From contig NZ_CP023692.1 of the NCBI RefSeq assembly GCF_008704935.1, positions 5,769,501-5,833,500 on the forward strand: a stretch of 64,000 bases of DNA, read 5' to 3'. Positions 1 to 64,000 of this stretch are shown piece after piece. Every line of letters begins with the position of its first letter. The stretch's first letter is position 1. Position numbers and translations under genes: made by a program. Under the pieces are notes generated by a model that was not told the DNA's origin, did not search any database, and worked only from the letters and a program-made list of their open reading frames with translations. This DNA is from Streptomyces vinaceus. GTDB lineage: Bacteria; Actinomycetota; Actinomycetes; Streptomycetales; Streptomycetaceae.

Positions 1-12
1 TCGGCGGCGCAT

Positions 13-49
13 CTTGAATGCCATTCAAGAACTTAGAACGTCATTCAAG
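13..49. promoter_or_regulatory. Palindromic operator upstream of the permease gene
   Basis: The arms CTTGAAT (13-19) and ATTCAAG (23-29) form a perfect inverted repeat around GCC. The half-site CATTCAAG recurs at 42-49, exactly 20 bp after its first copy at 22-29. This spacing places both on the same face of the helix. The site lies 33-69 bp before the permease start, so it probably binds a regulator of the permease/amidohydrolase pair. The regulator is not visible in the window. Confidence 0.55.
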
Positions 50-81
50 GTTCAGCGGGTCCACAGTCAGGGGTACGGCGC

Positions 82-1506
82 ATGACGCAGCAGGACGCGG
101 CACGGGACGCGACGCAGGACACGACGGCCGACGTCGACGAGGTGTTCCGGGTCGAGACCCATGGCATCGACCCCATCCCCGACGCCGAGCGGCACGGCGG
201 CGCCCAGGACCTCTTCTGGCTCTGGTTCGGCTCCAACCTCACCTTCACCTACGTGATCAACGGCGCCCTCGCCGTGGCCTTCGGCCTCTCCTTCTGGCAG
301 GCCACCTCCGTCGTCGTGATCAGCGGACTGTCCTTCTTCGCGGTCAGCGTCGCCGGGCTCAGCGGCATCCGCACCGGCACCGCCACCCTCGTCATCTCCC
401 GGGCCGCCTTCGGCGTCCGCGGGAACTTCCCGGCCGGCGTCCTGAACTGGGTGGTGAGCATCGGCTACACCATCGTCAACACCGTGGTCGGCACGCTCGC
501 CCTGGAGGTGTTCTTCGCCGAGGTCGGCCTCGGTGGAGGCGCGGCGGTACGGGCCCTCGCGCTCGGGATCACCCTCGCGCTCACCTTCGCCGTCGCGATG
601 TGGGGCCACGCCACCGTGCAGTTCGCCGAGCGCTGGATGGCCTACGTCCTCGCCCTCGGCTTCGGCGCGCTGCTGGTCTTCCTCCTGCCCGGCGCCGAGA
701 CCGGCGCCCCGGCCGGGGCCGGGGCCCCCGGCCTGTCCGGCTGGAGCCTGGCGTTCGTCGTGATGCTGGCCGGGCCCTTCTCGTACCTGCCCATGCCCGC
801 CGACTACACCCGCTACCTGCCCCGGACCACCTCGCTGAAGTCGATCACCTGGATGGGGGCGCTCGGCGGGTTCGTCTCCTCCGTCGCCCTCGGCGTCGCC
901 GGGGTCGCGGCCGCCACCCAGACCGACATGACCGACGCCGTCGCGGGGGCCGAGAGCCTGCTCCCGGGCTGGTTCAAGCCGGTCTTCCTGGCCCTCGTCC
1001 TCGGCGGCTCCGTCACCAACTCGATCATCACCCTCTACTCCTCCAGCCTGAACCTCCAGGTCCTCGGCATCCCGTGGAGCCGCGCCCGCGCCATCGTGAT
1101 CAGCGCCGCGGTCACCGCCGCCGGATCGCTCGCCGCCCTCTTCCTGACCGACTTCACCACCTCCCTGCTCTCCTTCCTCTCCCTGCTGATCATCGTCTTC
1201 GCGCCCTGGGGCGGGGTCTTCCTCGCCGACATGCTGCTGCGCCGCTGCCGCTACGACTCCGACGCGCTGCACGCCGGGAGCGCGGGCGGCTACTGGTACC
1301 GGGCCGGCTACCACCCCGCCGGGATGGCCGCGCTGCTGGCCGGCATGGCCTTCGCCGCGCTGACCTGCGACTCCGAGCTGTGGACCGGCCCACTGGTGGC
1401 CCCGCTCGGCGGCGCGGACCTGACCCTGCTCGGCTCGGTCGTCTCGGGGCTCACGTACTGGGTCCTCGTCCGCCGGGTGCCCGGCGCGTACGTCCCGGCC
1501 GCCTGA
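82..1506 (+). CDS. NCS1 family nucleobase:cation symporter (cytosine/purine permease)
   Basis: This 474-residue multi-pass membrane protein belongs to the NCS1 (CodB/PurP/hydantoin permease) family, which imports nucleobases or related rings with a cation. After a hydrophilic N-terminus of about 45 residues there are about twelve hydrophobic segments, beginning with a helix around FWLWFGSNLTFTYVINGAL. The motif PADYTRYLP before a central helix is typical of NCS1 transporters. The ATG at 82 lies downstream of the operator at 13-49. The amidohydrolase gene begins 49 bp after its stop, suggesting uptake and hydrolysis of one substrate. The exact substrate cannot be read from sequence. Confidence 0.88.
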   Translation: MTQQDAARDATQDTTADVDEVFRVETHGIDPIPDAERHGGAQDLFWLWFGSNLTFTYVINGALAVAFGLSFWQATSVVVISGLSFFAVSVAGLSGIRTGTATLVISRAAFGVRGNFPAGVLNWVVSIGYTIVNTVVGTLALEVFFAEVGLGGGAAVRALALGITLALTFAVAMWGHATVQFAERWMAYVLALGFGALLVFLLPGAETGAPAGAGAPGLSGWSLAFVVMLAGPFSYLPMPADYTRYLPRTTSLKSITWMGALGGFVSSVALGVAGVAAATQTDMTDAVAGAESLLPGWFKPVFLALVLGGSVTNSIITLYSSSLNLQVLGIPWSRARAIVISAAVTAAGSLAALFLTDFTTSLLSFLSLLIIVFAPWGGVFLADMLLRRCRYDSDALHAGSAGGYWYRAGYHPAGMAALLAGMAFAALTCDSELWTGPLVAPLGGADLTLLGSVVSGLTYWVLVRRVPGAYVPAA

Positions 1507-1555
1507 CCCCCGTACCGCCACCTCCCCCAGCCCCCTCTGCACAGGAGCACCACCC

Positions 1556-3205
1556 ATGCCGCACCCCTTCCCCGCCGACCTGCTGCTCACCGGAGCCCGG
1601 ATCCACACCGTCGACCCGGACCTGCCCGAGGCCGAGGCCCTGGCCGTGTCCGACGGCCGGATCGTCTGGATCGGCCCGGACGCGGAGGCCGCCGCCTGGT
1701 CGGGCCCCGACACCGAGCGGATCGACGCGGGCGGCCGGCTGGTGCTGCCCGGTTTCATCGACGCCCACAACCACGTCCGGCTCGGCTCCGACGACGCCTG
1801 CGTACAGCTCGCCGGGGTCCGCACCCTGGAGGCGATCCTCGACCGGATCGGAGCCTGGCGGGAGGCCCACCCGGAGGCCGGGTGGATCGAGGCCGAGGCC
1901 TTCGACTACTCCGCGATCCCGGGCGGCCGGATGCCCACCGCCGCCGACCTGGACCCGGTCACCGGCGAGGTCCCGGCGATCGTGCTCTCGTACGACGTGC
2001 ACACGGCCTGGCTGAACACGGCCGCGATGCGCCGCCTCGGGGTCACCCGGGACCGTACGGACCTGCCCTTCGGCACCGCGGCCGTCGACCCGGAGACGGG
2101 CGAGCCCACCGGCTTCGTCAAGGACTTCGCGATCAAGGGGCTCTCCCGGGACGGCCACCGCGCGCTGCGCGAGCTCGGCGTGCCGTGGGCCTCGCCGGAC
2201 CGGCAGTACGGGCGCCTCGCCAAGAGCCTGGACGACGCGATCGGCTTCGGCATCACCACGGTCGTGGAGCCGCAGAACTCCCTCGACGACCTGGAGCTGT
2301 ACGAGCGGGCCCGCGCCGAGGGCCGGCTGCGCTCGCGGATCGTGGCCGCGCTGTTCCACCCGCGCGGTACGACCGAGGAGGAACTCGACGCGTTCGCGGC
2401 GGCGGCCCGCAGGTACCCGGGGGACCGGCTGCGGGTCGGGCCGCTCAAGCTCTACATCGACGACGTGGTCGAGCCGCGCACGGCCGCGCTGCTGGAGCCG
2501 TACACCGGGTGCGGGGCGCACCGCGGCGAGACCTTCTACCCCGCGGAGGAGTTCGCGGAGCTGCTGGCGCGCCTGGACGCGCGGGGGTTCCAGTGCTTCG
2601 TGCACGCCACGGGCGACCGGGGCATCCGTACGGTCCTGGACGCCGTCGAGCACGCCCGTACGGTCAACGGGCCGCGGGACGCGCGCCACCAGGTGGTGCA
2701 CGTGGAATGCCTGGACCCGGCGGACGTGCCGCGCTTCGCCGGGCTCGGCGTGGTGGCCTGCATGCAGCCGAGGCACTGCGCGCCGGAGATCGCCGGGCCG
2801 GGCCAGGACTGGGCGGAGAACGTGGGGGAGGAGCGCTGGCACAAGGCATGGCCGATGCGGAGCCTGGCCGAGGCGGGGGCGGTGCTGGCGTTCTCCAGCG
2901 ACTGGAACGTGGCCGAGATGGACCCGATGGTCGGGATCTACACGGCGGTCACCCGCCGCCCGCTCGGCGGCGGCGACCCGTGGCAGCCGGCCGAGACGGT
3001 GGACGTGGCGACGGCGGTGTACGGCTACACGATGGGCTCCGCGTACGCCAACTTCCTTGAGGAGGACCGGGGTTCGCTGACGGTGGGCAAGGCGGCGGAC
3101 TTCGTGGTGCTGTCCCGGGACATCCTGGCCGTGGCCCCGGAACGGATCCCGGGCACGGTGGCCGAGACGGTGGTGGTCGCGGGAGAGGTGGTCCACAGGG
3201 CCTGA
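1556..3205 (+). CDS. Amidohydrolase family protein (YtcJ-like)
   Basis: This 549-residue cytoplasmic metal-dependent hydrolase matches the YtcJ/amidohydrolase-3 group. It begins with the usual N-terminal beta fold (LLTGARIHTVD), followed by the metal motif GFIDAHNHVR near residue 70. Later come further candidate ligands in CFVHATGDRG and VVHVECLD, and the C-terminal aspartate motif AFSSDWNV. The ribosome binding site AGGAG lies 8 bp before the ATG at 1556. Being immediately downstream of an NCS1 permease, it may hydrolyse an imported cyclic amide or amidine. That substrate is inferred from context only. Confidence 0.85.
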   Translation: MPHPFPADLLLTGARIHTVDPDLPEAEALAVSDGRIVWIGPDAEAAAWSGPDTERIDAGGRLVLPGFIDAHNHVRLGSDDACVQLAGVRTLEAILDRIGAWREAHPEAGWIEAEAFDYSAIPGGRMPTAADLDPVTGEVPAIVLSYDVHTAWLNTAAMRRLGVTRDRTDLPFGTAAVDPETGEPTGFVKDFAIKGLSRDGHRALRELGVPWASPDRQYGRLAKSLDDAIGFGITTVVEPQNSLDDLELYERARAEGRLRSRIVAALFHPRGTTEEELDAFAAAARRYPGDRLRVGPLKLYIDDVVEPRTAALLEPYTGCGAHRGETFYPAEEFAELLARLDARGFQCFVHATGDRGIRTVLDAVEHARTVNGPRDARHQVVHVECLDPADVPRFAGLGVVACMQPRHCAPEIAGPGQDWAENVGEERWHKAWPMRSLAEAGAVLAFSSDWNVAEMDPMVGIYTAVTRRPLGGGDPWQPAETVDVATAVYGYTMGSAYANFLEEDRGSLTVGKAADFVVLSRDILAVAPERIPGTVAETVVVAGEVVHRA

Positions 3206-3307
3206 GGGTGCCGGGGGCGTCTGGGACGTCAGGGGCGTCCGTGCCGGGCCCGGACGCGCCGGTCAGGTCTCCGGGTGCTCCTCCGGGGCCAGGAAGCGGC
3301 CCATGGG

Positions 3308-3332
3308 GAGCACCTGGCGGCCCCAGGTGCTC
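3308..3332. terminator. Bidirectional hairpin between convergent genes
   Basis: GAGCACCTGG (3308-3317) and CCAGGTGCTC (3323-3332) form a perfect 10-bp stem with a 5-nt loop. It sits between the amidohydrolase stop and the end of the opposing membrane protein gene. There is no U-tract, which is usual for Streptomyces terminators. Confidence 0.6.
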
Positions 3333-3383
3333 GGCGTGATCTGCCCGGCGCGCGGCCGCTGCCGCAGCCTTGGCCCGGGGCGC

Positions 3384-4478
3384 TCACCGGGTCGTCGCCC
3401 CCTCGCCGGCCGGCGCGTCGTCCGGGAGCCCGCTGCCCACGGCGGCTCCCGGGCGGCCCTTGCGGAAGACCGCGCAGGCCACGGTCACGGCCGAGCCGAC
3501 CACCGCCCAGGCGGCCAGCACCAGCATCGGCCCGGCCGCGGCGTTGCCCTTGAAGTACGCGATCGAGCGCGCGGCGTACGTGCCCGCACCCGGTGGCAGG
3601 GCCGGTCCGATGGCCCGCCAGAACGGCGGCAGCAGCGGGTACGGGTAGGCGCCGCCCGCGCTCGGGTTGCCGAACACCACCACCACCAGGATCGCCAGGC
3701 CGATGCCGACGACGCCCGCCACCCCCTGGAAGGCCAGGGTGATCGCCCCGACCGCGAAGACGACCAGGGTGCCGAGCCCCCACAGGGCCATGATGCCGCC
3801 CGGCAGCGCACCCAGGACCGGGCCCGCGATGACGGTGCCGAGCAGCCCGGCGGCGATCGAGTAGAGCAGCAGCGCGCCGAGCCGGATGAAGGCGCGGTGG
3901 GAGTTGGCGGGGCGGGCGCCGGCGCTGATCGCGAGGATCGCGGCGCACAGGTAGCCGCCGACGCACCAGCCGATGACGAGGTAGAAGGCGCTCAGGCCGC
4001 GCGCGTCGCCCGCCGCGGCCGGGGCCACGTCGACGACCCGGACGGCCCGGCCCCGGGCCTGCTCGACGCGGCCGACCACCTGTTCGAGGGCCTGGGAGAG
4101 CGAGGTGCCGGCGCCGCTCGCGACCAGCAGCCGGTCGGTCGGGCCGGCCGGGTCGATGACCAGTGCCCCGTCCACGTCCCGGTTCTCCACCTCCGCCCTC
4201 GCGGCCGCCTCGTCCTGGGCCGCGTGCGGGTCGAGCGGTTTCCCGGGCAGGTCCGCGAGCTGCTGTACGGACTGCTCGGCGACCGGCCGGGCGGGGGCGG
4301 CCACGGCGATCGGGATCTCGCTGGGCTTCGGCTGGTGGAAGGCCCCGATGTACGAGGTCACGAAGGCGAGCTGGAGCGCCAGCACCCCCAGGAGCAGCAG
4401 GGCGGCCCGGACGGTCACGGCGTCCTTGACCTCGGCGAGGAACCCGGCGGGCGGAGGCGGGGAGGTGGGCTGGGTCAT
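3384..4478 (-). CDS. DUF3533 family membrane protein
   Basis: This 364-residue protein has the DUF3533 layout. There is one N-terminal transmembrane helix (residues about 25-48), then an extracytoplasmic domain of roughly 130 residues, then five hydrophobic segments. The topology resembles ABC-2 type permease and YhgE/Pip proteins, but there is no ATP-binding partner next to it. The extracytoplasmic part carries the segment VDGALVIDP, seen in this family. The ATG at 4478 has only a weak ribosome binding site (GTGAGAC). The gene is divergent from dnaE2. Its function is unknown; export of lipid or envelope material is only a guess. Confidence 0.75.
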   Translation of the reverse strand: MTQPTSPPPPAGFLAEVKDAVTVRAALLLLGVLALQLAFVTSYIGAFHQPKPSEIPIAVAAPARPVAEQSVQQLADLPGKPLDPHAAQDEAAARAEVENRDVDGALVIDPAGPTDRLLVASGAGTSLSQALEQVVGRVEQARGRAVRVVDVAPAAAGDARGLSAFYLVIGWCVGGYLCAAILAISAGARPANSHRAFIRLGALLLYSIAAGLLGTVIAGPVLGALPGGIMALWGLGTLVVFAVGAITLAFQGVAGVVGIGLAILVVVVFGNPSAGGAYPYPLLPPFWRAIGPALPPGAGTYAARSIAYFKGNAAAGPMLVLAAWAVVGSAVTVACAVFRKGRPGAAVGSGLPDDAPAGEGATTR

Positions 4479-4568
4479 GTCTCACACGGTCGGCGTACGG
4501 GGGGTGGGGCGCAGCAGGGACGGGCCGAATGGATGACGGGGCGGGAGGCGGCCGGACCAGCGGGTCTT

Positions 4569-4584
4569 TCGAACGAATGTTTCG
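4569..4584. promoter_or_regulatory. Possible LexA (SOS) box before dnaE2
   Basis: TCGAAC, four bases, then GTTTCG matches the actinobacterial SOS consensus TCGAAC-N4-GTTCGA at 9 of 12 positions, with the left half perfect. It lies 73-88 bp upstream of the dnaE2 start. A second GTTCGA half-site is at 4632-4637. SOS control of dnaE2 is established in mycobacteria; here it is inferred from this match. Confidence 0.5.
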
Positions 4585-4656
4585 CACGGGTATTCGAATT
4601 GCTCTATGGTGGAGACGGGGGTGGTGTTCACGTTCGAGCGAAGCAGGAGGCCGCGG

Positions 4657-7600
4657 GTGCCTGGTTTTACGCATCTGCACACCGTTTCGGGGTTCTCCAT
4701 GCGCTACGGAGGCTCCCACCCCGAACGGCTGGCGGAACGCGCCGCCGACCGGGGCATGGACGCCCTCGCCCTGACCGACCGCGACACCCTCGCGGGCGCC
4801 GTCCGGTTCGCGAAGGCCTGCGAGAAGGCCGGGATCCGGCCGCTGTTCGGGGTCGACCTGGCCGTGTCGCCCGCGGCCGGTCCGGCGGGGCCGGGGGGCT
4901 CCGCCGGACCGGGCGGCCCCGGCGGCTCCGGCGAGGCCTCCTACCGGCGGCGGACCCCCGTCGTCGGCGGCGCCTTCGTCGACGAGTCCGCGCCCCGGGC
5001 CACCTTCCTCGCCCGGGACGGCGCCACCGGCTGGGCCGAGCTGTGCCGCATGGTCACCGCCGCCCACGCCCACGCGGGCGAGGGCCCGCCGGCGCTGCCC
5101 CGGACGGAACTGCGCGGCGAAGGGGTGTACGTACTGCTCGGGCCCGGTTCCGAGGTGGGGCGGGCGCTGGCCGCCGGCCGTCCGGACCGGGCCGCCCGGC
5201 TCCTCGCGCCCTGGCGGGAGGTCTACGGGGACTCCCTGCGCCTGGAGGCCGTCGACCACGGCCGCACCGGCGCCGGCCCCGGCTCGCTGCGCCTGGCCGC
5301 CCGTACGGTCGGCTTCGCCGCCGAGCAGGGCGTCCCGGCCGTGCTGACCAACGCCGTCCGGTACGCCGACCCCGGCCAGGGCCCGGTCGCCGACGTCCTC
5401 GACGCGGCCCGCCGCCTCGTCCCCGTCGACCCCCGCCGTCTCGACGGCGGCGAGCGCTGGCTCAAGGACCCCGGCGCCATGGCCGAGGCCGCCGACCGGA
5501 TCTGCCGTGCCGCGGGCCTGCGCCCCGCCGACGCGCGCGGGCTGCTCGCGCAGACCCGGCGTACGGCCGAGGCGTGCGCGGTGGACCCCGAGGACGACCT
5601 CGGCATCGGCTCCGTGCACTTCCCCGAGGCCCACCTCGTCGGCGCGGCCCACCGCACCGCCCAGCGGGTCCTCGCCTCCCGGGCCTCCGCGGGCATGGTG
5701 CTGCGCGGGTACGCCGACGACCGCAGGTACTGGGAGCGGATGCACCACGAGCTGGACATCATCGCCTACCACGGGTACGCCTCGTACTTCCTGACGGTCG
5801 CCCAGGTCGTGGACGACGTACGGGAGATGGGCATCCGGGTGGCCGCCCGCGGCTCCGGCGCCGGCTCCCTCGTCAACCACCTCCTCGGCATCGCGCACGC
5901 CGACCCCGTCGAACAGGGTCTGCTGATGGAGCGCTTCCTGTCCAAGCGCCGCCACGTCCTGCCCGACATCGACATCGACGTGGAGTCCGCCCGCAGGCTG
6001 GAGGTCTACCGGCGGATCATCGACCGCTTCGGCACCGAGCGCGTCGCCACCGTCTCCATGCCCGAGACCTACCGGGTCCGGCACGCGATCCGCGACGTCG
6101 GCGCCGCCCTGTCCATGGACCCGGCCACCGTCGACCGGCTGGCCAAGGCCTTCCCGCACATCCGGGCCCGCGACGCCCGTACGGCCCTGGCCGAACTCCC
6201 CGAACTGCGCGACGTGCGCGGCGAGGAGCACGGGCGGCTGTGGGAGCTCGTCGAAGCACTGGACGCGCTGCCGCGCGGGATCGCCATGCACCCGTGCGGG
6301 GTGCTGCTCTCCGACGCCTCGCTGCTCGCGCGCACCCCCGTGGTGCCGACCAGCGGCGAGGGCTTCCCCATGTCCCAGTTCGACAAGGACGACGTGGAGG
6401 ACCTCGGGCTGCTCAAGCTCGACGTGCTGGGCGTACGGATGCAGTCCGCGATGGCGCACGCCGTCGCGGAGATCCGGCGCGGTACGGGGGAGGAGCTCGA
6501 CCTGGACGACCCGGCGCAGGTGCCGCCGGGCGACCCGGCGACGTACGAGCTGATCCGCTCGGCCGAGACGCTGGGCTGCTTCCAGATCGAGTCCCCGGGC
6601 CAGCGCGACCTGGTGGGCCGGCTCCAGCCGTCGACCTTCCACGACCTGGTCGTCGACATCTCGCTCTTCCGGCCCGGGCCGGTCGCCGCCGACATGGTGC
6701 GGCCGTTCATCGAGGCGCGGCACGGACGGGCCCCGGTCCGCTTCCCGCACGCGGACCTGGCGGACGCGCTGCGCGAGACGTACGGGGTGGTGGTCTTCCA
6801 CGAGCAGATCATCGAGATCGTGCACGTCATGACCGGCTGCGGACGCGACGAGGCGGACCGGGTGCGGCGCGGGCTCTCCGATCCCGATTCGCAGGCGCGG
6901 ATCAAGGTGTGGTTCGCGGCGAAGGCGGGCGAACGGGGTTACTCGGCCGAGGTGATCGGCCGGACTTGGGAGATCGTCGAGGCGTTCGGCAGCTACGGCT
7001 TCTGCAAGGCGCACGCGGTGGCCTTCGCCGTACCCACGTACCAGTCGGCGTGGCTGAAGGCCCATCACCCGGCGGCCTTCTACGCCGGGTTGCTGACCCA
7101 CGACCCGGGGATGTACCCGAAGCGGCTGCTGCTGGCGGACGCGCGGAGGCGGGGCGTGCCGGTGCTGCCGCTGGACGTGAACCGCTCGGCGGTGGCCCAC
7201 CGCATCGAACTGGTGTCCGATGCCGGGGCTCCGCCGGTATGGGGGCTCCGGCTGGCCCTGGCCGACGTCCACGGCATCAGCGAGGCGGAGGCCCGCCGGA
7301 TCGAGGACGGCCAGCCGTACGGATCGCTGCGCGACTTCTGGGACCGGGCGCACCCGGGCCGGCCGGTCGCGGGGCGGCTCGCGCAGGTCGGGGCGCTGGA
7401 CGCGTTCGGCGCCAACCGGCGCGACCTGCTGCTGCACGTGGCCGAACTGCACGGCGCCCAGCGCTCGGCGGGATCCCGGCCGGGCGGCGTCCAGCTCCCG
7501 CTGGACGGCGGCCGGGCCACGGCCCCCGTCGGCCTGCCCGACCTGAACGAGGCGGAGCGGCTCAGCGCGGAGCTGGGCGTGCTCGGCATGGACGCCTCGC

Positions 7601-8145
7601 GCCACCTGATGGGGGACCACCAGGACTTCCTCGCGGAGCTGGGGGCGGTCCCGGCCCGCAGGCTGCGCGAGGTCGAGCACGGCCGTACGGTGCTGGTCGC
7701 GGGGGCCAAGGCGGCCACCCAGACCCCGCCGATCCGGTCCGGGAAGCGGGTCGTCTTCACCACGCTGGACGACGGGACCGGCCTGGTCGACCTGGCCTTC
7801 TTCGACGACAGCCACGAGGCGTGCGCGCACACCGTCTTCCACTCGTTCCTGCTGCTGGTGCGGGGCGTCGTCCAGCGGCGCGGGCCGCAGAGCCTGAGCG
7901 TGGTCGGCGAGGCGGCCTGGGACCTGGCCGAACTGGTGGAACTGCGGGCGTCGGGAGGCCTGGACGCGGTCGCGGCCCGGCTGGCGGAGCCGCTGCCGGG
8001 CGACGGGGGCGCTGCCGGTCCGGGGCGCCGCATCCACCTGTCCACCGGGTACGAGATGAACGCGTGGGCCGACCTCCAGCCGGCCGGCGACCGCGCCGCC
8101 ACCGGCCGCAAGCTGTGGCACTCCAGCCCGGGGAGCGCGGGATGA
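4657..8145 (+). CDS. dnaE2: Error-prone DNA polymerase III alpha subunit DnaE2
   Basis: This 1162-residue protein is a C-family polymerase of the DnaE2 type, used for translesion synthesis and damage-induced mutagenesis. An N-terminal PHP domain starts at FTHLHTVSGFS. The polymerase catalytic motif PDIDIDVESARR lies near residue 435, and YGVVVFHEQI and the finger-region motif GSYGFCKAHAVAFA follow. A C-terminal OB fold is seen in the stretch beginning GKRVVFTTLDDGTG. The GTG at 4657 is chosen because AGGAGG ends 6 bp before it; an ATG at 4606 would add 17 residues without such a site. Its stop overlaps the next start in ATGA, so the two are translationally coupled. The length suits DnaE2. Confidence 0.93.
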   Translation: MPGFTHLHTVSGFSMRYGGSHPERLAERAADRGMDALALTDRDTLAGAVRFAKACEKAGIRPLFGVDLAVSPAAGPAGPGGSAGPGGPGGSGEASYRRRTPVVGGAFVDESAPRATFLARDGATGWAELCRMVTAAHAHAGEGPPALPRTELRGEGVYVLLGPGSEVGRALAAGRPDRAARLLAPWREVYGDSLRLEAVDHGRTGAGPGSLRLAARTVGFAAEQGVPAVLTNAVRYADPGQGPVADVLDAARRLVPVDPRRLDGGERWLKDPGAMAEAADRICRAAGLRPADARGLLAQTRRTAEACAVDPEDDLGIGSVHFPEAHLVGAAHRTAQRVLASRASAGMVLRGYADDRRYWERMHHELDIIAYHGYASYFLTVAQVVDDVREMGIRVAARGSGAGSLVNHLLGIAHADPVEQGLLMERFLSKRRHVLPDIDIDVESARRLEVYRRIIDRFGTERVATVSMPETYRVRHAIRDVGAALSMDPATVDRLAKAFPHIRARDARTALAELPELRDVRGEEHGRLWELVEALDALPRGIAMHPCGVLLSDASLLARTPVVPTSGEGFPMSQFDKDDVEDLGLLKLDVLGVRMQSAMAHAVAEIRRGTGEELDLDDPAQVPPGDPATYELIRSAETLGCFQIESPGQRDLVGRLQPSTFHDLVVDISLFRPGPVAADMVRPFIEARHGRAPVRFPHADLADALRETYGVVVFHEQIIEIVHVMTGCGRDEADRVRRGLSDPDSQARIKVWFAAKAGERGYSAEVIGRTWEIVEAFGSYGFCKAHAVAFAVPTYQSAWLKAHHPAAFYAGLLTHDPGMYPKRLLLADARRRGVPVLPLDVNRSAVAHRIELVSDAGAPPVWGLRLALADVHGISEAEARRIEDGQPYGSLRDFWDRAHPGRPVAGRLAQVGALDAFGANRRDLLLHVAELHGAQRSAGSRPGGVQLPLDGGRATAPVGLPDLNEAERLSAELGVLGMDASRHLMGDHQDFLAELGAVPARRLREVEHGRTVLVAGAKAATQTPPIRSGKRVVFTTLDDGTGLVDLAFFDDSHEACAHTVFHSFLLLVRGVVQRRGPQSLSVVGEAAWDLAELVELRASGGLDAVAARLAEPLPGDGGAAGPGRRIHLSTGYEMNAWADLQPAGDRAATGRKLWHSSPGSAG

Positions 8146-9131
8146 CCCCGGCGGGCGGCGTCCTGCACGTACGGTGCGTCGGCGTGCTGACCGAGGAGGG
8201 GTACCGCGAAGTCCTGGAACTGCTGCGGGAGTTCTCCCCGACCGTGCAGGCCCTGCCGCCCCGGGCGGCGCTGGTGCAGGTACGCGGCGCCCGGCGGTAC
8301 TTCGGCGCGGACGCCGCCCGGATCGCCGAACTGGTGCGGCTGCGCGCGCTCGCCCGGCTCGGCACCGACGTACGGATCGGGGTCGCCGGGACCTGGGCGG
8401 TGGCGGCGACCGCCTCCGCCCGGGTGCCCGGGCCCGGCGGGGTCCTGGCCGTGCCCGAGGGCGGGGTGGACGGCTTCCTGGGGCCGCTGCCGGTGGAGGC
8501 CCTGCACGGCATCGGCCCGAAGCAGGCGCAGGCGCTGCGCGGGTACGGATTGCACACGGTCGGCGCGGTCGCGGCCGTCTCCCCGGGCACCGTCGAACGG
8601 ATCCTGGGCCAGCGGGCGGGCCGGCTGGCGGCGGAGCGCGCCCGCGGGATCGACCCGCGCCCCGTCACCCCGAAGGACCTGCCCCCGTCGGCCGCCGTCC
8701 GCAGCGGTTTCACCCGGCACGAGCTCGACGGCCCGCACGCCCGGGCCGTGCTGCTCGCCCTGGTGGTCCGCCTCGGCGCGGTGCTGCGCGGGCGCCGCCA
8801 GGCCGCCCGGGCCCTGTCGCTGACGCTGCAGTTCGCCGGCGGCACCCGCTGGGAGCGGACCCGGCGGCTGCCCGAGGCCTCCGGGCACGACGAGGACCTG
8901 CGGGCGGCGGCGTACCGCCTGCTGGACGCGGCCGGGCTGCAACGGGCCCGGCTGACCGGCATGGTGCTGCGCGCCGAGGACCTCACGGACGCCGGGCGGG
9001 CGCCCCTGCAGATCTCGCTGGACCCGGTCCGCGAGGCCCGTCTGACGGTGGAGGCGGCCGTCGACCGCGCGAACGCCCGGTTCGGCCCGGGCACGGTCCG
9101 CCCGGCGGCCACCTTCCGCCGCGCGGCCTAG
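8142..9131 (+). CDS. Y-family DNA polymerase-like protein (ImuB-like, probably catalytically inactive)
   Basis: This 329-residue protein shares palm, thumb and little-finger segments with Y-family polymerases, including the helix-hairpin-helix stretch LHGIGPKQAQALRGYGLHTVGAVAAV. The first catalytic aspartate motif of active enzymes (DxDxFFA) is replaced by LHVRCVG. The second (SxDE) is replaced by LVQVRGARRYFG. Loss of these residues is the hallmark of ImuB, which recruits DnaE2 to the sliding clamp. The start overlaps the dnaE2 stop by 4 bp (ATGA). No imuA/recA-like gene is present nearby. A beta-clamp binding motif was not confidently located. Confidence 0.8.
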   Translation: MTPAGGVLHVRCVGVLTEEGYREVLELLREFSPTVQALPPRAALVQVRGARRYFGADAARIAELVRLRALARLGTDVRIGVAGTWAVAATASARVPGPGGVLAVPEGGVDGFLGPLPVEALHGIGPKQAQALRGYGLHTVGAVAAVSPGTVERILGQRAGRLAAERARGIDPRPVTPKDLPPSAAVRSGFTRHELDGPHARAVLLALVVRLGAVLRGRRQAARALSLTLQFAGGTRWERTRRLPEASGHDEDLRAAAYRLLDAAGLQRARLTGMVLRAEDLTDAGRAPLQISLDPVREARLTVEAAVDRANARFGPGTVRPAATFRRAA

Positions 9132-9357
9132 GCGTACGGCCGGCGCGGCGCGGCGAAGCGCGGCGAGGCGCACCGGCCGAGCCGGGCCTATTACCTGACG
9201 TACGGCGTGCTTCTGTCGGCGGACACGGATTTTTTACTGACGCGTAACTTCCAAGTCTTGCTACTCGCCCGTAATTTGGCGGGAACGCAGCACCCTTGTG
9301 ATCCGGATCACGGGACGAACCCCCACGTATTTCCCTGACCCGCAAGGAGATCACCCG

Positions 9358-10218
9358 ATGCTGCCCTGGCGACGCCTGCTCCGCCCGCTGGCCGTCCTCA
9401 CCCTCGCCGCCGCCGCCCTCGTCGCCCCCACCGGCGCCGCGCAGGCCGCGTCCGCACCCAGCAGCGGCTGGAACGACTGGTCCTGCAAGCCCTCCGCCGC
9501 CCACCCGCGCCCGGTCGTCCTCGTCCACGGAACGTTCGGCAACTCCGTGGACAACTGGCTCGGGTTCGCGCCGTACCTCGTGCACCGCGGGTACTGCGTC
9601 TACTCGCTCGACTACGGGCAACTGCCCGGCGTGCCCCTCTTCAACGGCCTCGGCCCCATCGACAAGTCGGCCGGGCAGCTCCAGGGGTTCGTCGACAAGG
9701 TGCTGGCCTCCACCGGGGCCAAGAAGACCGACCTCGTCGGCCACTCGCAGGGCGGCATGATGCCGAACTACTACCTCAAGTTCCTCGGCGGCGCCCCCAA
9801 GGTCAACGCGCTGATCGGGCTCGCCCCCGACAACCACGGCACCACCCTGGACGGGCTCACCCAGCTGCTCCCGTACTTCCCCGGCGCCGAGGACCTGATC
9901 AGCTCGGCGACCCCGGGGCTGGCCGACCAGATCGCCGGATCCCCCTTCATCACCCAGCTGAACGCGGGCGGGGACACCGTCCCCGGGGTCCAGTACACGG
10001 TCATCGCGACCAAGTACGACGAGGTCGTCACGCCCTACCGGAGCGCCTTCCTCCAGGGGACCGGCGTACGGAACGTCGTGCTCCAGGACCTGTGCCCGCT
10101 CGACCTCTCCGAGCACGTGGCCATCGGTCTCACCGACCGGATCGCCTGGCACGAGGCGGTCAACTCCCTCGACCCGGCGCACGCCACCCGCACCACCTGC
10201 GCGTCGGTCTTCGAGTGA
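9358..10218 (+). CDS. Secreted lipase/esterase (lipase class 2, alpha/beta hydrolase)
   Basis: This 286-residue extracellular serine hydrolase has a Sec signal peptide ending near AAQAA (residue about 31). The oxyanion strand VVLVHGTFGNSVDNW follows, then the nucleophile motif GHSQGG near residue 129. A late histidine in LSEHVAIG completes the likely triad. AAGGAGA lies 7 bp before the ATG at 9358; an in-frame start at 9298 would put 20 hydrophilic residues before the signal peptide. It faces the polysaccharide monooxygenase gene tail-to-tail. Substrates are probably acyl esters. Confidence 0.88.
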   Translation: MLPWRRLLRPLAVLTLAAAALVAPTGAAQAASAPSSGWNDWSCKPSAAHPRPVVLVHGTFGNSVDNWLGFAPYLVHRGYCVYSLDYGQLPGVPLFNGLGPIDKSAGQLQGFVDKVLASTGAKKTDLVGHSQGGMMPNYYLKFLGGAPKVNALIGLAPDNHGTTLDGLTQLLPYFPGAEDLISSATPGLADQIAGSPFITQLNAGGDTVPGVQYTVIATKYDEVVTPYRSAFLQGTGVRNVVLQDLCPLDLSEHVAIGLTDRIAWHEAVNSLDPAHATRTTCASVFE

Positions 10219-10247
10219 CGCGCAGCCGGTGCGGGCGAGAGGGGTGA

Positions 10248-10287
10248 AGCGGTCCCAGTGGTCCTAGCGTTCCAGCGGTCCTAGCGG
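10248..10287. repeat. Degenerate 9-bp tandem repeat between convergent genes
   Basis: About four and a half copies of a unit close to AGCGGTCCT lie head to tail, at 10248, 10257, 10266 (one base short), 10274 and 10283. They fill the space up to and into the stop codon of the monooxygenase gene. The array resembles, in position though not in sequence, the heptamer array at 35744. Confidence 0.7.
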
Positions 10288-11309
10288 CCGTGACGGCCCG
10301 GCGTCGTCGCACGGCGCCGGGCCACGCCGAACAGCACGGCCGCTCCGACGGCCAGCACACCCGCCCCGGCGATCGCGATCGCCGGGGTCGCGGCGCTGCC
10401 GCCCGTCTCGGCCAGGTCGGTGCCGGCCGGGGACTGGGACCGCCCGGGGACCGGGTCGAGGGCGGTGCTGCCGTTCGTCTTCGGGTCGTTGTCACCGTGG
10501 CCGTTGTGCTCCACGGTGGACTTGCTCTCGCCGTCGGCGATCTGCTGGTCCGTCGGGGCCTTGGGCGCGTCCGAGGGCTTGGCGCCGGGCACCGTGCTCG
10601 GCTTCGTGCTCGGGGTGGTGCCGGCGCCGCCGTTCGCACCGCCGTTGCCCCCGCCCCCGCTCCCGCCGTTGTCCTTGCCGAACACCACGTCCGAGCAGGT
10701 GTAGAAGGCCTCCGGGCTGTCGGAGCGCTGCCAGATGCTGTAGATCAGGTGCCGGCCGGACTTGCCCGGCACGCTGCCCGAGAAGACGTAGTCCCCGTTC
10801 TGCATGCCCGGGTCGGTGGCCTTGGCGAACGGGGCCGGCTCCAGGTCCGACCACTTCAGCGGCTTCGACGGGTCGTAGCCGTCCTTCGTGATGTACAGCT
10901 CGAAGGACCCCTTGTGCGGGGCGGTCCCCTTGTACCGGAAGGTGTGCGCGCCCGAGGTCATCGGGCTGGCCGGCCAGTCGGCGCGGGCCAGGTCCAGGCC
11001 CCGGTACTTGTCGTTGCCGGCGGAGCAGAGCTGCCCGTTCGGGATCAACGACCGGTGGTTGCCCGCCGCGTTGGCGATGTTCACCGCGTTCCAGTCGTAG
11101 AACGCCTGCGCGCCGCTCGCCGCCACCGCCGCCTTGCAGGCCGCGGACTTCGGCGACTCCGGCCCCTCCGCGTAGCAGGCCGCCACCCGGCTGACCGGGT
11201 CCGTCATCGAGCCGTGCGCGGCTGCCGGCCCGGCGGCGTACGCGGCCACCGCGAGCGGGGCGAGGCCGGCTGCGGCGATGCGGGTCACGGTGCGGCGGCG
11301 TGCGGGCAT
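10281..11309 (-). CDS. Lytic polysaccharide monooxygenase (AA10) with LAETG sorting signal
   Basis: This 342-residue copper enzyme oxidatively cleaves chitin or cellulose outside the cell. The signal peptide ends after PAAA, leaving His32 as the mature N-terminus (HGSMTDPVSR), one half of the copper histidine brace. The second ligand is probably the His in TAPHKGSFELY. A Gly/Pro/Thr-rich linker leads to LAETG at residues 299-303, a hydrophobic helix and RRR. That tail is the class E sortase signal, so the enzyme is probably wall-anchored rather than released. No carbohydrate-binding module is seen. The start at 11309 follows GAAGGAG; an upstream start at 11345 lacks one. Confidence 0.88.
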   Translation of the reverse strand: MPARRRTVTRIAAAGLAPLAVAAYAAGPAAAHGSMTDPVSRVAACYAEGPESPKSAACKAAVAASGAQAFYDWNAVNIANAAGNHRSLIPNGQLCSAGNDKYRGLDLARADWPASPMTSGAHTFRYKGTAPHKGSFELYITKDGYDPSKPLKWSDLEPAPFAKATDPGMQNGDYVFSGSVPGKSGRHLIYSIWQRSDSPEAFYTCSDVVFGKDNGGSGGGGNGGANGGAGTTPSTKPSTVPGAKPSDAPKAPTDQQIADGESKSTVEHNGHGDNDPKTNGSTALDPVPGRSQSPAGTDLAETGGSAATPAIAIAGAGVLAVGAAVLFGVARRRATTPGRHGR

Positions 11310-11631
11310 GGGTGGATCTCCTTCGGGCGGCGATGCGGGCACCACGGTCGTGGGCGCGGACGGGAGCCGGGCCGGGCGGCGCCGCCCCCCGTGGGTCCGA
11401 CGCCGCCCCGTGCCCTCCTCGGCCCCGCCAAGCTAGCCGCCCGCACCCCCGCCGCCACCCCTCCGAGCCCCCTCCCGAAGATCCTTAGGGCGCGCTTAAG
11501 GCACCGGTAAGCAGCACCTCAGGAACAGGCCCCGCGGAGCCTTCCCAGCCCTCCTCGACGCCTCTTCGCGCCCACTCCGCCGCCGGGGAACAGAAGGCGA
11601 GCCACAGGGCCCCGGGCGTGGTGGGTACGGG
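11310..11631. other. Intergenic region upstream of the polysaccharide monooxygenase
   Basis: No gene is supported in these 322 bases, which lie upstream of one minus-strand gene and downstream of another. The only structure seen is an imperfect palindrome with CCTTA (11483-11487) and TAAGG (11497-11501). The sequence next to the monooxygenase carries its ribosome binding site. Confidence 0.5.
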
Positions 11632-12114
11632 TCAGGCCAGGAGGGCGGGGAGGCCTTCCGGGGCGTGGGCCTGGGCGGCGAGGGCGTCGAGGGCGCGGAC
11701 GGCTTCGGCCGCCGCGTCCGGGTCGCTCCGCGCGAGGCCGCTCGCGGCGAACTCGTCCTCGTCCAGCCGCAGGACGGACTCCCCGTCCGCCGAGACCCAC
11801 AGGTCCAGGTCCAGGTCCTCCACGAGGACCTCGCCGCCGCGCACCACCGCCGGCCGCGTGATGTCGCAGTACCAGCCCTTGAGGACGCCCTCGCCGGTCC
11901 GGACCTCCTTGATCGCGTACCACCGGGTCCGCCAGAAGTGCTCGGTGAACACGTCGCCCGGCTCGAAGCGCACGAAGCCGAAGTCCCGTACGCCGTCCGC
12001 CGCCCAGGGCGCCCGTACGCAGATCCGGTCGCCCGTGTCGGCGACCAGGGCGGCGGGGTAGCGGATCTTGGTGCGACCCGCCTTGGTGAGGGTGACGGTG
12101 AGCTCGTCGGTCAT
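11632..12114 (-). CDS. DUF402 domain protein
   Basis: This 160-residue cytoplasmic protein contains a DUF402 core. Members of that family include FomD-like nucleotide hydrolases and Ntdp-type nucleoside phosphatases. Visible family features are FTEHFWRTRWYAIKEV, GVLKGWYCDITRP and the acidic stretch VLVEDLDLDLWV, which likely binds divalent metal. The C-terminus is an alanine-rich helix. The start overlaps the stop of the upstream acetyltransferase gene by 4 bp, so the two are probably co-translated. The substrate is unknown. Confidence 0.8.
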   Translation of the reverse strand: MTDELTVTLTKAGRTKIRYPAALVADTGDRICVRAPWAADGVRDFGFVRFEPGDVFTEHFWRTRWYAIKEVRTGEGVLKGWYCDITRPAVVRGGEVLVEDLDLDLWVSADGESVLRLDEDEFAASGLARSDPDAAAEAVRALDALAAQAHAPEGLPALLA

Positions 12115-13055
12115 GTCCCGTTCTCCTGCTTCTTGGTGAAGCGCGTCTCGGTCGCGCAGATCTCGTACCCGAACCACTCGTTGACGGCGAGCATCGGCCC
12201 GTTGCCCGCGTCGTTGCCCGTGAAGGCCTCCGTGAAGCCGGCGGCGCGGGCCCGGCGCAGCGAGTCCGTCTTCGCGAGCTTGGCCAGGCCGCGGCCTCGG
12301 AAGGCGCGCAGGGTTCCGGTCATCGCCGAGCCGTACCGGGTGGCGCCGTCGGTCCGGGCCGCGCAGAACGCGGCCACGACCCCGTCGACCAGTACGACTC
12401 TGGTCAGCTCGCGGTCGAGCGTCGGCTCGTTCCAGACGCTGCTCAGCCAGTCCTCGTAGTCGTCCAGCAGCACCGGTACGTCGCCCGGCTCGTCCGCCGA
12501 CACCGCCGCGTCGGCCTCGAACAGCGGGCGCGGGTCGGCGGCGAACGCCGAGGCCGGGCGCAGCTCGACCCCGGCGGGCAGGACGGCCGGGAGCTCCGGC
12601 AGCGGGCCCGCGGCCAGGTCCAGCCGCAGGAAGTGCGCGGAGCGCGAGGGGCGGTAGCCGTGCCGCTCGGCGAAGGCGCGATGGGCCGGCTCGTCGAGGA
12701 CCCATGCGTACGTCTCCACCGCGCCCTCGGCGGCCAGGTACCCCTCGGCCGCGCGCAGCAGGGCGGACCCCGCGCCGAGGCCGCGGTGCGCGGGATGGAC
12801 GTAGGTGTTGACGAAGGACTGGCCGGGCTCCGGGCTCTGGTACGCGAGACCGAGCTCGGCGGTGCCCACGACGAGGCCCTCCCCGGTTTCGGCGACGAGG
12901 ACGCGGTACCGCTTGCCGGGGTGCGCGGTGGTCAGCTCGTAGGCCAGGCCGGCCGGGGTGGTGATCATGAAGGGCAGCGCGGCGCGGCGCACCCGTACGA
13001 CGGACTCCGTGCCCGAGGGGTCGTCCGGGCGGAGCTCGCGGATCTTTACGGTCAT
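12111..13055 (-). CDS. GNAT family N-acetyltransferase, two GNAT folds
   Basis: This 314-residue protein has two tandem GNAT folds. The first carries the acetyl-CoA loop around VHPAHRGLGAGSALL (residues about 95-110). The second carries TGTLRAFRGRGLAKLAK near residue 265. Paired GNAT domains of this size modify small amines or antibiotics in actinomycetes, but the acceptor cannot be read here. It is translationally coupled to the DUF402 gene. The divergent GntR regulator begins about 70 bp upstream and may control it. Confidence 0.85.
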   Translation of the reverse strand: MTVKIRELRPDDPSGTESVVRVRRAALPFMITTPAGLAYELTTAHPGKRYRVLVAETGEGLVVGTAELGLAYQSPEPGQSFVNTYVHPAHRGLGAGSALLRAAEGYLAAEGAVETYAWVLDEPAHRAFAERHGYRPSRSAHFLRLDLAAGPLPELPAVLPAGVELRPASAFAADPRPLFEADAAVSADEPGDVPVLLDDYEDWLSSVWNEPTLDRELTRVVLVDGVVAAFCAARTDGATRYGSAMTGTLRAFRGRGLAKLAKTDSLRRARAAGFTEAFTGNDAGNGPMLAVNEWFGYEICATETRFTKKQENGT

Positions 13056-13125
13056 GGTCGGACCGTAGGCGCGGGGGTGGGGCGGACGCCTCCGAATTTC
13101 CCGGCGGATGGGGGAGAATCGCCGG

Positions 13126-13512
13126 GTGACCTCGACGAACCTGAAGATCCGGATCGACGGCGCGGCCGGAGCCCCGGCCCCGTACGAACAGCTGCGCGCC
13201 CAGATCGCGCAGGCGGCGCGGTCGGGGGAGCTGCCGATCGGGTACAAGCTGCCGACGGTGCGCGGGCTCGCCGAGGAGCTGGGGCTGGCGGCGAACACGG
13301 TCGCGAAGGCCTACCGGGCCCTGGAGGGCGACGGGGTGATCGAGACCCGCGGCCGGAACGGGACCTTCGTCGCGGCGGCCGGCGACGGGGCCGCCCGCGA
13401 GGCGGCCTCCGCCGCACAGGCGTACGCGGAGCGCGCGAAGAGGCTGGGCCTGAGCTTCGACGAGGCGACGGCGGCCGCCCTCGACGCCCTGCGCGCCCGC
13501 TACGGCAACTGA
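13126..13512 (+). CDS. GntR family transcriptional regulator (YtrA-like, short)
   Basis: This 128-residue protein is a winged helix-turn-helix of the GntR family. The segment PYEQLRAQIAQAARSGELPIG is followed by the recognition-helix motif LPTVRGLAEELGLAANTVAKAY. The effector part is only a short helix, as in the YtrA subfamily, which often controls transport or resistance genes. The GTG at 13126 follows GGGAGAA; an ATG at 13108 is less well placed. It is divergent from the GNAT/DUF402 pair, its most likely target. Confidence 0.85.
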   Translation: MTSTNLKIRIDGAAGAPAPYEQLRAQIAQAARSGELPIGYKLPTVRGLAEELGLAANTVAKAYRALEGDGVIETRGRNGTFVAAAGDGAAREAASAAQAYAERAKRLGLSFDEATAAALDALRARYGN

Positions 13513-13523
13513 CCGGCCGGGGC

Positions 13524-14066
13524 TCAGCCCTTGTGGGGGGCCAGCCGCGCCCGGAGGTGGTGGGTGAGGGGCTGTCCCATCGCCGCCATGTCCTGTTCGA
13601 CGGTCAGCTCCCCGCCGCCGAAGGCGTACCGGCGCCGCATGGCGGTGACCTCCTTGGCCTTGGGAGTGCGCGCCACGGTCTCGGTGGAGATCTCGATCTC
13701 CGTCCCGGACACCCGGCCGGTGTACGTCTCCACGATGCCGGTCGGATGCGCGAGGACGACCTCCAGCGAGGCGTCGGGCAGCACCCGCCACCATCCGGAC
13801 TCCCGCCCCGAGGGCCGCAGCGCCGTGCCGGCCTCGTCGATCAGCCAGGCCCGCGACTCGTAGCGCAGGAACGGCCGGCCGTCGTGGCTGAAGGTGATCT
13901 CCTGCGCGTACCGGAAGCCCTCCTCCAGGGTCGGGTATTCACCGCGGCCGCTGCCGTGCCAGCGCCCGAGGAGGGCCAGTACGGGCCGCAGCTGCGGATG
14001 CGGTTCGGGGCCCTCGCCGAGGACGTGGCTGTCGGGGTACGGATTCTCCTGCGCCGGCTCCGGCAC
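13524..14066 (-). CDS. Nitrobindin-like FABP family heme-binding protein
   Basis: This 180-residue protein is a ten-stranded beta-barrel of the nitrobindin (THAP4 C-terminal, DUF1794) family. The family signature GxWxGxG appears as LGRWHGSGRG near residue 33. A C-terminal histidine in PLTHHLRARL could be the proximal heme ligand. Homologues bind ferric heme and isomerise peroxynitrite to nitrate. The GTG at 14066 is preferred because AGGAGA precedes it at a normal distance. It stands alone in the opposite direction to the GntR gene. Confidence 0.82.
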   Translation of the reverse strand: MPEPAQENPYPDSHVLGEGPEPHPQLRPVLALLGRWHGSGRGEYPTLEEGFRYAQEITFSHDGRPFLRYESRAWLIDEAGTALRPSGRESGWWRVLPDASLEVVLAHPTGIVETYTGRVSGTEIEISTETVARTPKAKEVTAMRRRYAFGGGELTVEQDMAAMGQPLTHHLRARLAPHKG

Positions 14067-14130
14067 GTGCACTCTCCTGCTCGGTGGGTGTCCCCGGCGG
14101 CCGTGGCCGGGTCCGCCGCCCATTGTCTTC

Positions 14131-14157
14131 GGCGCGCGGGCGCCGCCCGTGCGCGCC
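14131..14157. terminator. Possible bulged hairpin
   Basis: GGCGCGCGGGC (from 14131) pairs with GCCC and then GCGCGCC (to 14157), leaving a 2-base bulge. It lies between the AAA ATPase stop and the start of the nitrobindin-like gene, both on the minus strand, so it could end the ATPase transcript or reduce read-through. Confidence 0.35.
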
Positions 14158-14184
14158 CCGCCCGCGAGGGCGCCCGGGGGTCGC

Positions 14185-15285
14185 TCAGAGGTACAGGCCC
14201 GGCTCCGCGCCCTGCTGTCCCTGCGGCGGCAGCAGCGAGGCGGGTCCGGCCCCCCGCCGCAGCGCGAACAGTTCGGCCAGCGTGGCCCCCTCGCGCGAGA
14301 CCCCTTCGTCCGTGCCCAGCCAGTCCACGGCCTCGCCGTGCGTCAGCCGGCCGACCTCGATGCGGGCCAGGCAGCGGCCCGGCCGGACCACTGCCGGGTG
14401 GAGCCGTTCCAGGTCCTCGTTGGTGGTGACCCCGACCAGGACGTTGCGGCCCTGGCCCAGCAGACCGTCCGTCAGGTTCAGCAGCCGCGACAGCGCCTGG
14501 CCGGCGGTGTGCCGGGCCTCGCCGCGGATCAGCTCGTCGCAGTCCTCCAGGAGCAGCAGCCGCCAGCGGCCCTTGGCCGTGCCCTCGTCCTCGCCGATCG
14601 CGATGTCCATCAGGTAGCCCACGTCGTTGAACAGCCGCTCCGGGTCCAGGACGCAGTCCACCTGGCACCAGTCGCGCCACGACCGGGCCAGCGTCCGCAG
14701 CGCGGAGGTCTTGCCCGTGCCCGGCGGTCCGTGCAGCAGGAGCAGCCGGCCCGCGATGTCGTCGGGGGTCACCTTCATCAGCCGGTCCATCGCCCCGGCC
14801 ACCGGCGCCGTGTAGTTGGGCCGCACCTCGGCCCAGGTGCCGGCCGCGATCTGACGGGTCGTACGGTACGGGCCGCGGCGCGGGGAGACGTACCAGAAGC
14901 CCATGGTGACGTTCTCGGGCTGCGGTTCGGGCTCGTCCTGCACGCCCTCCGTGGCCTCGCCGAGCACGCTGGAGGCGAGTTCGTCGCTGACCGCCGTCAC
15001 CGTCACGTCCGCGCCGCGGCTCCAGCGGGAGACGAGCATCGTCCAGCCCTCGCCCTCGGCGAGCGTGGCGCTGCGGTCGGAGTCGCGTGCGGAGCGCAGC
15101 ACCGTGGCCTCGGGCGGCAGGAGGGTCGCCTCCGCCTTCACCCGCTCGATCGTGACGCTGTGCGAGTACGGCTGCTCGCCGGACGCGAACCGGCCGAGGA
15201 ACAGCGCGTCCACGACGTCGGACGGCGAATCGCTGTCGTCGACGTTGAGCCGGATCGGCAGCGCGTCATGCGGGTTGGCTGGCAT
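14185..15285 (-). CDS. AAA family ATPase with DUF5925 N-terminal domain
   Basis: This 366-residue protein joins an N-terminal DUF5925 region (about 170 residues) to an AAA+ ATPase domain. Walker A is GPPGTGKTSALR, Walker B is LLLLEDCDELI, and sensor 1 lies in VLVGVTTNED, with an arginine-finger-like segment VRPGRCLARI. This arrangement is common in Streptomyces and has no known function; a role in remodelling a protein complex is plausible. No ribosome binding site is strong, so starts at 15285, 15294 and 15321 are all possible. The SGNH lipase is divergent from it. Confidence 0.8.
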   Translation of the reverse strand: MPANPHDALPIRLNVDDSDSPSDVVDALFLGRFASGEQPYSHSVTIERVKAEATLLPPEATVLRSARDSDRSATLAEGEGWTMLVSRWSRGADVTVTAVSDELASSVLGEATEGVQDEPEPQPENVTMGFWYVSPRRGPYRTTRQIAAGTWAEVRPNYTAPVAGAMDRLMKVTPDDIAGRLLLLHGPPGTGKTSALRTLARSWRDWCQVDCVLDPERLFNDVGYLMDIAIGEDEGTAKGRWRLLLLEDCDELIRGEARHTAGQALSRLLNLTDGLLGQGRNVLVGVTTNEDLERLHPAVVRPGRCLARIEVGRLTHGEAVDWLGTDEGVSREGATLAELFALRRGAGPASLLPPQGQQGAEPGLYL

Positions 15286-15452
15286 GGCGCCCATGATCCG
15301 GCACGAAGTGGCCCCGTGCACCCGTGTTTCGCCGGATCGGGTGCGCGGGTTCCCTCTTCAAACGCACCGGTGGTGAAGGTTCGGGGCGCAACTCCGCGCC
15401 GAAAATTCTTGGCATGAACACTTCCGGCCATGCCCGGCTCCCAGTACCACGG

Positions 15453-15473
15453 ACTCAGGAGTAACTCCTGAGT
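15453..15473. promoter_or_regulatory. Perfect 21-bp palindrome upstream of secreted lipase
   Basis: ACTCAGGAGT (15453-15462) and ACTCCTGAGT (15464-15473) are exact inverted repeats around one central A. The site ends 37 bp before the lipase start. It looks like the binding site of a dimeric regulator. It also contains the direct repeat GAGTAAC. Confidence 0.6.
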
Positions 15474-15510
15474 AACCCCCGCGTACCTCCCCCCACAAGG
15501 AGCCGCACAC

Positions 15511-16320
15511 ATGAGCATGAAGACGTCGCGCTTCGCCGCCCTGACCTCCTCCCTGTTACTCGCCGCGGGCGCCGCCCTGTTCGGCGCGGGACAGGCGGCC
15601 GCCGCCTCGGCCGACTTCGGCTACGTCGCCCTCGGCGACTCGTACTCCTCCGGCGTCGGCGCCGGCAACTACGACAGCGGGAGCGGCAACTGCAAGCGCA
15701 CCACCCGCGCCTACCCCGCCCTGTGGGCCGCCGCCCACGCCCCGCAGACCTTCTCCTTCGCCGCCTGCTCGGGCGCCCGTACGGGTGACGTCCTCTCCGG
15801 CCAGCTCTCCCCGCTGAACTCCGGAACCGACCTGGTCAGCATCACCATCGGCGGCAACGACGCCGGATTCTCCGACGTCATGACGACCTGTGTGCTCCAG
15901 TCCGAGTCCACCTGTGTCAGCCGCGTCAACCAGGCAAAGGCGTACGTGGACTCCACCCTCCCCGGCCAGCTCGACCAGGTCTACGACGCCATCCACGGCC
16001 GGGCGCCCGGTGCCCACGTCGTCGTCCTCGGCTATCCCCGCTTCTACAAGCTGAACGGAACCTGCGTCACCGGGCTCACGGAAGGCGAACGCTCCGCCAT
16101 CAACGGCGCCGCCGACTACCTGAACGCCGCCATCGCCAAACGCGCCGCCGACCACGGGTTCACCTTCGCCTCGGTCGCCGGCGCCTTCACCGGCCACGAG
16201 ATCTGCTCCGGCGACGCGTGGCTGCACAGCGTCAACTGGCTCAACATCGGCGAGTCGTACCACCCCACCGCCGCCGGACAGTCCGGCGGCTACCTGCCCG
16301 TGTTCACCAACGCGGCCTGA
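15511..16320 (+). CDS. Secreted SGNH/GDSL hydrolase (lipase), TTA codon in signal peptide
   Basis: This 269-residue extracellular lipase has a Sec signal peptide of about 31 residues. The SGNH blocks follow: GDSYSSG with the serine nucleophile, GGND for the oxyanion hole, and a late Asp-x-x-His-type block in the segment SYHPTAAGQ. Six cysteines in the mature part suggest three disulphides, as in the S. coelicolor and S. rimosus lipases. AAGGAG precedes the ATG. Codon 16 (15556-15558) is TTA, read in Streptomyces only by the developmentally controlled bldA tRNA. A perfect palindrome lies upstream. Confidence 0.92.
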   Translation: MSMKTSRFAALTSSLLLAAGAALFGAGQAAAASADFGYVALGDSYSSGVGAGNYDSGSGNCKRTTRAYPALWAAAHAPQTFSFAACSGARTGDVLSGQLSPLNSGTDLVSITIGGNDAGFSDVMTTCVLQSESTCVSRVNQAKAYVDSTLPGQLDQVYDAIHGRAPGAHVVVLGYPRFYKLNGTCVTGLTEGERSAINGAADYLNAAIAKRAADHGFTFASVAGAFTGHEICSGDAWLHSVNWLNIGESYHPTAAGQSGGYLPVFTNAA

Positions 16321-16323
16321 CAG

Positions 16324-16362
16324 GTCCGCGTGCGGCCGCACGAACGGCGGCCGCCCGCGGAC
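16324..16362. terminator. Bidirectional hairpin between lipase and kinase genes
   Basis: GTCCGCG-T-GCGGCCGC (16324-16339) pairs with GCGGCCGC-C-CGCGGAC (16347-16362). This is a 15-pair stem with one internal mismatch and a 7-nt loop. The position between convergent genes fits a shared terminator. Confidence 0.75.
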
Positions 16363-16375
16363 GGGGGGCGCGCGG

Positions 16376-18166
16376 TCACGAGGCGGCGGTCTCCTGGCCG
16401 GCCGCCGCCTCCGGCGCCGTACCCGGGTCCGTCGCCTGCGGCGACTGCGGGCCGGCTGGCACCGGCCCCGCCGTCACCGGGGCCGCGGTACCGCTCGCAC
16501 CGGGGGAGGGGGAGGCGCCGGCCGGCGGGGTCTCCCCCTCGCCACCCCCGTCCTCGCAGGTCACGGAGAACTCCACCCACTCCGAGGCCGAAGGCTCGGC
16601 GCCCCGCAACTCCAGCCGGATCGCGTCGGTGAAGGTCGCGCTCGGGTAGTACGTGAGCTCGGTGTGGTCCAGCTGCCGGCTCCGGGAGCCCCCCTCCTCG
16701 TACATGACGGACTGCCAGCCGGAGCCGGAGGTGACCCCGCTGCGCGTCGCCCAGCGGTACTCCAGCACGGCGGGCGCACGGTCCGTCTCGACCGTCGCCG
16801 TGAAGGCCGGCGCCCGGTCCTCGGGCGGCGGGCACGTCCCGCGGTAGTCGTCCCGTACGGCGCGCACCGCCACGGCGAACCGCGGCGCGGGCGTGGCCGA
16901 CGGCGAAGCGGAGGGCGAGGCCGAGGGGGAGGGGGACGCGGACGGCGAACGCGACCGCGACGCGGAGGCGCTCTCGGACGCGGCCGACGAGGCGGTGGCC
17001 GGCGCGGTGGTGCCGGTGCCCCCGGTCCCGCCCGACTCCTCGCGGTCCTTGAGCAGCAGCCACCCGAGGAAGACGATCGCCAGCAGCAGGATCACGATCC
17101 CGGCGGCCAGCACCGCCCCGGCCGCACCCCCGCGCGCCGGCGCCCCGCCGCCGGGCCCGGTCCCGCCGGTCCCGGTCGCGGCGGGCGCCGCAGAAGGCGG
17201 GGGCACCGGCATGGGCATCGGCGGGGTCGGCCCGTCCTCGCGGCCGCCGTCCCGGTGGTGGGCCGTGGCCGTCGGGGAGTCCGGGCCCGACACCGCGCCG
17301 CCGGAGCCCCGCAGGAGCCCGCCCGTCCCGACGATCCGCAGCATCCGGGCCGCCTCCGTCGCGGACAGCCGCTCCGCCGGGTCCTTGCGCAGCAGCCCCT
17401 CCAGTACGGGCGTCAGCGGGCCGGCCCGGTGCGGCGGCGGCAGTTCGTCGTCCACCACCGCCCGCAGCGTGGACAGCGGGGTGTCGTGCCGGAACGGCGT
17501 GACCCCCTCGACGGCGGCGTACAGCATCACCCCGAGCGACCACAGGTCCGACTCGGGCCCCGGCTCGCGCCCGAGCGCCCGCTCCGGGGCGAGGTACTCG
17601 GGGGAGCCCACCACCTCGCCCGTCATCGTGATCGCGGAGGAGCCCTCCAGGCTGGCGATCCCGAAGTCGCTCAGCACCACCCGGCCGTCATTGGCGATCA
17701 GCACGTTGGCGGGCTTGACGTCCCGGTGCAGCACCCCGGCCTCGTGCGCGGAGCGCAGCGCGGCCAGCACCTGCTCCCCGAAGTGCGCGGCCCGCTGCGG
17801 GGTGAGGGGCCCGTCGGCCTCCAGCACGTCGGCCAGCGAGAGTCCGCGCACCAGCTCCATCACGATCCAGGGCCGGCCGTCCTCGGTGGCCACGTCGTAG
17901 ACCGTGACGACCCCGCGGTGCGAGACGCGGGCGGCCGCCCAGGCCTCCCGTTCGAGCCGCCGGTACATGCGTCCGATCGCGGCATGGTCCAGTCCGGCCG
18001 GGGCCCGCACCTCTTTGACGGCCACCTCGCGGCCCAGCACCTCGTCGCGGGCCCGCCACACGACGCCCATGCCGCCGCGGCCCAGCTGGTCGAGCAGCAG
18101 GTAGCGGCCCGCGATGACACGGCCCGGGGCGGATTCCCCGCCCGGTTCACCCATGTAGTCACTCAC
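16376..18166 (-). CDS. Membrane-bound serine/threonine protein kinase (PknB-like)
   Basis: This 596-residue protein has a cytoplasmic Hanks-type kinase domain (residues about 15-275). Visible motifs are the glycine loop LGRGGMGVV, the ATP lysine in AVKEV, the catalytic loop HRDVKPANVL, DFG in SDFGIAS and APE in YLAPERA. A proline-rich linker leads to one transmembrane helix, LAAGIVILLLAIVFLGWLLL. Then come a Ser/Ala repeat region and an extracellular domain of about 130 residues with a likely disulphide pair. No PASTA repeats are seen. GTG 18166 follows a purine-rich stretch; ATG 18154 is an alternative. It probably senses an envelope signal. Confidence 0.9.
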   Translation of the reverse strand: MSDYMGEPGGESAPGRVIAGRYLLLDQLGRGGMGVVWRARDEVLGREVAVKEVRAPAGLDHAAIGRMYRRLEREAWAAARVSHRGVVTVYDVATEDGRPWIVMELVRGLSLADVLEADGPLTPQRAAHFGEQVLAALRSAHEAGVLHRDVKPANVLIANDGRVVLSDFGIASLEGSSAITMTGEVVGSPEYLAPERALGREPGPESDLWSLGVMLYAAVEGVTPFRHDTPLSTLRAVVDDELPPPHRAGPLTPVLEGLLRKDPAERLSATEAARMLRIVGTGGLLRGSGGAVSGPDSPTATAHHRDGGREDGPTPPMPMPVPPPSAAPAATGTGGTGPGGGAPARGGAAGAVLAAGIVILLLAIVFLGWLLLKDREESGGTGGTGTTAPATASSAASESASASRSRSPSASPSPSASPSASPSATPAPRFAVAVRAVRDDYRGTCPPPEDRAPAFTATVETDRAPAVLEYRWATRSGVTSGSGWQSVMYEEGGSRSRQLDHTELTYYPSATFTDAIRLELRGAEPSASEWVEFSVTCEDGGGEGETPPAGASPSPGASGTAAPVTAGPVPAGPQSPQATDPGTAPEAAAGQETAAS

Positions 18167-18441
18167 GCGAGCCCCCAGCGTGTCCGTGTGTCGGCGGGCG
18201 GTCACTCCAAGTTAGCGCAGTGCGCGCCCCGTGGCCCGGGTCCGCGCGGCGACGCGCGCGCGGGCCCGTCGCAGGGGTGGTGCGCAGCCGTGTCGGGGGC
18301 GGCGACGGACCCGCGCGGCCCCCGCGAGCCCCCGCCCCCTTGCGGAGAGTGACGGGTGACTCCGCTGAGTAACCGTCAACTCCCCATCGCCATAGGGGTA
18401 ATTCACACCACCGGGATACCCGAGCACGACGCGGGGGCGAT

Positions 18442-18452
18442 AGGGTTACCCT
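18442..18452. promoter_or_regulatory. Short palindrome before a small gene
   Basis: AGGGT and ACCCT flank one T, forming a perfect 11-bp palindrome 38 bp before the start at 18491. The surrounding 285-base gap (18206-18490) holds no supported gene. Confidence 0.3.
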
Positions 18453-18490
18453 GCCCGGGCCGGGTGCCCTCGTACGGGTGGGGAGAGATC

Positions 18491-18760
18491 ATGGAACAGA
18501 TAGCAATGCGCAGCAGGCCGCCTCGCGTGCCTGCCATCACCTGCGGCAGCAGTGCGACCAGTTCGCGCCTCGACCGCCACCTCGCCGTGCTGGGCGGACC
18601 CGCCGTCCCTCACCGCGAGGTCGCCGAGGCGACGCTGCTGATGCGCGAACTGACGTCCCGCGACCACACGCACCGCCTGCGGAGCCGGAGCGCGCGCGTC
18701 TCGCTCTTCGCGCCGCTGCGCCGCCTGCGTCGCACGCTCTTCGGCAGCCGCCGTTCGTAA
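18491..18760 (+). CDS. Small basic protein of unknown function
   Basis: This predicted protein of 89 residues is not recognised. The ATG at 18491 follows GGGAGAGATC, a good ribosome binding site. The middle contains a helical segment, PHREVAEATLLMRELTS. The C-terminal 30 residues are rich in arginine and serine, ending LRRTLFGSRRS, so nucleic acid or membrane binding is conceivable. It has no signal peptide or transmembrane segment. The ribosome binding site and the arginine/leucine pattern argue it is real. Confidence 0.6.
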   Translation: MEQIAMRSRPPRVPAITCGSSATSSRLDRHLAVLGGPAVPHREVAEATLLMRELTSRDHTHRLRSRSARVSLFAPLRRLRRTLFGSRRS

Positions 18761-18795
18761 CAACGTCCCCGACCCTCATTGGTTTCGCCCCGGCC

Positions 18796-20046
18796 CTACG
18801 CAACCACACCATCCCGGCGCAGTGTCGTGATCTGCGCGTCCGTCATCCCCAGGGCGCGCAGCAGGGGCCCGGTGTGTTCGCCGAGCGCGGGCACCGCACC
18901 CATGTGCGGTGCCTCGCCTCCCGGCAGTCCGATCGGCGGCAGCAGCGCCCGCAGCGGACCCGCCGGTGATCCCACCTCCCGCCAGCGATCCCGCGCGGCG
19001 AGCTGGGGGTGCTGCGCCAGCTGTGCCACGGAGTTCAGCCGCGCGCAGGCGATGCCCGCCGCCTCAAGACGCCCGATCGCCTCGTCCGCGCCCAGCCCGG
19101 CCAGCGCCTCGGCCACCACCGCGTCCGTCTTCTCCCGGCCCCGGGTGCGCGCCGCATTCGTCGCGTACGCCGGATCCTCGGCCAACTCCGGCCGCTCCAG
19201 CACCTGTTCCGCCAGCCGCCGCCACTCGCGGTCGTTCTGCACCGACAGCAGCACCCGGTCCCCGTCCGCCGTCGGGTAGGCGTCGTACGGGGCGATGACG
19301 GCGTGCGCGAGTCCCGTCCGTACCGGCTGCTCCCCGCCGTGCATCGTGTGGTGCAGGGGATGCCCCATCCACTCGGCCAGCGCGTCGAGCATCGAGACCT
19401 CGACCGGGCCCCCGCGCCCGGTGGTCCCGCGGCGCAGCAGGGCCGCGAGGACCCCGGAGAAGGCGTACATGGCCGCCGCGATGTCCGCGGCCGGGACGCC
19501 CGCCTTGACGGGCCGCTCCGGGGTGCCGGTCACCGAGACCAGCCCCGCCTCGCACTGCACGAGCATGTCGTAGGCGCGTTTGTGGGCGTACGGGCCCTCG
19601 GCGCCGTATCCGGAGACGTCGACGGCGACCAGGCGCGGGTACCGCGCGCACAGCGCGGCCGCGTCGAGCCCGAGCCGGGCGGCGGCGCCCTGGGCGAGGT
19701 TCTGGACGAACACGTCGGCGCCGTCGAGCAGCCCGTGCAGGACCTCCAGACCACGCGGGTCCTTCAGGTCGAGCGCGATCGACTCCTTGCCGCGGTTGGC
19801 CCAGACGAAATGCGAGGCCAGTCCGTGCGCGGCCGTGTCGTAGGCGCGTGCGAAATCGCCGCCGTCGGGGCGCTCGACCTTGATCACCCGGGCGCCGAGG
19901 TCGGCGAGCTGCCGGGTGGCGAAGGGGGCCGAGACGGCCTGTTCGACGGCGACGACGGTCACGCCGTCGAGGGGGAGCGGTTCCACGGGGCGCGCGGGGG
20001 CCACGGGGTCCCCGTGCGCGCGGTGGGCGGGCGAGTCGGCAGTCAT
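18796..20046 (-). CDS. CaiB/BaiF family (class III) CoA-transferase
   Basis: This 416-residue enzyme moves CoA between carboxylic acids through a class III mechanism. The N-terminal Rossmann segment reads VSAPFATRQLADLGARVIKVERPDGGDFAR. The catalytic aspartate is in RAYDMLVQCEAGL, followed by VKAGVPAADIAAAMYAFSG, as in formyl-CoA transferase relatives. The C-terminal linker and return to the first domain are present, so the protein is full length. No neighbouring gene shares its strand closely. The acid substrate is unknown. Confidence 0.88.
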   Translation of the reverse strand: MTADSPAHRAHGDPVAPARPVEPLPLDGVTVVAVEQAVSAPFATRQLADLGARVIKVERPDGGDFARAYDTAAHGLASHFVWANRGKESIALDLKDPRGLEVLHGLLDGADVFVQNLAQGAAARLGLDAAALCARYPRLVAVDVSGYGAEGPYAHKRAYDMLVQCEAGLVSVTGTPERPVKAGVPAADIAAAMYAFSGVLAALLRRGTTGRGGPVEVSMLDALAEWMGHPLHHTMHGGEQPVRTGLAHAVIAPYDAYPTADGDRVLLSVQNDREWRRLAEQVLERPELAEDPAYATNAARTRGREKTDAVVAEALAGLGADEAIGRLEAAGIACARLNSVAQLAQHPQLAARDRWREVGSPAGPLRALLPPIGLPGGEAPHMGAVPALGEHTGPLLRALGMTDAQITTLRRDGVVA

Positions 20047-20104
20047 GGGGCCTGCCTACCTGCTCGCACCCCGGTCTGTCACCACACCCTCGGGCCGGAA
20101 TCCG

Positions 20105-21265
20105 TCACAGCAGCGCGAACTGGCCGCCCGGGCCCTCCTCGTGGTGGTCCAGTACGGAGGCCGGGCGGCGGGACCAGCGCGGCGGCGGCAGTACCCCGGC
20201 CGCCGCCAGCTCGGCGGCCGGCAGCGCCGGCCCGGGTTCGAACGCAGCCCGTTCCGGGGCCAGATCGGCCAGCAGCGCCAGGGTGGTCACCAGCGCCAGC
20301 AGCTCCGAGGTCCAGGCCTGCGGCCACTCGGCGGGCCCGAGCGCCTCCAGCCCGTCGGCCTCCGGGTCCCGGTGGGCGGTGCGGGAGGCGAACCAGGCCT
20401 CCAGCACCCGGATGCCGCCCTGGACCTCGAACTCCCAGGCGCCCGCCGGCACGGGGGAGACCGTCCCGGCCCCCAGGCTCAGGGTCTCGGTCTCCGGGTC
20501 GTACGCGAGCCCCTGCGGCCAGGCCTGGACCGCCGAGCGGACGTACGGGCGCCGCCCGCCCGGCAGCCGCGGCGGCTCGCCGCCGGGACCGCCGCGCAGC
20601 TGGACGGTGAGCAGCCGGTGCCCCAGCTCCACCCCGGCCCGCCAGCGGCCGGGGTCCCCGGTGAGCGGGACCTCGTACCCCCGGGGGCCGGGGCGGCCCG
20701 CCGCGAGGATCCAGCACAGTACGTCCTGCGGGGTCACCCAGCCGCCGTAGCGCTCGCCCAGCAGTGGCAGCAGGCCCGGCGCGAGATTGGGCTCGGCCGC
20801 GCCGGGGCGCCGGTGCAGGGGGCGGATCCGGCCCAGGCGGCCGGCGGGCAGATGGGCGGTGACCAGCAGTTCCGGGGTCTCGACGGCGAAGAGCTGGTGC
20901 TCGTCCAGGACCCGCCACAACTCCGGGCGGGCCAGGTCGATGAGCCGCTGGTCGGGCAGCAGCCACTGCTCGTCGAAGGGATCGCGCAGCACCCGTACGG
21001 GCTCCGGGCAGGGGCCCGGGGCATCGGCGAAGCGGGCGGTCGACGGGGAGCGCTGCCCGGGCAGCGCGGCCGCGCCGGTGGTGGGCGTACGGCTCCTGGT
21101 CGGGCGGAACAGCTGGTCCCGCTCGGCGGCTTCGGCGCCGGTCAGGGCCGCCCAGCGGGCGCGCAGCGCCGCCGGGTCGGGGGCCGCCACCCAGGCCCGG
21201 CCCAGGCGCAGGCCGCCCACGGCCCAGGGCATCAGATCGTCCAGCAGCGGTACGTCTTCGCTCAC
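20105..21265 (-). CDS. Orphan type ISP restriction-modification C-terminal-like protein
   Basis: This 386-residue protein resembles the C-terminal DNA-recognition domain of single-chain type ISP restriction-modification enzymes. The motif WEFEVQGGIRVLEAWFASR near residue 275 is characteristic. So is the upstream run LFAVETPELLVTAHLPAGR. The nuclease, helicase and N6-adenine methyltransferase domains of complete enzymes are absent here and in neighbouring genes. It could be a remnant, a domestic DNA-binding protein, or part of a split system elsewhere. The assignment rests on remembered family motifs. It is divergent from the small gene at 21414. Confidence 0.6.
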   Translation of the reverse strand: MSEDVPLLDDLMPWAVGGLRLGRAWVAAPDPAALRARWAALTGAEAAERDQLFRPTRSRTPTTGAAALPGQRSPSTARFADAPGPCPEPVRVLRDPFDEQWLLPDQRLIDLARPELWRVLDEHQLFAVETPELLVTAHLPAGRLGRIRPLHRRPGAAEPNLAPGLLPLLGERYGGWVTPQDVLCWILAAGRPGPRGYEVPLTGDPGRWRAGVELGHRLLTVQLRGGPGGEPPRLPGGRRPYVRSAVQAWPQGLAYDPETETLSLGAGTVSPVPAGAWEFEVQGGIRVLEAWFASRTAHRDPEADGLEALGPAEWPQAWTSELLALVTTLALLADLAPERAAFEPGPALPAAELAAAGVLPPPRWSRRPASVLDHHEEGPGGQFALL

Positions 21266-21376
21266 CCGGCAGATGGTAGCGACGGGAGGCTGCGGGCGGG
21301 GGCACGGGCGGGGCGCGGGCGCGGGGCGTGGCCGGGCTGGGCGGGGGCCGAAGAGCTACGCTCCCTATATGGGGGA

Positions 21377-21399
21377 ATGTACCGGTACATCGATCGATG
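21377..21399. promoter_or_regulatory. Two overlapping perfect palindromes
   Basis: ATGTACCGGTACAT (21377-21390) is a perfect 14-bp palindrome. CATCGATCGATG (21388-21399) is a perfect 12-bp palindrome sharing its last three bases. They end 14 bp before the start of a small gene, where a bound protein would block transcription or initiation. Confidence 0.5.
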
Positions 21400-21413
21400 G
21401 CGAAGAGGCGGAC

Positions 21414-21575
21414 ATGAGTCATTACGACGAATACACGACTCCCTCGCAGGCCGAGGGCGAGCGGCTCGACGAGGACATGGACGAGAAGGAGAAGACGCAG
21501 CACCACCCCGCGACGACGCGGACCACCCCGTCGCAGGCGGAGGGCGAGCGCGGTACGGACGACGAAGGTAAGTAG
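21414..21575 (+). CDS. Small acidic protein with duplicated TPSQAEGER motif
   Basis: This 53-residue protein is strongly acidic and hydrophilic, and likely disordered. The motif TTPSQAEGER occurs twice, near residues 8-17 and 37-46, separated by an acidic linker DEDMDEKEKTQ. I believe similar tiny proteins are widespread in Streptomyces, but no function is known to me. The ATG at 21414 follows GAAGAGGCGG. Two palindromes sit directly upstream. No partner gene is evident. Confidence 0.7.
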   Translation: MSHYDEYTTPSQAEGERLDEDMDEKEKTQHHPATTRTTPSQAEGERGTDDEGK

Positions 21576-21604
21576 TCCCTCCTGGGTCCTGGGTGTGGCA
21601 GCCG

Positions 21605-22354
21605 TCAGGTGGCGTCGAGCGTCACCGTGAACGAGAACCGGTCGCCGCGGTACCGGATCCGCGCCACGTCCACGACCCGCCCGTCCTCGTCGTACGTCAC
21701 GCCCGTGCACAGCAGGATCGGGCTGAGCAGCGGTACCTGGAGCAGCTCGGCCGTCTCCGGGTCGGCGAGCCGCGCCTCCACCGTGTCCGTGATCCGGCTG
21801 ATCCGCACGCCCACCACGTCGCGCAGCACCTTGGTCATCGGCCAGCGCGCCAGATCGGCCAGGTCCACGCCCTCGGCGAGCTCGGGGCGGACCGCGTTCT
21901 CCGCCCAGTTGGTCGGCTCGCCGCTCTCCCCGTCGTGGCGCAGCCGGCGGTACGTGACCACCTCGGCCGTGTCGGGGAAGTGCTCCAGCAGCTCCCCGGA
22001 CACGGCCGTCCGCGCGCGGCCGAGAACCGTCGTGCGGTCGCCCGACTGCTGCGCCACGATCGCGTCGACCGAGCCCAGCAGCCGTACCGGCGCCCCACGC
22101 CGCGCACCCGGCTCGATGAACGTGCCGCGCCGCCGGTGGCGGCTGATCAGCCCCTCGCCCTCCAGCTCCTTGAGCGCCTGGCGCATGGTCAGCACGCTCA
22201 CCCCGTAGTGCTCGGCGAGCTGCTCCTCGGTCGGCAGGCGCAGCGAGGCGTCCGGGGCGCGCCCCAGTATCGAGGCGCGCAGCGACTGCGACACCTGGTA
22301 CCAGAGCGGCAGCTTCCGGTTGAGCACGAGCGAGTCGGGGGCGAAGGCGGTCAC
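21605..22354 (-). CDS. GntR family regulator, HutC/UTRA type
   Basis: This 249-residue repressor-like protein has an N-terminal winged helix (residues about 15-85) with LPTEEQLAEHYGVSVLTMRQALKEL. A UTRA ligand-binding domain follows, ending in YRGDRFSFTVTLDAT. The GTG at 22354 follows CGGAGAA. It lies downstream of the homogentisate dioxygenase gene on the same strand, about 115 bp away. It is a good candidate for controlling tyrosine/phenylalanine degradation through the palindrome at 23831. That link is inferred from position only. Confidence 0.87.
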   Translation of the reverse strand: MTAFAPDSLVLNRKLPLWYQVSQSLRASILGRAPDASLRLPTEEQLAEHYGVSVLTMRQALKELEGEGLISRHRRRGTFIEPGARRGAPVRLLGSVDAIVAQQSGDRTTVLGRARTAVSGELLEHFPDTAEVVTYRRLRHDGESGEPTNWAENAVRPELAEGVDLADLARWPMTKVLRDVVGVRISRITDTVEARLADPETAELLQVPLLSPILLCTGVTYDEDGRVVDVARIRYRGDRFSFTVTLDAT

Positions 22355-22470
22355 GGGTGGTTCTCCGTACGGACGGGGCGTGGGGGTGCGTGGCGCGGGC
22401 TCCGGGCTCCGGGGGTCCGCAGATCCGTGGGCCTGTGGGTCCGGGGATCCGGGGTCCGCGCCTTGCGATA

Positions 22471-23793
22471 TTAGGCGCGGAAGTGGCGCTGGAGCCCCTG
22501 CCAGACGTCGTCGTATCCGCGCTGGAGGTGGTCGGCGCCGGCCGCCTGGGGGGTGGTGGTGATCGGCCAGCGCGTCTCGAACATGAAGGCCAGGCCGTCG
22601 TCGATCTTCTGCGGCTTCAGTTCGGCGGCGCTCGCCCTGTCGAAGGTCTCGCGGTCCGGCCCGTGCGCGGACATCATGTTGTGCAGCGAGCCGCCGCCCG
22701 GGACGAAGCCTTCCGCCTTGGCGTCGTAGGCGCCCTCGATCAGGCCCATGTACTCGCTCATGACGTTCCGGTGGAAGTACGGCGGGCGGAAGGTGTCCTC
22801 GCCGACCAGCCAGCGCGGGGCGAAGACGACGAAGTCCACGCCCGCCAGCCCCGGGGTGTCGGAGGGCGAGGTCAGCACGGTGAAGATCGACGGGTCGGGG
22901 TGGTCGTAGCTGATGGACCCGATGACGTTGAAGCGGCGCAGGTCGTACACGTACGGGGTGTGCGTGCCGTACCAGGCGACCACGTCCAGCGGGGAGTGGT
23001 CGTAGGTGGCGGACCAGAGGTTGCCGCAGAACTTGTTGACGACCTCGGTCGGGCGCTCGACGTCCTCGTACGCGGCCACCGGGGCCCGGAAGTCGCGCGC
23101 GGCGGCGAGGCCGTTGGCGCCGATCGGGCCGAGGTCGGGCAGCTCGAAGGGGCGGCCGTAGTTCTCGCAGACGTACCCGCGGGCGTCCTCGTCCAGGAGC
23201 TCCACGCGGAAGCGCACGCCGCGCGGGATCAGGGCCACCTCGCCGGGGCCGGCGCTGAGCAGGCCGAGCTCGGTGCGCAGCAGCAGGCCGCCGCGCTCGG
23301 GGACGATGAGCAGCTCGCCGTCGGAGTCGCTGAACACCCGGTCGGTCATGGAGGCGTTGGCGTGGTAGAGGTGGATGGCCATGCCGGTGCGCTGGCCGGC
23401 GTCGCCGTTGCCGCCCAGGGTCCACAGCCCCGCGAGGAAGTCGGTGCCGGGGGCCGCGTCGGGCAGCGGGTTCCAGCGGAGCCGATTGGGGTCCGCCGGG
23501 GCCTTGGTGAAGGGCGCGGTGCGCAGGGCGCCGTTGTCGGTGCGGGTGAAGGGCGGGTGGGCCGCGGAGGGGCGGATCCGGTAGAGCCAGGAGCGGCGGT
23601 TGTGGCCCCGGGGCTCGGTGAAGGCGCTACCGCTGAGCTGCTCGGCGTACAGGCCGAGGGGGGCGCGCTGGGGCGAGTTGCGGCCGGGCGGCAGGGCGCC
23701 GGGGACGGCCTCCGAGCTGTGCTCGTTGCCGAAGCCGGTGAGGTACTCCAGTGCCTCTGCCGTCTTCCTCGCCTGCTCGGCCTGCTCGCTCAT
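22471..23793 (-). CDS. hmgA: Homogentisate 1,2-dioxygenase
   Basis: This 440-residue iron enzyme opens the ring of homogentisate to maleylacetoacetate in tyrosine and phenylalanine breakdown. The metal motif [14 protein letters not shown] supplies the first His and Glu ligands, and the later His is in [15 protein letters not shown]. The N-terminal signature [13 protein letters not shown] and the full length match the family. The ATG at 23793 is preferred over an in-frame start at 23865, which adds 24 atypical residues. Loss of this enzyme usually gives brown pyomelanin. A 24-bp pseudopalindrome lies 38-61 bp upstream. Maleylacetoacetate isomerase and fumarylacetoacetase genes are not in the window. 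Confidence 0.96.
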
Positions 23794-23830
23794 GGGTGCT
23801 CCCGCTCTGTGACGGACGGACGGTCCAATT

Positions 23831-23854
23831 AATCCTATGGTCGACAGTAGGATT
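23831..23854. promoter_or_regulatory. Operator-like pseudopalindrome upstream of hmgA
   Basis: AATCCTA (23831-23837) and TAGGATT (23848-23854) are exact inverted repeats. The middle is GTCGAC (23840-23845), itself palindromic, so 20 of 24 positions fit one dyad. It lies in the gap between hmgA and the divergent beta-helix gene, nearer hmgA. The likely binder is the adjacent GntR/UTRA protein. Confidence 0.6.
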
Positions 23855-23966
23855 CCCTGGCCCACCCGTCAATGGCACCTCGATTCCGCACCGCGGATTC
23901 CGCCCCCTCGATTTCGCGCTGCCGCGGGGGCTCCAAAAAGATGAACATTGCTCTACTCTCACGCCC

Positions 23967-26069
23967 ATGTCGTGGACCCGCAGGTTCCCTGCCGTGCCGG
24001 CGGCGCTCCTCGCCGCCCTCCTCGCGCTGCTGTCCCTCTTCGCCGCAGCGCCCGCCGCCCGCGCGCACGAGGAGCGTCCCGTGACCCTGCCGGACGGCTC
24101 CGGATCCGTACCGCGGTACCGCGAGGCCGAGCCCGACCTGCTGGTCTGCAAGACCGACCGGCCCGCCTTCGAGCGCCGGATATCCGCCTTCCCGGAGGAG
24201 CTCAGGCAGCGCAACCTCGCCCTGTACGAGCGGTGCGAGAAGGGCGGCTACCGGCACCTCCAGGAAGCCGTGGACGCCGTGGACCGGCCCGGGATGAACA
24301 TCGCGATCCTCCCCGGCCTGTACGAGGAGGAGCCCTCACTGCCGAAGCCGGCGGGGGAGTGCGCCGCGCTGAAGGCCCCCAACTCCGCGCTCGGCTACCA
24401 GATCCTGTCGTACGAGCAGCAGGTGCGGTGCCGGCACAACCAGAACCTCGTCGCGATCCTCGGCAAGACGGACCTCCAGATCGAGGGCACCGGCGCGAGC
24501 CGCCAGGACGTGGTCATCGACGCCAAGTACCAGAAGCTGAACGCCATCCGCGCCGACCAGTCGAACGGCATCTACTTCCGTAACTTCACCGCGCAGCGGA
24601 CCACCTTCAACTCGCTGTACGTGCTGGCCGGCGACGGGTTCGTCATCGACGACGTCCTGACCAGGTGGAACGACGAGTACGGCTTCCTGACCTTCGCCAG
24701 CGACCACGGGCTGTACAAGAACTGCGAGTCGTACGGGAACGGCGACTCCGGCATCTACCCCGGCAGCGCCTCGAACATCAACGACGGGCGGGGCTACGAG
24801 GTCCCGCGCTACTCGATCGAGATCACCGGCTGCCACAGCCACCACAACATGGTGGGCTACTCCGGGACCGCCGGGGACTCCGTCTGGGTCCACGACAACG
24901 AGTTCGACGCGAACATGGGCGGCGCCTCGATGGACAGCGCCTTCCCCGGGCACCCCGGACTCCCGCAGAACCACGCCAAGTTCGAGCGGAACCTGATCCA
25001 CGACAACAACGCCGACTACTACGGGTACGTCGCGGACGGCACCTGCGCCAAGCCGCCGATCGAGCGCGGCTACGAGCAGGGGGTGGTCTGCCCGCAGATC
25101 TCCATGCCGCCGGGCACGGGGATCATCACGGCGGGCGGCAACTGGAACGTGTACGAGAACAACTGGGTGTACGGGCACCGGCGCGCGGGCTTCTTCCTCT
25201 CGGCGGTCCCGGCATTCATCCGGGGCGAGGAGGAATGGTCGAAGCAGACGGACACCTCCCACCACAACCGTTACGCCGCCAACGTCCTCGGCAAGGACAG
25301 GTCCGGGGCGTCCCGCCCCAACGGGATGGACGTGTGGTGGGACGGGCAGGGCCGGGGGAACTGCTGGCAGCCCGGACCGGACGGCTCCACCCCGGGCACG
25401 CTCCCGCACTGCGGCGACCGCCGCGGCGAGGTGTCCGGCGCCTCCTGGCGGCTGGTGGGCGAACCGGTGAAACTCGCCCAGCTCCTGGTCTGCGCCGACT
25501 ACAGCGTCCAGGCGCGCAAGCTGCCGGCGGGCTGCGACTGGTACGGGGCGCGCGGCCCGGAGCGGGTGGAGACGCAGATCGCGCTGGCGGTGGCGGCGGT
25601 GCTGCTGCTGGTCGGCGGGGTGCTGTGGTGGCGCCGGCTGCGCGGGTCCCGCCTGGGCACGACGGCCTCGCTGCTGGGCCTTGCCGGGCTGGCCCTGGAC
25701 GTGGCCGGCTCCACGACTCCCCTGGTGGGCACCGCCGTGCCGGCCCTGGCGCTGCTCCTGCTGGGCCTGTGGTGGACGGGCGTGGGCCTCGCCCTCAGGC
25801 CCACCCGCCCCTGGCCGGCACGGCTGACCCTGCTCCTGGCGGCCCTCACCCTCCTCGACGCCTTCGACAAGGCCGTCCTGATGATCCCCTGGATCCCGCT
25901 GAGCCCGGCCTGGGTCCGCACCCCGGTGGCCGTGGTCTGGGTGCTGTGGGCCGTCGTCGCCTCGGCCCGCCCCACCGCCGCGGGCGGCGACCCCGAGGGG
26001 GACCGCGCACCGGCGCCGCCGCCCCCGCCCCCGGCCCTGCACACCGCGGCCACCCCGGACCCGGCATGA
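23967..26069 (+). CDS. Secreted, membrane-anchored right-handed beta-helix protein
   Basis: This 700-residue protein has a signal peptide (cleaved near ARAHE, residue about 34). A right-handed parallel beta-helix domain of roughly 400 residues follows, shown by repeated short turns such as YGNGDSGIYPG, ITGCHSHHNMVG and IHDNNADYYG. The C-terminal 150 residues hold about four transmembrane helices, then a proline-rich tail. The beta-helix would therefore sit outside the membrane. NosD, a copper-site maturation protein, has the same fold, but no polysaccharide lyase or Nos catalytic motif was recognised. Its stop overlaps the next start (ATGA). The start at 23967 has a weak ribosome binding site. 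Confidence 0.8.
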   Translation: MSWTRRFPAVPAALLAALLALLSLFAAAPAARAHEERPVTLPDGSGSVPRYREAEPDLLVCKTDRPAFERRISAFPEELRQRNLALYERCEKGGYRHLQEAVDAVDRPGMNIAILPGLYEEEPSLPKPAGECAALKAPNSALGYQILSYEQQVRCRHNQNLVAILGKTDLQIEGTGASRQDVVIDAKYQKLNAIRADQSNGIYFRNFTAQRTTFNSLYVLAGDGFVIDDVLTRWNDEYGFLTFASDHGLYKNCESYGNGDSGIYPGSASNINDGRGYEVPRYSIEITGCHSHHNMVGYSGTAGDSVWVHDNEFDANMGGASMDSAFPGHPGLPQNHAKFERNLIHDNNADYYGYVADGTCAKPPIERGYEQGVVCPQISMPPGTGIITAGGNWNVYENNWVYGHRRAGFFLSAVPAFIRGEEEWSKQTDTSHHNRYAANVLGKDRSGASRPNGMDVWWDGQGRGNCWQPGPDGSTPGTLPHCGDRRGEVSGASWRLVGEPVKLAQLLVCADYSVQARKLPAGCDWYGARGPERVETQIALAVAAVLLLVGGVLWWRRLRGSRLGTTASLLGLAGLALDVAGSTTPLVGTAVPALALLLLGLWWTGVGLALRPTRPWPARLTLLLAALTLLDAFDKAVLMIPWIPLSPAWVRTPVAVVWVLWAVVASARPTAAGGDPEGDRAPAPPPPPPALHTAATPDPA

Positions 26070-27022
26070 ACCCCCACGCCCCCGGCCGCGCCGGGAACCG
26101 TGCCCGCCACGGCGGCGCGGGTGTGCCGCCCCGCACGGCCCGCGGCCGGGGCCGGGGCCGGGGCCGGTCCACCCGTACCGCGGCGCTGCTCACGGTCGCA
26201 CTCCTGCTCGTCGGCGGCGCGGCCGCGGGCTGCGGCGGCCGGGCCACCACCCACCACAAACCCGGCACCGGCCACGAGCAGGCCACCGGCAGCGCCGGTA
26301 CCCTGCTCGACGCCCAGGACCCCACCGGCCACCGGCTCCGCGAGGTCCCGGCCGCGGGCGCGCCGCAGGTGCGGCTCGCAGCCCGCCCCGACTCCGAGGA
26401 CGGCTGGAACCTCCAGCTGACGGTGGAGAACTTCCGCTTCACCCCCGACAGCACCGGCGGCGCCGCCCTCCCGGGCGCCGGCCACGCGCACCTGGAGCTC
26501 GACGGCCGCAAACTGGCCCGGTTGTACGGCCCCTGGTTCCACCTCCCGGCGGCCCAGGTGCCCGAGGGCGCGCACACCCTGACCGTCCGCCTCTACGCCG
26601 ACGACCACACGGCCTGGACCGTCGCCGGAAAGGCGGTCGAGGGCACGCTCCAGCTCACCGCCACCGCCGCCGCCCCCGGCCAAGGGGGCCACAGCCACAC
26701 CCCGCCCACGGCACCCCCGTCACCCCCGTCGGCGCCGGCGTCACCGTCGGAGGCGTCCGCCGACCGCACGGTCACCCTCACCGTCCGGGACGGCAAGGTC
26801 ACCCCCGCCCCCGGCCGCACCGAGCTGCGGCGCGGGGAGCGCGTCGCCCTGCGCGTCACCAGCGACCGCGCGGACACCCTGCACGTCCACGGCTACGACA
26901 AGGAACTCGCCCTGTCGGCGGGCCAGGAGGCCACCCTGGTCCTGACGGCCGACCGCACGGGCCTGTTCGAGGTGGAGACCCACGAGTCCCACCTCGTCCT
27001 GACCCAACTCCTCGTCCGATGA
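26066..27022 (+). CDS. Lipoprotein with C-terminal cupredoxin-like domain
   Basis: This 318-residue protein begins with an arginine-rich N-terminus and a signal peptide ending in the lipobox AAGC, with the lipidated cysteine near residue 57. A first beta domain (residues about 95-210) contains GHAHLELDGRKLARLYGPWFHLP. A proline/serine linker and a cupredoxin-like domain follow. That domain has histidines in LHVHGYDKEL and EVETHESHLVL but no cysteine, so a classical type 1 copper site is unlikely. It is translationally coupled to the beta-helix gene. Metal handling at the membrane surface is a reasonable guess. Confidence 0.75.
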   Translation: MNPHAPGRAGNRARHGGAGVPPRTARGRGRGRGRSTRTAALLTVALLLVGGAAAGCGGRATTHHKPGTGHEQATGSAGTLLDAQDPTGHRLREVPAAGAPQVRLAARPDSEDGWNLQLTVENFRFTPDSTGGAALPGAGHAHLELDGRKLARLYGPWFHLPAAQVPEGAHTLTVRLYADDHTAWTVAGKAVEGTLQLTATAAAPGQGGHSHTPPTAPPSPPSAPASPSEASADRTVTLTVRDGKVTPAPGRTELRRGERVALRVTSDRADTLHVHGYDKELALSAGQEATLVLTADRTGLFEVETHESHLVLTQLLVR

Positions 27023-27038
27023 CCCGGCCCGGGCCGCA

Positions 27039-28409
27039 GTGACCCCGCACGCACCGGAACGCGCTCTCGTCGCGGGCAGTGGCGGCGGGGGCCGGGGCGT
27101 GGTCCCTGGTCCGGCCGATCCGCTCACCACGCTCGCGCACGGGATCGGGTCCCGGCACGATCTGCCGATCTCTCCCTTCTACGCCTTCGCCGGTGCCTTC
27201 GCCGCACTGTTCGTCTCCTTCCTCGCGCTCGGCCTCCTCTGGTCCTCCTCCCGCTTCCGCGGCGACCGCTCGGGCCTCGCCCTGCCCGCCGGCCTGGAGC
27301 GGGTGGCCGACGCGCCGGCCACCCGTACCGCCCTGCGCGGACTCGGCCTCGCCGCCGCCCTCGCCGTCCTGCTCCACCTCCTCCTCGGCCCCGACGATCC
27401 CGCGCGCAACCCCGCCCCGGGCGCCGTCTACGTCCTCCTCTGGGTCGGCCTCGTCCCCGCCTCCCTCCTCCTCGGCCCCGTCTGGCGCCTGCTCAACCCG
27501 CTCCGCACCCTGTACCGCCTCTCCCGCCGGCTGCCCCGCGCCCACCGGCGGCGCCACACACCCGCCCCCCTCCCCGCCCGGCTCGGCCAATGGCCCGCCG
27601 CCGCCGGACTGTTCGCCTTCACCTGGCTAGAACTCGCCGCTCCGGATCCCGCATCCACCACCACCCTCCTGATCGCCCTCGCCCTCTACACCGCCGTCCA
27701 CCTCGCGCTCGCCGCCCGCTTCGGCGAGCGCTGGTTCGCCGACGGCGACGCCTTCGAGGCGTACTCCGCCCTCCTGGCCCGGCTCTCCCCCCTCGGCCGC
27801 CGAGGCGACGGCCGCCTGGTCCTGCGCAACCCCTTCCACGGACTCGACGCGACGCCCGAGCGTCCCGGACTCGTCGCCACCGTCTGCGTCCTGCTCGGCT
27901 CCACCGCCTACGACGGCTACTCCGACGACCCCTCGTGGATCAACGCCCTCCAGGCCTCCCCCCTCGGCCGCACCCCCACGGCCACCCTCGGACTGCTCGC
28001 CGCCATCGCCCTCGTCGCCACCCTGTACTGCCTCTGCGCGGCGGCCACCCGCCTCGTCTGCGGCCCGCACCCCGGCCCGCTGACCGCCTTCGCGCACTCA
28101 CTCGTGCCGATCGCGCTCGGCTATCTCGTCGCCCATTACTTCTCCCTCCTCGTCACCGAAGGACCACGCACGGTAACCATCGCACTCGGCACTGACAACG
28201 CCCCCGAACCCTTGTCGCCACTGGGTCCCGGCGCCCTCGCCGCCCTCCAGGTCATCGCCGTCGTCACCGGCCACGTACTCGGTGTGATCGCCGCCCACGA
28301 CCGCTCCGTACGCCTCTTCCCGCCGGCCCGGGCCGTCGCCGGCCAGCTGCCGCTGCTCGCGCTCATGATCACTTACACGATCGGGGGCATCGGCCTCCTG
28401 CTGAACTGA
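27039..28409 (+). CDS. Multi-pass membrane protein (FedA/fenitrothion hydrolase-like family)
   Basis: This 456-residue protein has about ten hydrophobic segments. Near the N-terminus it carries LAHGIGSRHDLPI, which resembles the AHGxxxRxDLPIP start of a family often labelled fenitrothion hydrolase after FedA. A conserved-looking loop holds NPFHGLDATPERPG and STAYDGYSDDPSW. The true role is unknown, and hydrolase activity should not be assumed. The GTG at 27039 lies 16 bp after the lipoprotein stop, so the gene is the third member of the operon. In my memory such proteins often lie next to cupredoxin lipoproteins. Confidence 0.65.
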   Translation: MTPHAPERALVAGSGGGGRGVVPGPADPLTTLAHGIGSRHDLPISPFYAFAGAFAALFVSFLALGLLWSSSRFRGDRSGLALPAGLERVADAPATRTALRGLGLAAALAVLLHLLLGPDDPARNPAPGAVYVLLWVGLVPASLLLGPVWRLLNPLRTLYRLSRRLPRAHRRRHTPAPLPARLGQWPAAAGLFAFTWLELAAPDPASTTTLLIALALYTAVHLALAARFGERWFADGDAFEAYSALLARLSPLGRRGDGRLVLRNPFHGLDATPERPGLVATVCVLLGSTAYDGYSDDPSWINALQASPLGRTPTATLGLLAAIALVATLYCLCAAATRLVCGPHPGPLTAFAHSLVPIALGYLVAHYFSLLVTEGPRTVTIALGTDNAPEPLSPLGPGALAALQVIAVVTGHVLGVIAAHDRSVRLFPPARAVAGQLPLLALMITYTIGGIGLLLN

Positions 28410-28441
28410 GACCCCTGCTGAACCGAGGAGCCAGGAGCGGC

Positions 28442-29065
28442 ATGATGGACCCCGTGCCCCCCGCCCACCCCCTGCGCCGGACGCCGGTCCAGCAGCGCAG
28501 CGCCGACCGGCTCGCCCGGATCCTCGACGCCTGCGCCGAACTCCTGGACGAGACCGGGTACGAGAACCTCAGCACCCGGACCGTCGCCCTGCGCGCCGGC
28601 GTGCCCATCGGCTCGGTCTACCGCTTCTTCGGCAACAAGCGGGCCATGTCCATCGCCCTCGCCCACCGCAACCTGGACCGGTACACCGACGCCATCGCGG
28701 AGCGCCTCGACACGCTCCCGGCCGGCGACTGGCGGCCGGTCGTGGACGCGGTGCTCGACGAATACCTGGTCATGAAGCGCACCGTCCCCGGTTTCGCGTT
28801 CGTCGACTTCGGGGTACCCGCCCCGCCCGCCGAGGGCCCGGCCGCCGACCCCAACGGGCTGGTCGCCGTACGCCTCACCGAACTGCTCGGCTCGCACCTC
28901 GGCCTGACCCCGGACCCGGCCATGGAACGGGCGGTCCTGGTGGCGGTCGAGGCCACGGACGCGCTCACGAAGCTGGCCTTCCGCACCGACCCCGAAGGCG
29001 ACCCCGCCATCGTGGCCGAGATCCGGGCCATGATGCACGCCTACCTGGCCCGCGTACTGGACTGA
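28442..29065 (+). CDS. TetR family transcriptional regulator
   Basis: This 207-residue protein has a TetR DNA-binding domain at residues about 20-66, with LSTRTVALRAGVPIGSVYRFFGNKRAM as the helix-turn-helix. The C-terminal ligand domain has no recognisable effector signature. CAGGAGCGGC precedes the ATG pair at 28442/28445. By gene order it may correspond to S. coelicolor SCO1712, reported as a pleiotropic regulator of antibiotic production; this is from memory and unchecked. It is followed by the molybdopterin oxidoreductase. Confidence 0.88.
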   Translation: MMDPVPPAHPLRRTPVQQRSADRLARILDACAELLDETGYENLSTRTVALRAGVPIGSVYRFFGNKRAMSIALAHRNLDRYTDAIAERLDTLPAGDWRPVVDAVLDEYLVMKRTVPGFAFVDFGVPAPPAEGPAADPNGLVAVRLTELLGSHLGLTPDPAMERAVLVAVEATDALTKLAFRTDPEGDPAIVAEIRAMMHAYLARVLD

Positions 29066-29150
29066 CCCGCGTACGGGACTGACCCGCGCGGAGCCGAGGC
29101 GGCGGCTCCGCCGCGCCCGCCCCAGGACTCCGCCGCAGCACCCTCCCTCG

Positions 29151-29170
29151 CGTGCCAACCGGTCGGTATG
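29151..29170. promoter_or_regulatory. TetR-type operator, copy 1
   Basis: The right half AACCGGTCGGTATG (29157-29170) matches exactly, on the opposite strand, the motif before the SDR gene (44235-44248). It also closely matches the site at 51252-51271. It ends 50 bp before the molybdopterin oxidoreductase start. Confidence 0.55.
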
Positions 29171-29220
29171 CTCGGCTCACCCGCGTGTCCGTGTCGCGTC
29201 CTGCCGCCCCTGGAGGGCCC

Positions 29221-31524
29221 ATGCCCCGCACAGCCCTGCGCATCTGCCCGCTCTGCGAAGCCACCTGCGGCCTCACCCTCACCATCGAGGGCGCCACCGT
29301 CACCGGCGCCCGCGGGGACCGCGAAGACGTCTTCAGCCGCGGCTTCATCTGCCCCAAGGGCGCGGCCTTCGGCGCGCTCGACGCCGACCCCGACCGCCTG
29401 CGCGCCCCCCTCGTCCGCCGCGACGGCCGGCTCCAGGAGGCGACGTGGGAGGAGGCGTACGAGGCCATCGCGGAGCGGGTCCCGGCCCTCGTGCGCACGT
29501 ACGGGGCCCAGTCCGTCGGCGTCGTCCTCGGCAACCCGAACGTGCACACCATGGCGGGCAACCTGTACCCGTCGCTGCTGCTCAGAGCGCTCGGCACCCG
29601 CAACTTCTTCACCGCCAGCACCCTCGACCAGATGCCCAAGCACGTTTCCAGCGGACTCCTCTTCGGCGACCCGTTCGCCATCCCGGTCCCCGACCTCGAC
29701 CGGACCGACTTCCTCCTGATCCTCGGCGCCAACCCGGTCGAGTCCAACGGCTCCCTGTGCACCGCCCCCGACTTCCCCGGCCGGCTCAAGGCGCTGCGCG
29801 CCCGCGGCGGCACCCTGGTCGTCGTCGACCCGCGCCGCACCCGCACCGCCAAGCTGGCCGACCTCCACCTCGCGCCGCGCCCCGGCAGCGACGCCCTGCT
29901 GCTGGCGGCCCTCGCGCACACCCTGCTCGCGGAGGGGCTCGCCGCCCCCGGCGCCCTGCGGGAACGGACCGAGGGACTCGGGGAACTCGCCGACGCCCTC
30001 GCGCGTTTCACTCCCGAGGCCGTCGCCCCCGCCTGCGACCTCACGGCCGCCGAGATCCGCGCCCTCGCCCGCGCCCTCGCGGCCGCGCCCACCGCCGCGG
30101 TCTACGGGCGGATCGGCAGCTGCACCGTCGAGTACGGCACGCTGGCCAGCTGGCTGGTCGACGTACTGAACATCCTCACCGGCAACCTCGACCGGCCGGG
30201 GGGAGTCCTCTTCCCGCTCCCGGCCGCCGGTCCGCGGCCGCGCCCCGCCGGGCCGGGCAAGGGCTTCACCCTGGGCCGCTGGCTCAGCCGGGTCAGCGGC
30301 CACCCCGAGGCCAAGAGCGAACTGCCCATCGCGGCCCTGGCCGAGGAGATCGAGACACCGGGGGAGGGGCGGATCCGGGCCCTGATCGCCATCGCCGCCA
30401 ACCCGGTGCTGTCCGCCCCCGACGGGCGGCGCCTCGACGCGGCCCTGGCCGGGCTCGACTTCATGGTCAGCGTCGACCCGTACCTCAACGAGACCTCCCG
30501 CCACGCCCACGTCGTGCTGCCCCCGCCGCCGCCCTCGCAGAGCGCGCACCACGACTTCGCCTTCAACGGGTTCGCCATCCGCAACCAGGTGCGCTACAGC
30601 CGGCCCGCCGTCCCGCTCGAAGCGGACCGGCTCGACGAGTGCGAGATCCACGCGCGCCTGGTCCTGGCCGTCTCCGGCCGGCACGGCTCCGCCTCGCCCG
30701 CCGACGTCGACGAGATGGTCATCCAGGGCGCCCTCGCCAAGGAGACCGCCGACCCGCGCTCCCCGCTGCACGGGCAGGACCCGCAGCACCTGGCCGCCCT
30801 GCTCACCGGGGAGAACGGCCCCGAGCGCAGGCTCGACCTGATGCTCCGACTCGGCCCGTACGGAGACCGGTTCGCCTCCGGCCGCACTCCCGGGGCGGCA
30901 CCGGGTGCGGGCGAAGACGCGGTCGCGAGCGCGACCGGGGGCAGGGGTGAGGACGGGGGCGAGGGGCTCACCCTGGAGCGGCTGCTCGCGCACCCGCACG
31001 GCATCGACCTCGGCCCGCTGCGGCCCCGGCTCCCGGGCGTGCTGAGGACGCGCAGCGGCAGGATCGAGCTGCTCCCGGACCCGATCACGGCCGAGCTCCC
31101 CAGGCTGCGCGCGGCGCTCGCCGACCGCCCCGCCACCCTGGTGCTCGTGGGCCGCCGTCATCTGCGGTCCAACAACAGCTGGTTGCACAACGTCCCGGCC
31201 CTCACCGGAGGTTCCAACCGCTGCACCCTCCAGGTGAACCCCGAGGACGCCGGCCGACTCGGTCTCACCGAGGGCGGCCTGGCCAGGATCACCGCGGACG
31301 GCGGCAGCCTGGAGGTCCCCGTCGAGGTCACCGACACCGTCCGCACCGGCGTCGTCAGCCTCCCGCACGGCTGGGGCCACGACCGGGACGGGGCCCGGCT
31401 CTCCGTCGCCTCCGCCGCGCCCGGAGCCAACGTCAACCAGCTCCTCGACGGCTCCCGGCTCGACCCGCTGTCCGGTACCGCGGTGCTCAACGGCTTCCCC
31501 GTCGAACTGACACCCCTGCCCTGA
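29221..31524 (+). CDS. Molybdopterin-dependent oxidoreductase with N-terminal 4Fe-4S site
   Basis: This 767-residue protein belongs to the DMSO reductase/formate dehydrogenase superfamily. A [4Fe-4S] cluster motif, CPLCEATCGL with a later CPKG, occupies the first 55 residues. Large molybdopterin-binding domains follow, including ILGANPVESNGS and VVVDPRRTRTAKLAD. The C-terminal cofactor-binding barrel contains RHLRSNNSWLHNVP and SLPHGWGHDRDG. There is no Tat signal, so it is cytoplasmic. No electron-transfer subunit gene lies nearby. GGAGGG precedes the ATG at 29221. The substrate is unknown; the shared operator suggests a link to acyl-CoA metabolism. Confidence 0.9.
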   Translation: MPRTALRICPLCEATCGLTLTIEGATVTGARGDREDVFSRGFICPKGAAFGALDADPDRLRAPLVRRDGRLQEATWEEAYEAIAERVPALVRTYGAQSVGVVLGNPNVHTMAGNLYPSLLLRALGTRNFFTASTLDQMPKHVSSGLLFGDPFAIPVPDLDRTDFLLILGANPVESNGSLCTAPDFPGRLKALRARGGTLVVVDPRRTRTAKLADLHLAPRPGSDALLLAALAHTLLAEGLAAPGALRERTEGLGELADALARFTPEAVAPACDLTAAEIRALARALAAAPTAAVYGRIGSCTVEYGTLASWLVDVLNILTGNLDRPGGVLFPLPAAGPRPRPAGPGKGFTLGRWLSRVSGHPEAKSELPIAALAEEIETPGEGRIRALIAIAANPVLSAPDGRRLDAALAGLDFMVSVDPYLNETSRHAHVVLPPPPPSQSAHHDFAFNGFAIRNQVRYSRPAVPLEADRLDECEIHARLVLAVSGRHGSASPADVDEMVIQGALAKETADPRSPLHGQDPQHLAALLTGENGPERRLDLMLRLGPYGDRFASGRTPGAAPGAGEDAVASATGGRGEDGGEGLTLERLLAHPHGIDLGPLRPRLPGVLRTRSGRIELLPDPITAELPRLRAALADRPATLVLVGRRHLRSNNSWLHNVPALTGGSNRCTLQVNPEDAGRLGLTEGGLARITADGGSLEVPVEVTDTVRTGVVSLPHGWGHDRDGARLSVASAAPGANVNQLLDGSRLDPLSGTAVLNGFPVELTPLP

Positions 31525-31597
31525 GCTGGGGTTTTGCTCGTATTGCTCACGCCCTGACGTCTTGTTGACGCGACTGGGGGGCACCTACGTTCCCTGC

Positions 31598-33100
31598 ATG
31601 CTGACCTTCCTCGGCTTCGCCATGATCGCCACCTTCCTGGTGCTGATCATGATGAAGAAAATGTCGCCCATCGCGGCGCTCGTCCTCATTCCCGCGCTGT
31701 TCTGCGTGTTCGCAGGAAAGGGCGCCCACCTCGGCGACTACGTCATCGACGGCGTCGGCAAACTCGCGCCGACCGCCGCCATGCTGATGTTCGCCATCGT
31801 CTACTTCGGCGTGATGATCGACGTCGGTCTGTTCGACCCGATCGTGCGCGGCATCCTGCGCTTCTGCAAGGCGGACCCGGTACGGGTCGTCGTCGGCACC
31901 GCGGTCCTCGCCGCGATCGTCTCGCTCGACGGCGACGGCTCGACCACCTTCATGATCACGGTCTCGGCCATGTATCCGCTCTACAAGCGGCTCGGCCTCA
32001 GCCTCGTGGTCATGACGGGCGTCGCCGCCACCGCCAACGGCGTCATGAACACCCTGCCCTGGGGCGGCCCCACGGCCCGCGCCGCCACGGCCCTCAAGGT
32101 CGACGCCTCCGACATCTTCGTGCCGATGATCCCGGCCCTCGCGGTCGGCCTGCTGTTCGTGTTCGGCCTCGCGTACGTCCTCGGCCTCAAGGAGCGCGGC
32201 CGGATCGGCACGCTGGTCATGCCCGGCGATGACGCGGACCGGCCGGCCGAGGAGGCGGTGGAGCCCGCCGAAGAGCGTCTGCTGGTCGCCACCGCCACCG
32301 CCACCGCGACCGCCACCGGGTCCGCCACCGCCGCCGGGACCGGACCCGGCTCCCGTACGGGCGGCGGGTCCGGCTCCGGCGCGTCGGATCCCGCCTCCGA
32401 CCCCGCCTCCGACCCCGCCTGCGACCCCGCCTCCGCCCCGTCCCCGTACGAGGGCGGCTTCCAGGGCCTCGACCCCCGCCGCGCGACGCTGCGCCCGCGC
32501 CTCTACTGGTTCAACGCCGGCCTCACCGTCGCCCTCCTCGCCGCGATGATCACGGAACTGCTGCCCATTCCCGTGCTCTTCCTCCTCGGCGCCGCCCTCG
32601 CCCTCACCGTCAACTTCCCGCACATGCCGGACCAGAAGGCCCGGATCGCCGCCCACGCCGACAACGTCCTGAACGTCGCCGGCATGGTCTTCGCCGCGGC
32701 CGTCTTCACCGGCGTCCTCAGCGGCACCGGCATGGTCAAGCACATGGCCGACTGGCTCGTCGGCGTCGTCCCGGAAGGCATGGGCCCGCACATGGCCCTG
32801 GTCACCGGCCTGCTCAGCCTGCCGCTCACCTACTTCATGTCCAACGACGGCTTCTACTTCGGCGTCCTGCCGGTCCTGGCCGAGGCCGGCGCCGCCCACG
32901 GGGTCTCCCCGCTCGAAATCGCCCGCGCCGCCCTGGTCGGCCAGGCCCTGCACATGTCCAGCCCGCTCGTTCCCGCCGTCTACGTGCTCGTCGGCATGGC
33001 CAAGGTCGAGTTCGGCGACCACACCCGCTTCACCGTGAAATGGGCGGCGCTCACCTCCCTCGTCGTCCTCGGGGCAGGGATGCTTTTCGGCATCATCTGA
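31598..33100 (+). CDS. CitMHS family metal-citrate:proton symporter
   Basis: This 500-residue transporter imports citrate complexed with Mg2+ or Ca2+. About twelve transmembrane segments are visible, with family motifs SLDGDGSTTFMITVSAMYPLY, NTLPWGGPTARA and LPLTYFMSNDGFYFGVLPV. The central cytoplasmic loop (residues about 205-295) is longer than usual. It carries simple repeats: runs of Ala-Thr, then Ser-Asp-Pro-Ala units. The ATG at 31598 starts the first membrane helix; an in-frame start at 31562 is less likely. A two-component regulator, common beside citM genes, is absent. Confidence 0.9.
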   Translation: MLTFLGFAMIATFLVLIMMKKMSPIAALVLIPALFCVFAGKGAHLGDYVIDGVGKLAPTAAMLMFAIVYFGVMIDVGLFDPIVRGILRFCKADPVRVVVGTAVLAAIVSLDGDGSTTFMITVSAMYPLYKRLGLSLVVMTGVAATANGVMNTLPWGGPTARAATALKVDASDIFVPMIPALAVGLLFVFGLAYVLGLKERGRIGTLVMPGDDADRPAEEAVEPAEERLLVATATATATATGSATAAGTGPGSRTGGGSGSGASDPASDPASDPACDPASAPSPYEGGFQGLDPRRATLRPRLYWFNAGLTVALLAAMITELLPIPVLFLLGAALALTVNFPHMPDQKARIAAHADNVLNVAGMVFAAAVFTGVLSGTGMVKHMADWLVGVVPEGMGPHMALVTGLLSLPLTYFMSNDGFYFGVLPVLAEAGAAHGVSPLEIARAALVGQALHMSSPLVPAVYVLVGMAKVEFGDHTRFTVKWAALTSLVVLGAGMLFGII

Positions 33101-33123
33101 GCCCGCGACCCCTGGCGGGCCGA

Positions 33124-33142
33124 AAACTACCGCCGGTAGTTT
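33124..33142. promoter_or_regulatory. Perfect 19-bp palindromic operator before aldehyde dehydrogenase
   Basis: AAACTACCG (33124-33132) and CGGTAGTTT (33134-33142) are perfect inverted repeats around one C, ending 65 bp before the aldehyde dehydrogenase start. A related site at 36479-36497 lies between a TetR gene and an acyl-CoA dehydrogenase gene. The TetR protein at 35797-36450 is the likely binder. Confidence 0.75.
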
Positions 33143-33207
33143 GTAGGGTGGTCGAACGAGGTCAGGTCTACGCGTCCACGCGTTCGTGCGTGCTCGGGAG
33201 GAAAGCC

Positions 33208-34620
33208 ATGAAGGCCCACGACGGGATGTACATCGACGGCGCATGGCGGCCCGCCGCCGGACGCGAGCGGATCGAGGTGGTCAACCCGGCCGACGAGCAG
33301 GTCATCGCCGGGGTCCCGGCCGGGAACGCCGACGACGTGGACGCGGCCGTACGCGCGGCACGCGCCGCCTTCCCCGGCTGGGCGGCCACCGCTCCGGCCG
33401 AGCGGGCCGCCCTGATCGGGGCGCTCCGCGACGTGCTGGTCGCCCGAAAGGGCGAGTTCGCCGAGCTCATCACCGCCGAACTCGGCTCCCCGCGGGGCTT
33501 CTCGGAGATGGTTCACGTGGGCGCGCCGATCGCCGTGTCCTCCTCCTTCGCGGAGCTGGGCGCCTCGTACGCCTTCGAGGAGAAGATCGGCAACTCCACC
33601 GTGCTGATGGAGCCGGTCGGCGTCGTCGGGGCCATCACCCCCTGGAACTACCCGCTGCACCAGATCGTTGCCAAGGTGGCACCCGCTCTCGCCGCCGGCT
33701 GCACCCTCGTCCTCAAGCCGGCCGAGGACACCCCGCTGACCGCGCAGCTCTTCGCCGAAGCCGTGCACGAGGCGGGCATTCCGGCGGGCGTGTTCAACCT
33801 GGTGACCGGGACCGGCCCGGTCGCCGGCCAGGCGCTGGCCGCGCACGAGGGAGTCGACCTCGTCTCCTTCACCGGCTCCACCGCGGTCGGCAGGCAGATC
33901 GGCGCCACGGCCGGCGCCGCCGTCAAGCGCGTCGCCCTCGAACTCGGCGGCAAATCGGCCAACGTCATCCTGCCCGGGGCCGACCTGGCCAAGGCCGTCG
34001 CGGCGGGCGTGGGCCACGTCATGAACAACTCCGGCCAGAGCTGCAACGCGCTCACGCGGATGCTCGTCCACCGCGACCAGTACGAGGAGGCCGTCTCGCT
34101 CGCGGCCGCCGCCGTCGCCAAGTACCCCTCGGGCGACCCCACCGACCCGGGCACCCGCCTCGGCCCGGTCATCAACGCCAAGCAGCGCGACCGCGTGCGC
34201 GGATACATCAGGAAGGGCGTCGAGGAGGGCGCGCGCCTCGTCGCGGGCGGCCCCGAGGCGCCGTACGAGCGCGGGTACTTCATCGCCCCGACCGTGTTCG
34301 CCGACGTCACGCCCGAGATGACCATCGCGCAGGAGGAGATCTTCGGCCCGGTGCTCTCGATCCTCTCGTACGAGGACCAGGACGAGGCCCTGCGCATCGC
34401 GAACGGGACCGTCTACGGCCTGGGCGGCGCGGTGTGGGCGGCGGACGAGGAGACGGCGGTCGCCTTCGCGCGGCGCATGGACACCGGCCAGGTGGACATC
34501 AACGGCGGTCGCTTCAACCCGCTCGCACCCTTCGGCGGCTACAAGCAGTCGGGGGTCGGACGCGAGCTCGGCCCGCACGGCCTGGCCGAGTACCTCCAGA
34601 CCAAGTCGCTGCAGTTCTGA
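33208..34620 (+). CDS. NAD(P)-dependent aldehyde dehydrogenase
   Basis: This 470-residue enzyme oxidises an aldehyde to its acid. Visible motifs are ITPWNYPLHQIVAKVAPALAA (cofactor site), FTGSTAVGRQI, the general base in LELGGKSANVIL, the nucleophile Cys in NNSGQSCNALTR, and EEIFGPVLSIL. GGGAGGAAA precedes the ATG at 33208. It forms a two-gene operon with the alcohol dehydrogenase, which starts 43 bp later, so together they may convert an alcohol to an acid. Control by the palindrome at 33124 is inferred. Confidence 0.93.
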   Translation: MKAHDGMYIDGAWRPAAGRERIEVVNPADEQVIAGVPAGNADDVDAAVRAARAAFPGWAATAPAERAALIGALRDVLVARKGEFAELITAELGSPRGFSEMVHVGAPIAVSSSFAELGASYAFEEKIGNSTVLMEPVGVVGAITPWNYPLHQIVAKVAPALAAGCTLVLKPAEDTPLTAQLFAEAVHEAGIPAGVFNLVTGTGPVAGQALAAHEGVDLVSFTGSTAVGRQIGATAGAAVKRVALELGGKSANVILPGADLAKAVAAGVGHVMNNSGQSCNALTRMLVHRDQYEEAVSLAAAAVAKYPSGDPTDPGTRLGPVINAKQRDRVRGYIRKGVEEGARLVAGGPEAPYERGYFIAPTVFADVTPEMTIAQEEIFGPVLSILSYEDQDEALRIANGTVYGLGGAVWAADEETAVAFARRMDTGQVDINGGRFNPLAPFGGYKQSGVGRELGPHGLAEYLQTKSLQF

Positions 34621-34663
34621 CCGACCCGACCGCAAACCCTCCTGCCGAGAGACGGAAACGACC

Positions 34664-35743
34664 ATGGTCCGCGCCGCCATCCTGCCCGCCGTCGGAGCAC
34701 CGCTGGACATACGGGAGATCGTCCTGCCCGATCCCGGCCCCGGGCAGGTCCGGGTACGGCTCGCCGCAGCCGGTGTCTGCCACTCCGACCTCTCCCTCAC
34801 CGACGGCACCATGACGGTCCCCGTCCCCGCCGTCCTCGGTCACGAGGGCTCGGGGACGGTCCTCGCCGTCGGCGAGGGCGTCACCCACGTCGCCCCCGGC
34901 GACGGCGTGGTGCTCAACTGGTCCCCGTCCTGCGGGGAGTGCCACCACTGCTCGATCGGCGAGGTCTGGCTCTGCTCCAAGGCGCTCAGCGGGGTGGGGG
35001 CGGTCTACGCCCACGACGCCGAGGGCACGCCGCTGCACCCGGGGCTGAACGTGGCCGCCTTCGCCGAGGAGACGGTCGTCGCCGCCCGCTGCGTGCTGCC
35101 CGCGCCCGCCGGGATCCCGCTCGCGGAGGCGGCCCTGCTCGGCTGCGCGGTCCTCACCGGCTACGGCGCCGTGCGCAACAGCGCCCAGGTACGCCCGGGC
35201 GAGTCCGTCGCCGTCTTCGGCGTCGGCGGAGTCGGCCTGGCCGCGCTCCAGGCCGCGCGGATCGCCGAGGCGGGCCCGATCGTGGCCGTCGACGTCTCCC
35301 CGGCCAAGGAGGAGCTGGCCCGGGCGGCCGGGGCCACCGAGTTCGTGCTCGCCTCCGACACCACCGCCAAGCAGATCCGCGCCCTCACCGGCGGGCAGGG
35401 CGCCGACGTCGCCGTCGAGTGCGCGGGCCGTGCGCAGTCCATCCGTGCGGCCTGGGACTCCACCCGTCGCGGCGGGCGCACCACGGTCGTCGGGATCGGT
35501 GGCAAGGACCAGAAGGTGGGCTTCCACGCCCTGGAGATCTTCCACTTCGCCCGCACCCTCACCGGCTGCGTGTACGGGAACAGTGATCCCGCGCGCGATC
35601 TCCCGCTGATCGCCGAGCACGTCCGCGCGGGCCGGCTCGACCTCGGCTCCCTGGTCACCGACCGCATCACCTTGGACGGCATCCCGGCCGCCTTCGAGGC
35701 GATGCTCGCCGGCAAGGGCGGCCGCTCGCTCGTCGTGTTCTAG
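34664..35743 (+). CDS. Zinc-dependent alcohol dehydrogenase (MDR superfamily)
   Basis: This 359-residue enzyme has the catalytic zinc motif GVCHSDLS and GHEGSGTVL. The structural zinc loop SCGECHHCSIGEVWLC has four cysteines, and the Rossmann motif is GVGGVGLAALQAA. It looks like the class III or mycothiol/NDMA-dependent branch by overall length and loop. Substrate and cofactor are not decided by sequence. It is the second gene of the aldehyde dehydrogenase operon. Its stop codon directly abuts the heptamer repeat at 35744. Confidence 0.92.
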   Translation: MVRAAILPAVGAPLDIREIVLPDPGPGQVRVRLAAAGVCHSDLSLTDGTMTVPVPAVLGHEGSGTVLAVGEGVTHVAPGDGVVLNWSPSCGECHHCSIGEVWLCSKALSGVGAVYAHDAEGTPLHPGLNVAAFAEETVVAARCVLPAPAGIPLAEAALLGCAVLTGYGAVRNSAQVRPGESVAVFGVGGVGLAALQAARIAEAGPIVAVDVSPAKEELARAAGATEFVLASDTTAKQIRALTGGQGADVAVECAGRAQSIRAAWDSTRRGGRTTVVGIGGKDQKVGFHALEIFHFARTLTGCVYGNSDPARDLPLIAEHVRAGRLDLGSLVTDRITLDGIPAAFEAMLAGKGGRSLVVF

Positions 35744-35792
35744 CCGCCAGCCGCCAGCCGCCAGCCGCCAGCCGCCAGCCGCCAGCCGCCGG
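35744..35792. repeat. Heptamer tandem repeat (CCGCCAG)n
   Basis: Six exact copies of CCGCCAG (35744-35785) and a seventh imperfect copy, CCGCCGG, fill the space between the alcohol dehydrogenase stop and the stop of the opposing TetR gene. The array begins at the first base after the stop codon. A 7-bp unit is prone to slippage. Confidence 0.95.
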
Positions 35793-35796
35793 CCGT

Positions 35797-36450
35797 CTAG
35801 CCCGCGGCCCGGCCCGTCAACGCCTCGTGCTGGAGGGCCAGTCCGTCCAGCAGGGCGGCCAGGCCCGTCTCGAACGCGCCCTCGTCCACCTCGCGCCGGC
35901 GCTCCGCCAGCAGGTGGGCCTGGCCGAGGTGGGGGTAGTCCGACGGGTCGTACGCGGCCTCGTCGTCCACGAAACCCCCGGCGAACGAGGCCACCGCCGA
36001 GCCCAGGATGAAGTACCGCATCAGCGCGCCGATCCGCGTCGCCTGGGCCGGCGGCCACCCGGCCGCCGTCATCGCCCCGAACACCGCGTCCGCCACCCGC
36101 AGCCCCGCCGGACGCCGGCCCGGGCCGCGCGCCAGCAACGGCACGATGTTCGGGTGGTCGGCCAGCGCGTCCCGGTACGAGTGGGCCCAGTCGTGCAGGG
36201 CGCCCCGCCAGTCCCGGCCCGCTCCCGGCTCGAACATCGACAAGTCGACTCGGGCGCTCACCGCGTCCGCGACCGCTTCCAGGATCTCGTCCTTCGTGCG
36301 GAAGTGGTTGTACAGCGAAGGCCCGCTGACCCCCAGCGCGGCGGCCAGCCGCCGCGTCGACACCGCCTCCAGCCCCTCCGCGTCCACCAGCGCGCCCGCC
36401 GCCCCGACGATGAGGTCCCGACTGAGGAGGGGCTTGCGCGGTCTGGCCAT
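35797..36450 (-). CDS. TetR family regulator (probable repressor of adjacent dehydrogenase genes)
   Basis: This 217-residue protein has an N-terminal helix-turn-helix with VSTRRLAAALGVSGPSLYNHFRTKDEIL (residues about 28-55). The C-terminal domain, TetR_C-like, carries RDALADHPNIVPLLARGPG. Starts at 36450 and 36459 are both possible. It is divergent from the acyl-CoA dehydrogenase. The operator-like sequence between them (36479-36497) resembles the palindrome before the aldehyde dehydrogenase, so it probably controls both units and itself. Confidence 0.88.
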   Translation of the reverse strand: MARPRKPLLSRDLIVGAAGALVDAEGLEAVSTRRLAAALGVSGPSLYNHFRTKDEILEAVADAVSARVDLSMFEPGAGRDWRGALHDWAHSYRDALADHPNIVPLLARGPGRRPAGLRVADAVFGAMTAAGWPPAQATRIGALMRYFILGSAVASFAGGFVDDEAAYDPSDYPHLGQAHLLAERRREVDEGAFETGLAALLDGLALQHEALTGRAAG

Positions 36451-36478
36451 GCGCCACATAGTAGGGCCTGCCCGCCAT

Positions 36479-36497
36479 AAACTACCGGTGCTAGTTA
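36479..36497. promoter_or_regulatory. Second copy of the AAACTACCG operator
   Basis: The left half AAACTACCG is identical to that at 33124. The right half, TGCTAGTTA, matches 6 of 9 positions. It lies 29 bp from the TetR start and 43 bp from the acyl-CoA dehydrogenase start, in the divergent promoter region. Confidence 0.6.
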
Positions 36498-36540
36498 ACC
36501 CTTCCGGGTCGACCCGCGCCGGACCGCCCGGAGGTGCCCG

Positions 36541-37692
36541 GTGAACCTGGAGCTGAGCGAGGAACAGGAAGCCGTACGCCGGCTCGCCCGCGAGTTCACC
36601 GAGCGCGAGATCGCCCCGTACGCGGCCGAATGGGACCGCGCCGAGAGCGTGGACCGGGCCGTCGTCAGGAAACTCGGCGACCTCGGCTTCCTCGGCCTGA
36701 CCGTCCCCGAGGAGTACGGCGGCTCCGGTGGCGACCACCTCGCCTACGTCCTCGTCACCGAGGAGCTCGGCCGCGGCGACTCCGCCGTGCGCGGCATCGT
36801 CTCCGTCTCCCTCGGCCTGGTCGCCAAGACCATCGCCGCCTGGGGAACGGAGGAGCAGAAGCGGGAGTGGCTGCCCCGCCTCTGCTCCGGCGAGGCGCTC
36901 GGCTGTTTCGGCCTGACCGAACCCGGTACGGGCTCCGACGCCGGCAGCCTCACCACCCGCGCCGTGCGCGAGGGGGACGCGTACGTCGTCAGTGGCAGCA
37001 AGATGTTCATCACCAACGGCACCTGGGCGGACGTGGTCCTCCTCTTCGCCCGGACCGGCGAAGAGCCAGGCCACCGCGGCATCTCCGCCTTCCTCGTCCC
37101 CACCGACACCCCCGGACTCACCCGCCGCGAGGTCCACGGCAAGCTGGGCCTGCGCGGCCAGGCCACCGCCGAACTCGCCTTCGACGGGGTCGAGGTCCCC
37201 GCCTCCGCGATGCTCGGCCCCGCGGGCAAGGGCTTCTCCGTGGCCATGTCGGCCCTGGCCAAGGGCCGGATGTCGGTGGCCGCCGGATGCGTGGGCATCG
37301 CCCAGGCGGCGCTGGACGCCGCCGTCTCGTACGCCGCCCAGCGCGAGCAGTTCGGCAAGCCGATCGCCCACCACCAGCTGGTCCAGGAGCTGATCGCCGA
37401 CATCTCGGTCGACGTGGACGCGGCCCGGCTGCTCACCTGGCGGGTCGCCGATCTCGTGGACCGCGGGCAGCCCTTCGCCACCGAGTCCTCCACCGCCAAG
37501 CTCTTCGCCTCCGAGGCCGCCGTGCGCGCCGCGAGCAATGCCCTCCAGGTGCACGGCGGTTACGGCTACATCGACGAGTACCCGGCCGGCAAACTCCTGC
37601 GCGACGCCCGCGTGATGACCCTGTACGAGGGCACCAGCCAGATCCAGAAGCTGCTGATCGGCCGCGCCCGCACCGGGGTCTCCGCTTTCTGA
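36541..37692 (+). CDS. Acyl-CoA dehydrogenase
   Basis: This 383-residue FAD enzyme introduces the alpha-beta double bond into an acyl-CoA. Family signatures are FGLTEPGTGSDAGS and KMFITNGTWADV, QVHGGYGYIDEYP, and LYEGTSQIQKLLIGR, which carries the catalytic glutamate. GGAGGTGC precedes the GTG start at 36541. It is divergent from the TetR gene, with a shared operator between. Its chain-length preference is unknown; the catalytic Glu position is that of short/medium-chain enzymes. Confidence 0.93.
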   Translation: MNLELSEEQEAVRRLAREFTEREIAPYAAEWDRAESVDRAVVRKLGDLGFLGLTVPEEYGGSGGDHLAYVLVTEELGRGDSAVRGIVSVSLGLVAKTIAAWGTEEQKREWLPRLCSGEALGCFGLTEPGTGSDAGSLTTRAVREGDAYVVSGSKMFITNGTWADVVLLFARTGEEPGHRGISAFLVPTDTPGLTRREVHGKLGLRGQATAELAFDGVEVPASAMLGPAGKGFSVAMSALAKGRMSVAAGCVGIAQAALDAAVSYAAQREQFGKPIAHHQLVQELIADISVDVDAARLLTWRVADLVDRGQPFATESSTAKLFASEAAVRAASNALQVHGGYGYIDEYPAGKLLRDARVMTLYEGTSQIQKLLIGRARTGVSAF

Positions 37693-37752
37693 GTACCTAC
37701 CTGAGTACGTGAGCCGAGGCGCGGCCCGGCCCCGCCGCCCGATGCTGGGCCC

Positions 37753-38043
37753 ATGAACGAGACACCGGTCAAGCAGCGCAACTCGGCGGCGTACTACGGT
37801 CAGGCGGTCGCCTCCTTCGCCATCGCCATCTGTGCCGTCGCCGTCGGGATCTACCACCTCCAGGTGGACGGCTGGGTCCGCGCCTTCCTCGGTATCGCGG
37901 TCCTCTACCTGACCACCTCGGCCTTCACCCTCGCCAAGGTGGTCCGGGACCGCCAGGAGCTCACCCAGATCGTCACCCGGGTCGACCAGGCCCGGATGGA
38001 GAAGATCATGGCCGACTACGACCCCTTCCAGCCGAAGGTCTGA
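37753..38043 (+). CDS. YiaA/YiaB family inner membrane protein
   Basis: This 96-residue protein has two closely spaced hydrophobic helices, beginning YGQAVASFAIAICAVAVGIY and AFLGIAVLYLTTSAFTLAKV. A charged C-terminal tail contains VRDRQELTQIVTRVDQARMEKIM. This is the YiaA/YiaB pattern. Its function is unknown. It lies 60 bp after the acyl-CoA dehydrogenase on the same strand and may be read from the same promoter. Confidence 0.82.
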   Translation: MNETPVKQRNSAAYYGQAVASFAIAICAVAVGIYHLQVDGWVRAFLGIAVLYLTTSAFTLAKVVRDRQELTQIVTRVDQARMEKIMADYDPFQPKV

Positions 38044-38070
38044 GCGGAGGCCGGTGTCCTCCAAGGCTGC

Positions 38071-38084
38071 TAAGCGCTTGCTCA
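38071..38084. promoter_or_regulatory. Operator motif TAAGCGCTTGCTCA, copy 1
   Basis: This 14-mer occurs again, exactly, at 39274-39287. It contains the palindromic core AAGCGCTT and lies 49 bp before the TetR gene at 38133. TetR autoregulation through this site is likely. Confidence 0.65.
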
Positions 38085-38132
38085 CCCTCCGGTAAGGTGT
38101 TCCTTCCACAGGACGAAGAGGGTGAGCGAGCG

Positions 38133-38789
38133 ATGGACAGCGCGGAGGAGACGACCGGCGGCTACCGGCCGTGGTCGGAGGTCACCCCCGACGCCGCACG
38201 GCGGCTGCTCGTCGCCGCGGTCGAAGCGTTCGCGGAGCGCGGGTACCACGCCACCACCACGCGTGACATCGCGGGACGGGCCGGGATGAGCCCGGCCGCG
38301 CTCTACATCCACTACAAGACCAAGGAAGAGCTGCTCCACCGGATCAGCCGCATCGGCCACGACAAGGCCCTGGAAATCCTGGAGACCGCCGCGCACGGCC
38401 CGGGTTCGGCCGCCGAGCGCCTCGACGCCGCCGTCCGGTCCTTCGTGCTGTGGCACGCCGCGCACCACACCACCGCGCGCGTGGTCCAGTACGAGCTCGA
38501 CGCCCTCGCCCCGGAGCACCGCCTGGAAATCGTCGAACTGCGCCGGCGGAGCGACGCCGCCGTACGCCGCATCCTCGCCGACGGGGTCGCGGCGGGGGAG
38601 TTCGACGTTCCCGACGTCCCCGGCACCACCCTCGCCGTCCTGTCCCTGTGCATCGACGTGGCCCGCTGGTTCAACACGGCCGGCCGCCGCACGCCCGACG
38701 AGGTCGGTGGACTCTACGCCGACCTCGTCCTGCGCATGGTCGGAGCGGCCCCCGGCGGATCCGCCGGATCCGCCGTGCCTCAGAAGTAG
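38133..38789 (+). CDS. TetR family transcriptional regulator
   Basis: This 218-residue protein has the helix-turn-helix TTRDIAGRAGMSPAALYIHYKTKEELL at residues about 47-74. Its C-terminal domain resembles the TetR group that controls fatty acid or branched acyl-CoA genes. The ATG at 38133 is supported by AGGGTGAGCGAG upstream. Its 3' end overlaps the opposing MaoC gene by 10 bp. The same 14-bp motif lies before both genes, so it probably represses itself and the dehydratase. Confidence 0.88.
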   Translation: MDSAEETTGGYRPWSEVTPDAARRLLVAAVEAFAERGYHATTTRDIAGRAGMSPAALYIHYKTKEELLHRISRIGHDKALEILETAAHGPGSAAERLDAAVRSFVLWHAAHHTTARVVQYELDALAPEHRLEIVELRRRSDAAVRRILADGVAAGEFDVPDVPGTTLAVLSLCIDVARWFNTAGRRTPDEVGGLYADLVLRMVGAAPGGSAGSAVPQK

Positions 38790-39241
38790 TACCGGGACAC
38801 CGACTCCGCGACGCACACCGGCTTGTCGCCGCCCTCGCGCTCGACCGTGACCGTCGCCGTGACCTGGACCCCGCCGCCCGCCTCCGTGACCTCGGCGATC
38901 ACGGCGGTGGCGCGCAGCCGCGAGCCGACCGGCACCGGCGCCGGGAAGCGCACCTTGTTCGTACCGTAGTTGATGCCCATCTTCATGCCCTCGACCCGCA
39001 TGATCTGCGGGACCAGGCTCGGCAGCAGCGACAGCGTCAGATAGCCGTGGGCGATGGTGGAGCCGAAGGGCCCGTCCGCGGCCCGCTCCGGGTCCACGTG
39101 GATCCACTGGTGGTCACCGGTGGCGTCGGCGAACAGGTCGATCCGCTTCTGGTCCACTTCCAGCCACCCGCTCGGACCCAGCGGTTCCCCGATCCCTGCG
39201 CGCAGCTCCTCGGCGGACGTGAAGATCCTCGGCTCGGCCAT
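38780..39241 (-). CDS. MaoC family dehydratase/hydratase
   Basis: This 153-residue hot-dog fold protein matches the MaoC/R-specific enoyl-CoA hydratase family. The catalytic Asp/His motif reads FADATGDHQWIHVDPERA, and the second family block is GSTIAHGYLTLSLLP. It probably hydrates enoyl-CoA esters during fatty acid turnover. The gene is preceded by the operator motif at 39274. Its stop overlaps the convergent TetR gene. Confidence 0.92.
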   Translation of the reverse strand: MAEPRIFTSAEELRAGIGEPLGPSGWLEVDQKRIDLFADATGDHQWIHVDPERAADGPFGSTIAHGYLTLSLLPSLVPQIMRVEGMKMGINYGTNKVRFPAPVPVGSRLRATAVIAEVTEAGGGVQVTATVTVEREGGDKPVCVAESVSRYYF

Positions 39242-39273
39242 GCGTCTCCCTCTCCCTGGCGATCTCGGGCGAA

Positions 39274-39287
39274 TAAGCGCTTGCTCA
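39274..39287. promoter_or_regulatory. Operator motif TAAGCGCTTGCTCA, copy 2
   Basis: This is an exact copy of the 14-mer at 38071-38084, placed 33 bp upstream of the MaoC start. The repeat at both promoters strongly suggests one TetR regulator binds both. Confidence 0.7.
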
Positions 39288-39320
39288 GCGCGCTGCTCAG
39301 CATGCTGGGGCCGCATGTAT

Positions 39321-39345
39321 CTGTCAACGACACGTCTGTCAACGA
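39321..39345. repeat. Direct repeat before soxR
   Basis: CTGTCAACGA occurs at 39321-39330 and 39336-39345, separated by CACGT. It sits about 30-55 bp upstream of the preferred soxR start. It may be a regulator site or a small duplication. Confidence 0.6.
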
Positions 39346-39375
39346 ATGTCGGACCGGCCGACTACCCTCGGCGTC

Positions 39376-39819
39376 GTGCCGCAGATTCCCGAGAAAGTCC
39401 ACGAGCTCACCGTCGGCCAGCTGTCCGCCCGCAGCGGCGCTGCCGTCTCCGCGCTGCACTTCTACGAGACCAAGGGCCTGATCAGCAGCCGCCGCACCAC
39501 CGGCAACCAGCGCCGCTACAGCCGCGACGCGCTGCGCCGGGTGGCCTTCGTACGCGCGGCCCAGCGCGTCGGCATCCCGCTCGCCGCCATCCGCGACGCC
39601 CTCGCCCAGCTCCCCGAGGGGCGCACCCCCAACCGCGAGGACTGGGCCCGGCTCTCGGAGGCATGGCGCGCCGAACTCGACCAGCGCATATCCCAGCTGG
39701 CGCGCCTGCGCGACCACCTGACCGACTGCATCGGCTGCGGCTGCCTCTCCCTGAAGAACTGCGCCCTGTCCAACCCGGACGACGTCTTCGGCGACCGGCT
39801 CACCGGCTCCCGGTTGTAG
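39376..39819 (+). CDS. soxR: Redox-sensitive MerR-family regulator SoxR
   Basis: This 147-residue transcription factor has the MerR helix-turn-helix LTVGQLSARSGAAVSALHFYETKGLI at its N-terminus. A dimerisation helix follows, then the [2Fe-2S] cluster motif CIGCGCLSLKNC near residue 120. In Streptomyces, SoxR responds to redox-active natural products such as actinorhodin rather than to superoxide. The GTG at 39376 is chosen because family proteins usually begin just before VPQIPEKVHEL. An ATG at 39346 would add 10 residues. The C-terminus is short, ending soon after the cluster. Confidence 0.9.
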   Translation: MPQIPEKVHELTVGQLSARSGAAVSALHFYETKGLISSRRTTGNQRRYSRDALRRVAFVRAAQRVGIPLAAIRDALAQLPEGRTPNREDWARLSEAWRAELDQRISQLARLRDHLTDCIGCGCLSLKNCALSNPDDVFGDRLTGSRL

Positions 39820-40648
39820 CAGCCGCGTCGACAGCGGCGATGTCGCGGGCCGCGGTCACCAGCTCGGCGTTCGAGCGCGCCGGACGGCCGTCCGGCAGGT
39901 GCAGTACGTCGCCCAGGCCGGTCCGCGCCGCCGCGCCGCACCGCGCGGCCAGCCGCAGCACCGGCCAGGCGGCGGCCTCCCGCCCGAACAGCAGCAGCGG
40001 TACGGGCGGCAGCCAGCGCAGCCCCGCCACCAGCGCCGGATCGGCGGCGGCCAGTTCCACCGCGAGCCGGATCCGCGCGGGATCCCGTACGGGCCAGGCC
40101 AGGAACCGGGCCAGCGGCCCCGGCTCCGACCCCGACCCCGACCCCGACCCGGCGTCGTCCTCCCCGCCCAGCGGAACCACCGCGTCCACGGCCACGCCCC
40201 GCGCCAGCAGGGCCCGCCCCAGCTCCTCGGCCCCCGGCTCCGCGAAATGCACCACCGCCCGGTCCGGCAGCACCGTCCACGACCGGACCCGCTCCAGCCG
40301 CCCCGCCGGATCCGGCTCGGCCCCGATCCCCGCGGACACCGAAAGCGGTACGAAGACCCCCGCGCCCCGCATCGCCTCCAGCAGCGGCCCGACGACCCGG
40401 GGAGACAGGCTCTCCCGGCCGCACGGGGTCCGCGGATGGACCAGCACCTCCCCGGCCCCGGCGGCCACCGCCGCCAGCGCCGACTCCACCAGATCGGGCG
40501 GGGACAGCGGTACGGCGGCGCCGTCGGCGGCTCCGCGCCCCCCGTTGAGCGACACCAGCACCGGAGCCGGCACCCGATCGGGCTCCTGATCCGGCACCTG
40601 ACCCGGCGCCGGACCCGGCCCCGCCGCCCCGCCTCCCCGCACGCTCAT
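39800..40648 (-). CDS. BKACE / 3-keto-5-aminohexanoate cleavage family protein, divergent
   Basis: This 282-residue protein resembles the beta-keto acid cleavage enzymes (BKACE, DUF849) that condense a beta-keto acid with acetyl-CoA. The segment GAGEVLVHPRTPCGRESLSP corresponds to the zinc motif, usually HxHxR. Here only the second His appears to remain, as in VLVHPR. VSAGIGAEPDP and FAEPGAEELGRALLARGV follow. It is full length for the family, but altered metal binding makes function uncertain. Its 3' end overlaps soxR by 20 bp on the other strand. Its start overlaps the upstream gene by 4 bp. Confidence 0.65.
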   Translation of the reverse strand: MSVRGGGAAGPGPAPGQVPDQEPDRVPAPVLVSLNGGRGAADGAAVPLSPPDLVESALAAVAAGAGEVLVHPRTPCGRESLSPRVVGPLLEAMRGAGVFVPLSVSAGIGAEPDPAGRLERVRSWTVLPDRAVVHFAEPGAEELGRALLARGVAVDAVVPLGGEDDAGSGSGSGSEPGPLARFLAWPVRDPARIRLAVELAAADPALVAGLRWLPPVPLLLFGREAAAWPVLRLAARCGAAARTGLGDVLHLPDGRPARSNAELVTAARDIAAVDAAATTGSR

Positions 40649-41271
40649 GCCGCCCCGGCCGAAGCGGGGTCGGCCATCGACACCGCGTCCGCCAGCGCCG
40701 GCCTCGGCACGACGATCCCGCAGCCCGCGCACACCGGCCCGTCCCAGGCCCATGCCCCCTCCCAGGCACGATGCCCCGCACGGGGCCCCCGTCTCTGCCC
40801 CGGCCCGTGCGCGGGCCAGCGCAGCTCCTGCTCCCCGCAGACCGGGCAGCCCGTCCCCGGCTCCGACTCCAGCGCCGTCACCAGCCGCCGCAGCACCTCG
40901 CCCAGCGCCCCGTCCGGCCGTACGCCCGGATCGGCGCACCGGACCACCGCGTCCCCGCTGCCGCCCCACGCCCACTCCGGCCGGCGCAGCCCGTGGTGCT
41001 TCTCCCGCCGGCGCCGCTCCGCGAACTGCCTTTCGTACTCCAGCCAGACCGCCCGCGCGTCCTCCAGCTCCTCCAGCGCGGCCACCAGCCGCTGCGGATC
41101 CGCCGCCCGGTCCTCGGGGGCGATCCCGTGCCGGTCGCACAGATGCCACCACGTCGCCCGGTGCCCGTACGGAGCGAACCGCTCCAGGCAGCGGCGCAGC
41201 GAATGGCGCCGCAGAGCACGGTCATTGCGTGCGTCCCGCACCTGGTACGCCAGACTTCGGAATCCCGCCAT
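40645..41271 (-). CDS. Protein of unknown function with a zinc-ribbon-like motif
   Basis: This 208-residue protein is not recognised. The first 100 residues are rich in Arg and aromatic residues (RATWWHLCDRHGIAPED, VWLEYERQFAERRRREKHHGL). The C-terminal half holds two CxxC pairs, CPVC and CAGC, about 35 residues apart, suggesting a zinc ribbon. GGAGGTGAAG precedes the start, with GTG at 41274 or ATG at 41271. It is translationally coupled to the BKACE-like gene. No enzyme motif was found. Confidence 0.65.
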   Translation of the reverse strand: MAGFRSLAYQVRDARNDRALRRHSLRRCLERFAPYGHRATWWHLCDRHGIAPEDRAADPQRLVAALEELEDARAVWLEYERQFAERRRREKHHGLRRPEWAWGGSGDAVVRCADPGVRPDGALGEVLRRLVTALESEPGTGCPVCGEQELRWPAHGPGQRRGPRAGHRAWEGAWAWDGPVCAGCGIVVPRPALADAVSMADPASAGAA

Positions 41272-41422
41272 CACACCTTCACCTCCGTCGCGCCCACGCC
41301 CGCACCGGGGGGCGTCGTACTACCTCGAACGACGACGCACCGTGAGATGTGCCCAACATGCCCGGCCAGGTGCGGGCGCATGCGGGGGCGGTCGAGGCGT
41401 ACGGGTGGCACGTGGCCGGAAG

Positions 41423-42769
41423 TCAGCGCCCCATGCGCCCCGCGGCAACCACGAGCCGGGCCAGCTCCTCGTGGCAGATGTCGCTGTGCGCCCCCGACGG
41501 CGGACCCCCGCGGCGCACCACCGACCCGGTGTCCACACTGACGCAACCGGCCTGCGGCACCCCCGCGCTCAGGGCCGCGTCGAGGGTGAGACGCGGCGCA
41601 CCCGACACCGCCTGCACCCCGTCGTGACCGATCGCGCCCCACCGCTCGCCGAAACCGAGGAGACCGGCCGAATCACCTGCCATCCGCGAGGCCAGCGGAT
41701 AGAAGACCTTGAGGGCGGAGTCGTACGGGGAGTGGCAGGCGACCACCGGGCCGTCGACCTTGCGCTGCATCCCGCGCAGGGCGCCGCCGCTGCTGTTGTC
41801 GTAGGGGAGCCGGTCGGCGAAGGAGTAGTGGGAGAAGGCCCCCTGGAGCAGGGTCGCGGACTTCACGTACCGGGCGCCGTCCGGCACCGCGCGCAGCGAG
41901 AAGGACACCACCCGGGCCCCGAAGCTGTGGCCGATGAGGTGGATGCGCAGGGCCGGGCGGCGGGCGGCCAGGTCGGCGAGGACCGGGCCGAGGCCGTGCT
42001 CGCCGACCACTCCGGCCCGTTTCTTCATCTGGTAGTACGTGGCCTGCCGCAGCAGTTCCTTGGCGCCGTTCCACAGCGAGCGCAGGCCGCCGCCCGGGGA
42101 GAAGCCGGGCCCGGCGGCGCCGCCGGGCAGCCCGCCCGCCTCGACCAGCCCCTCGGTGAGGGCCCGGCACACCTCCAGTACGTCCTCCGTGAAGATCGCG
42201 GGCACCGCGGGAGCGCCGGTGGCAGCGGCAGCGGCGCCCACCCCGCTCACCGCGGCCGTCGGGTCCGTCGGGTCCACCGCGTCCACGCCCGCCAGCTCCC
42301 GGACCAGCGCCCCGAATTCGGTGAACGCGGCCTGTGACTCCGGCCGGTCCTCCAGCAGTTCGGCGACCCGGTCCAGCTCCGCCACCCGCCCCGGCCAGAA
42401 CTCCCCGAGCGCCCGCAGCGTGGCGGGGTCCAGGGCCGTGCCGTGGCCCGGTTCGGCGAGAGCGCCGTGCGGGTCGAAGTCGGGGATCGGCTCGTCCGAG
42501 AACCGGATCGAGGGCCAGACGACACCCACGAACCCCAGCCGCACCCCCGGCCCCACCAGCCTCGGGAAGGGTGCGTAGAAGCGGTCGAAGAGCCGGGTCG
42601 ATGTCGACCGGTCGCTGTTCCAGCCGTGGGCGAAGACCAGCAGGTCGGTGGCCTCCAGCAGGCCCACCGCGTCCCGGGTGCCCGGGTCCGCGTCCCCGTC
42701 GGCGTCGAAGGTCAGCTCCGCGTACGGACCGACTCCGATCCCGCCGCCCGCCGCCGTTGCGTCCGACAT
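41423..42769 (-). CDS. Alpha/beta hydrolase (serine lipase-like)
   Basis: This 448-residue protein has an alpha/beta hydrolase pattern. An early strand, LLVFAHGWNSDRS, supplies the oxyanion-type HG motif. The nucleophile elbow is GHSFGARVVSFSLRA near residue 305. A candidate acid and His lie in the C-terminal part, such as HSDICHEELARL. There is no signal peptide. The middle has a long variable region rich in Ala and Gly. GGGGAGA precedes the ATG at 42769. Substrate is unknown; the closest impression is of DUF900-like cytoplasmic hydrolases. Confidence 0.72.
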   Translation of the reverse strand: MSDATAAGGGIGVGPYAELTFDADGDADPGTRDAVGLLEATDLLVFAHGWNSDRSTSTRLFDRFYAPFPRLVGPGVRLGFVGVVWPSIRFSDEPIPDFDPHGALAEPGHGTALDPATLRALGEFWPGRVAELDRVAELLEDRPESQAAFTEFGALVRELAGVDAVDPTDPTAAVSGVGAAAAATGAPAVPAIFTEDVLEVCRALTEGLVEAGGLPGGAAGPGFSPGGGLRSLWNGAKELLRQATYYQMKKRAGVVGEHGLGPVLADLAARRPALRIHLIGHSFGARVVSFSLRAVPDGARYVKSATLLQGAFSHYSFADRLPYDNSSGGALRGMQRKVDGPVVACHSPYDSALKVFYPLASRMAGDSAGLLGFGERWGAIGHDGVQAVSGAPRLTLDAALSAGVPQAGCVSVDTGSVVRRGGPPSGAHSDICHEELARLVVAAGRMGR

Positions 42770-42884
42770 GAGGTCTCCCCTCCGCGCCGTCTCTCCGGTG
42801 CCGTCCAGCATCCTGCCGGTGCCCTTACCCGGCCAGACCCCGGTGCCCACGGATCCACGGGAACTCACGCGGATCCACGGGAGT

Positions 42885-44198
42885 TCACGGATAGAGCAGG
42901 TACCGCCCCCGCACCGCCGCGAACCGTTCCAGGCCCGCCGCCCAGTCGCCCGCGATCTCCTCGACCCCCGCCCCGGCGTCGATCATCTTCCGGACCCGGT
43001 CCGTTCCGGTCAGCTGGTCGATCCAGTGGTCCGTGCGCCACGCGAAGCCGCTCCAGGCCCGCTTCGCGGTCACCAGCAGCCCGATCCCCGCCCGCACCGG
43101 ATCGAAGGCCGCCCGGTCGTGCACGATCAGCCGGACCCCGCCGCACACCTTCCCGGTGAACTTGGAGAAGGCCGGGGTGAAGTAGGCCTCCCGGAACCAC
43201 ACCCCGGGCAGGCCGAGCTCCTGGGCCGCCTCCGCCCACCGCCGGTCGACGCCCTCCGCGCCGACCACCTCGAAGGGTGTGGTCGTCCCGCGCCCCTCGG
43301 ACAGGTTGGTGCCCTCGAACAGGCAGGTGCCGGCGTACGCGAGGGCCGTGTCCGGCGTGGGCACGTTCGGGCTCGGCGGCACCCAGGGCAGCCCGGTCGC
43401 CCCGAAGAAGGAGTCCCGCCGCCACCCGGTCATCCTCACGGTGCTCAGCCTGACCGGCTTCGACGCCAGGAACTCCGCGTTGAACAGCAGGGCCAGCTCG
43501 GCCACCGTCATCCCGTGCGCGAGCGCGACCGGCTCGCGGCCGACCCCGCTCGCGTACGCCGCCTCCAGCACGGGCCCGGCCGCGCGGCGGCCGCCCACCG
43601 GGTTCGGCCGGTCCAGTACGACCACGGCCTTGTCCGCCAGCGCGGCCGCGCGCATGCAGTCGTACAGCGTCCAGATGTAGGTGTAGAAGCGCGCCCCGAC
43701 GTCCTGGATGTCGAAGACGACCGTGTCGATCCCGGCGGCGGTGAACAGGTCCGCGAGCTTCTGCCCGCTCTTGCCGTACGTGTCGTACACCGGCAGGCCG
43801 GTCGCCGGATCGCGCCCGGCCGCCTCGGAGCCGCCCGCCTGAGCCGTTCCGCGGAACCCGTGCTCCGGCCCGAACACCGCGACCAGCTTCACCCGCGCGT
43901 CCGCGTGCAGTACGTCGACGAGGTGGCGGGCGTCGGCGGTGATCCCCGTGGGGTTGGTGACGACGCCGACCCGCTGACCGGCGAGCAGCGCGTAGCCGTC
44001 GGCGGCGAGCTGCTCGAAGCCGGTGCGGACCCGGCCTGCGGCCGCGTCCGCCCGGTCCGGGTCCGCCCGGCCCGCGTCCGCCCGGTCCGGGTCCGCTCGG
44101 TCCGGGGCGGGGCCCGGCGCCGCTCCCACCGCTCCCAGGGTGCCCAAGGCCCCTGTGGTCCCCGCCAGTCCCAGCAGCCCCCGTCGCGACAGCGTCAT
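42885..44198 (-). CDS. DUF1343 family exo-beta-N-acetylmuramidase (NamZ-like), secreted
   Basis: This 437-residue protein begins with a twin-arginine-like signal, SRRGLLGLAG. The DUF1343/NamZ core is marked by VGVVTNPTGI, FGPEHGFRGTAQAG, VFDIQDVGARFYTYIWTLYD and VLDRPNPVGG. NamZ removes terminal MurNAc from peptidoglycan fragments, so this enzyme likely recycles cell wall. Between the signal and the core is a repeated Asp-Arg-Ala-Asp segment coded by a GC-rich tandem repeat (about 44040-44110). It is divergent from the SDR gene. Confidence 0.85.
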   Translation of the reverse strand: MTLSRRGLLGLAGTTGALGTLGAVGAAPGPAPDRADPDRADAGRADPDRADAAAGRVRTGFEQLAADGYALLAGQRVGVVTNPTGITADARHLVDVLHADARVKLVAVFGPEHGFRGTAQAGGSEAAGRDPATGLPVYDTYGKSGQKLADLFTAAGIDTVVFDIQDVGARFYTYIWTLYDCMRAAALADKAVVVLDRPNPVGGRRAAGPVLEAAYASGVGREPVALAHGMTVAELALLFNAEFLASKPVRLSTVRMTGWRRDSFFGATGLPWVPPSPNVPTPDTALAYAGTCLFEGTNLSEGRGTTTPFEVVGAEGVDRRWAEAAQELGLPGVWFREAYFTPAFSKFTGKVCGGVRLIVHDRAAFDPVRAGIGLLVTAKRAWSGFAWRTDHWIDQLTGTDRVRKMIDAGAGVEEIAGDWAAGLERFAAVRGRYLLYP

Positions 44199-44234
44199 CC
44201 CGCCACGCTAGGTGCCGCCCCCCTTCCACCCCGA

Positions 44235-44250
44235 CATACCGACCGGTTAG
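44235..44250. promoter_or_regulatory. TetR-type operator, copy 2
   Basis: CATACCGACCGGTTAG contains, on the opposite strand, the 14-mer AACCGGTCGGTATG found at 29157-29170. It ends 43 bp before the SDR start. The TetR gene at 46874, at the end of the same gene cluster, may encode its binder. Confidence 0.6.
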
Positions 44251-44292
44251 TCTGCCCGGCATCCGGCCGTGAGCCCGTTGAAAGGTGATCCC

Positions 44293-45057
44293 GTGAGCGC
44301 GTACCTGGACCAGCGAGTCGTCGTCACCGGCGCGGGCGGCGGCATCGGCGCCGCCCTCGCCCGCCGCTTCGCCGCCGAGGGGGCCACGGTCGTGGTCAAC
44401 GACCTCGACGCCGCCAAGGCCGCCGCGGTGGCGGGCGAGATCGGCGCCAGGGCGATCGCGGTACCCGGCGACGCCTCGGCCGTCGTGGCCGAGGCCCGCG
44501 AGGCGCTCGGCGGGCGGGTGGACGTCTACTGCGCCAACGCCGGACTCGGCTCGGGCGGCGACGCGTTCGCCGACGAGGCCGTCTGGGAGGCGGCCTGGGA
44601 CACCAACGTCATGGCCCACGTACGCGCGGCCCGGCTGCTGCTGCCCGAGTGGCTGGAGCGCGGCAGCGGGCGCTTCGTCTCCACCGTCTCGGCCGCGGGA
44701 CTGCTGACCATGATCGGGGCGGCGCCGTACAGTGTCACCAAGCACGGTGCGCTCGCCTTCGCGGAGTGGCTCTCGCTGACCTACCGCCACCGCGGCCTCC
44801 AGGTCCACGCCATCTGTCCGCAAGGGGTCCGCACCGACATGCTGACGGCAGCGGGCTCGGCGGGCGAACTCGTCCTCGCGCCGACCGCGATCGAGCCGGA
44901 AGCGGTCGCGGACGCGCTGTTCGACGGCATGGAGAAGGGCCGGTTCCTGATCCTCCCGCACCCCGAGGTCGCGGACTACTACGCCGCCCGCGCCACCGGA
45001 CCGGACCGCTGGCTCGGCAACATGAACCACATCCAGCAGAAGTGGGAGACCAGGTGA
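44293..45057 (+). CDS. Short-chain dehydrogenase/reductase (SDR)
   Basis: This 254-residue classical SDR has the nucleotide motif TGAGGGIGAALA, the NAG motif in CANAGLG, and the catalytic pair YSVTK with the preceding Ser in STVSAAG. NDLD at the end of the second strand suggests NAD(H). GAAAGGTGAT precedes the GTG at 44293. Its stop overlaps the start of the acyl-CoA synthetase (GTGA), so both act together, probably in fatty acid or sterol breakdown. Confidence 0.9.
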   Translation: MSAYLDQRVVVTGAGGGIGAALARRFAAEGATVVVNDLDAAKAAAVAGEIGARAIAVPGDASAVVAEAREALGGRVDVYCANAGLGSGGDAFADEAVWEAAWDTNVMAHVRAARLLLPEWLERGSGRFVSTVSAAGLLTMIGAAPYSVTKHGALAFAEWLSLTYRHRGLQVHAICPQGVRTDMLTAAGSAGELVLAPTAIEPEAVADALFDGMEKGRFLILPHPEVADYYAARATGPDRWLGNMNHIQQKWETR

Positions 45058-46796
45058 CGCAGCCGAACCAGCCCTCCGGCTACGCGGCCAAACCCTGGCT
45101 GGGGCTGCTCAGCCCGGCCCAGCGCGCCCCCGTCTCCCCGCCGCCGAGCCTGCTGCACGCCTTCCGTGAGGCCGTCGCCAGGGCCCCCGGGCGCACCGCG
45201 CTGGCCTACTTCGACGGCCGCGTCGGCTACGCGGAGACCGACGCGCTCTCCGACTCCGTCGCCGGCCACCTCGCCGCGCACGGCATCGGCCGCGGCGACC
45301 GCGTCGCCGTCATGCTCCAGAACACTCCGCACTTCGTGCTCGCCGTCCTGGCCGCGTGGAAGGCCGGGGCGGTGGTCGTCCCCCTCAACCCCATGTACAA
45401 AGCGGGTGAGATCGGGCACATCCTGCGCGACTCCGGAGCCGCCGCGCTGGTCTGCGACGGCCGCACGTGGACGGCGTACGGGGCCGAGGCGGCCCGAGGC
45501 ACCGCCGTACGGATCGCCCTCACCGCCTCCGACCGGGACTTCCAGACCCGCGACGACCCGCGCGTCTTCGCCCCGGCGGAACCGGAGGCCGCACCGGAGG
45601 CCGCATCCGAGGCCGCACCGGAGCAGGCCCCGGCGGAGCCCGCCGACCCCCCGGCCCCCGCCGACCCACCCACCCCCGCCGACCTCACCGCCGTGGCCCG
45701 CCGGGGCCACCCCGCCCCGCCCGACCCCGGCCTCACCGCCGCCGACACCGCCCTCATCAGCTACACCTCCGGCACCAGCGGCACCCCCAAGGGCGCCATG
45801 AACCCGCACGGTGCGCTCACCCACAACGCCGTCCGCCAGGTCACCGGGCACCCCCTCCCCGAGGGGGCCACCTACTTCGCCCTCGCCCCCCTCTTCCACA
45901 TCACCGGCATGGTCTGCGAGCTCGGCGCCTGCTTCGCCAACGCCGGCACCCTCGTCCTCGCCCACCGCTTCGAGGCCGGCGTCGTCCTCGAAGCCTTCCT
46001 GGCGCACCGCCCCGCCTACACCGTCGGCCCGGCCACCGCCTTCATGGCCCTCGCCGCCCACCCCGAGGCCACCGCGGACCACTTCTCCTCGTTCCAGGTG
46101 CTCTCCTCCGGCGGCGCCCCGCTCCCGCCCGCCCTCGTCGAGCGCCTGCGCGCCGCGTACGGGTTCTACCTGCGCAACGGCTACGGCCTCACCGAGTGCA
46201 CCGCCCCCTGCGCCTCGGTGCCCGTGCACCTCGAAGCCCCCGTGGACCCCGGCTCCGGCACCCTCTCCGTGGGCCTGCCCGGCGCCGACACCCTCGTACG
46301 GATCCTGGACGAGCAGGGCGCCGAGGTGCCCTTCGGCGAGACCGGGGAGATCGCCGTCCGCGGACCCCAGGTCGTCCCCGGCTACTGGGGACTGCCCGCG
46401 GACACCGCCAAGGCCTTCCCGGACGGCGAACTGCGCACCGGCGACGTCGGGTTCATGGACGCGGACGGCTGGCTCTACGTCGTCGACCGCAAGAAGGACA
46501 TGATCAACGCCTCCGGGTTCAAGGTCTGGCCGCGCGAGGTCGAGGACGTGCTCTACACCCACCCCGCCGTACGCGAGGCGGCCGTGGTCGGCGTCCCGGA
46601 CCCCTACCGCGGCGAGAGCGTGAAGGCGTACGTGAGCCTGCGCCCCGGCACCTCGGCCGAGCCGCAGGAGCTGTCCGCGTACTGCGCCGCCCGCATCGCC
46701 GCGTACAAATACCCGCGGGAAGTGGAGATCCTGCCTGTCCTGCCGAAGACGACCAGTGGCAAGATCCTGCGACGGGAGCTGCGCGACCGCGGCTGA
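45054..46796 (+). CDS. Acyl-CoA synthetase (AMP-forming), FadD-like
   Basis: This 580-residue ligase activates a carboxylic acid to its CoA thioester through an adenylate. Core motifs are SYTSGTSGTPKGAM (ATP loop), NGYGLTECTAP, RTGDVGFMDADGWLYVVDRK and KTTSGKILRREL with the C-terminal catalytic lysine. A low-complexity insertion of about 45 residues, rich in Ala, Glu and Pro (residues about 178-223), precedes the ATP loop and is unusual. The GTG at 45054 overlaps the SDR stop. The TetR gene follows 77 bp later. Confidence 0.92.
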   Translation: MTQPNQPSGYAAKPWLGLLSPAQRAPVSPPPSLLHAFREAVARAPGRTALAYFDGRVGYAETDALSDSVAGHLAAHGIGRGDRVAVMLQNTPHFVLAVLAAWKAGAVVVPLNPMYKAGEIGHILRDSGAAALVCDGRTWTAYGAEAARGTAVRIALTASDRDFQTRDDPRVFAPAEPEAAPEAASEAAPEQAPAEPADPPAPADPPTPADLTAVARRGHPAPPDPGLTAADTALISYTSGTSGTPKGAMNPHGALTHNAVRQVTGHPLPEGATYFALAPLFHITGMVCELGACFANAGTLVLAHRFEAGVVLEAFLAHRPAYTVGPATAFMALAAHPEATADHFSSFQVLSSGGAPLPPALVERLRAAYGFYLRNGYGLTECTAPCASVPVHLEAPVDPGSGTLSVGLPGADTLVRILDEQGAEVPFGETGEIAVRGPQVVPGYWGLPADTAKAFPDGELRTGDVGFMDADGWLYVVDRKKDMINASGFKVWPREVEDVLYTHPAVREAAVVGVPDPYRGESVKAYVSLRPGTSAEPQELSAYCAARIAAYKYPREVEILPVLPKTTSGKILRRELRDRG

Positions 46797-46873
46797 AAAC
46801 AGCCGTACGGTCGTACAGCCGCTCGTCCAGCTGGTCGTACGGACCAGGGAACACGGAAGGGAAGGTCAGCGCC

Positions 46874-47479
46874 ATGGCCGCCAGGACCACGGAGCCCGAA
46901 GGCACGCACGAGACCCCGGTGCCGCAGCGGCTGCTGGCCGTCGCCACCCGGCTCTTCGCCGAGCGCGGCTACGACCGCACCTCCGTCCAGGAGATCGTCG
47001 AGGCGGCCGGCGTCACCAAGGGCGCGCTCTACCACTACTTCGGTTCCAAGGACGACCTGCTGCACGAGGTCTACGCACGGATGCTGCGCCTCCAGCAGGA
47101 GCGCCTCGACGCGGTGGCCGGTTCCGGAGCCCCGGTCGAGGAGCGGCTGCGCGCCGCGGCCGCCGACGTGGTGGTGACCACCATCGAGAACCTCGACGAC
47201 GCGGCGATCTTCTTCCGGTCGATGCACCAGCTCAGCCCGGAGAAGTTCAAGCAGGTACGGGCGGAGCGCCGGCGCTACCACGAACGGTTCCGGGCGCTGG
47301 TCGAGGAGGGCCAGCGCACCGGGGTGTTCTCCACCGCCACCCCCGCGGACCTGGTGGTGGACTACCACTTCGGCTCCGTCCACCACCTGTCCACCTGGTA
47401 CCGGGCGGACGGTCCGCTCACGCCGCAGCAGGTCGCCGATCACCTCGCCGACCTGCTGCTGCGCGCCCTGCGCCCGTAG
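46874..47479 (+). CDS. TetR family regulator of the acyl-CoA gene cluster
   Basis: This 201-residue protein has the helix-turn-helix TSVQEIVEAAGVTKGALYHYFGSKDDLL (residues about 37-64). A ligand domain follows with FFRSMHQLSPEKFKQVRAERRRYHERF, which resembles actinobacterial acyl-CoA-responsive regulators. GGAAGGGAAGG lies before the ATG. A direct repeat GGTCGTAC is found at 46809 and 46833. It is the best candidate to bind the AACCGGTCGGTATG sites at 29.2, 44.2 and 51.3 kb. Confidence 0.87.
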   Translation: MAARTTEPEGTHETPVPQRLLAVATRLFAERGYDRTSVQEIVEAAGVTKGALYHYFGSKDDLLHEVYARMLRLQQERLDAVAGSGAPVEERLRAAAADVVVTTIENLDDAAIFFRSMHQLSPEKFKQVRAERRRYHERFRALVEEGQRTGVFSTATPADLVVDYHFGSVHHLSTWYRADGPLTPQQVADHLADLLLRALRP

Positions 47480-47493
47480 CGGGAACCGCTACG
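47471..47493. terminator. Hairpin containing both convergent stop codons
   Basis: CCCGTAGCGG (47471-47480) and CCGCTACGGG (47484-47493) form a perfect 10-bp stem with a 3-nt loop. Each arm contains one stop codon: TAG of the TetR gene and, on the other strand, TAG of the protease gene. It likely terminates transcription from both sides. Confidence 0.75.
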
Positions 47494-48688
47494 GGGCCAC
47501 CTTCAGCAGCTTGTTCGCCGTGCCCGCAGAAGGGTTGGTGACCGCGCCGCTCGTGGCCGCGGCCGTCAGCGCCGCCGCCGTCTGCGCCGGGGTCGCGGAC
47601 GGGTGCCCGGCCAGGTAGACCGCCGCCGCGCCCACCACGTGCGGGGTGGCCATGGAGGTGCCCGAGATGGTCTTCGTACCGGTGTCGCTGTCGTTCCAGT
47701 CGGACGTGATGTCCGAACCCGGCGCGTACAGGTCCACCACCGAGCCGAAGTTGGAGAACGAGGACTGCTGGTCGTCGATGGTGCTCGACGCCACGGTGAT
47801 CGCCTCCGGGACCCGCGAGGGCGAGCCCTGCCCGGCGTCCGCCGACTCGTTGCCCGCCGCCACCGCGAAGGTGACACCCGAGGCGATCGCACGGCGGACC
47901 GCCTCGTCGAGCGCCTCGTCCGCGCCGCCGCCCAGGCTCATGTTGGCGACCGACGGACCCGAGTGGTGCTGGGTGACCCAGTCGATTCCGGCGACCACCT
48001 GCTCGGTGGTGCCGGAGCCGTTGTCGTCCAGCACCCGCACCGCGACCAGCTTCGCCTTCTTGGCGACGCCGTGCGCGGTCCCCGCTATGGTGCCGGCGAC
48101 GTGCGTGCCGTGGCCGTTGCCGTCGTCGGCCTTGTCGTCGTTGTCCACCGCGTCGAACCCGGACGTGGCGCGGCCGCCGAAGTCCTTGTGGGTCGTCCGT
48201 ATGCCGGTGTCGATGACGTACGCCGTCACGCCCTCACCGGCGCTGTCGGGGTAGTTGTACTTCTTGTCGCCCGCCTTGGCGCTCTGGTCGATCCGGTCCA
48301 GACCCCAGGACGGCGGGTCGTCCTGTGTGGCCTTGATGGTGAACTTCTTGTTCTGCACGACCTTGCCGACCGCCGGGTCGGCGGCGAGCCGCTTGGCCTC
48401 GGTCTCGCTCAGCCCCGCGGCCGAGAAGCCGTTGACCCCGGAGCTGTAGGTGCGCTTGAGCTCGCCGCCGTACTTCTTGGCCAGCTGTTCCTTGTTCGCG
48501 GATGCGTCGAGGATGACGACGTAGCTACCGCTGATCGCACCGGGCGCGCCCAGTCCGTACACCGTGCCCTCGGCCGGTGTCGCAGCTCCCGCTAAGGGGC
48601 TGGCGACCAGGGCCGCGACGGCCGTGGCGGCCACCGCCGTGCCGACCGCCGCGTACCGGACAGTGCGCGAGCGCTTGTGAGTTGCCAT
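47489..48688 (-). CDS. Secreted subtilisin-like serine protease (S8), TTA codon in signal peptide
   Basis: This 399-residue protease has a signal peptide (to about residue 35) and an inhibitor I9 propeptide (SYVVILDASANKEQL to VGKVVQNKKF). The catalytic domain carries Asp in VIDTGIRTTH, His in GNGHGTHVAG and Ser in GTSMATPHVVG. It would mature outside the cell by cutting the propeptide. Codon 32 (48593-48595 on the minus strand) is TTA, so translation probably needs the bldA tRNA. The ATG at 48688 follows GAGGAGA; an upstream ATG at 48763 would bury the signal peptide. Confidence 0.95.
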   Translation of the reverse strand: MATHKRSRTVRYAAVGTAVAATAVAALVASPLAGAATPAEGTVYGLGAPGAISGSYVVILDASANKEQLAKKYGGELKRTYSSGVNGFSAAGLSETEAKRLAADPAVGKVVQNKKFTIKATQDDPPSWGLDRIDQSAKAGDKKYNYPDSAGEGVTAYVIDTGIRTTHKDFGGRATSGFDAVDNDDKADDGNGHGTHVAGTIAGTAHGVAKKAKLVAVRVLDDNGSGTTEQVVAGIDWVTQHHSGPSVANMSLGGGADEALDEAVRRAIASGVTFAVAAGNESADAGQGSPSRVPEAITVASSTIDDQQSSFSNFGSVVDLYAPGSDITSDWNDSDTGTKTISGTSMATPHVVGAAAVYLAGHPSATPAQTAAALTAAATSGAVTNPSAGTANKLLKVAP

Positions 48689-48877
48689 CGGGAGAGTTCT
48701 CCTCTTGCTGACGTGTGGGGCGTCAAACTTTCTGGAGAACCCTGTTCCGATTGACAAGCGCAAATCAAGAACGTACCGGCGGTTCGGGGTTGTTCAACAA
48801 GGTTTCTCAAAAGGCCCCCCGCACCGCCTTCACTTCGTACACGGGTTCGCATGAACTCCCGCACGATTTCCACACGT

Positions 48878-50116
<1,239 letters not shown>

Positions 50117-50125
50117 GGGTGTGTC

Positions 50126-51202
50126 TCAGCCTTCCTGGCCGTTTTCGGATGCCCGCAGGCCCTGGAGGGCGGTCAGGCCGTGCTCGATGAAGACCGGGAC
50201 CAGGTCGCCGATCCGGTCGAAGCCGGCGCCGACCGTCTGCCCGAGCGTGTAGCGGTAGTGGATGCCTTCGAGGATCACCGCGAGCTTGAACCAGGCGAAG
50301 GCGGTGTACCAGGCGATCGCTCCGGTGTCCCGGCCGGAGCGGGCCGCGTACCGCTCGATCAGCTCGGCCGGCGCGGGGTGGCCGGGCGCGCCGCTCGTCG
50401 TACTGACCGGCGAGTCCGTCAGCCCCAGGTCGGAGCTGTACATGACCAGCAGGCCGAGGTCGGTCAGCGGATCCCCGAGCGTGGACATCTCCCAGTCCAG
50501 CACCGCCCGGATCGTGTCGTCCGGACCGCCGATCAGCACGTTGTCCAGCCGGAAGTCCCCGTGCACCACGGTCGGGGCGGGGGAGACGGGCAGGGAGCGG
50601 CCGAGCGCGGCGTGCAGCTCGTCGATGCCCGCGAGCTCGCGGCCCCGGGAGGAGTCGAGCTGCTTGCCCCAGCGCCGCAGCTGCCGGTCGAGGAAGCCCT
50701 CGGGCCGGCCGAAGTCGCCCAGGCCCACCGCCTGCGGATCCACCGCGTGCAGGTCGACCAGCGTGTCCACCAGGCCCAGCACCGCCCGCCGGGTGCGCTC
50801 GGGGCCGAGGGCGGCGAGCTGGCCCGCGCTCCGGTACGGGACCCCGTCCACGTACTCCATCACGTAGAACGGCGCCCCGAGGACCGACTCGTCCTCGCAC
50901 AGGAGCACTGGCTCGGGCACCGGTACGGCCGTGCCGTGCAGCGCCCGGATGACCCGGTGCTCGCGCTTCATGTCGTGCGCCGTGGCCAGCACATGGCCCA
51001 GCGGAGGACGGCGCACCACCCAGCGACCGGTCCCGTCGGTGACCTCGTACGTGAGGTTCGAGCGGCCCCCTTCGATCAGCCGGCCGCGCAGCGCCCCGGC
51101 CACGAGCCCGGGCCGCGCCCGGTCGAGATGACCGCGCAGCCGCTCCAGGTCGAGGCCCGGGGGGCCGGCCGAAGCGGACTCTGACGCTGACGCTGAGGTC
51201 AT
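50126..51202 (-). CDS. Phosphotransferase family protein (APH-type, ACAD11 kinase-like)
   Basis: This 358-residue protein has an aminoglycoside-phosphotransferase fold. A glycine-rich start, GGRSNLTYEVTD, and the ATP lysine region WVVRRPPLGHVL lead to the catalytic loop VVHGDFRLDNVLI and the metal motif VLDWEMSTLGDPLTDLG. This subtype sits beside acyl-CoA dehydrogenases and probably phosphorylates hydroxyacyl-CoA rather than antibiotics. GGAGGTGC precedes the ATG at 51202. The N-terminus has a Ser-Ala-Glu repeat. The operator at 51252 lies upstream. Confidence 0.88.
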   Translation of the reverse strand: MTSASASESASAGPPGLDLERLRGHLDRARPGLVAGALRGRLIEGGRSNLTYEVTDGTGRWVVRRPPLGHVLATAHDMKREHRVIRALHGTAVPVPEPVLLCEDESVLGAPFYVMEYVDGVPYRSAGQLAALGPERTRRAVLGLVDTLVDLHAVDPQAVGLGDFGRPEGFLDRQLRRWGKQLDSSRGRELAGIDELHAALGRSLPVSPAPTVVHGDFRLDNVLIGGPDDTIRAVLDWEMSTLGDPLTDLGLLVMYSSDLGLTDSPVSTTSGAPGHPAPAELIERYAARSGRDTGAIAWYTAFAWFKLAVILEGIHYRYTLGQTVGAGFDRIGDLVPVFIEHGLTALQGLRASENGQEG

Positions 51203-51251
51203 GGTGCGCACCTCCGTACGGAGTGGACGGGACGGGACGAACGAGAGACAT

Positions 51252-51271
51252 CATGCCGACCAGTCGGTATG
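51252..51271. promoter_or_regulatory. TetR-type operator, copy 3 (near-perfect 20-bp palindrome)
   Basis: CATGCCGACC followed by AGTCGGTATG is a near-perfect dyad and defines the consensus CATACCGACY/RGTCGGTATG shared with 29151-29170 and 44235-44250. It ends 50 bp upstream of the phosphotransferase start. Confidence 0.65.
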
Positions 51272-51293
51272 TCGTCCAGTGTGCCGGGCACAC

Positions 51294-51330
51294 GCGTGCG
51301 GGCCGGAGGGAAATCCTCCGGCCCGCACGC
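51294..51330. terminator. Strong hairpin after the MBL hydrolase gene
   Basis: Sixteen bases from 51294 (GCGTGCGGGCCGGAGG) pair perfectly with 51315-51330, leaving a 5-nt loop, GAAAT. It begins 36 bp past the stop of the MBL gene on the minus strand and is the longest perfect stem seen in the window. Confidence 0.85.
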
Positions 51331-51365
51331 GGATCAGGACGGCCGCAGCACGCGCGTCACACGCC

Positions 51366-52277
51366 TCACGCGTGACACAGGATCGGCGTCCCGCCGTTCA
51401 TCACGGTCATGTCCTGGAGCACCGCCAGTATGTTCAGCGGCGCCCCCTCCGGCTCCCCGGCCAGCTCCGCGTACGCCCGGTGCACGTTCGCCACCAGCCG
51501 CTCGCTCTCCCGCCAGGCCGCGAACTCCCCGAGGTCGGCCCCTTGCGCCGTCTCCAGCGGGGTCAGCCCCTTCGCCCTGCCCTCCCGGGCCAGTTCGGCC
51601 ACGTACCGCAGGTAGCGCTCGGTGGCCCCGTACGCGGAGGGGTCCGTCAGCGGGCCGTGGCCCGGTACGACGGTCTCCGCGTCCAGCGAGCGCAGCAGCT
51701 CCAGGGCCCGCAGCGAACCGGCCAGCGAGCCCATCGCGAGGAACGGCGTGCCCTCGGCGAAGACCAGGTCGCCCGTGAAGACGATCCCCTGGCGCGGCAG
51801 GAACACGATCGAGTCCCCGGTGGTGTGCGCGACGCCCGGATGGATGACCCGGACCTCCGTCCCGCCGAGGTGGAGGGTCGTCCGGTCGTTGTACGTGAGG
51901 TCCGGTGCGGTGATCTCGACCGAGCCGAAGTCGGTGGCGGGCCAGATCAGCTCCAGCTGGTGCCCGGCCGCGATCTGCTCGGTGCGCGCGTTGTCGTGCC
52001 CGAGGATCAGCGCCTCGGGGGCGAAGACGGCGTTGCCGTACGTGTGGTCGCCGTGGTGGTGGGTGTTGACCACCGTGCGCGGCAGCGGCACCCCGGCGCC
52101 CGCGATCGCCTCGCGCAGGGCCAGGGCCCGCCGCTCGGTGGCGGCGGTGTCGATGAGCAGGGTCCGGCCGCCGTCGCTGACGAAGCCGGCGTTGTTCAGG
52201 CACCAGCCGCCGTCCGGCTGGACGTAGGCGTACACCCCGGCCGCGGGCTGGACGAGGTACGGCTCTTCGGCGGTCAT
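51366..52277 (-). CDS. MBL-fold metallo-hydrolase
   Basis: This 303-residue protein has the metallo-beta-lactamase motif THHHGDHTYGN (residues about 73-83), later ligands in VAHTTGDSIVF and GDLVFAEGTPF, and the final His in VVPGHGPL. It therefore binds two metals. There is no signal peptide, so it is cytoplasmic and probably not a beta-lactamase. GGGGAGAG precedes the ATG at 52277. A role beside the acyl-CoA genes, such as thioester hydrolysis, is possible but unproven. Confidence 0.85.
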   Translation of the reverse strand: MTAEEPYLVQPAAGVYAYVQPDGGWCLNNAGFVSDGGRTLLIDTAATERRALALREAIAGAGVPLPRTVVNTHHHGDHTYGNAVFAPEALILGHDNARTEQIAAGHQLELIWPATDFGSVEITAPDLTYNDRTTLHLGGTEVRVIHPGVAHTTGDSIVFLPRQGIVFTGDLVFAEGTPFLAMGSLAGSLRALELLRSLDAETVVPGHGPLTDPSAYGATERYLRYVAELAREGRAKGLTPLETAQGADLGEFAAWRESERLVANVHRAYAELAGEPEGAPLNILAVLQDMTVMNGGTPILCHA

Positions 52278-52392
52278 GACTGCTCTCCCCGGGTCGCTCT
52301 GACAAGCGGTCAGCATCCTGCCAGTCATGGCGCCGCCGGGGGAGGGCGGGGGTCGGCCGACCGGGCGGCCGGCCGGGGTGCGTCCGCCGCCG

Positions 52393-52689
52393 TCAGTGGT
52401 CGTCGTAGTGGCCGTCGTGCTCGGCGTGCCGGTGCCCGTCGTGCACGTAGTCCACGTGGTCGCCGTGCTGCACCGCCTCGTGCCCGCACGCCGGTCCGTG
52501 CGCGTGGTCGTGCTCCTCGTGGGCGGCGTGCCCCGCGGGCTCGCACTCGTCCCAGTGCCCCGCGTGCTCGCGGTGCAGGTGGCCGTCGTGCGCGTAGTCG
52601 ACGTGGTCGCCGTGGGACACCTCGGTGTGGCCGCAGTCGGGGCCGTGGGTGTGGGCGTGGGTGGGGTGTTCCTGGTGCGTGGTCGTCAT
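52393..52689 (-). CDS. Histidine-rich duplicated metal-binding-like protein
   Basis: This 98-residue protein contains 27 histidines and is very acidic otherwise. Two tandem modules share the pattern HGPxCGHxxVxHGDHVDYxHDGHxHxEH, at residues about 15-43 and 64-92. Each carries one Cys and a dozen His, ideal for binding Zn, Ni or Cu. There is no signal peptide or membrane helix. No metal transporter or metallochaperone gene adjoins it. Its function is unknown; buffering or storage of metal is the natural guess. Confidence 0.8.
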   Translation of the reverse strand: MTTTHQEHPTHAHTHGPDCGHTEVSHGDHVDYAHDGHLHREHAGHWDECEPAGHAAHEEHDHAHGPACGHEAVQHGDHVDYVHDGHRHAEHDGHYDDH

Positions 52690-52772
52690 GGCGCCGAGGC
52701 TAGTGCGGAACGCCCCGTATCGCCTGTTATGTCCCGGTCGGCACGGACAAGCCGGATCATCCGATCACCGGC

Positions 52773-53096
52773 TCAGAAGATGACCGCCACCGCGAACACC
52801 GACAGCGCCACCGTGCAGGCCACCGCTGCCAGCGCCGACCGCGCCGCGAGTGCCGGCGGTCGGGCCGCCGCCAGCTGCCGCACCCGCCGGTGCGCCACCC
52901 CCAGGAACGCCAGCCAGACCAGCACGATCACCGCGGCCCCGAGCACCTCCACGGGCGAGCCCGACCCGCGCAGCGCCGTCCGCAGCGCCAGTACCGCCGT
53001 CACCGAGCAGGCCAGCGTCGTACGCCGCCACGCGAGCCGGGTCCGTTCGGGCTGCAGCCCCGCGTCGCGGGCCGCCGCCTCGCCGGAGGCCGTCAC
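52773..53096 (-). CDS. DUF202 family small membrane protein
   Basis: This 107-residue protein begins with GLQPERTRLAWRRTTLACSV, the conserved soluble-to-membrane segment of DUF202. Three hydrophobic helices follow. The GTG start at 53096 overlaps the stop of the YidH-like gene by 4 bp. Paired DUF202 proteins are common in actinobacteria; their role is unknown. Confidence 0.82.
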   Translation of the reverse strand: MTASGEAAARDAGLQPERTRLAWRRTTLACSVTAVLALRTALRGSGSPVEVLGAAVIVLVWLAFLGVAHRRVRQLAAARPPALAARSALAAVACTVALSVFAVAVIF

Positions 53097-53491
53097 CGTC
53101 CGCTCGTCCAGCCCAGCAGCACCACCAGCACCATCGCCACCGCGACCAGTCCCACCCCCAGGCTCAGCACCACCGGGAACCGCGAGATCGGCAGGTCCTC
53201 GCCCCGCCGCATCGCCCGCTCGCACTTCACCCAGTGGTTCACCGCCCGCAGCGCGCAGGCGGCGCCCACCGCGAGCAGCGCGAGCGACATCCCGACCCGC
53301 ACCCCCCAGCGCAGGTCCGGCAGGAACTGGTCCACCGCGAATCCGCCGCCCACCAGGGCGAGGGCGGTCCGGATCCAGGCCAGGAAGGTCCGCTCGTTGG
53401 CCAGCGAGAACCGGTAGTCGGGGGTTTCGCCCTCGTCCCGCACCCGCTGCGGCGCGAACCAGAGGCGCACGTCCTTGACGAAGTCGATCAC
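53093..53491 (-). CDS. YidH/DUF202 family membrane protein
   Basis: This 132-residue protein has the family core YRFSLANERTFLAWIRTALAL near its N-terminus, then three membrane helices and an internal loop, VKCERAMRRGEDLP. It starts 4 bp after the NUDIX gene and overlaps the second DUF202 gene. All three form one likely operon. Function is unknown. Confidence 0.87.
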   Translation of the reverse strand: MIDFVKDVRLWFAPQRVRDEGETPDYRFSLANERTFLAWIRTALALVGGGFAVDQFLPDLRWGVRVGMSLALLAVGAACALRAVNHWVKCERAMRRGEDLPISRFPVVLSLGVGLVAVAMVLVVLLGWTSGR

Positions 53492-53495
53492 CCGG

Positions 53496-54029
53496 TCAAT
53501 CTACTGGCCGCTCCCGGTGCGCGCGCAGCCGCCGGTACGCCTCCAGCCCGTCCGGCACCCACTCCCACTCCCCGTCCGCGACCCGCGCGGCCAGCTCCTC
53601 CTCGGAGAGCCACGCGTGCCAGGCCACCTCCGACTCCTGCGGCCGCACCGGCAGCTCGCAGCGCACTTCGTGCACGTACGACCACCAGGCCCCGCCCGGC
53701 CCCTCGTACAGGAACTTGAACAGCGGCACCGGCTGCGCCAGCCCCGCCACGCCCAGTTCCTCCCCGGCCTCCCGCAGCGCGGCCTCGGCGTAGCTCTCGC
53801 CGGCCCCCACCACCCCGCCCACGAACATGTCGTAGGCGGAGGGGAAGACCAGCTTCGACGCCGTCCGCCGGTGCACGAAGATCCGCCCCTGCGCGTCCCT
53901 GGCCTGGACGAACACGCACCGGTGGAGCAGCCCGCCCGCGTACACCTCGCCCCGCGGGGCCCGCCCCGTCACCCGGTCGTCCCGGTCCACCACGTCCAGC
54001 ACTTCGTCAGCAGCACTCACACGAACCAT
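53496..54029 (-). CDS. NUDIX hydrolase
   Basis: This 177-residue enzyme hydrolyses a nucleoside diphosphate linked to another group. The Nudix box GGVVGAGESYAEAALREAGEELG is complete, with the REAGEE core. The N-terminal part, VDRDDRVTGRAPRGEVYAGGLLHRCVFV, resembles the YfcD/isopentenyl diphosphate isomerase-like group. It heads an operon with the two DUF202 genes. The substrate is unknown. Start could be ATG 54029 or GTG 54020. Confidence 0.9.
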   Translation of the reverse strand: MVRVSAADEVLDVVDRDDRVTGRAPRGEVYAGGLLHRCVFVQARDAQGRIFVHRRTASKLVFPSAYDMFVGGVVGAGESYAEAALREAGEELGVAGLAQPVPLFKFLYEGPGGAWWSYVHEVRCELPVRPQESEVAWHAWLSEEELAARVADGEWEWVPDGLEAYRRLRAHRERPVD

Positions 54030-54108
54030 CCAACCACCGCTGTTGACTGGTTACCGCTCCGTAGCCAAGGATCTGCCCCACCACCGACCGGAGGACGGGT
54101 TCGCACAC

Positions 54109-55764
54109 ATGACGTACGACGCAGACGTGATCGTGATCGGGGCGGGTCTCGCGGGTCTCGTGGCCACCGCCGAGCTCGTCGATGCGGGCCGCAAGGTCAT
54201 CCTGCTCGACCAGGAGCCGGAGCAGTCGATCGGCGGCCAGGCGCACTGGTCCTTCGGCGGGCTGTTCTTCGTCGACTCGCCCGAGCAGCGGCGGATGCGG
54301 ATCAAGGACAGCCGCGAGCTCGCCCTCCAGGACTGGCGCGGCACTGCCGGCTTCGACCGCGAGGAGGACGCCTGGCCGCGCCGCTGGGCCGAGGCGTACG
54401 TGGACTTCGCGGCGGGCGAGAAGCGCCCCTGGCTGCACGCCCGGGGCGTCCGCTTCTTCCCGGTGGTCGGCTGGGCCGAACGCGGCGGCTACGACGCGAA
54501 CGGCCACGGCAACTCCGTCCCCCGCTTCCACATCACCTGGGGCACCGGGCCCGGCCTCGTCGCCCCCTTCGAACAGCGGGTCCGCGCCGGCGCGGCCCGC
54601 GGGCTGGTCCAGCTCCGCTTCCGCCACCGGGTCACCGGACTCGCCCGTACGGCCGGGGCCCTGGACACCGTCACCGGCGAGGTCCTGGAGCCCTCGGACG
54701 CCGTACGGGGCACCGCGAGCGGCCGCGGGAGCACCGGCACCTTCTCCCTCCGGGCCCAGGCCGTGATCGTCACCAGCGGCGGGATCGGCGGCAACCACGA
54801 CCTCGTGCGCGCCCAGTGGCCCGACCGGCTCGGCACCCCGCCGCAGCGGATGCTCTCCGGGGTCCCGGCCCACGTCGACGGCCTGATGCTCGGCATCGCG
54901 GAGCGGGCCGGGGCCAGCCACATCAACAAGGACCGGATGTGGCACTACACCGAGGGCATCGGGAACTGGGACCCGATCTGGGCCCGGCACGGCATCCGCA
55001 TCCTGCCCGGACCGTCCTCGGTCTGGCTGGACGCCACCGGCAAGCGGCTGCCCGTACCGCTCTTCCCCGGGTTCGACACCCTCGGCACCCTCGACCACAT
55101 CATGAAGACCGGCCACGACCACACCTGGTTCGTGCTCAACCAGCGCATCATCGGCAAGGAGTTCGGCCTCTCCGGCTCCGAGCAGAACCCGGACCTGACC
55201 GGCAAGTCGGTGCGCGACGTCATCGACCGGGCCCGCCAGGCCGTGCCGGGCCCCGTGAAGGCCTTCATGGACCGCGGCGCCGACTTCGTCGTCGAACGCG
55301 ACCTCGGCGCGCTGGTGCGCGGCATGAACGCCGTCACCAAGGAGGACCTCCTCGACGAGGAGACCGTCCGCCGCGAGATCGTGGCCCGGGACCGGGAGAT
55401 CGCCAACCCCTTCACCAAGGACCTTCAGGTGACGGCCATCCACGGCGCCCGCAAGTACCTCGGCGACCGGCTGATCCGCACCGCCGCCCCGCACCGCATC
55501 CTCGACCCGAAGGCGGGCCCGCTGATCGCCGTACGGCTCTCCATCCTGACCCGCAAGTCCCTGGGCGGCCTGGAGACCGACCTGTCCTCCCGGGTCCTGA
55601 ACGGATCCGGCGAGGCGCTGCCCGGCCTCTACGCGGCGGGCGAGGCGGCCGGCTTCGGCGGCGGCGGGGTCCACGGCTACCGCGCCCTGGAAGGCACCTT
55701 CCTCGGCGGCTGCATCTTCTCGGGCCGCGCGGCGGGCCGCGCCGCGGCCGCGGCGGTGGCCTGA
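54109..55764 (+). CDS. FAD-binding dehydrogenase (KsdD-like flavoprotein)
   Basis: This 551-residue flavoprotein has the dinucleotide motif VIVIGAGLAGLVATAELVDAG at its N-terminus. The C-terminal FAD motif is GLYAAGEAAGFGGGGVHGYRALEGTFLGGC. The family includes ketosteroid dehydrogenases and fumarate-reductase-like flavoproteins. The overall pattern, with a central substrate domain, fits a predicted oxidoreductase, though the substrate cannot be read. GGAGG precedes the ATG at 54109 at a longish distance; an in-frame start at 54043 is less likely. It is divergent from the NUDIX gene. Confidence 0.87.
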   Translation: MTYDADVIVIGAGLAGLVATAELVDAGRKVILLDQEPEQSIGGQAHWSFGGLFFVDSPEQRRMRIKDSRELALQDWRGTAGFDREEDAWPRRWAEAYVDFAAGEKRPWLHARGVRFFPVVGWAERGGYDANGHGNSVPRFHITWGTGPGLVAPFEQRVRAGAARGLVQLRFRHRVTGLARTAGALDTVTGEVLEPSDAVRGTASGRGSTGTFSLRAQAVIVTSGGIGGNHDLVRAQWPDRLGTPPQRMLSGVPAHVDGLMLGIAERAGASHINKDRMWHYTEGIGNWDPIWARHGIRILPGPSSVWLDATGKRLPVPLFPGFDTLGTLDHIMKTGHDHTWFVLNQRIIGKEFGLSGSEQNPDLTGKSVRDVIDRARQAVPGPVKAFMDRGADFVVERDLGALVRGMNAVTKEDLLDEETVRREIVARDREIANPFTKDLQVTAIHGARKYLGDRLIRTAAPHRILDPKAGPLIAVRLSILTRKSLGGLETDLSSRVLNGSGEALPGLYAAGEAAGFGGGGVHGYRALEGTFLGGCIFSGRAAGRAAAAAVA

Positions 55765-56298
55765 TCCGGACTGCATCCCCCGGGCGGCCGGGAGGATCTC
55801 GGCGACCGGACGGCCGGGAGGTCTCGGCGACCCGGAAGCGCTCCGCGACGACCAGCGTGTCCTCGCGCACCGCGAACCCCGGGTCGCCGAGCACCTCGCG
55901 GATCTGCGCACCGTGCCGGAACCGCCCGTGCGGAGCGCGTCATTCGGCCACAGTCGTGTACCCCTCGCCCTCGTCCAGCGCGTGCCGCAGGTCCACCTCC
56001 CCGAGCGACGGCACCCGTACGTCCGTCCCCTCCAGGACGGCCACCGAGTCGCGCAGCGGGCCGGGGAAGGCGATCAGGGCGGCGGGAGGTCCTCGTACGT
56101 CGTGATGCGGCCGGCCCACGGTCGCGTCGCCTCGGTCGCGAACGGGTTGAAGCGCACCAACTGTCCCCTTATTTCTACCAGTTGAAACGCGCCACGCAGT
56201 GGACTGGACCTTGACGCGGAGCTGTGCCTACCGCTTTGCTGTGCGTGATCATCCAGCCAAACCGTCCGCCCGCGCCCGTGTTGGAGGGAATCCCGCGG
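55765..56298. other. Gap without intact gene
   Basis: Apart from the decayed reading on the minus strand, no intact gene is supported here. The 3' end of the gap carries the promoter region of the gene at 56299. A short tandem-like repeat (GGCCGGGAGG, about 55787-55831) lies just after the flavoprotein stop. Confidence 0.5.
55800..56157 (-). pseudogene. Probable decayed ORF
   Basis: A GTG at 56157, preceded by a good ribosome binding site (AAGGGGACAG), starts a protein-like reading (VRFNPFATEATRPWAG) that stops after 27 codons. A single-base shift near 56076 continues it for 49 more residues (LIAFPGPLRDSVAVLEGTDV onward) to a second stop. A third frame nearby reads REVLGDPGFAVREDTLVVAE. This looks like one gene broken by frameshifts, but sequencing error is possible. 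The family is not recognised. Confidence 0.4.
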
Positions 56299-57246
56299 AT
56301 GTCCCCGCCTCCGCCGCCCCTCGGCCGCGCCCGCAAGCGGGACGCCCAGCTCTTCGATCCGGCTCTGTGCGACACCGAGCTGGTCGACGTACGGGCCCAG
56401 TTCACCCAGGGCCGGTGGGCCAGGGCCCGCTCCCTCCTCGTCTCCACCGGCGACGACTGGGACCGCCGAGGCCACCGCCTGGTCGTGCTCGCCGAGACCC
56501 CGGCCGCCACCGCCTGGGCCCGGGAGTGGCTGCTCGCCGAACCCGAGAGCCCCGACGCCGCCACCCTCCTCGCCTGCGCCGCCGTCTTCACCGCCCTGCG
56601 CCGCAAGGGCACGCCCGAGGCCGCCGAGGAGGCCTGCCGCCGGGCCGCCGCGCTGCTCCCCGCCGACCCCACCCCCTGGCTGGGGCTGCTCATGCTCACC
56701 CGGGCCTTCGGCACCGTGGAGGAGTTCAGCCGCCACTTCGACCAGGTCCGGGCCCGCCACCGCGAGCACCACCACGCACACCACCTGATGGTCGCCAGAC
56801 TGGCCGAACACACCCCCGCCTCCGGCCAGGACCCCCTCCACGAGGTCTACGACTTCGCCGCCTGGGCCGCGGAGGAGTCCCCGGCCGACTCCCCGCTCGC
56901 CGTCCTCCCGGTCATCGCCCACGCCGAGCGCTACCGGGTGCTCGCCGCCACCCAGGGCCGCACCCCCGACGGGGCCGCCGCCCACTGGTCGGGCCGGCGC
57001 GCCCGCCAGGTCCTGCGCTCCGCCTTCGACTGGTGGCTGGAGTGGGAGCGCGAGGACCACCCCCGCAACCGGGTCGACCTCAACTTCCTGGCCCACGCCA
57101 AACTCTGCGAGGGCCGCCCGGCCGAGGCCGCCGCCCTCTTCCACCGCATCGGCAGCCACGCCACGCCCGCCCCCTGGTCCTATCCGGACCTCGACCCGCA
57201 CAAGGCCTTCCTCGCCGCCCGCAGCGCCGCGCTCGGCACGGCCTGA
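56299..57246 (+). CDS. Hypothetical protein with TPR-like helical repeats
   Basis: This 315-residue protein is mostly helical, with segments that look like degenerate TPR units. Examples are FTQGRWARARSLLVSTGDDW and HAKLCEGRPAEAAALFHRIGSH. A central histidine-rich run, RHREHHHAHHLMVARLAEH, stands out. There are no enzyme motifs, signal peptide or membrane helix. GGAGGGA precedes the ATG at 56299; an in-frame ATG at 56224 is less supported. It lies 84 bp before the amino acid permease on the same strand. Function is unknown. Confidence 0.7.
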   Translation: MSPPPPPLGRARKRDAQLFDPALCDTELVDVRAQFTQGRWARARSLLVSTGDDWDRRGHRLVVLAETPAATAWAREWLLAEPESPDAATLLACAAVFTALRRKGTPEAAEEACRRAAALLPADPTPWLGLLMLTRAFGTVEEFSRHFDQVRARHREHHHAHHLMVARLAEHTPASGQDPLHEVYDFAAWAAEESPADSPLAVLPVIAHAERYRVLAATQGRTPDGAAAHWSGRRARQVLRSAFDWWLEWEREDHPRNRVDLNFLAHAKLCEGRPAEAAALFHRIGSHATPAPWSYPDLDPHKAFLAARSAALGTA

Positions 57247-57330
57247 CGCGGCAGGGCCGCACAGCACCCCGCTCGACCGCACCCCCGCTCCGCACGACCT
57301 TCCCCCGGACCTTCCCCGAAAGGACCCGCC

Positions 57331-58875
57331 ATGGCGACGGGCAGATCCACCACGCTCGGCACCGCGCCCGAGATCCGCACCTACAAGGGCCAGGACCGCG
57401 CCCTGCGCGCCGACCGCCTCGGCACCGCCGGGCTGCTGCTCTCCGTACTCGCCGCCAGCGCGCCCCTGATGGTGGTCGCCGGTGTGATGCCCACCACCTT
57501 CGGCGTCATGGGCATCGTCGGCCAGCCGCTGCTGTTCGTGATCCTCGGCGTCGTGCTCGCGCTCTTCGGCGTCGGCTACGCCGAGATGAGCCGGCACGTC
57601 CACAACGCCGGCGCCTTCTACGCGTACATCGCCCGCGGCCTCGGCCCCACCGCGGGCGCCGGCGCCTCGCTCGTCGCCCTCGTCGCCTACAGCGCCATGC
57701 AGGTCGGCGTCTACGGCATCCTCGGCTTCGAGATCTCCAGCCTCTTCGCCACCTACCTCCAGATCGACCTCGCCTGGTGGATACCGGCCCTGGCGGCCGT
57801 CGCCCTCACCGGCGGCCTCGGCTGGCTCAAGATCGACCTCAACGCCAAGGTCCTCGGCGTCCTCCTCCTCATCGAGGTCGTCCTCGTCGTCATCTTCGAC
57901 GTCGCGGCCCTCGGCAAGCCCGGCGCCGAGGGCATCTCGCTGCACGCCTTCGACCCCGCGACCCTGAGCGGACCCGGCCTCGGCACGGCCCTGTGCTTCT
58001 GCATCGCCGCCTTCGTCGGCTTCGAGCAGTCCCCCGTCTACGCCGAGGAGACCAGCAAGCCCCACATCGTCGTCTCCCGCGTGATGTTCCTGGCCGTCGG
58101 CTTCGTCGCCCTCTTCTTCGCCTTCAGCGCCTGGGCCCTCACCGTCGCCACCGGCCCCTCCGAGGTCGTCAAGGCCTCCGCCGAAGCCGGCCCCGGCCTG
58201 CTCTTCCAGCTCACCGAGGCCCGCCTCGGCGCCACCTTCACCGACGTGCTGCACGTCCTCTTCGTGACCGGCATGTTCGCCGCCATGCTCAGCTTCCACA
58301 ACGTCGTGGCCCGCTACGCCTTCGCCATGGGCCGCGAGGGCCTGCTCCCGGCCGCCTTCGGCCGGACCAACGCCGGCACGGGCGCCCCCGCCACCGGCTC
58401 GCTCCTGCAGACCGTGGTCTCCGTCCTCGTCGTCCTGGCCTTCGCAGTCACCGACGACAAGCCGACCGGCGACCCCACCACGCCCGTGCTGCACCTGTTC
58501 ACGTGGATGGGCAACGTCGGCGCCCTCGGCGTGACCCTCCTCATGGCCGCCGCCTCCTTCGCCGTCATCGCCTTCTTCGTCCGCCGCGGCACCGCCGGCG
58601 CCCAGATCTGGCGGCTCGTCGCGGCCGGCGCCGCCGGGATCGCCCTGCTCGCCATCGCCGTCTACACGGTGAAGGACTTCGACGTCCTCGTCGGCGCCGC
58701 GAAGGGCTCCGCGCTCAGCTGGGTCCTGCCCGGCATCGTCGGCGCCGCCATCGCCGGCGGGCTGCTGTACGGGGCCGTCCTGCGCAGCCGCCGCCCCGAG
58801 GTGCACGCCCGCATCGGCCTCGGCAACGAGGCCTTCCGCCTCGACCAGGCGGCGGAGGCCGACCCGCGCGACTGA
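57331..58875 (+). CDS. APC superfamily amino acid permease
   Basis: This 514-residue transporter has about twelve membrane helices after a hydrophilic start, RTYKGQDRALRADRLGTAGLL. The early APC helix reads VLAASAPLMVVAGVMPTTFG. The central helix with FVGFEQSPVYAEETSKP carries the conserved Glu region typical of APC permeases. ATGs are preceded by GAAAGGACC. The C-terminus is hydrophilic. Substrate is unknown. A strong hairpin follows at 58906. Confidence 0.9.
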   Translation: MATGRSTTLGTAPEIRTYKGQDRALRADRLGTAGLLLSVLAASAPLMVVAGVMPTTFGVMGIVGQPLLFVILGVVLALFGVGYAEMSRHVHNAGAFYAYIARGLGPTAGAGASLVALVAYSAMQVGVYGILGFEISSLFATYLQIDLAWWIPALAAVALTGGLGWLKIDLNAKVLGVLLLIEVVLVVIFDVAALGKPGAEGISLHAFDPATLSGPGLGTALCFCIAAFVGFEQSPVYAEETSKPHIVVSRVMFLAVGFVALFFAFSAWALTVATGPSEVVKASAEAGPGLLFQLTEARLGATFTDVLHVLFVTGMFAAMLSFHNVVARYAFAMGREGLLPAAFGRTNAGTGAPATGSLLQTVVSVLVVLAFAVTDDKPTGDPTTPVLHLFTWMGNVGALGVTLLMAAASFAVIAFFVRRGTAGAQIWRLVAAGAAGIALLAIAVYTVKDFDVLVGAAKGSALSWVLPGIVGAAIAGGLLYGAVLRSRRPEVHARIGLGNEAFRLDQAAEADPRD

Positions 58876-58905
58876 GCCCCGTCGCCTCGCTTTCCAGCCC
58901 GTACG

Positions 58906-58943
58906 AAGCCCCCGGCGCCCGTTTCCATGGTCGCCGGGGGCTT
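58906..58943. terminator. Terminator after the APC permease
   Basis: AAGCCCCCGGCG (58906-58917) and CGCCGGGGGCTT (58932-58943) form a perfect 12-bp stem with a 14-nt loop. It starts 31 bp after the permease stop. Confidence 0.85.
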
Positions 58944-59093
58944 CCGCGTGGGGAGGCCGGGTTTTGGCCCTGGCCGGGGCTCATGGTCTCCTGGGGCGAC
59001 AAAAACATCCGGACCCCCGCACAGGTGACACCACCCAGCTCCCCTGCGCGGCGTCCGGGCCTGCCTGTCCCACGTACGAAGGCGAAGCGCTAC

Positions 59094-60530
59094 ATGAGTG
59101 ACCGCACCTTGACCGAGGCCACCGCCCCGGCGTCGTCCCGCCACGTCGACGCGGGTGACGAGGGCTACAGCAAGGACCTCAAGTCCCGCCACATCAACAT
59201 GATCGCGATCGGCGGGGCGATAGGCACCGGCCTGTTCCTCGGCGCGGGCGGCCGGCTCGCCAACGCGGGCCCCTCCCTCGCGATCGCCTACGCGGTGTGC
59301 GGCATCTTCGCCTTCTTCGTCGTCCGGGCCCTCGGCGAGCTCGTGCTCTACCGCCCCTCCTCCGGCGCGTTCGTCTCCTACGCGCGCGAGTTCATGGGGG
59401 AGAAGGGCGCCTACACGGCCGGCTGGCTGTACTTCCTCAACTGGTCCACGACCACCGTGGCCGACATCACCGCCGCCGCGACCTACGCGCACTTCTGGTC
59501 GATGTTCACCAGCGTCCCGCAGTGGGTCCTCGCCCTGATCGCCCTCGCCGTGGTCCTCACCGCGAACCTGATCTCGGTGAAGTACTTCGGCGAGATGGAG
59601 TTCTGGTTCTCCCTCGTCAAGGTCGCGGCCCTCGGCATCTTCCTGCTCGTCGGCATCTACCTGGTCGCCACCAGCCACCCGATCGACGGCCACACCCCGG
59701 GCCTGTCCTCGATCACCGACAACGGCGGCATCTTCCCGTCCGGCATGCTCCCGATGCTCCTGCTGCTCCAGGGCGTGGTCTTCGCGTACGCCTCCGTCGA
59801 GCTGTGCGGCGTCGCCGCCGGTGAGACCGAGAACCCCGAGAAGATCATGCCGAAGGCGATCAACTCGATCATGTGGCGCGTGGGCCTCTTCTACGTCGGC
59901 TCCGTGATCCTCCTCGCGCTGCTGCTCCCGTACACCTCGTACTCCTCGGACCAGAGCCCCTTCGTCACCGTCTTCGACAAGCTGGGCGTCCCCGGCGCCG
60001 CCGGCATCATGAACCTGGTCGTCCTGACCGCCGCGCTCTCCAGCCTGAACTCCGGGCTGTACTCCACCGGCCGCATCCTGCGCTCGATGGCCATGTCCGG
60101 CTCCGCCCCGAAGTTCACCGCCCGCATGAACAAGGGCAAGGTCCCCTACGGCGGCGTGCTCTTCACCGCCGCCTTCGGCCTCGCCGGCGTCGGCCTGAAC
60201 TACCTGATGCCCAAGGACGCCTTCGAGCTCGTCCTGAACTTCGCCTCGCTGGGCATCCTCGGCACCTGGGCGATGGTCATGATCTGCTCGCTCTTCTTCT
60301 GGCGGCGCGCGCAGCAGGGCGGTGTGCAGCGCCCCGCGTACCGCCTGCCCTGGGCCCCGTACACGCAGATCGTCACGCTGGTGTTCCTGGTCGCCGTGCT
60401 GGTCCTGATGTGGTGCGACGGCGGCGTCGGCCGCACCACGGTCATGTGCGTCCCCGTCATCGGTGCCGCGCTCGTCGGCGGCTGGTTCCTGGTCCGCCGC
60501 CGCGTGGCGGAGATCGCCGCGAACCGCTGA
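59094..60530 (+). CDS. Amino acid permease, AnsP/GabP group
   Basis: This 478-residue APC-family transporter begins after a polar N-terminus with LKSRHINMIAIGGAIGTGLFLGAG, the conserved consensus of the bacterial AAT group (AnsP, GabP, CycA). Further signatures are ALGELVLYRPSSGAFVSYAREF and ELCGVAAGETENPEKIMPKAIN. The AnsP-like details suggest L-asparagine, but D-serine/alanine or GABA cannot be excluded. The ATG at 59094 lies after GAAGGCGAAG. Upstream, 58944-59093 shows nothing else. A strong terminator follows. Confidence 0.9.
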   Translation: MSDRTLTEATAPASSRHVDAGDEGYSKDLKSRHINMIAIGGAIGTGLFLGAGGRLANAGPSLAIAYAVCGIFAFFVVRALGELVLYRPSSGAFVSYAREFMGEKGAYTAGWLYFLNWSTTTVADITAAATYAHFWSMFTSVPQWVLALIALAVVLTANLISVKYFGEMEFWFSLVKVAALGIFLLVGIYLVATSHPIDGHTPGLSSITDNGGIFPSGMLPMLLLLQGVVFAYASVELCGVAAGETENPEKIMPKAINSIMWRVGLFYVGSVILLALLLPYTSYSSDQSPFVTVFDKLGVPGAAGIMNLVVLTAALSSLNSGLYSTGRILRSMAMSGSAPKFTARMNKGKVPYGGVLFTAAFGLAGVGLNYLMPKDAFELVLNFASLGILGTWAMVMICSLFFWRRAQQGGVQRPAYRLPWAPYTQIVTLVFLVAVLVLMWCDGGVGRTTVMCVPVIGAALVGGWFLVRRRVAEIAANR

Positions 60531-60552
60531 CACCCGCTCCCGCAGACAGAGA

Positions 60553-60578
60553 AGGACCCCGCCCTCGGGCGGGGTCCT
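60553..60578 (+). terminator. Terminator after the AnsP-like permease
   Basis: AGGACCCCGCC (60553-60563) and GGCGGGGTCCT (60568-60578) form a perfect 11-bp stem with a CTCG loop, 23 bp after the permease stop. Confidence 0.9.
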
Positions 60579-60638
60579 CCTCGTTCGTCGGGCCCCGTTC
60601 GTCCGGCAGCCGCCGCGAGACAGGGCCGGACAACGCGA

Positions 60639-60662
60639 AGAACCCCACCGAAGTGGGGTTCT
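60639..60662 (-). terminator. Terminator after tRNA-Leu
   Basis: AGAACCCCAC (60639-60648) and GTGGGGTTCT (60653-60662) form a perfect 10-bp stem with a CGAA loop. It is 8 bp past the 3' end of the minus-strand tRNA, followed there by a T-rich stretch only weakly. Confidence 0.85.
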
Positions 60663-60669
60663 CGCTCTG

Positions 60670-60754
60670 TGTCCGAGGGGGGACTTGAACCCCCACGCCC
60701 GATAAAGGGCACTAGCACCTCAAGCTAGCGCGTCTGCCATTCCGCCACCCGGAC
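60670..60754 (-). tRNA. tRNA-Leu(GAG)
   Basis: This 85-nt gene folds into a class II tRNA. Acceptor strands GTCCGGG and CTCGGAC pair (one G-U), the anticodon stem is CTAGC/GCTAG, and the loop TTGAGGT holds anticodon GAG, reading CUC and CUU. A long variable arm (GTGCCC-TTTATC-GGGCGT) and a T arm GGGGGTTCAAGTCCCCC are present. The CCA end is not encoded. No integrase or duplicated tRNA end was seen next to it. Confidence 0.97.
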
Positions 60755-60923
60755 AAGGTGTCTGTCTCGCGTCCCTCGCGGGCCGTTCCGACGTGGAAAA
60801 CATTACCAAACATTCCGGGGCCCTCGATCACACCCCCCTGCGGCCGAGGATCGCCCTTGGGCGGAGCCGGGCGAAGCGGGAGGATGGGGAGGCAGTCGGT
60901 ACCGATCAGTGGGAGGAAGCAGC

Positions 60924-62249
60924 GTGAGCGAGTCGAGCGCGGGCAGGACAGTCTCGGGCGAGGACGAGGTCGTCGACCTCTGCCGGGACCTCATCCGGAT
61001 CGACACCAGCAACTACGGGGACCACTCCGGGCCCGGGGAGCGCAAGGCGGCCGAGTGGGTCGCGGAGAAGCTCGCCGAGGTCGGACTGGAGCCGCAGATC
61101 TTCGAGTCCCACAAGGGCCGCGCCTCGACCGTCGCGCGCATCGAGGGGGAGGACCCGTCGCGGCCGGCGCTGCTGATCCACGGCCACACCGACGTGGTCC
61201 CGGCCAACGCCGCCGACTGGACGTACGACCCCTTCTCGGGCGAGATCGCCGACGGCTGCGTGTGGGGCCGCGGCGCCGTCGACATGAAGGACATGGACGC
61301 GATGACGCTGGCCGTCGTGCGCGACCGGCTGCGCAGCGGCCGCAAGCCCCCGCGGGACATCGTGCTGGCCTTCCTCGCCGACGAGGAGGCGGGCGGCGTG
61401 TACGGCGCCCGGCACCTCGTGGACAAGCACCCCGGCCTCTTCGACGGGGTCACCGAGGCGATCGGCGAGGTCGGCGGCTTCTCGTTCACCGTCAACGAGA
61501 ACCTGCGGCTGTACCTGGTGGAGACCGCCCAGAAGGGCATGCACTGGATGCGGCTCACGGTGGAGGGCACCGCGGGCCACGGCTCGATGACGAACAACGA
61601 CAACGCCATCACGGAGCTGTGCGAGGCCGTGGGCCGCCTGGGCCGCCACCAGTGGCCGGTGAGGGTCACCAAGACCGTACGGAGCTTCCTGGACGAGCTC
61701 TCGGACGCGCTGGGCACCCCGCTGGACCCGGACGACATGGACGCGACCCTGGCCAAGCTGGGCGGCATCGCCAAGATGGTCGGCGCGACGCTGCGGAACT
61801 CGGCCGCCCCGACCATGCTCGGCGCCGGCTACAAGGTCAACGTCATCCCCGGCCAGGCCACCGCGCACGTGGACGGGCGCTTCCTGCCCGGCTACGAGGA
61901 CGAGTTCTTCGCCGACCTCGACCGGATCCTCGGGCCGCGCGTGAAGTACGAGGACGTGCACGGCGACAAGGCCCTGGAGACGGACTTCGACGGGCGGCTC
62001 GTGGACGCCATGCAGGGAGCCCTGAAGGCCGAGGACCCGATCGCGCGGGCGGTCCCGTACATGCTCTCCGGAGGTACGGACGCGAAGTCCTTCGACGACC
62101 TCGGCATCCGCTGCTTCGGCTTCGCCCCGCTCCAGCTCCCGCCGGAGCTCGACTTCGCCGGGATGTTCCACGGCGTGGACGAGCGGGTGCCGGTCGACGG
62201 GCTGAAGTTCGGCGTGCGCGTCCTCGACCGATTCATCGACAACTGCTGA
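60924..62249 (+). CDS. M20 family metallopeptidase/dipeptidase
   Basis: This 441-residue zinc hydrolase has the M20 motifs LLIHGHTDVVPA (metal His), GRGAVDMKDMDAMT (bridging Asp) and FLADEEAGGVYGARHL (catalytic and metal Glu). A dimerisation domain starts near GMHWMRLTVEGTAGHGSMT, and the last metal region is LSGGTDAKSFDDLG. It cleaves dipeptides or acylated amino acids in the cytoplasm. The GTG at 60924 follows GGGAGGAAG. The chaplin genes lie downstream, separated by about 130 bp. Confidence 0.93.
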   Translation: MSESSAGRTVSGEDEVVDLCRDLIRIDTSNYGDHSGPGERKAAEWVAEKLAEVGLEPQIFESHKGRASTVARIEGEDPSRPALLIHGHTDVVPANAADWTYDPFSGEIADGCVWGRGAVDMKDMDAMTLAVVRDRLRSGRKPPRDIVLAFLADEEAGGVYGARHLVDKHPGLFDGVTEAIGEVGGFSFTVNENLRLYLVETAQKGMHWMRLTVEGTAGHGSMTNNDNAITELCEAVGRLGRHQWPVRVTKTVRSFLDELSDALGTPLDPDDMDATLAKLGGIAKMVGATLRNSAAPTMLGAGYKVNVIPGQATAHVDGRFLPGYEDEFFADLDRILGPRVKYEDVHGDKALETDFDGRLVDAMQGALKAEDPIARAVPYMLSGGTDAKSFDDLGIRCFGFAPLQLPPELDFAGMFHGVDERVPVDGLKFGVRVLDRFIDNC

Positions 62250-62337
62250 GAATCGGGAAGGTGTGCGTTTCTCACTGGGAAGAGTGAATGCACTCATACG
62301 CTCGTAGCCCTGGTGATGCCTCCTCGTTACAGGTGGT

Positions 62338-62358
62338 GCGGTCCGCGGCTGGGACCGC
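62338..62358 (+). promoter_or_regulatory. Hairpin in the leader of the short chaplin
   Basis: GCGGTCC (62338-62344) pairs with GGACCGC (62352-62358) around a 7-nt loop, just before the ribosome binding site AGGAGGA. It may affect translation or stabilise the abundant mRNA. Confidence 0.4.
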
Positions 62359-62379
62359 ATTGCCAACTAGGAGGAACTC

Positions 62380-62613
62380 ATGCTTAAGAAGGTTGTCGCC
62401 GCTGCGGCTGCCACCGGTGGTCTGGTTCTCGCGGGTGCGGGCATCGCCGCCGCCGACGCGGGTGCGCAGGGTGCGGCCATCGGCTCCCCGGGCGTCCTGT
62501 CCGGCAACGTCGTCCAGGTCCCCGTCCACGTCCCCGTGAACGTCTGCGGCAACACGGTCAACGTGATCGGCCTGCTGAACCCCGCGTTCGGCAACACCTG
62601 CGTCAACGCCTGA
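62380..62613 (+). CDS. chpH: Short chaplin (ChpH-like)
   Basis: This 77-residue secreted protein has a signal peptide ending near AAADA and one mature chaplin domain of about 50 residues. The motif [37 protein letters not shown]... is represented here with key residues: two Cys about 19 apart, forming a disulphide, and a GN repeat. Short chaplins assemble into amyloid fibrils that coat aerial hyphae and spores. AGGAGGA precedes the ATG. Strong tandem hairpins follow. ChpH is suggested by neighbourhood with a long chaplin and by both cysteines. Confidence 0.93.
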
Positions 62614-62629
62614 CGCGTCTGAAGTCTTG

Positions 62630-62661
62630 GGCCCCGGAGCGCATTCCAGCGCTCCGGGGCC
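62630..62661 (+). terminator. Strong terminator after the short chaplin
   Basis: GGCCCCGGAGCGC (62630-62642) and GCGCTCCGGGGCC (62649-62661) form a perfect 13-bp stem with a 6-nt loop (ATTCCA). It begins 16 bp after the chaplin stop. Confidence 0.9.
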
Positions 62662-62682
62662 GCCGGGCTTTCCAGGCCCGGC
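62662..62682 (+). terminator. Second hairpin in tandem
   Basis: GCCGGGC (62662-62668) and GCCCGGC (62676-62682) form a 7-bp stem with a 7-nt loop directly after the first terminator. It may back it up or sit in the leader of the next gene, which begins 28 bp later. Confidence 0.55.
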
Positions 62683-62710
62683 TGTTCTTACACCGCAGGG
62701 GGACAATCAC

Positions 62711-63478
62711 ATGCGACGACAGGCAGCGGTCACCAGGAAGACGCTGATCACCATGGCGGCGGCGGGGGGTGTGCTCGCGCTGGGCGGGGGTTACGCACAC
62801 GCCGACTCCGGCACGTCCGGCCATGCCGTGAACTCTCCGGGCGTGGCGTCCGGGAACTCCGACCACGTACCCGTGGACGCTCCGGTGAACCTGTGCGGCA
62901 ACACCGTCTCGGTGGTGGGGCTGCTCAACCCGGCCTTCGGGAACCGGTGTTCCAACGACTCGGCCACGCCAAACCACCCCGGTCACCCGGGGCACCCGGG
63001 CAACCCCGGCCACCCGGCCGAGCCCGAGGAGCCGGACGAGCCGTGCGACGAGGACGAGCCGGGGCACCCCGGCAACCCGGGGACTCCCGGCCACCCGGGC
63101 AACCCCGGCACGCCCGGCAATCCGGGACACCCGGGCACTCCGGGCACGCCCGGCACCCCGGGGACTCCCGGCAATCCCGGCACCCCGGGCACGCCCGGTA
63201 ACCCCGGCACGCCCGGTCAGCCCGGCAACCCCGGCACGCCCGGCCAGCCCGGAACCCCCGGCACCCCGGGTACGCCCGGGCTCCCCGGTGGGCCCACCGG
63301 ACCGGGTACGGGCGGGGTCACTCCCGTGACCCACCCCGGCCAGGGCATCGCCCCGGCCCAGCAGGCCGGGCTCGCCGCGACCGGCGCCGGAGACGTCCTC
63401 GGCGTGGGCCTTCCGCTCGCCGCGGGCACGCTGCTGGCCGGCGCCGTGCTCTACCGCCGCGCCCGCAGCGCGGCCTGA
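62711..63478 (+). CDS. Chaplin-domain protein with collagen-like stalk and LAATG sorting signal
   Basis: This 255-residue protein has a signal peptide (to about residue 31) and one chaplin domain (about 38-81) with both cysteines (NLCGNTV and GNRCSN). A short acidic stretch with [13 protein letters not shown] interrupts the following repeat region. Then come 26 uninterrupted Gly-X-Pro/Pro-like triplets ([18 protein letters not shown]), as in collagen. The end is LAATG at 221-225, a membrane helix and RRARSAA, a class E sortase signal. Long chaplins such as ChpA-C normally have two chaplin domains and no collagen-like part. AGGGGGAC precedes the ATG at 62711. Wall anchoring with a rigid stalk is inferred. 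Confidence 0.85.
63060..63293. repeat. Tandem repeat coding the Gly-X-Pro stalk
   Basis: A 9-bp-related array, built from units such as GGCACCCCG, GGCAACCCC and GGGACTCCC, codes the collagen-like triplets. Codon third positions vary, so it is kept by protein selection as well as repeat expansion. Length variation between strains is likely. Confidence 0.85.
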
Positions 63479-63494
63479 GGCGCGGCAGCCTTAC

Positions 63495-63523
63495 GACGCG
63501 GGCCCCGCTCCGGGGTCCGCGTC
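63495..63523. terminator. Bidirectional hairpin after the long chaplin
   Basis: GACGCGGGCCCCG (63495-63507) pairs with CGGGGTCCGCGTC (63511-63523), with one G-U-type mismatch and a 3-nt loop. It lies between the convergent chaplin and DUF5703 genes. Confidence 0.75.
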
Positions 63524-63535
63524 ACCGGTCCCGCG

Positions 63536-63724
63536 TCACCAGGTGGCGCGGACCTGACGGATGATCCTCCGGCGCAGCCGTACCCGGCGACTGCCGTCCC
63601 GGTAGAGGGCCAGCCGGTCGATCTCCCAGTTCCCGTACTCGGCATGGTCGGTGAGCAGGCGGGTCGCCTCCTTCCGGGGCACACCGCGGGGCACGTACAC
63701 GTCGACAAATTCGTATTCCGGCAT
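63536..63724 (-). CDS. DUF5703 family small protein
   Basis: This 62-residue protein reads EYEFVDVYVPRGVPRKEATRLLTDHAEYGNWEIDRLALYRDGSRR and so on; only part is quoted as the pattern. The conserved VPRGVxRxEAxRLLTDHAEYG core marks DUF5703, a small actinobacterial family of unknown function. It is basic at the C-terminus (VRLRRRIIRQVRATW). The ATG at 63724 is divergent from the gene at 63772, 47 bp away. Confidence 0.8.
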   Translation of the reverse strand: MPEYEFVDVYVPRGVPRKEATRLLTDHAEYGNWEIDRLALYRDGSRRVRLRRRIIRQVRATW

Positions 63725-63771
63725 CGCATCTATTGTGCGGGCAGAGCCCCGCTACGGATAGCGTCTGCACT

Positions 63772-64000
63772 ATGTCTGATGCCGCTCTGCCCAGTGTTGC
63801 CGAGGTACGCGCCGCCGCCGAGGCGGTCAAGGCCGCTCTCGACCGTCACCTCGCCGCGGTCGAGAGCAGGATCGGGGACGAGGATCCGGCCGTCTACGCC
63901 GCGTTCAACGAACTCGCCGCCGCCGCCGAGGAGTACGACGAGCTCCTCTACGACCGTTACGACGAGGTCACCCCGTTCGAGATCCCCACGCCCGAGGACG
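63772..64000 (+). CDS. Hypothetical protein, cut by the window end
   Basis: The first 76 codons are visible. They read a helical, acidic protein with SVAEVRAAAEAVKAALDRHL and a Glu/Ala/Tyr-rich stretch (AAAEEYDELLYDRYDEV). No signal peptide, membrane helix or enzyme motif is seen. The ATG at 63772 lacks a strong ribosome binding site, so it may be a leaderless transcript. The family is not recognised. Confidence 0.65.
   Translation, partial: MSDAALPSVAEVRAAAEAVKAALDRHLAAVESRIGDEDPAVYAAFNELAAAAEEYDELLYDRYDEVTPFEIPTPED

Follow-up and report, generated by a model that had tools for sequence, protein, structure and literature searches.

The window, a 64,000-nucleotide stretch of Streptomyces vinaceus DNA, contains a gene for a long chaplin of 255 amino acids, directly preceded by a short chaplin gene. 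These two genes, the flanking ORFs and the segments of the encoded long chaplin are as follows.

60909..62249 (+): upstream gene, presumably an M20-type peptidase; marker for trees, with a match in 79/79 related loci
62380..62613 (+): short chaplin directly 5′ of the long chaplin, in a ChpH-like position
62711..63478 (+): one-headed ChpC-type long chaplin, 255 aa (ORF, Pfam, N-terminal model A1)
62711..62803 (+): signal peptide, residues 1-31, with a probable cut between AHA and DS (read from the sequence)
62786..62956 (+): single chaplin domain of the head-1 type, residues 26-82 (Pfam; head-1 versus head-2 models)
62981..63016 (+): four Gly-X-Pro triplets, residues 91-102 (protein sequence)
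63017..63061 (+): acidic interruption with the lone Cys112 (similar form in Cys-bearing one-headed relatives)
63062..63295 (+): 26 unbroken Gly-X-Y triplets (25 GXP and one GGP), residues 118-195 (sequence, Pfam, codons)
63371..63385 (+): LAATG, a sorting signal of the class E type, residues 221-225 (sequence; available text of PMC5148588)
63398..63475 (+): hydrophobic helix and arginine-containing tail, residues 230-255 (read by eye)
63536..63724 (−): 62-residue ORF, convergent, directly 3′ of the long chaplin gene

Architecture and orthology of the long chaplin

In the 255-residue protein, Pfam recognizes a chaplin domain (PF03777; 85.7 bits, cut-off 21) and a Collagen repeat (PF01391; 50.3 bits, cut-off 27.2). 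ORF, Pfam and sequence agree on the layout that the first-pass annotation had read at this locus, namely one chaplin domain followed by 26 triplets, LAATG, a helix and arginines. By sequence a signal peptide is likewise present, in line with the export assumed there, and a cysteine does lie in the acidic interruption, albeit at residue 112 and not at about 108. Both Pfam and a model of the chaplin heads of its own genome (row L008) count a single head, and the protein thereby falls outside the two-domain definition of the long chaplins ChpA-C; the LAXTG motif, helix and positive tail that also characterize this class are all present. The 26 unbroken triplets (PF01391) correspond to the Gly-X-Y repeat by which bacterial collagen-like proteins are recognized. 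No trimerization domain was recognized in the window protein by Pfam.

Orthology was judged with model A1, which covers head 1 and the N-terminal part of ChpC (14 rows, the window sequence among them). Its best match in the window's own genome is the window protein (7.6e-41, the window sequence being one of the 14 model rows), and it has matches in 150/150 genus genomes (E≤1e-25), with only short chaplins matched in G079, as well as in all 121 genomes of a family sample spanning 17 genera (E≤1e-22). A short chaplin is encoded just upstream in 139 of the 143 complete relatives, as in the window; in Streptomyces coelicolor, too, chpH adjoins chpC. Because of the model A1 match and the upstream short chaplin, we treat the window protein as a ChpC ortholog. 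Judged from its sequence, it is a ChpC-type long chaplin in a derived, one-headed form.

The survey comprises the best-matching locus in each of 149 other genomes of the genus, a few of which may be paralogs rather than ChpC orthologs, and yielded the 143 complete long chaplins. Set aside before counting were L282, whose stretch contains no long chaplin and whose genome is 78% complete, L228, in which the repeat interrupts the reading frame and the acidic motif is unreadable, and, for lack of a readable sorting signal, L191 (masked bases), L227, L241 and L275. Stalk counts refer to the stretch between the last head and the sorting signal, leaving repeats between heads uncounted.

The Gly-X-Pro tract is real protein

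Besides 143 of the 150 genus genomes, a six-frame Collagen search matches the antisense strand of the window gene. Since such matches are common in these genomes, a Collagen match alone is weak proof of a collagen-like protein. The genus-wide search was swamped by frame noise; still, 18 of the 30 loci kept from it hold a long chaplin. Within the tract, the 26 Gly codons (16 GGC, 4 GGG, 4 GGT and 2 GGA) and the 26 Pro codons (18 CCC and 8 CCG) vary at the third position only, which argues that the tract is translated and real. Alignment with the nearest relative, Streptomyces roseus (L014), covers 72 tract codons, 29 of which differ only synonymously and 10 of which change the residue: nine of these changes are at X, one is at the first Gly and none is at Pro. 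The two tracts differ in length by whole triplets, and the upstream marker is 100% identical as protein and 98.0% identical as DNA. Similar ORFs in other assemblies (L013-L016) hold runs of 23 to 29 triplets. On the codon pattern, the L014 comparison and these ORFs we reject an artefact of reading frame or assembly; an assembly artefact was among the dangers to its claim that the earlier annotation had named.

A separate observation concerns L053 (Streptomyces virginiae NRRL ISP-5094) and L228, which reads the same: in both, the ChpC frame is broken at the junction of head and repeat, perhaps by collapse of the repeat in assembly, or perhaps by a real lesion.

Proline-periodic stalks are common in ChpC-type proteins

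Runs of at least ten unbroken Gly-X-Y triplets lie between the last head and the sorting signal in 41 of the 143 ChpC-type proteins (35/133 with two or more heads and 6/10 with one). Of the other 102, 89 have a stalk with at least 20% proline. Stalk length and residues vary greatly across the genus; the longest Gly-X-Y run ranges from 0 to 33 triplets, and N, H, T, E, Q, D and K account for most X residues. Sample stretches are EPQEPGTPEEPNKP from L134 and GNPDEPGNPDEP from L258. Outside the genus, runs of at least ten triplets occur in 8/31 loci, all eight in one genus; this sample represents 31 of 93 genomes, 11 of them chosen simply as best-scoring. A stalk of a different type is seen in L354 (G033), which combines one visible head with many TPPPYGGG repeats and LPHTG.

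The Gly-X-Y runs at the same place in relatives from the genus rule out that the stalk is unique to the window gene. The notion of a special structure of this gene, as advanced in the first-pass annotation, is not supported, given the runs of at least ten triplets in 35/133 multi-headed relatives and in 8/31 loci of other genera. Whether the architecture is already standard for ChpC-type proteins has a divided answer: the stalk is common in the genus, whereas the single head, present in 10/143, is not standard. The collagen-like stalk is a common feature of ChpC-type proteins, with no description among the papers searched, rather than a new structure of the window gene. A literature search for chaplins with a collagen-like or proline-rich stalk returned nothing relevant among the matches listed, subscription papers being mostly outside its scope. 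A Protein Data Bank search brought up collagens from animals, repeats that are either synthetic or generic, and chance matches.

Within runs of at least ten triplets, Pro is the Y residue in 751/820 and the X residue in 0/820. Across all 143 stalks, recurrence at a lag of three residues is significant (p<0.01) for Pro in 100 and for Gly in 45, and 43 stalks are without significant Pro periodicity. The 89 stalks that have no Gly run of six include 47 with Pro periodicity and 4 with Gly periodicity. The most widespread feature of the stalk is Pro at every third residue, and because this periodicity outlasts that of Gly, we prefer to see the stalk as basically a spacer of polyproline-II-like form within the wall.

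A genuine triple helix of the collagen kind, a stiff rod on which three anchored chains would display their amyloid heads as a cluster, would account for the Collagen score of 50.3 bits and the perfect Gly phase over 26 triplets, for the placement of nine out of ten residue changes at X and the length changes by whole triplets relative to L014, and for the long runs in 41 relatives. L232 and L261 even hold the Gly phase, over 31 and 27 triplets, where Pro is missing from some of them. However, the head is an amyloid-type domain, Pfam finds no trimerization domain, 102 of the 143 relatives have no run of ten triplets, and two Cys-bearing one-headed proteins, L160 and L246, break the phase, with longest runs of 4 and 7. 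Moreover, Pro at Y and never at X is the reverse of what the available text of PMC8968730 describes for collagen-like proteins of Gram-positive bacteria, in which Pro is preferred at X and Thr at Y. We consider a triple-helical rod in long tracts rather unlikely and retain the polyproline-II-like spacer as the preferred reading.

Loss of the second head and gain of a stalk cysteine

When scored against head-1 and head-2 models, the single heads of the window protein and of its ten one-headed relatives in the survey all come out as head 1 (11/11); head 2 and the linker are therefore missing. The same scores reject a hybrid head formed by crossing-over of heads 1 and 2. By eye, the VDAPVN stretch in the window head resembles head 2. 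One-headed proteins have longer stalks, with a median of 141 (n=11) compared with 87 in the two-headed class (n=131; p=4e-6).

Head number varies in other ways as well. Three chaplin domains are scored in each of the long chaplins L195, L199 and L305, and the window genome encodes a two-headed long chaplin (L007, G000:C1:5547119-5547532) whose second head is without both cysteines, as is described for ChpB in the available text of PMC13251363.

A stalk cysteine is found in 10/11 one-headed proteins, the window protein included and exactly one in each of the ten, versus 6/131 two-headed ones (Fisher 1e-10), and the mature chain has three cysteines in 10/11 one-headed proteins versus four in 125/131 two-headed ones. 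The stalk cysteine lies in a DEPCDDHP-like motif in nine of the ten one-headed relatives and in the window protein, and an acidic Cys motif of this kind is present in 10/10 readable Cys-bearing one-headed ChpC proteins. The exact CDDHP pattern is uninformative alone, with 26 sites in 10/11 genomes against 9 for a backward-pattern control. The exception in the genus survey is L276, one-headed without a stalk cysteine, a state that also holds for L084. Among one-headed loci of other genera, L319, L329 and L343 are without a stalk cysteine, L330 has one and L335 has six; two-headed proteins with a stalk cysteine also occur there (L317, L318, L322 and L325, among others). For an exported protein, an odd cysteine count is suggestive of an inter-chain link, and the earlier idea that this residue could join chains is strengthened by three mature cysteines in the one-headed class versus four in the two-headed class.

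In the upstream-gene tree (79 rows, comprising 78 named loci and the window; L045 omitted for its short marker), 23 of 24 one-headed rows, the window included, form one clade together with one unreadable row (SH-aLRT 100), and the remaining one-headed row, L084, falls elsewhere. The survey-genome tree was built from a short marker piece of 125 columns and omits 7 of the 150 loci (six with marker pieces of fewer than 80 residues, one without the marker). In this tree the ten Cys-bearing one-headed rows cluster, with 2 changes versus a shuffled mean of 9.8, but no supported node unites them. A single evolutionary event seems to underlie the one-headed, Cys-bearing state, and the statistics on heads and cysteines therefore count relatives, not independent cases. 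Head count, rather than the stalk, is the unusual part of the window protein.

A second one-headed long chaplin with a matching motif

A further one-headed long chaplin with LAATG, here called the partner, is encoded in the window genome.

About G000:C1:4332900-4334053 (−), outside the window: L347, 385 aa

It has a Pro-Ala stalk, and DEEECDDHP stands between head and stalk. The N-terminal 120 residues of the partner have matches at E<1e-50 in 11 of the 150 genomes (7/61, 4/80 and 0/9). These genomes (G000, G012, G038, G039, G042, G046, G054, G071, G074, G078 and G083) are the ten with a one-headed Cys-bearing ChpC plus G042, in which ChpC is broken in the assembly. The genome of L084 is without a partner match; G033, G086, G112 and G148 give weak matches only (1e-20 to 1e-22), that of G148 overlapping its own ChpC. 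All 11 partners have the acidic Cys motif as well as a pair of cysteines in the head, L353 having an extra cysteine in its signal peptide, and LAxTG is readable in 9/11 and unreadable in L348 and L352.

The likeness between the ChpC and partner motifs exceeds that in every one of 2000 shuffles (on average 4.8 of 9, versus 2.0), in a comparison that ignores relatedness, concerns a short and acidic motif, and took in L191, the inclusion of which lowers the observed score. If the ChpC form and the partner arose on one branch, their co-occurrence is one event and not eleven. It is conceivable, if rather doubtful, that a two-headed ChpC has split into two sortase-anchored one-headed chaplins that are joined above the wall by a disulphide between their acidic Cys motifs. 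Were this the case, each anchored unit would again have two amyloid heads, on a Gly-X-Pro and a Pro-Ala stalk.

The motif might instead be a metal or calcium site made of Cys, Asp, Asp and His that bridges chains or senses metal and forms no disulphide. CDDHP, the residues of which are classic metal ligands, is kept in ten of the eleven partners and is CDDQP in the eleventh, but the window ChpC (CDEDEP) and several relatives lack the His that directly follows the acidic pair, and we regard metal binding as improbable. Neutral low-complexity drift, with flexible Pro/Gly filler sufficing as stalk and the cysteine incidental, would agree with the range of longest Gly-X-Y runs from 0 to 33 in the genus, but has little chance of being correct given codons that change synonymously while Gly and Pro are conserved, and an acidic Cys motif in 10/10 readable Cys-bearing one-headed ChpC proteins with its matching form in 11/11 partners.

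Discussion

We propose, as a probable reading with appreciable room for error, that the window protein is a one-headed ChpC in which a wall-spanning proline spacer, capable of a triple helix yet not requiring one, carries a lone cysteine that links chains. After export, the protein would be attached at LAATG by a class E sortase, by analogy with SrtE1 and SrtE2, which, in the available text of PMC5148588, attach LAXTG-bearing ChpC to the wall. In agreement, all three sortases scanned from the window genome (3 of its 12 sortase matches) are class E above the cut-off. The single head may co-assemble with short chaplins, for instance the neighbour at 62380-62613, and so tie the amyloid coat to the wall; long chaplins have been modelled as such a tether (PMC5618241 and PMC7766987, as far as their available text goes), and conservation of ChpC, ChpE and ChpH extends across the sporulating streptomycetes that have been sequenced (PMC5618241, same text).

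The stalk would act mainly as an extended polyproline-II-like spacer across the wall, and a triple helix might form, without being required, where Gly keeps its phase over many triplets, as in the window protein. Intermolecular chaplin disulphides have been proposed as nuclei, and homodimers of ChpF and of ChpH have been reported (available text of PMC3079736). Cys112 could link two copies of the protein, or link it to the second one-headed long chaplin. Through either link, an anchored unit would regain the pair of heads normal for ChpC.

With ChpC of S. coelicolor, known here by description, the window protein has in common a chaplin head, a signal peptide, LAXTG, a short chaplin upstream and the likely status of a class E sortase substrate; it differs in having one head instead of two and a lone stalk cysteine. 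Long chaplins have two domains set 35 residues apart, according to the available text of PMC7766987. Two-headed relatives such as L051, L061, L092 and L104 share the chemistry and position of the stalk and the kind of anchor, yet the two-headed class has two heads, four mature cysteines in 125/131 and a stalk cysteine in 6/131.

Beyond the chaplins, streptococcal Scl1 and Scl2 (LPXTG) likewise consist of a head, a Gly-X-Y stalk and a wall anchor, but have a variable trimerizing domain where the window protein has a chaplin, and the window protein matches their NCBIfam models weakly (16.0 and 13.9 bits, cut-offs 400 and 325). CwpA and CwpB of Actinoplanes missouriensis are SrtE-dependent and thought to make the surface hydrophobic (available text of PMC13251363). 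Their authors state in that text that they are without a chaplin domain, and the available main text does not contain the words 'collagen', 'proline', 'linker' or 'repeat'.

In the available text of the sources, descriptions of long chaplins end at two heads and a sorting signal, and the part before the anchor is left undescribed. The survey reveals there a variable, mostly proline-periodic stalk that is formally collagen in 41/143 proteins, and its repeat, with Pro at Y and never at X, opposes the trend described for bacterial collagens in the available text of PMC8968730. What is new is the one-headed, Cys-bearing ChpC with its co-occurring partner. With its single head, odd cysteine and Cys-matched partner, this ChpC is a natural experiment on why two heads are the normal state, and the one-headed form and its partner also bear on the disulphide-linked nuclei proposed in coat assembly.
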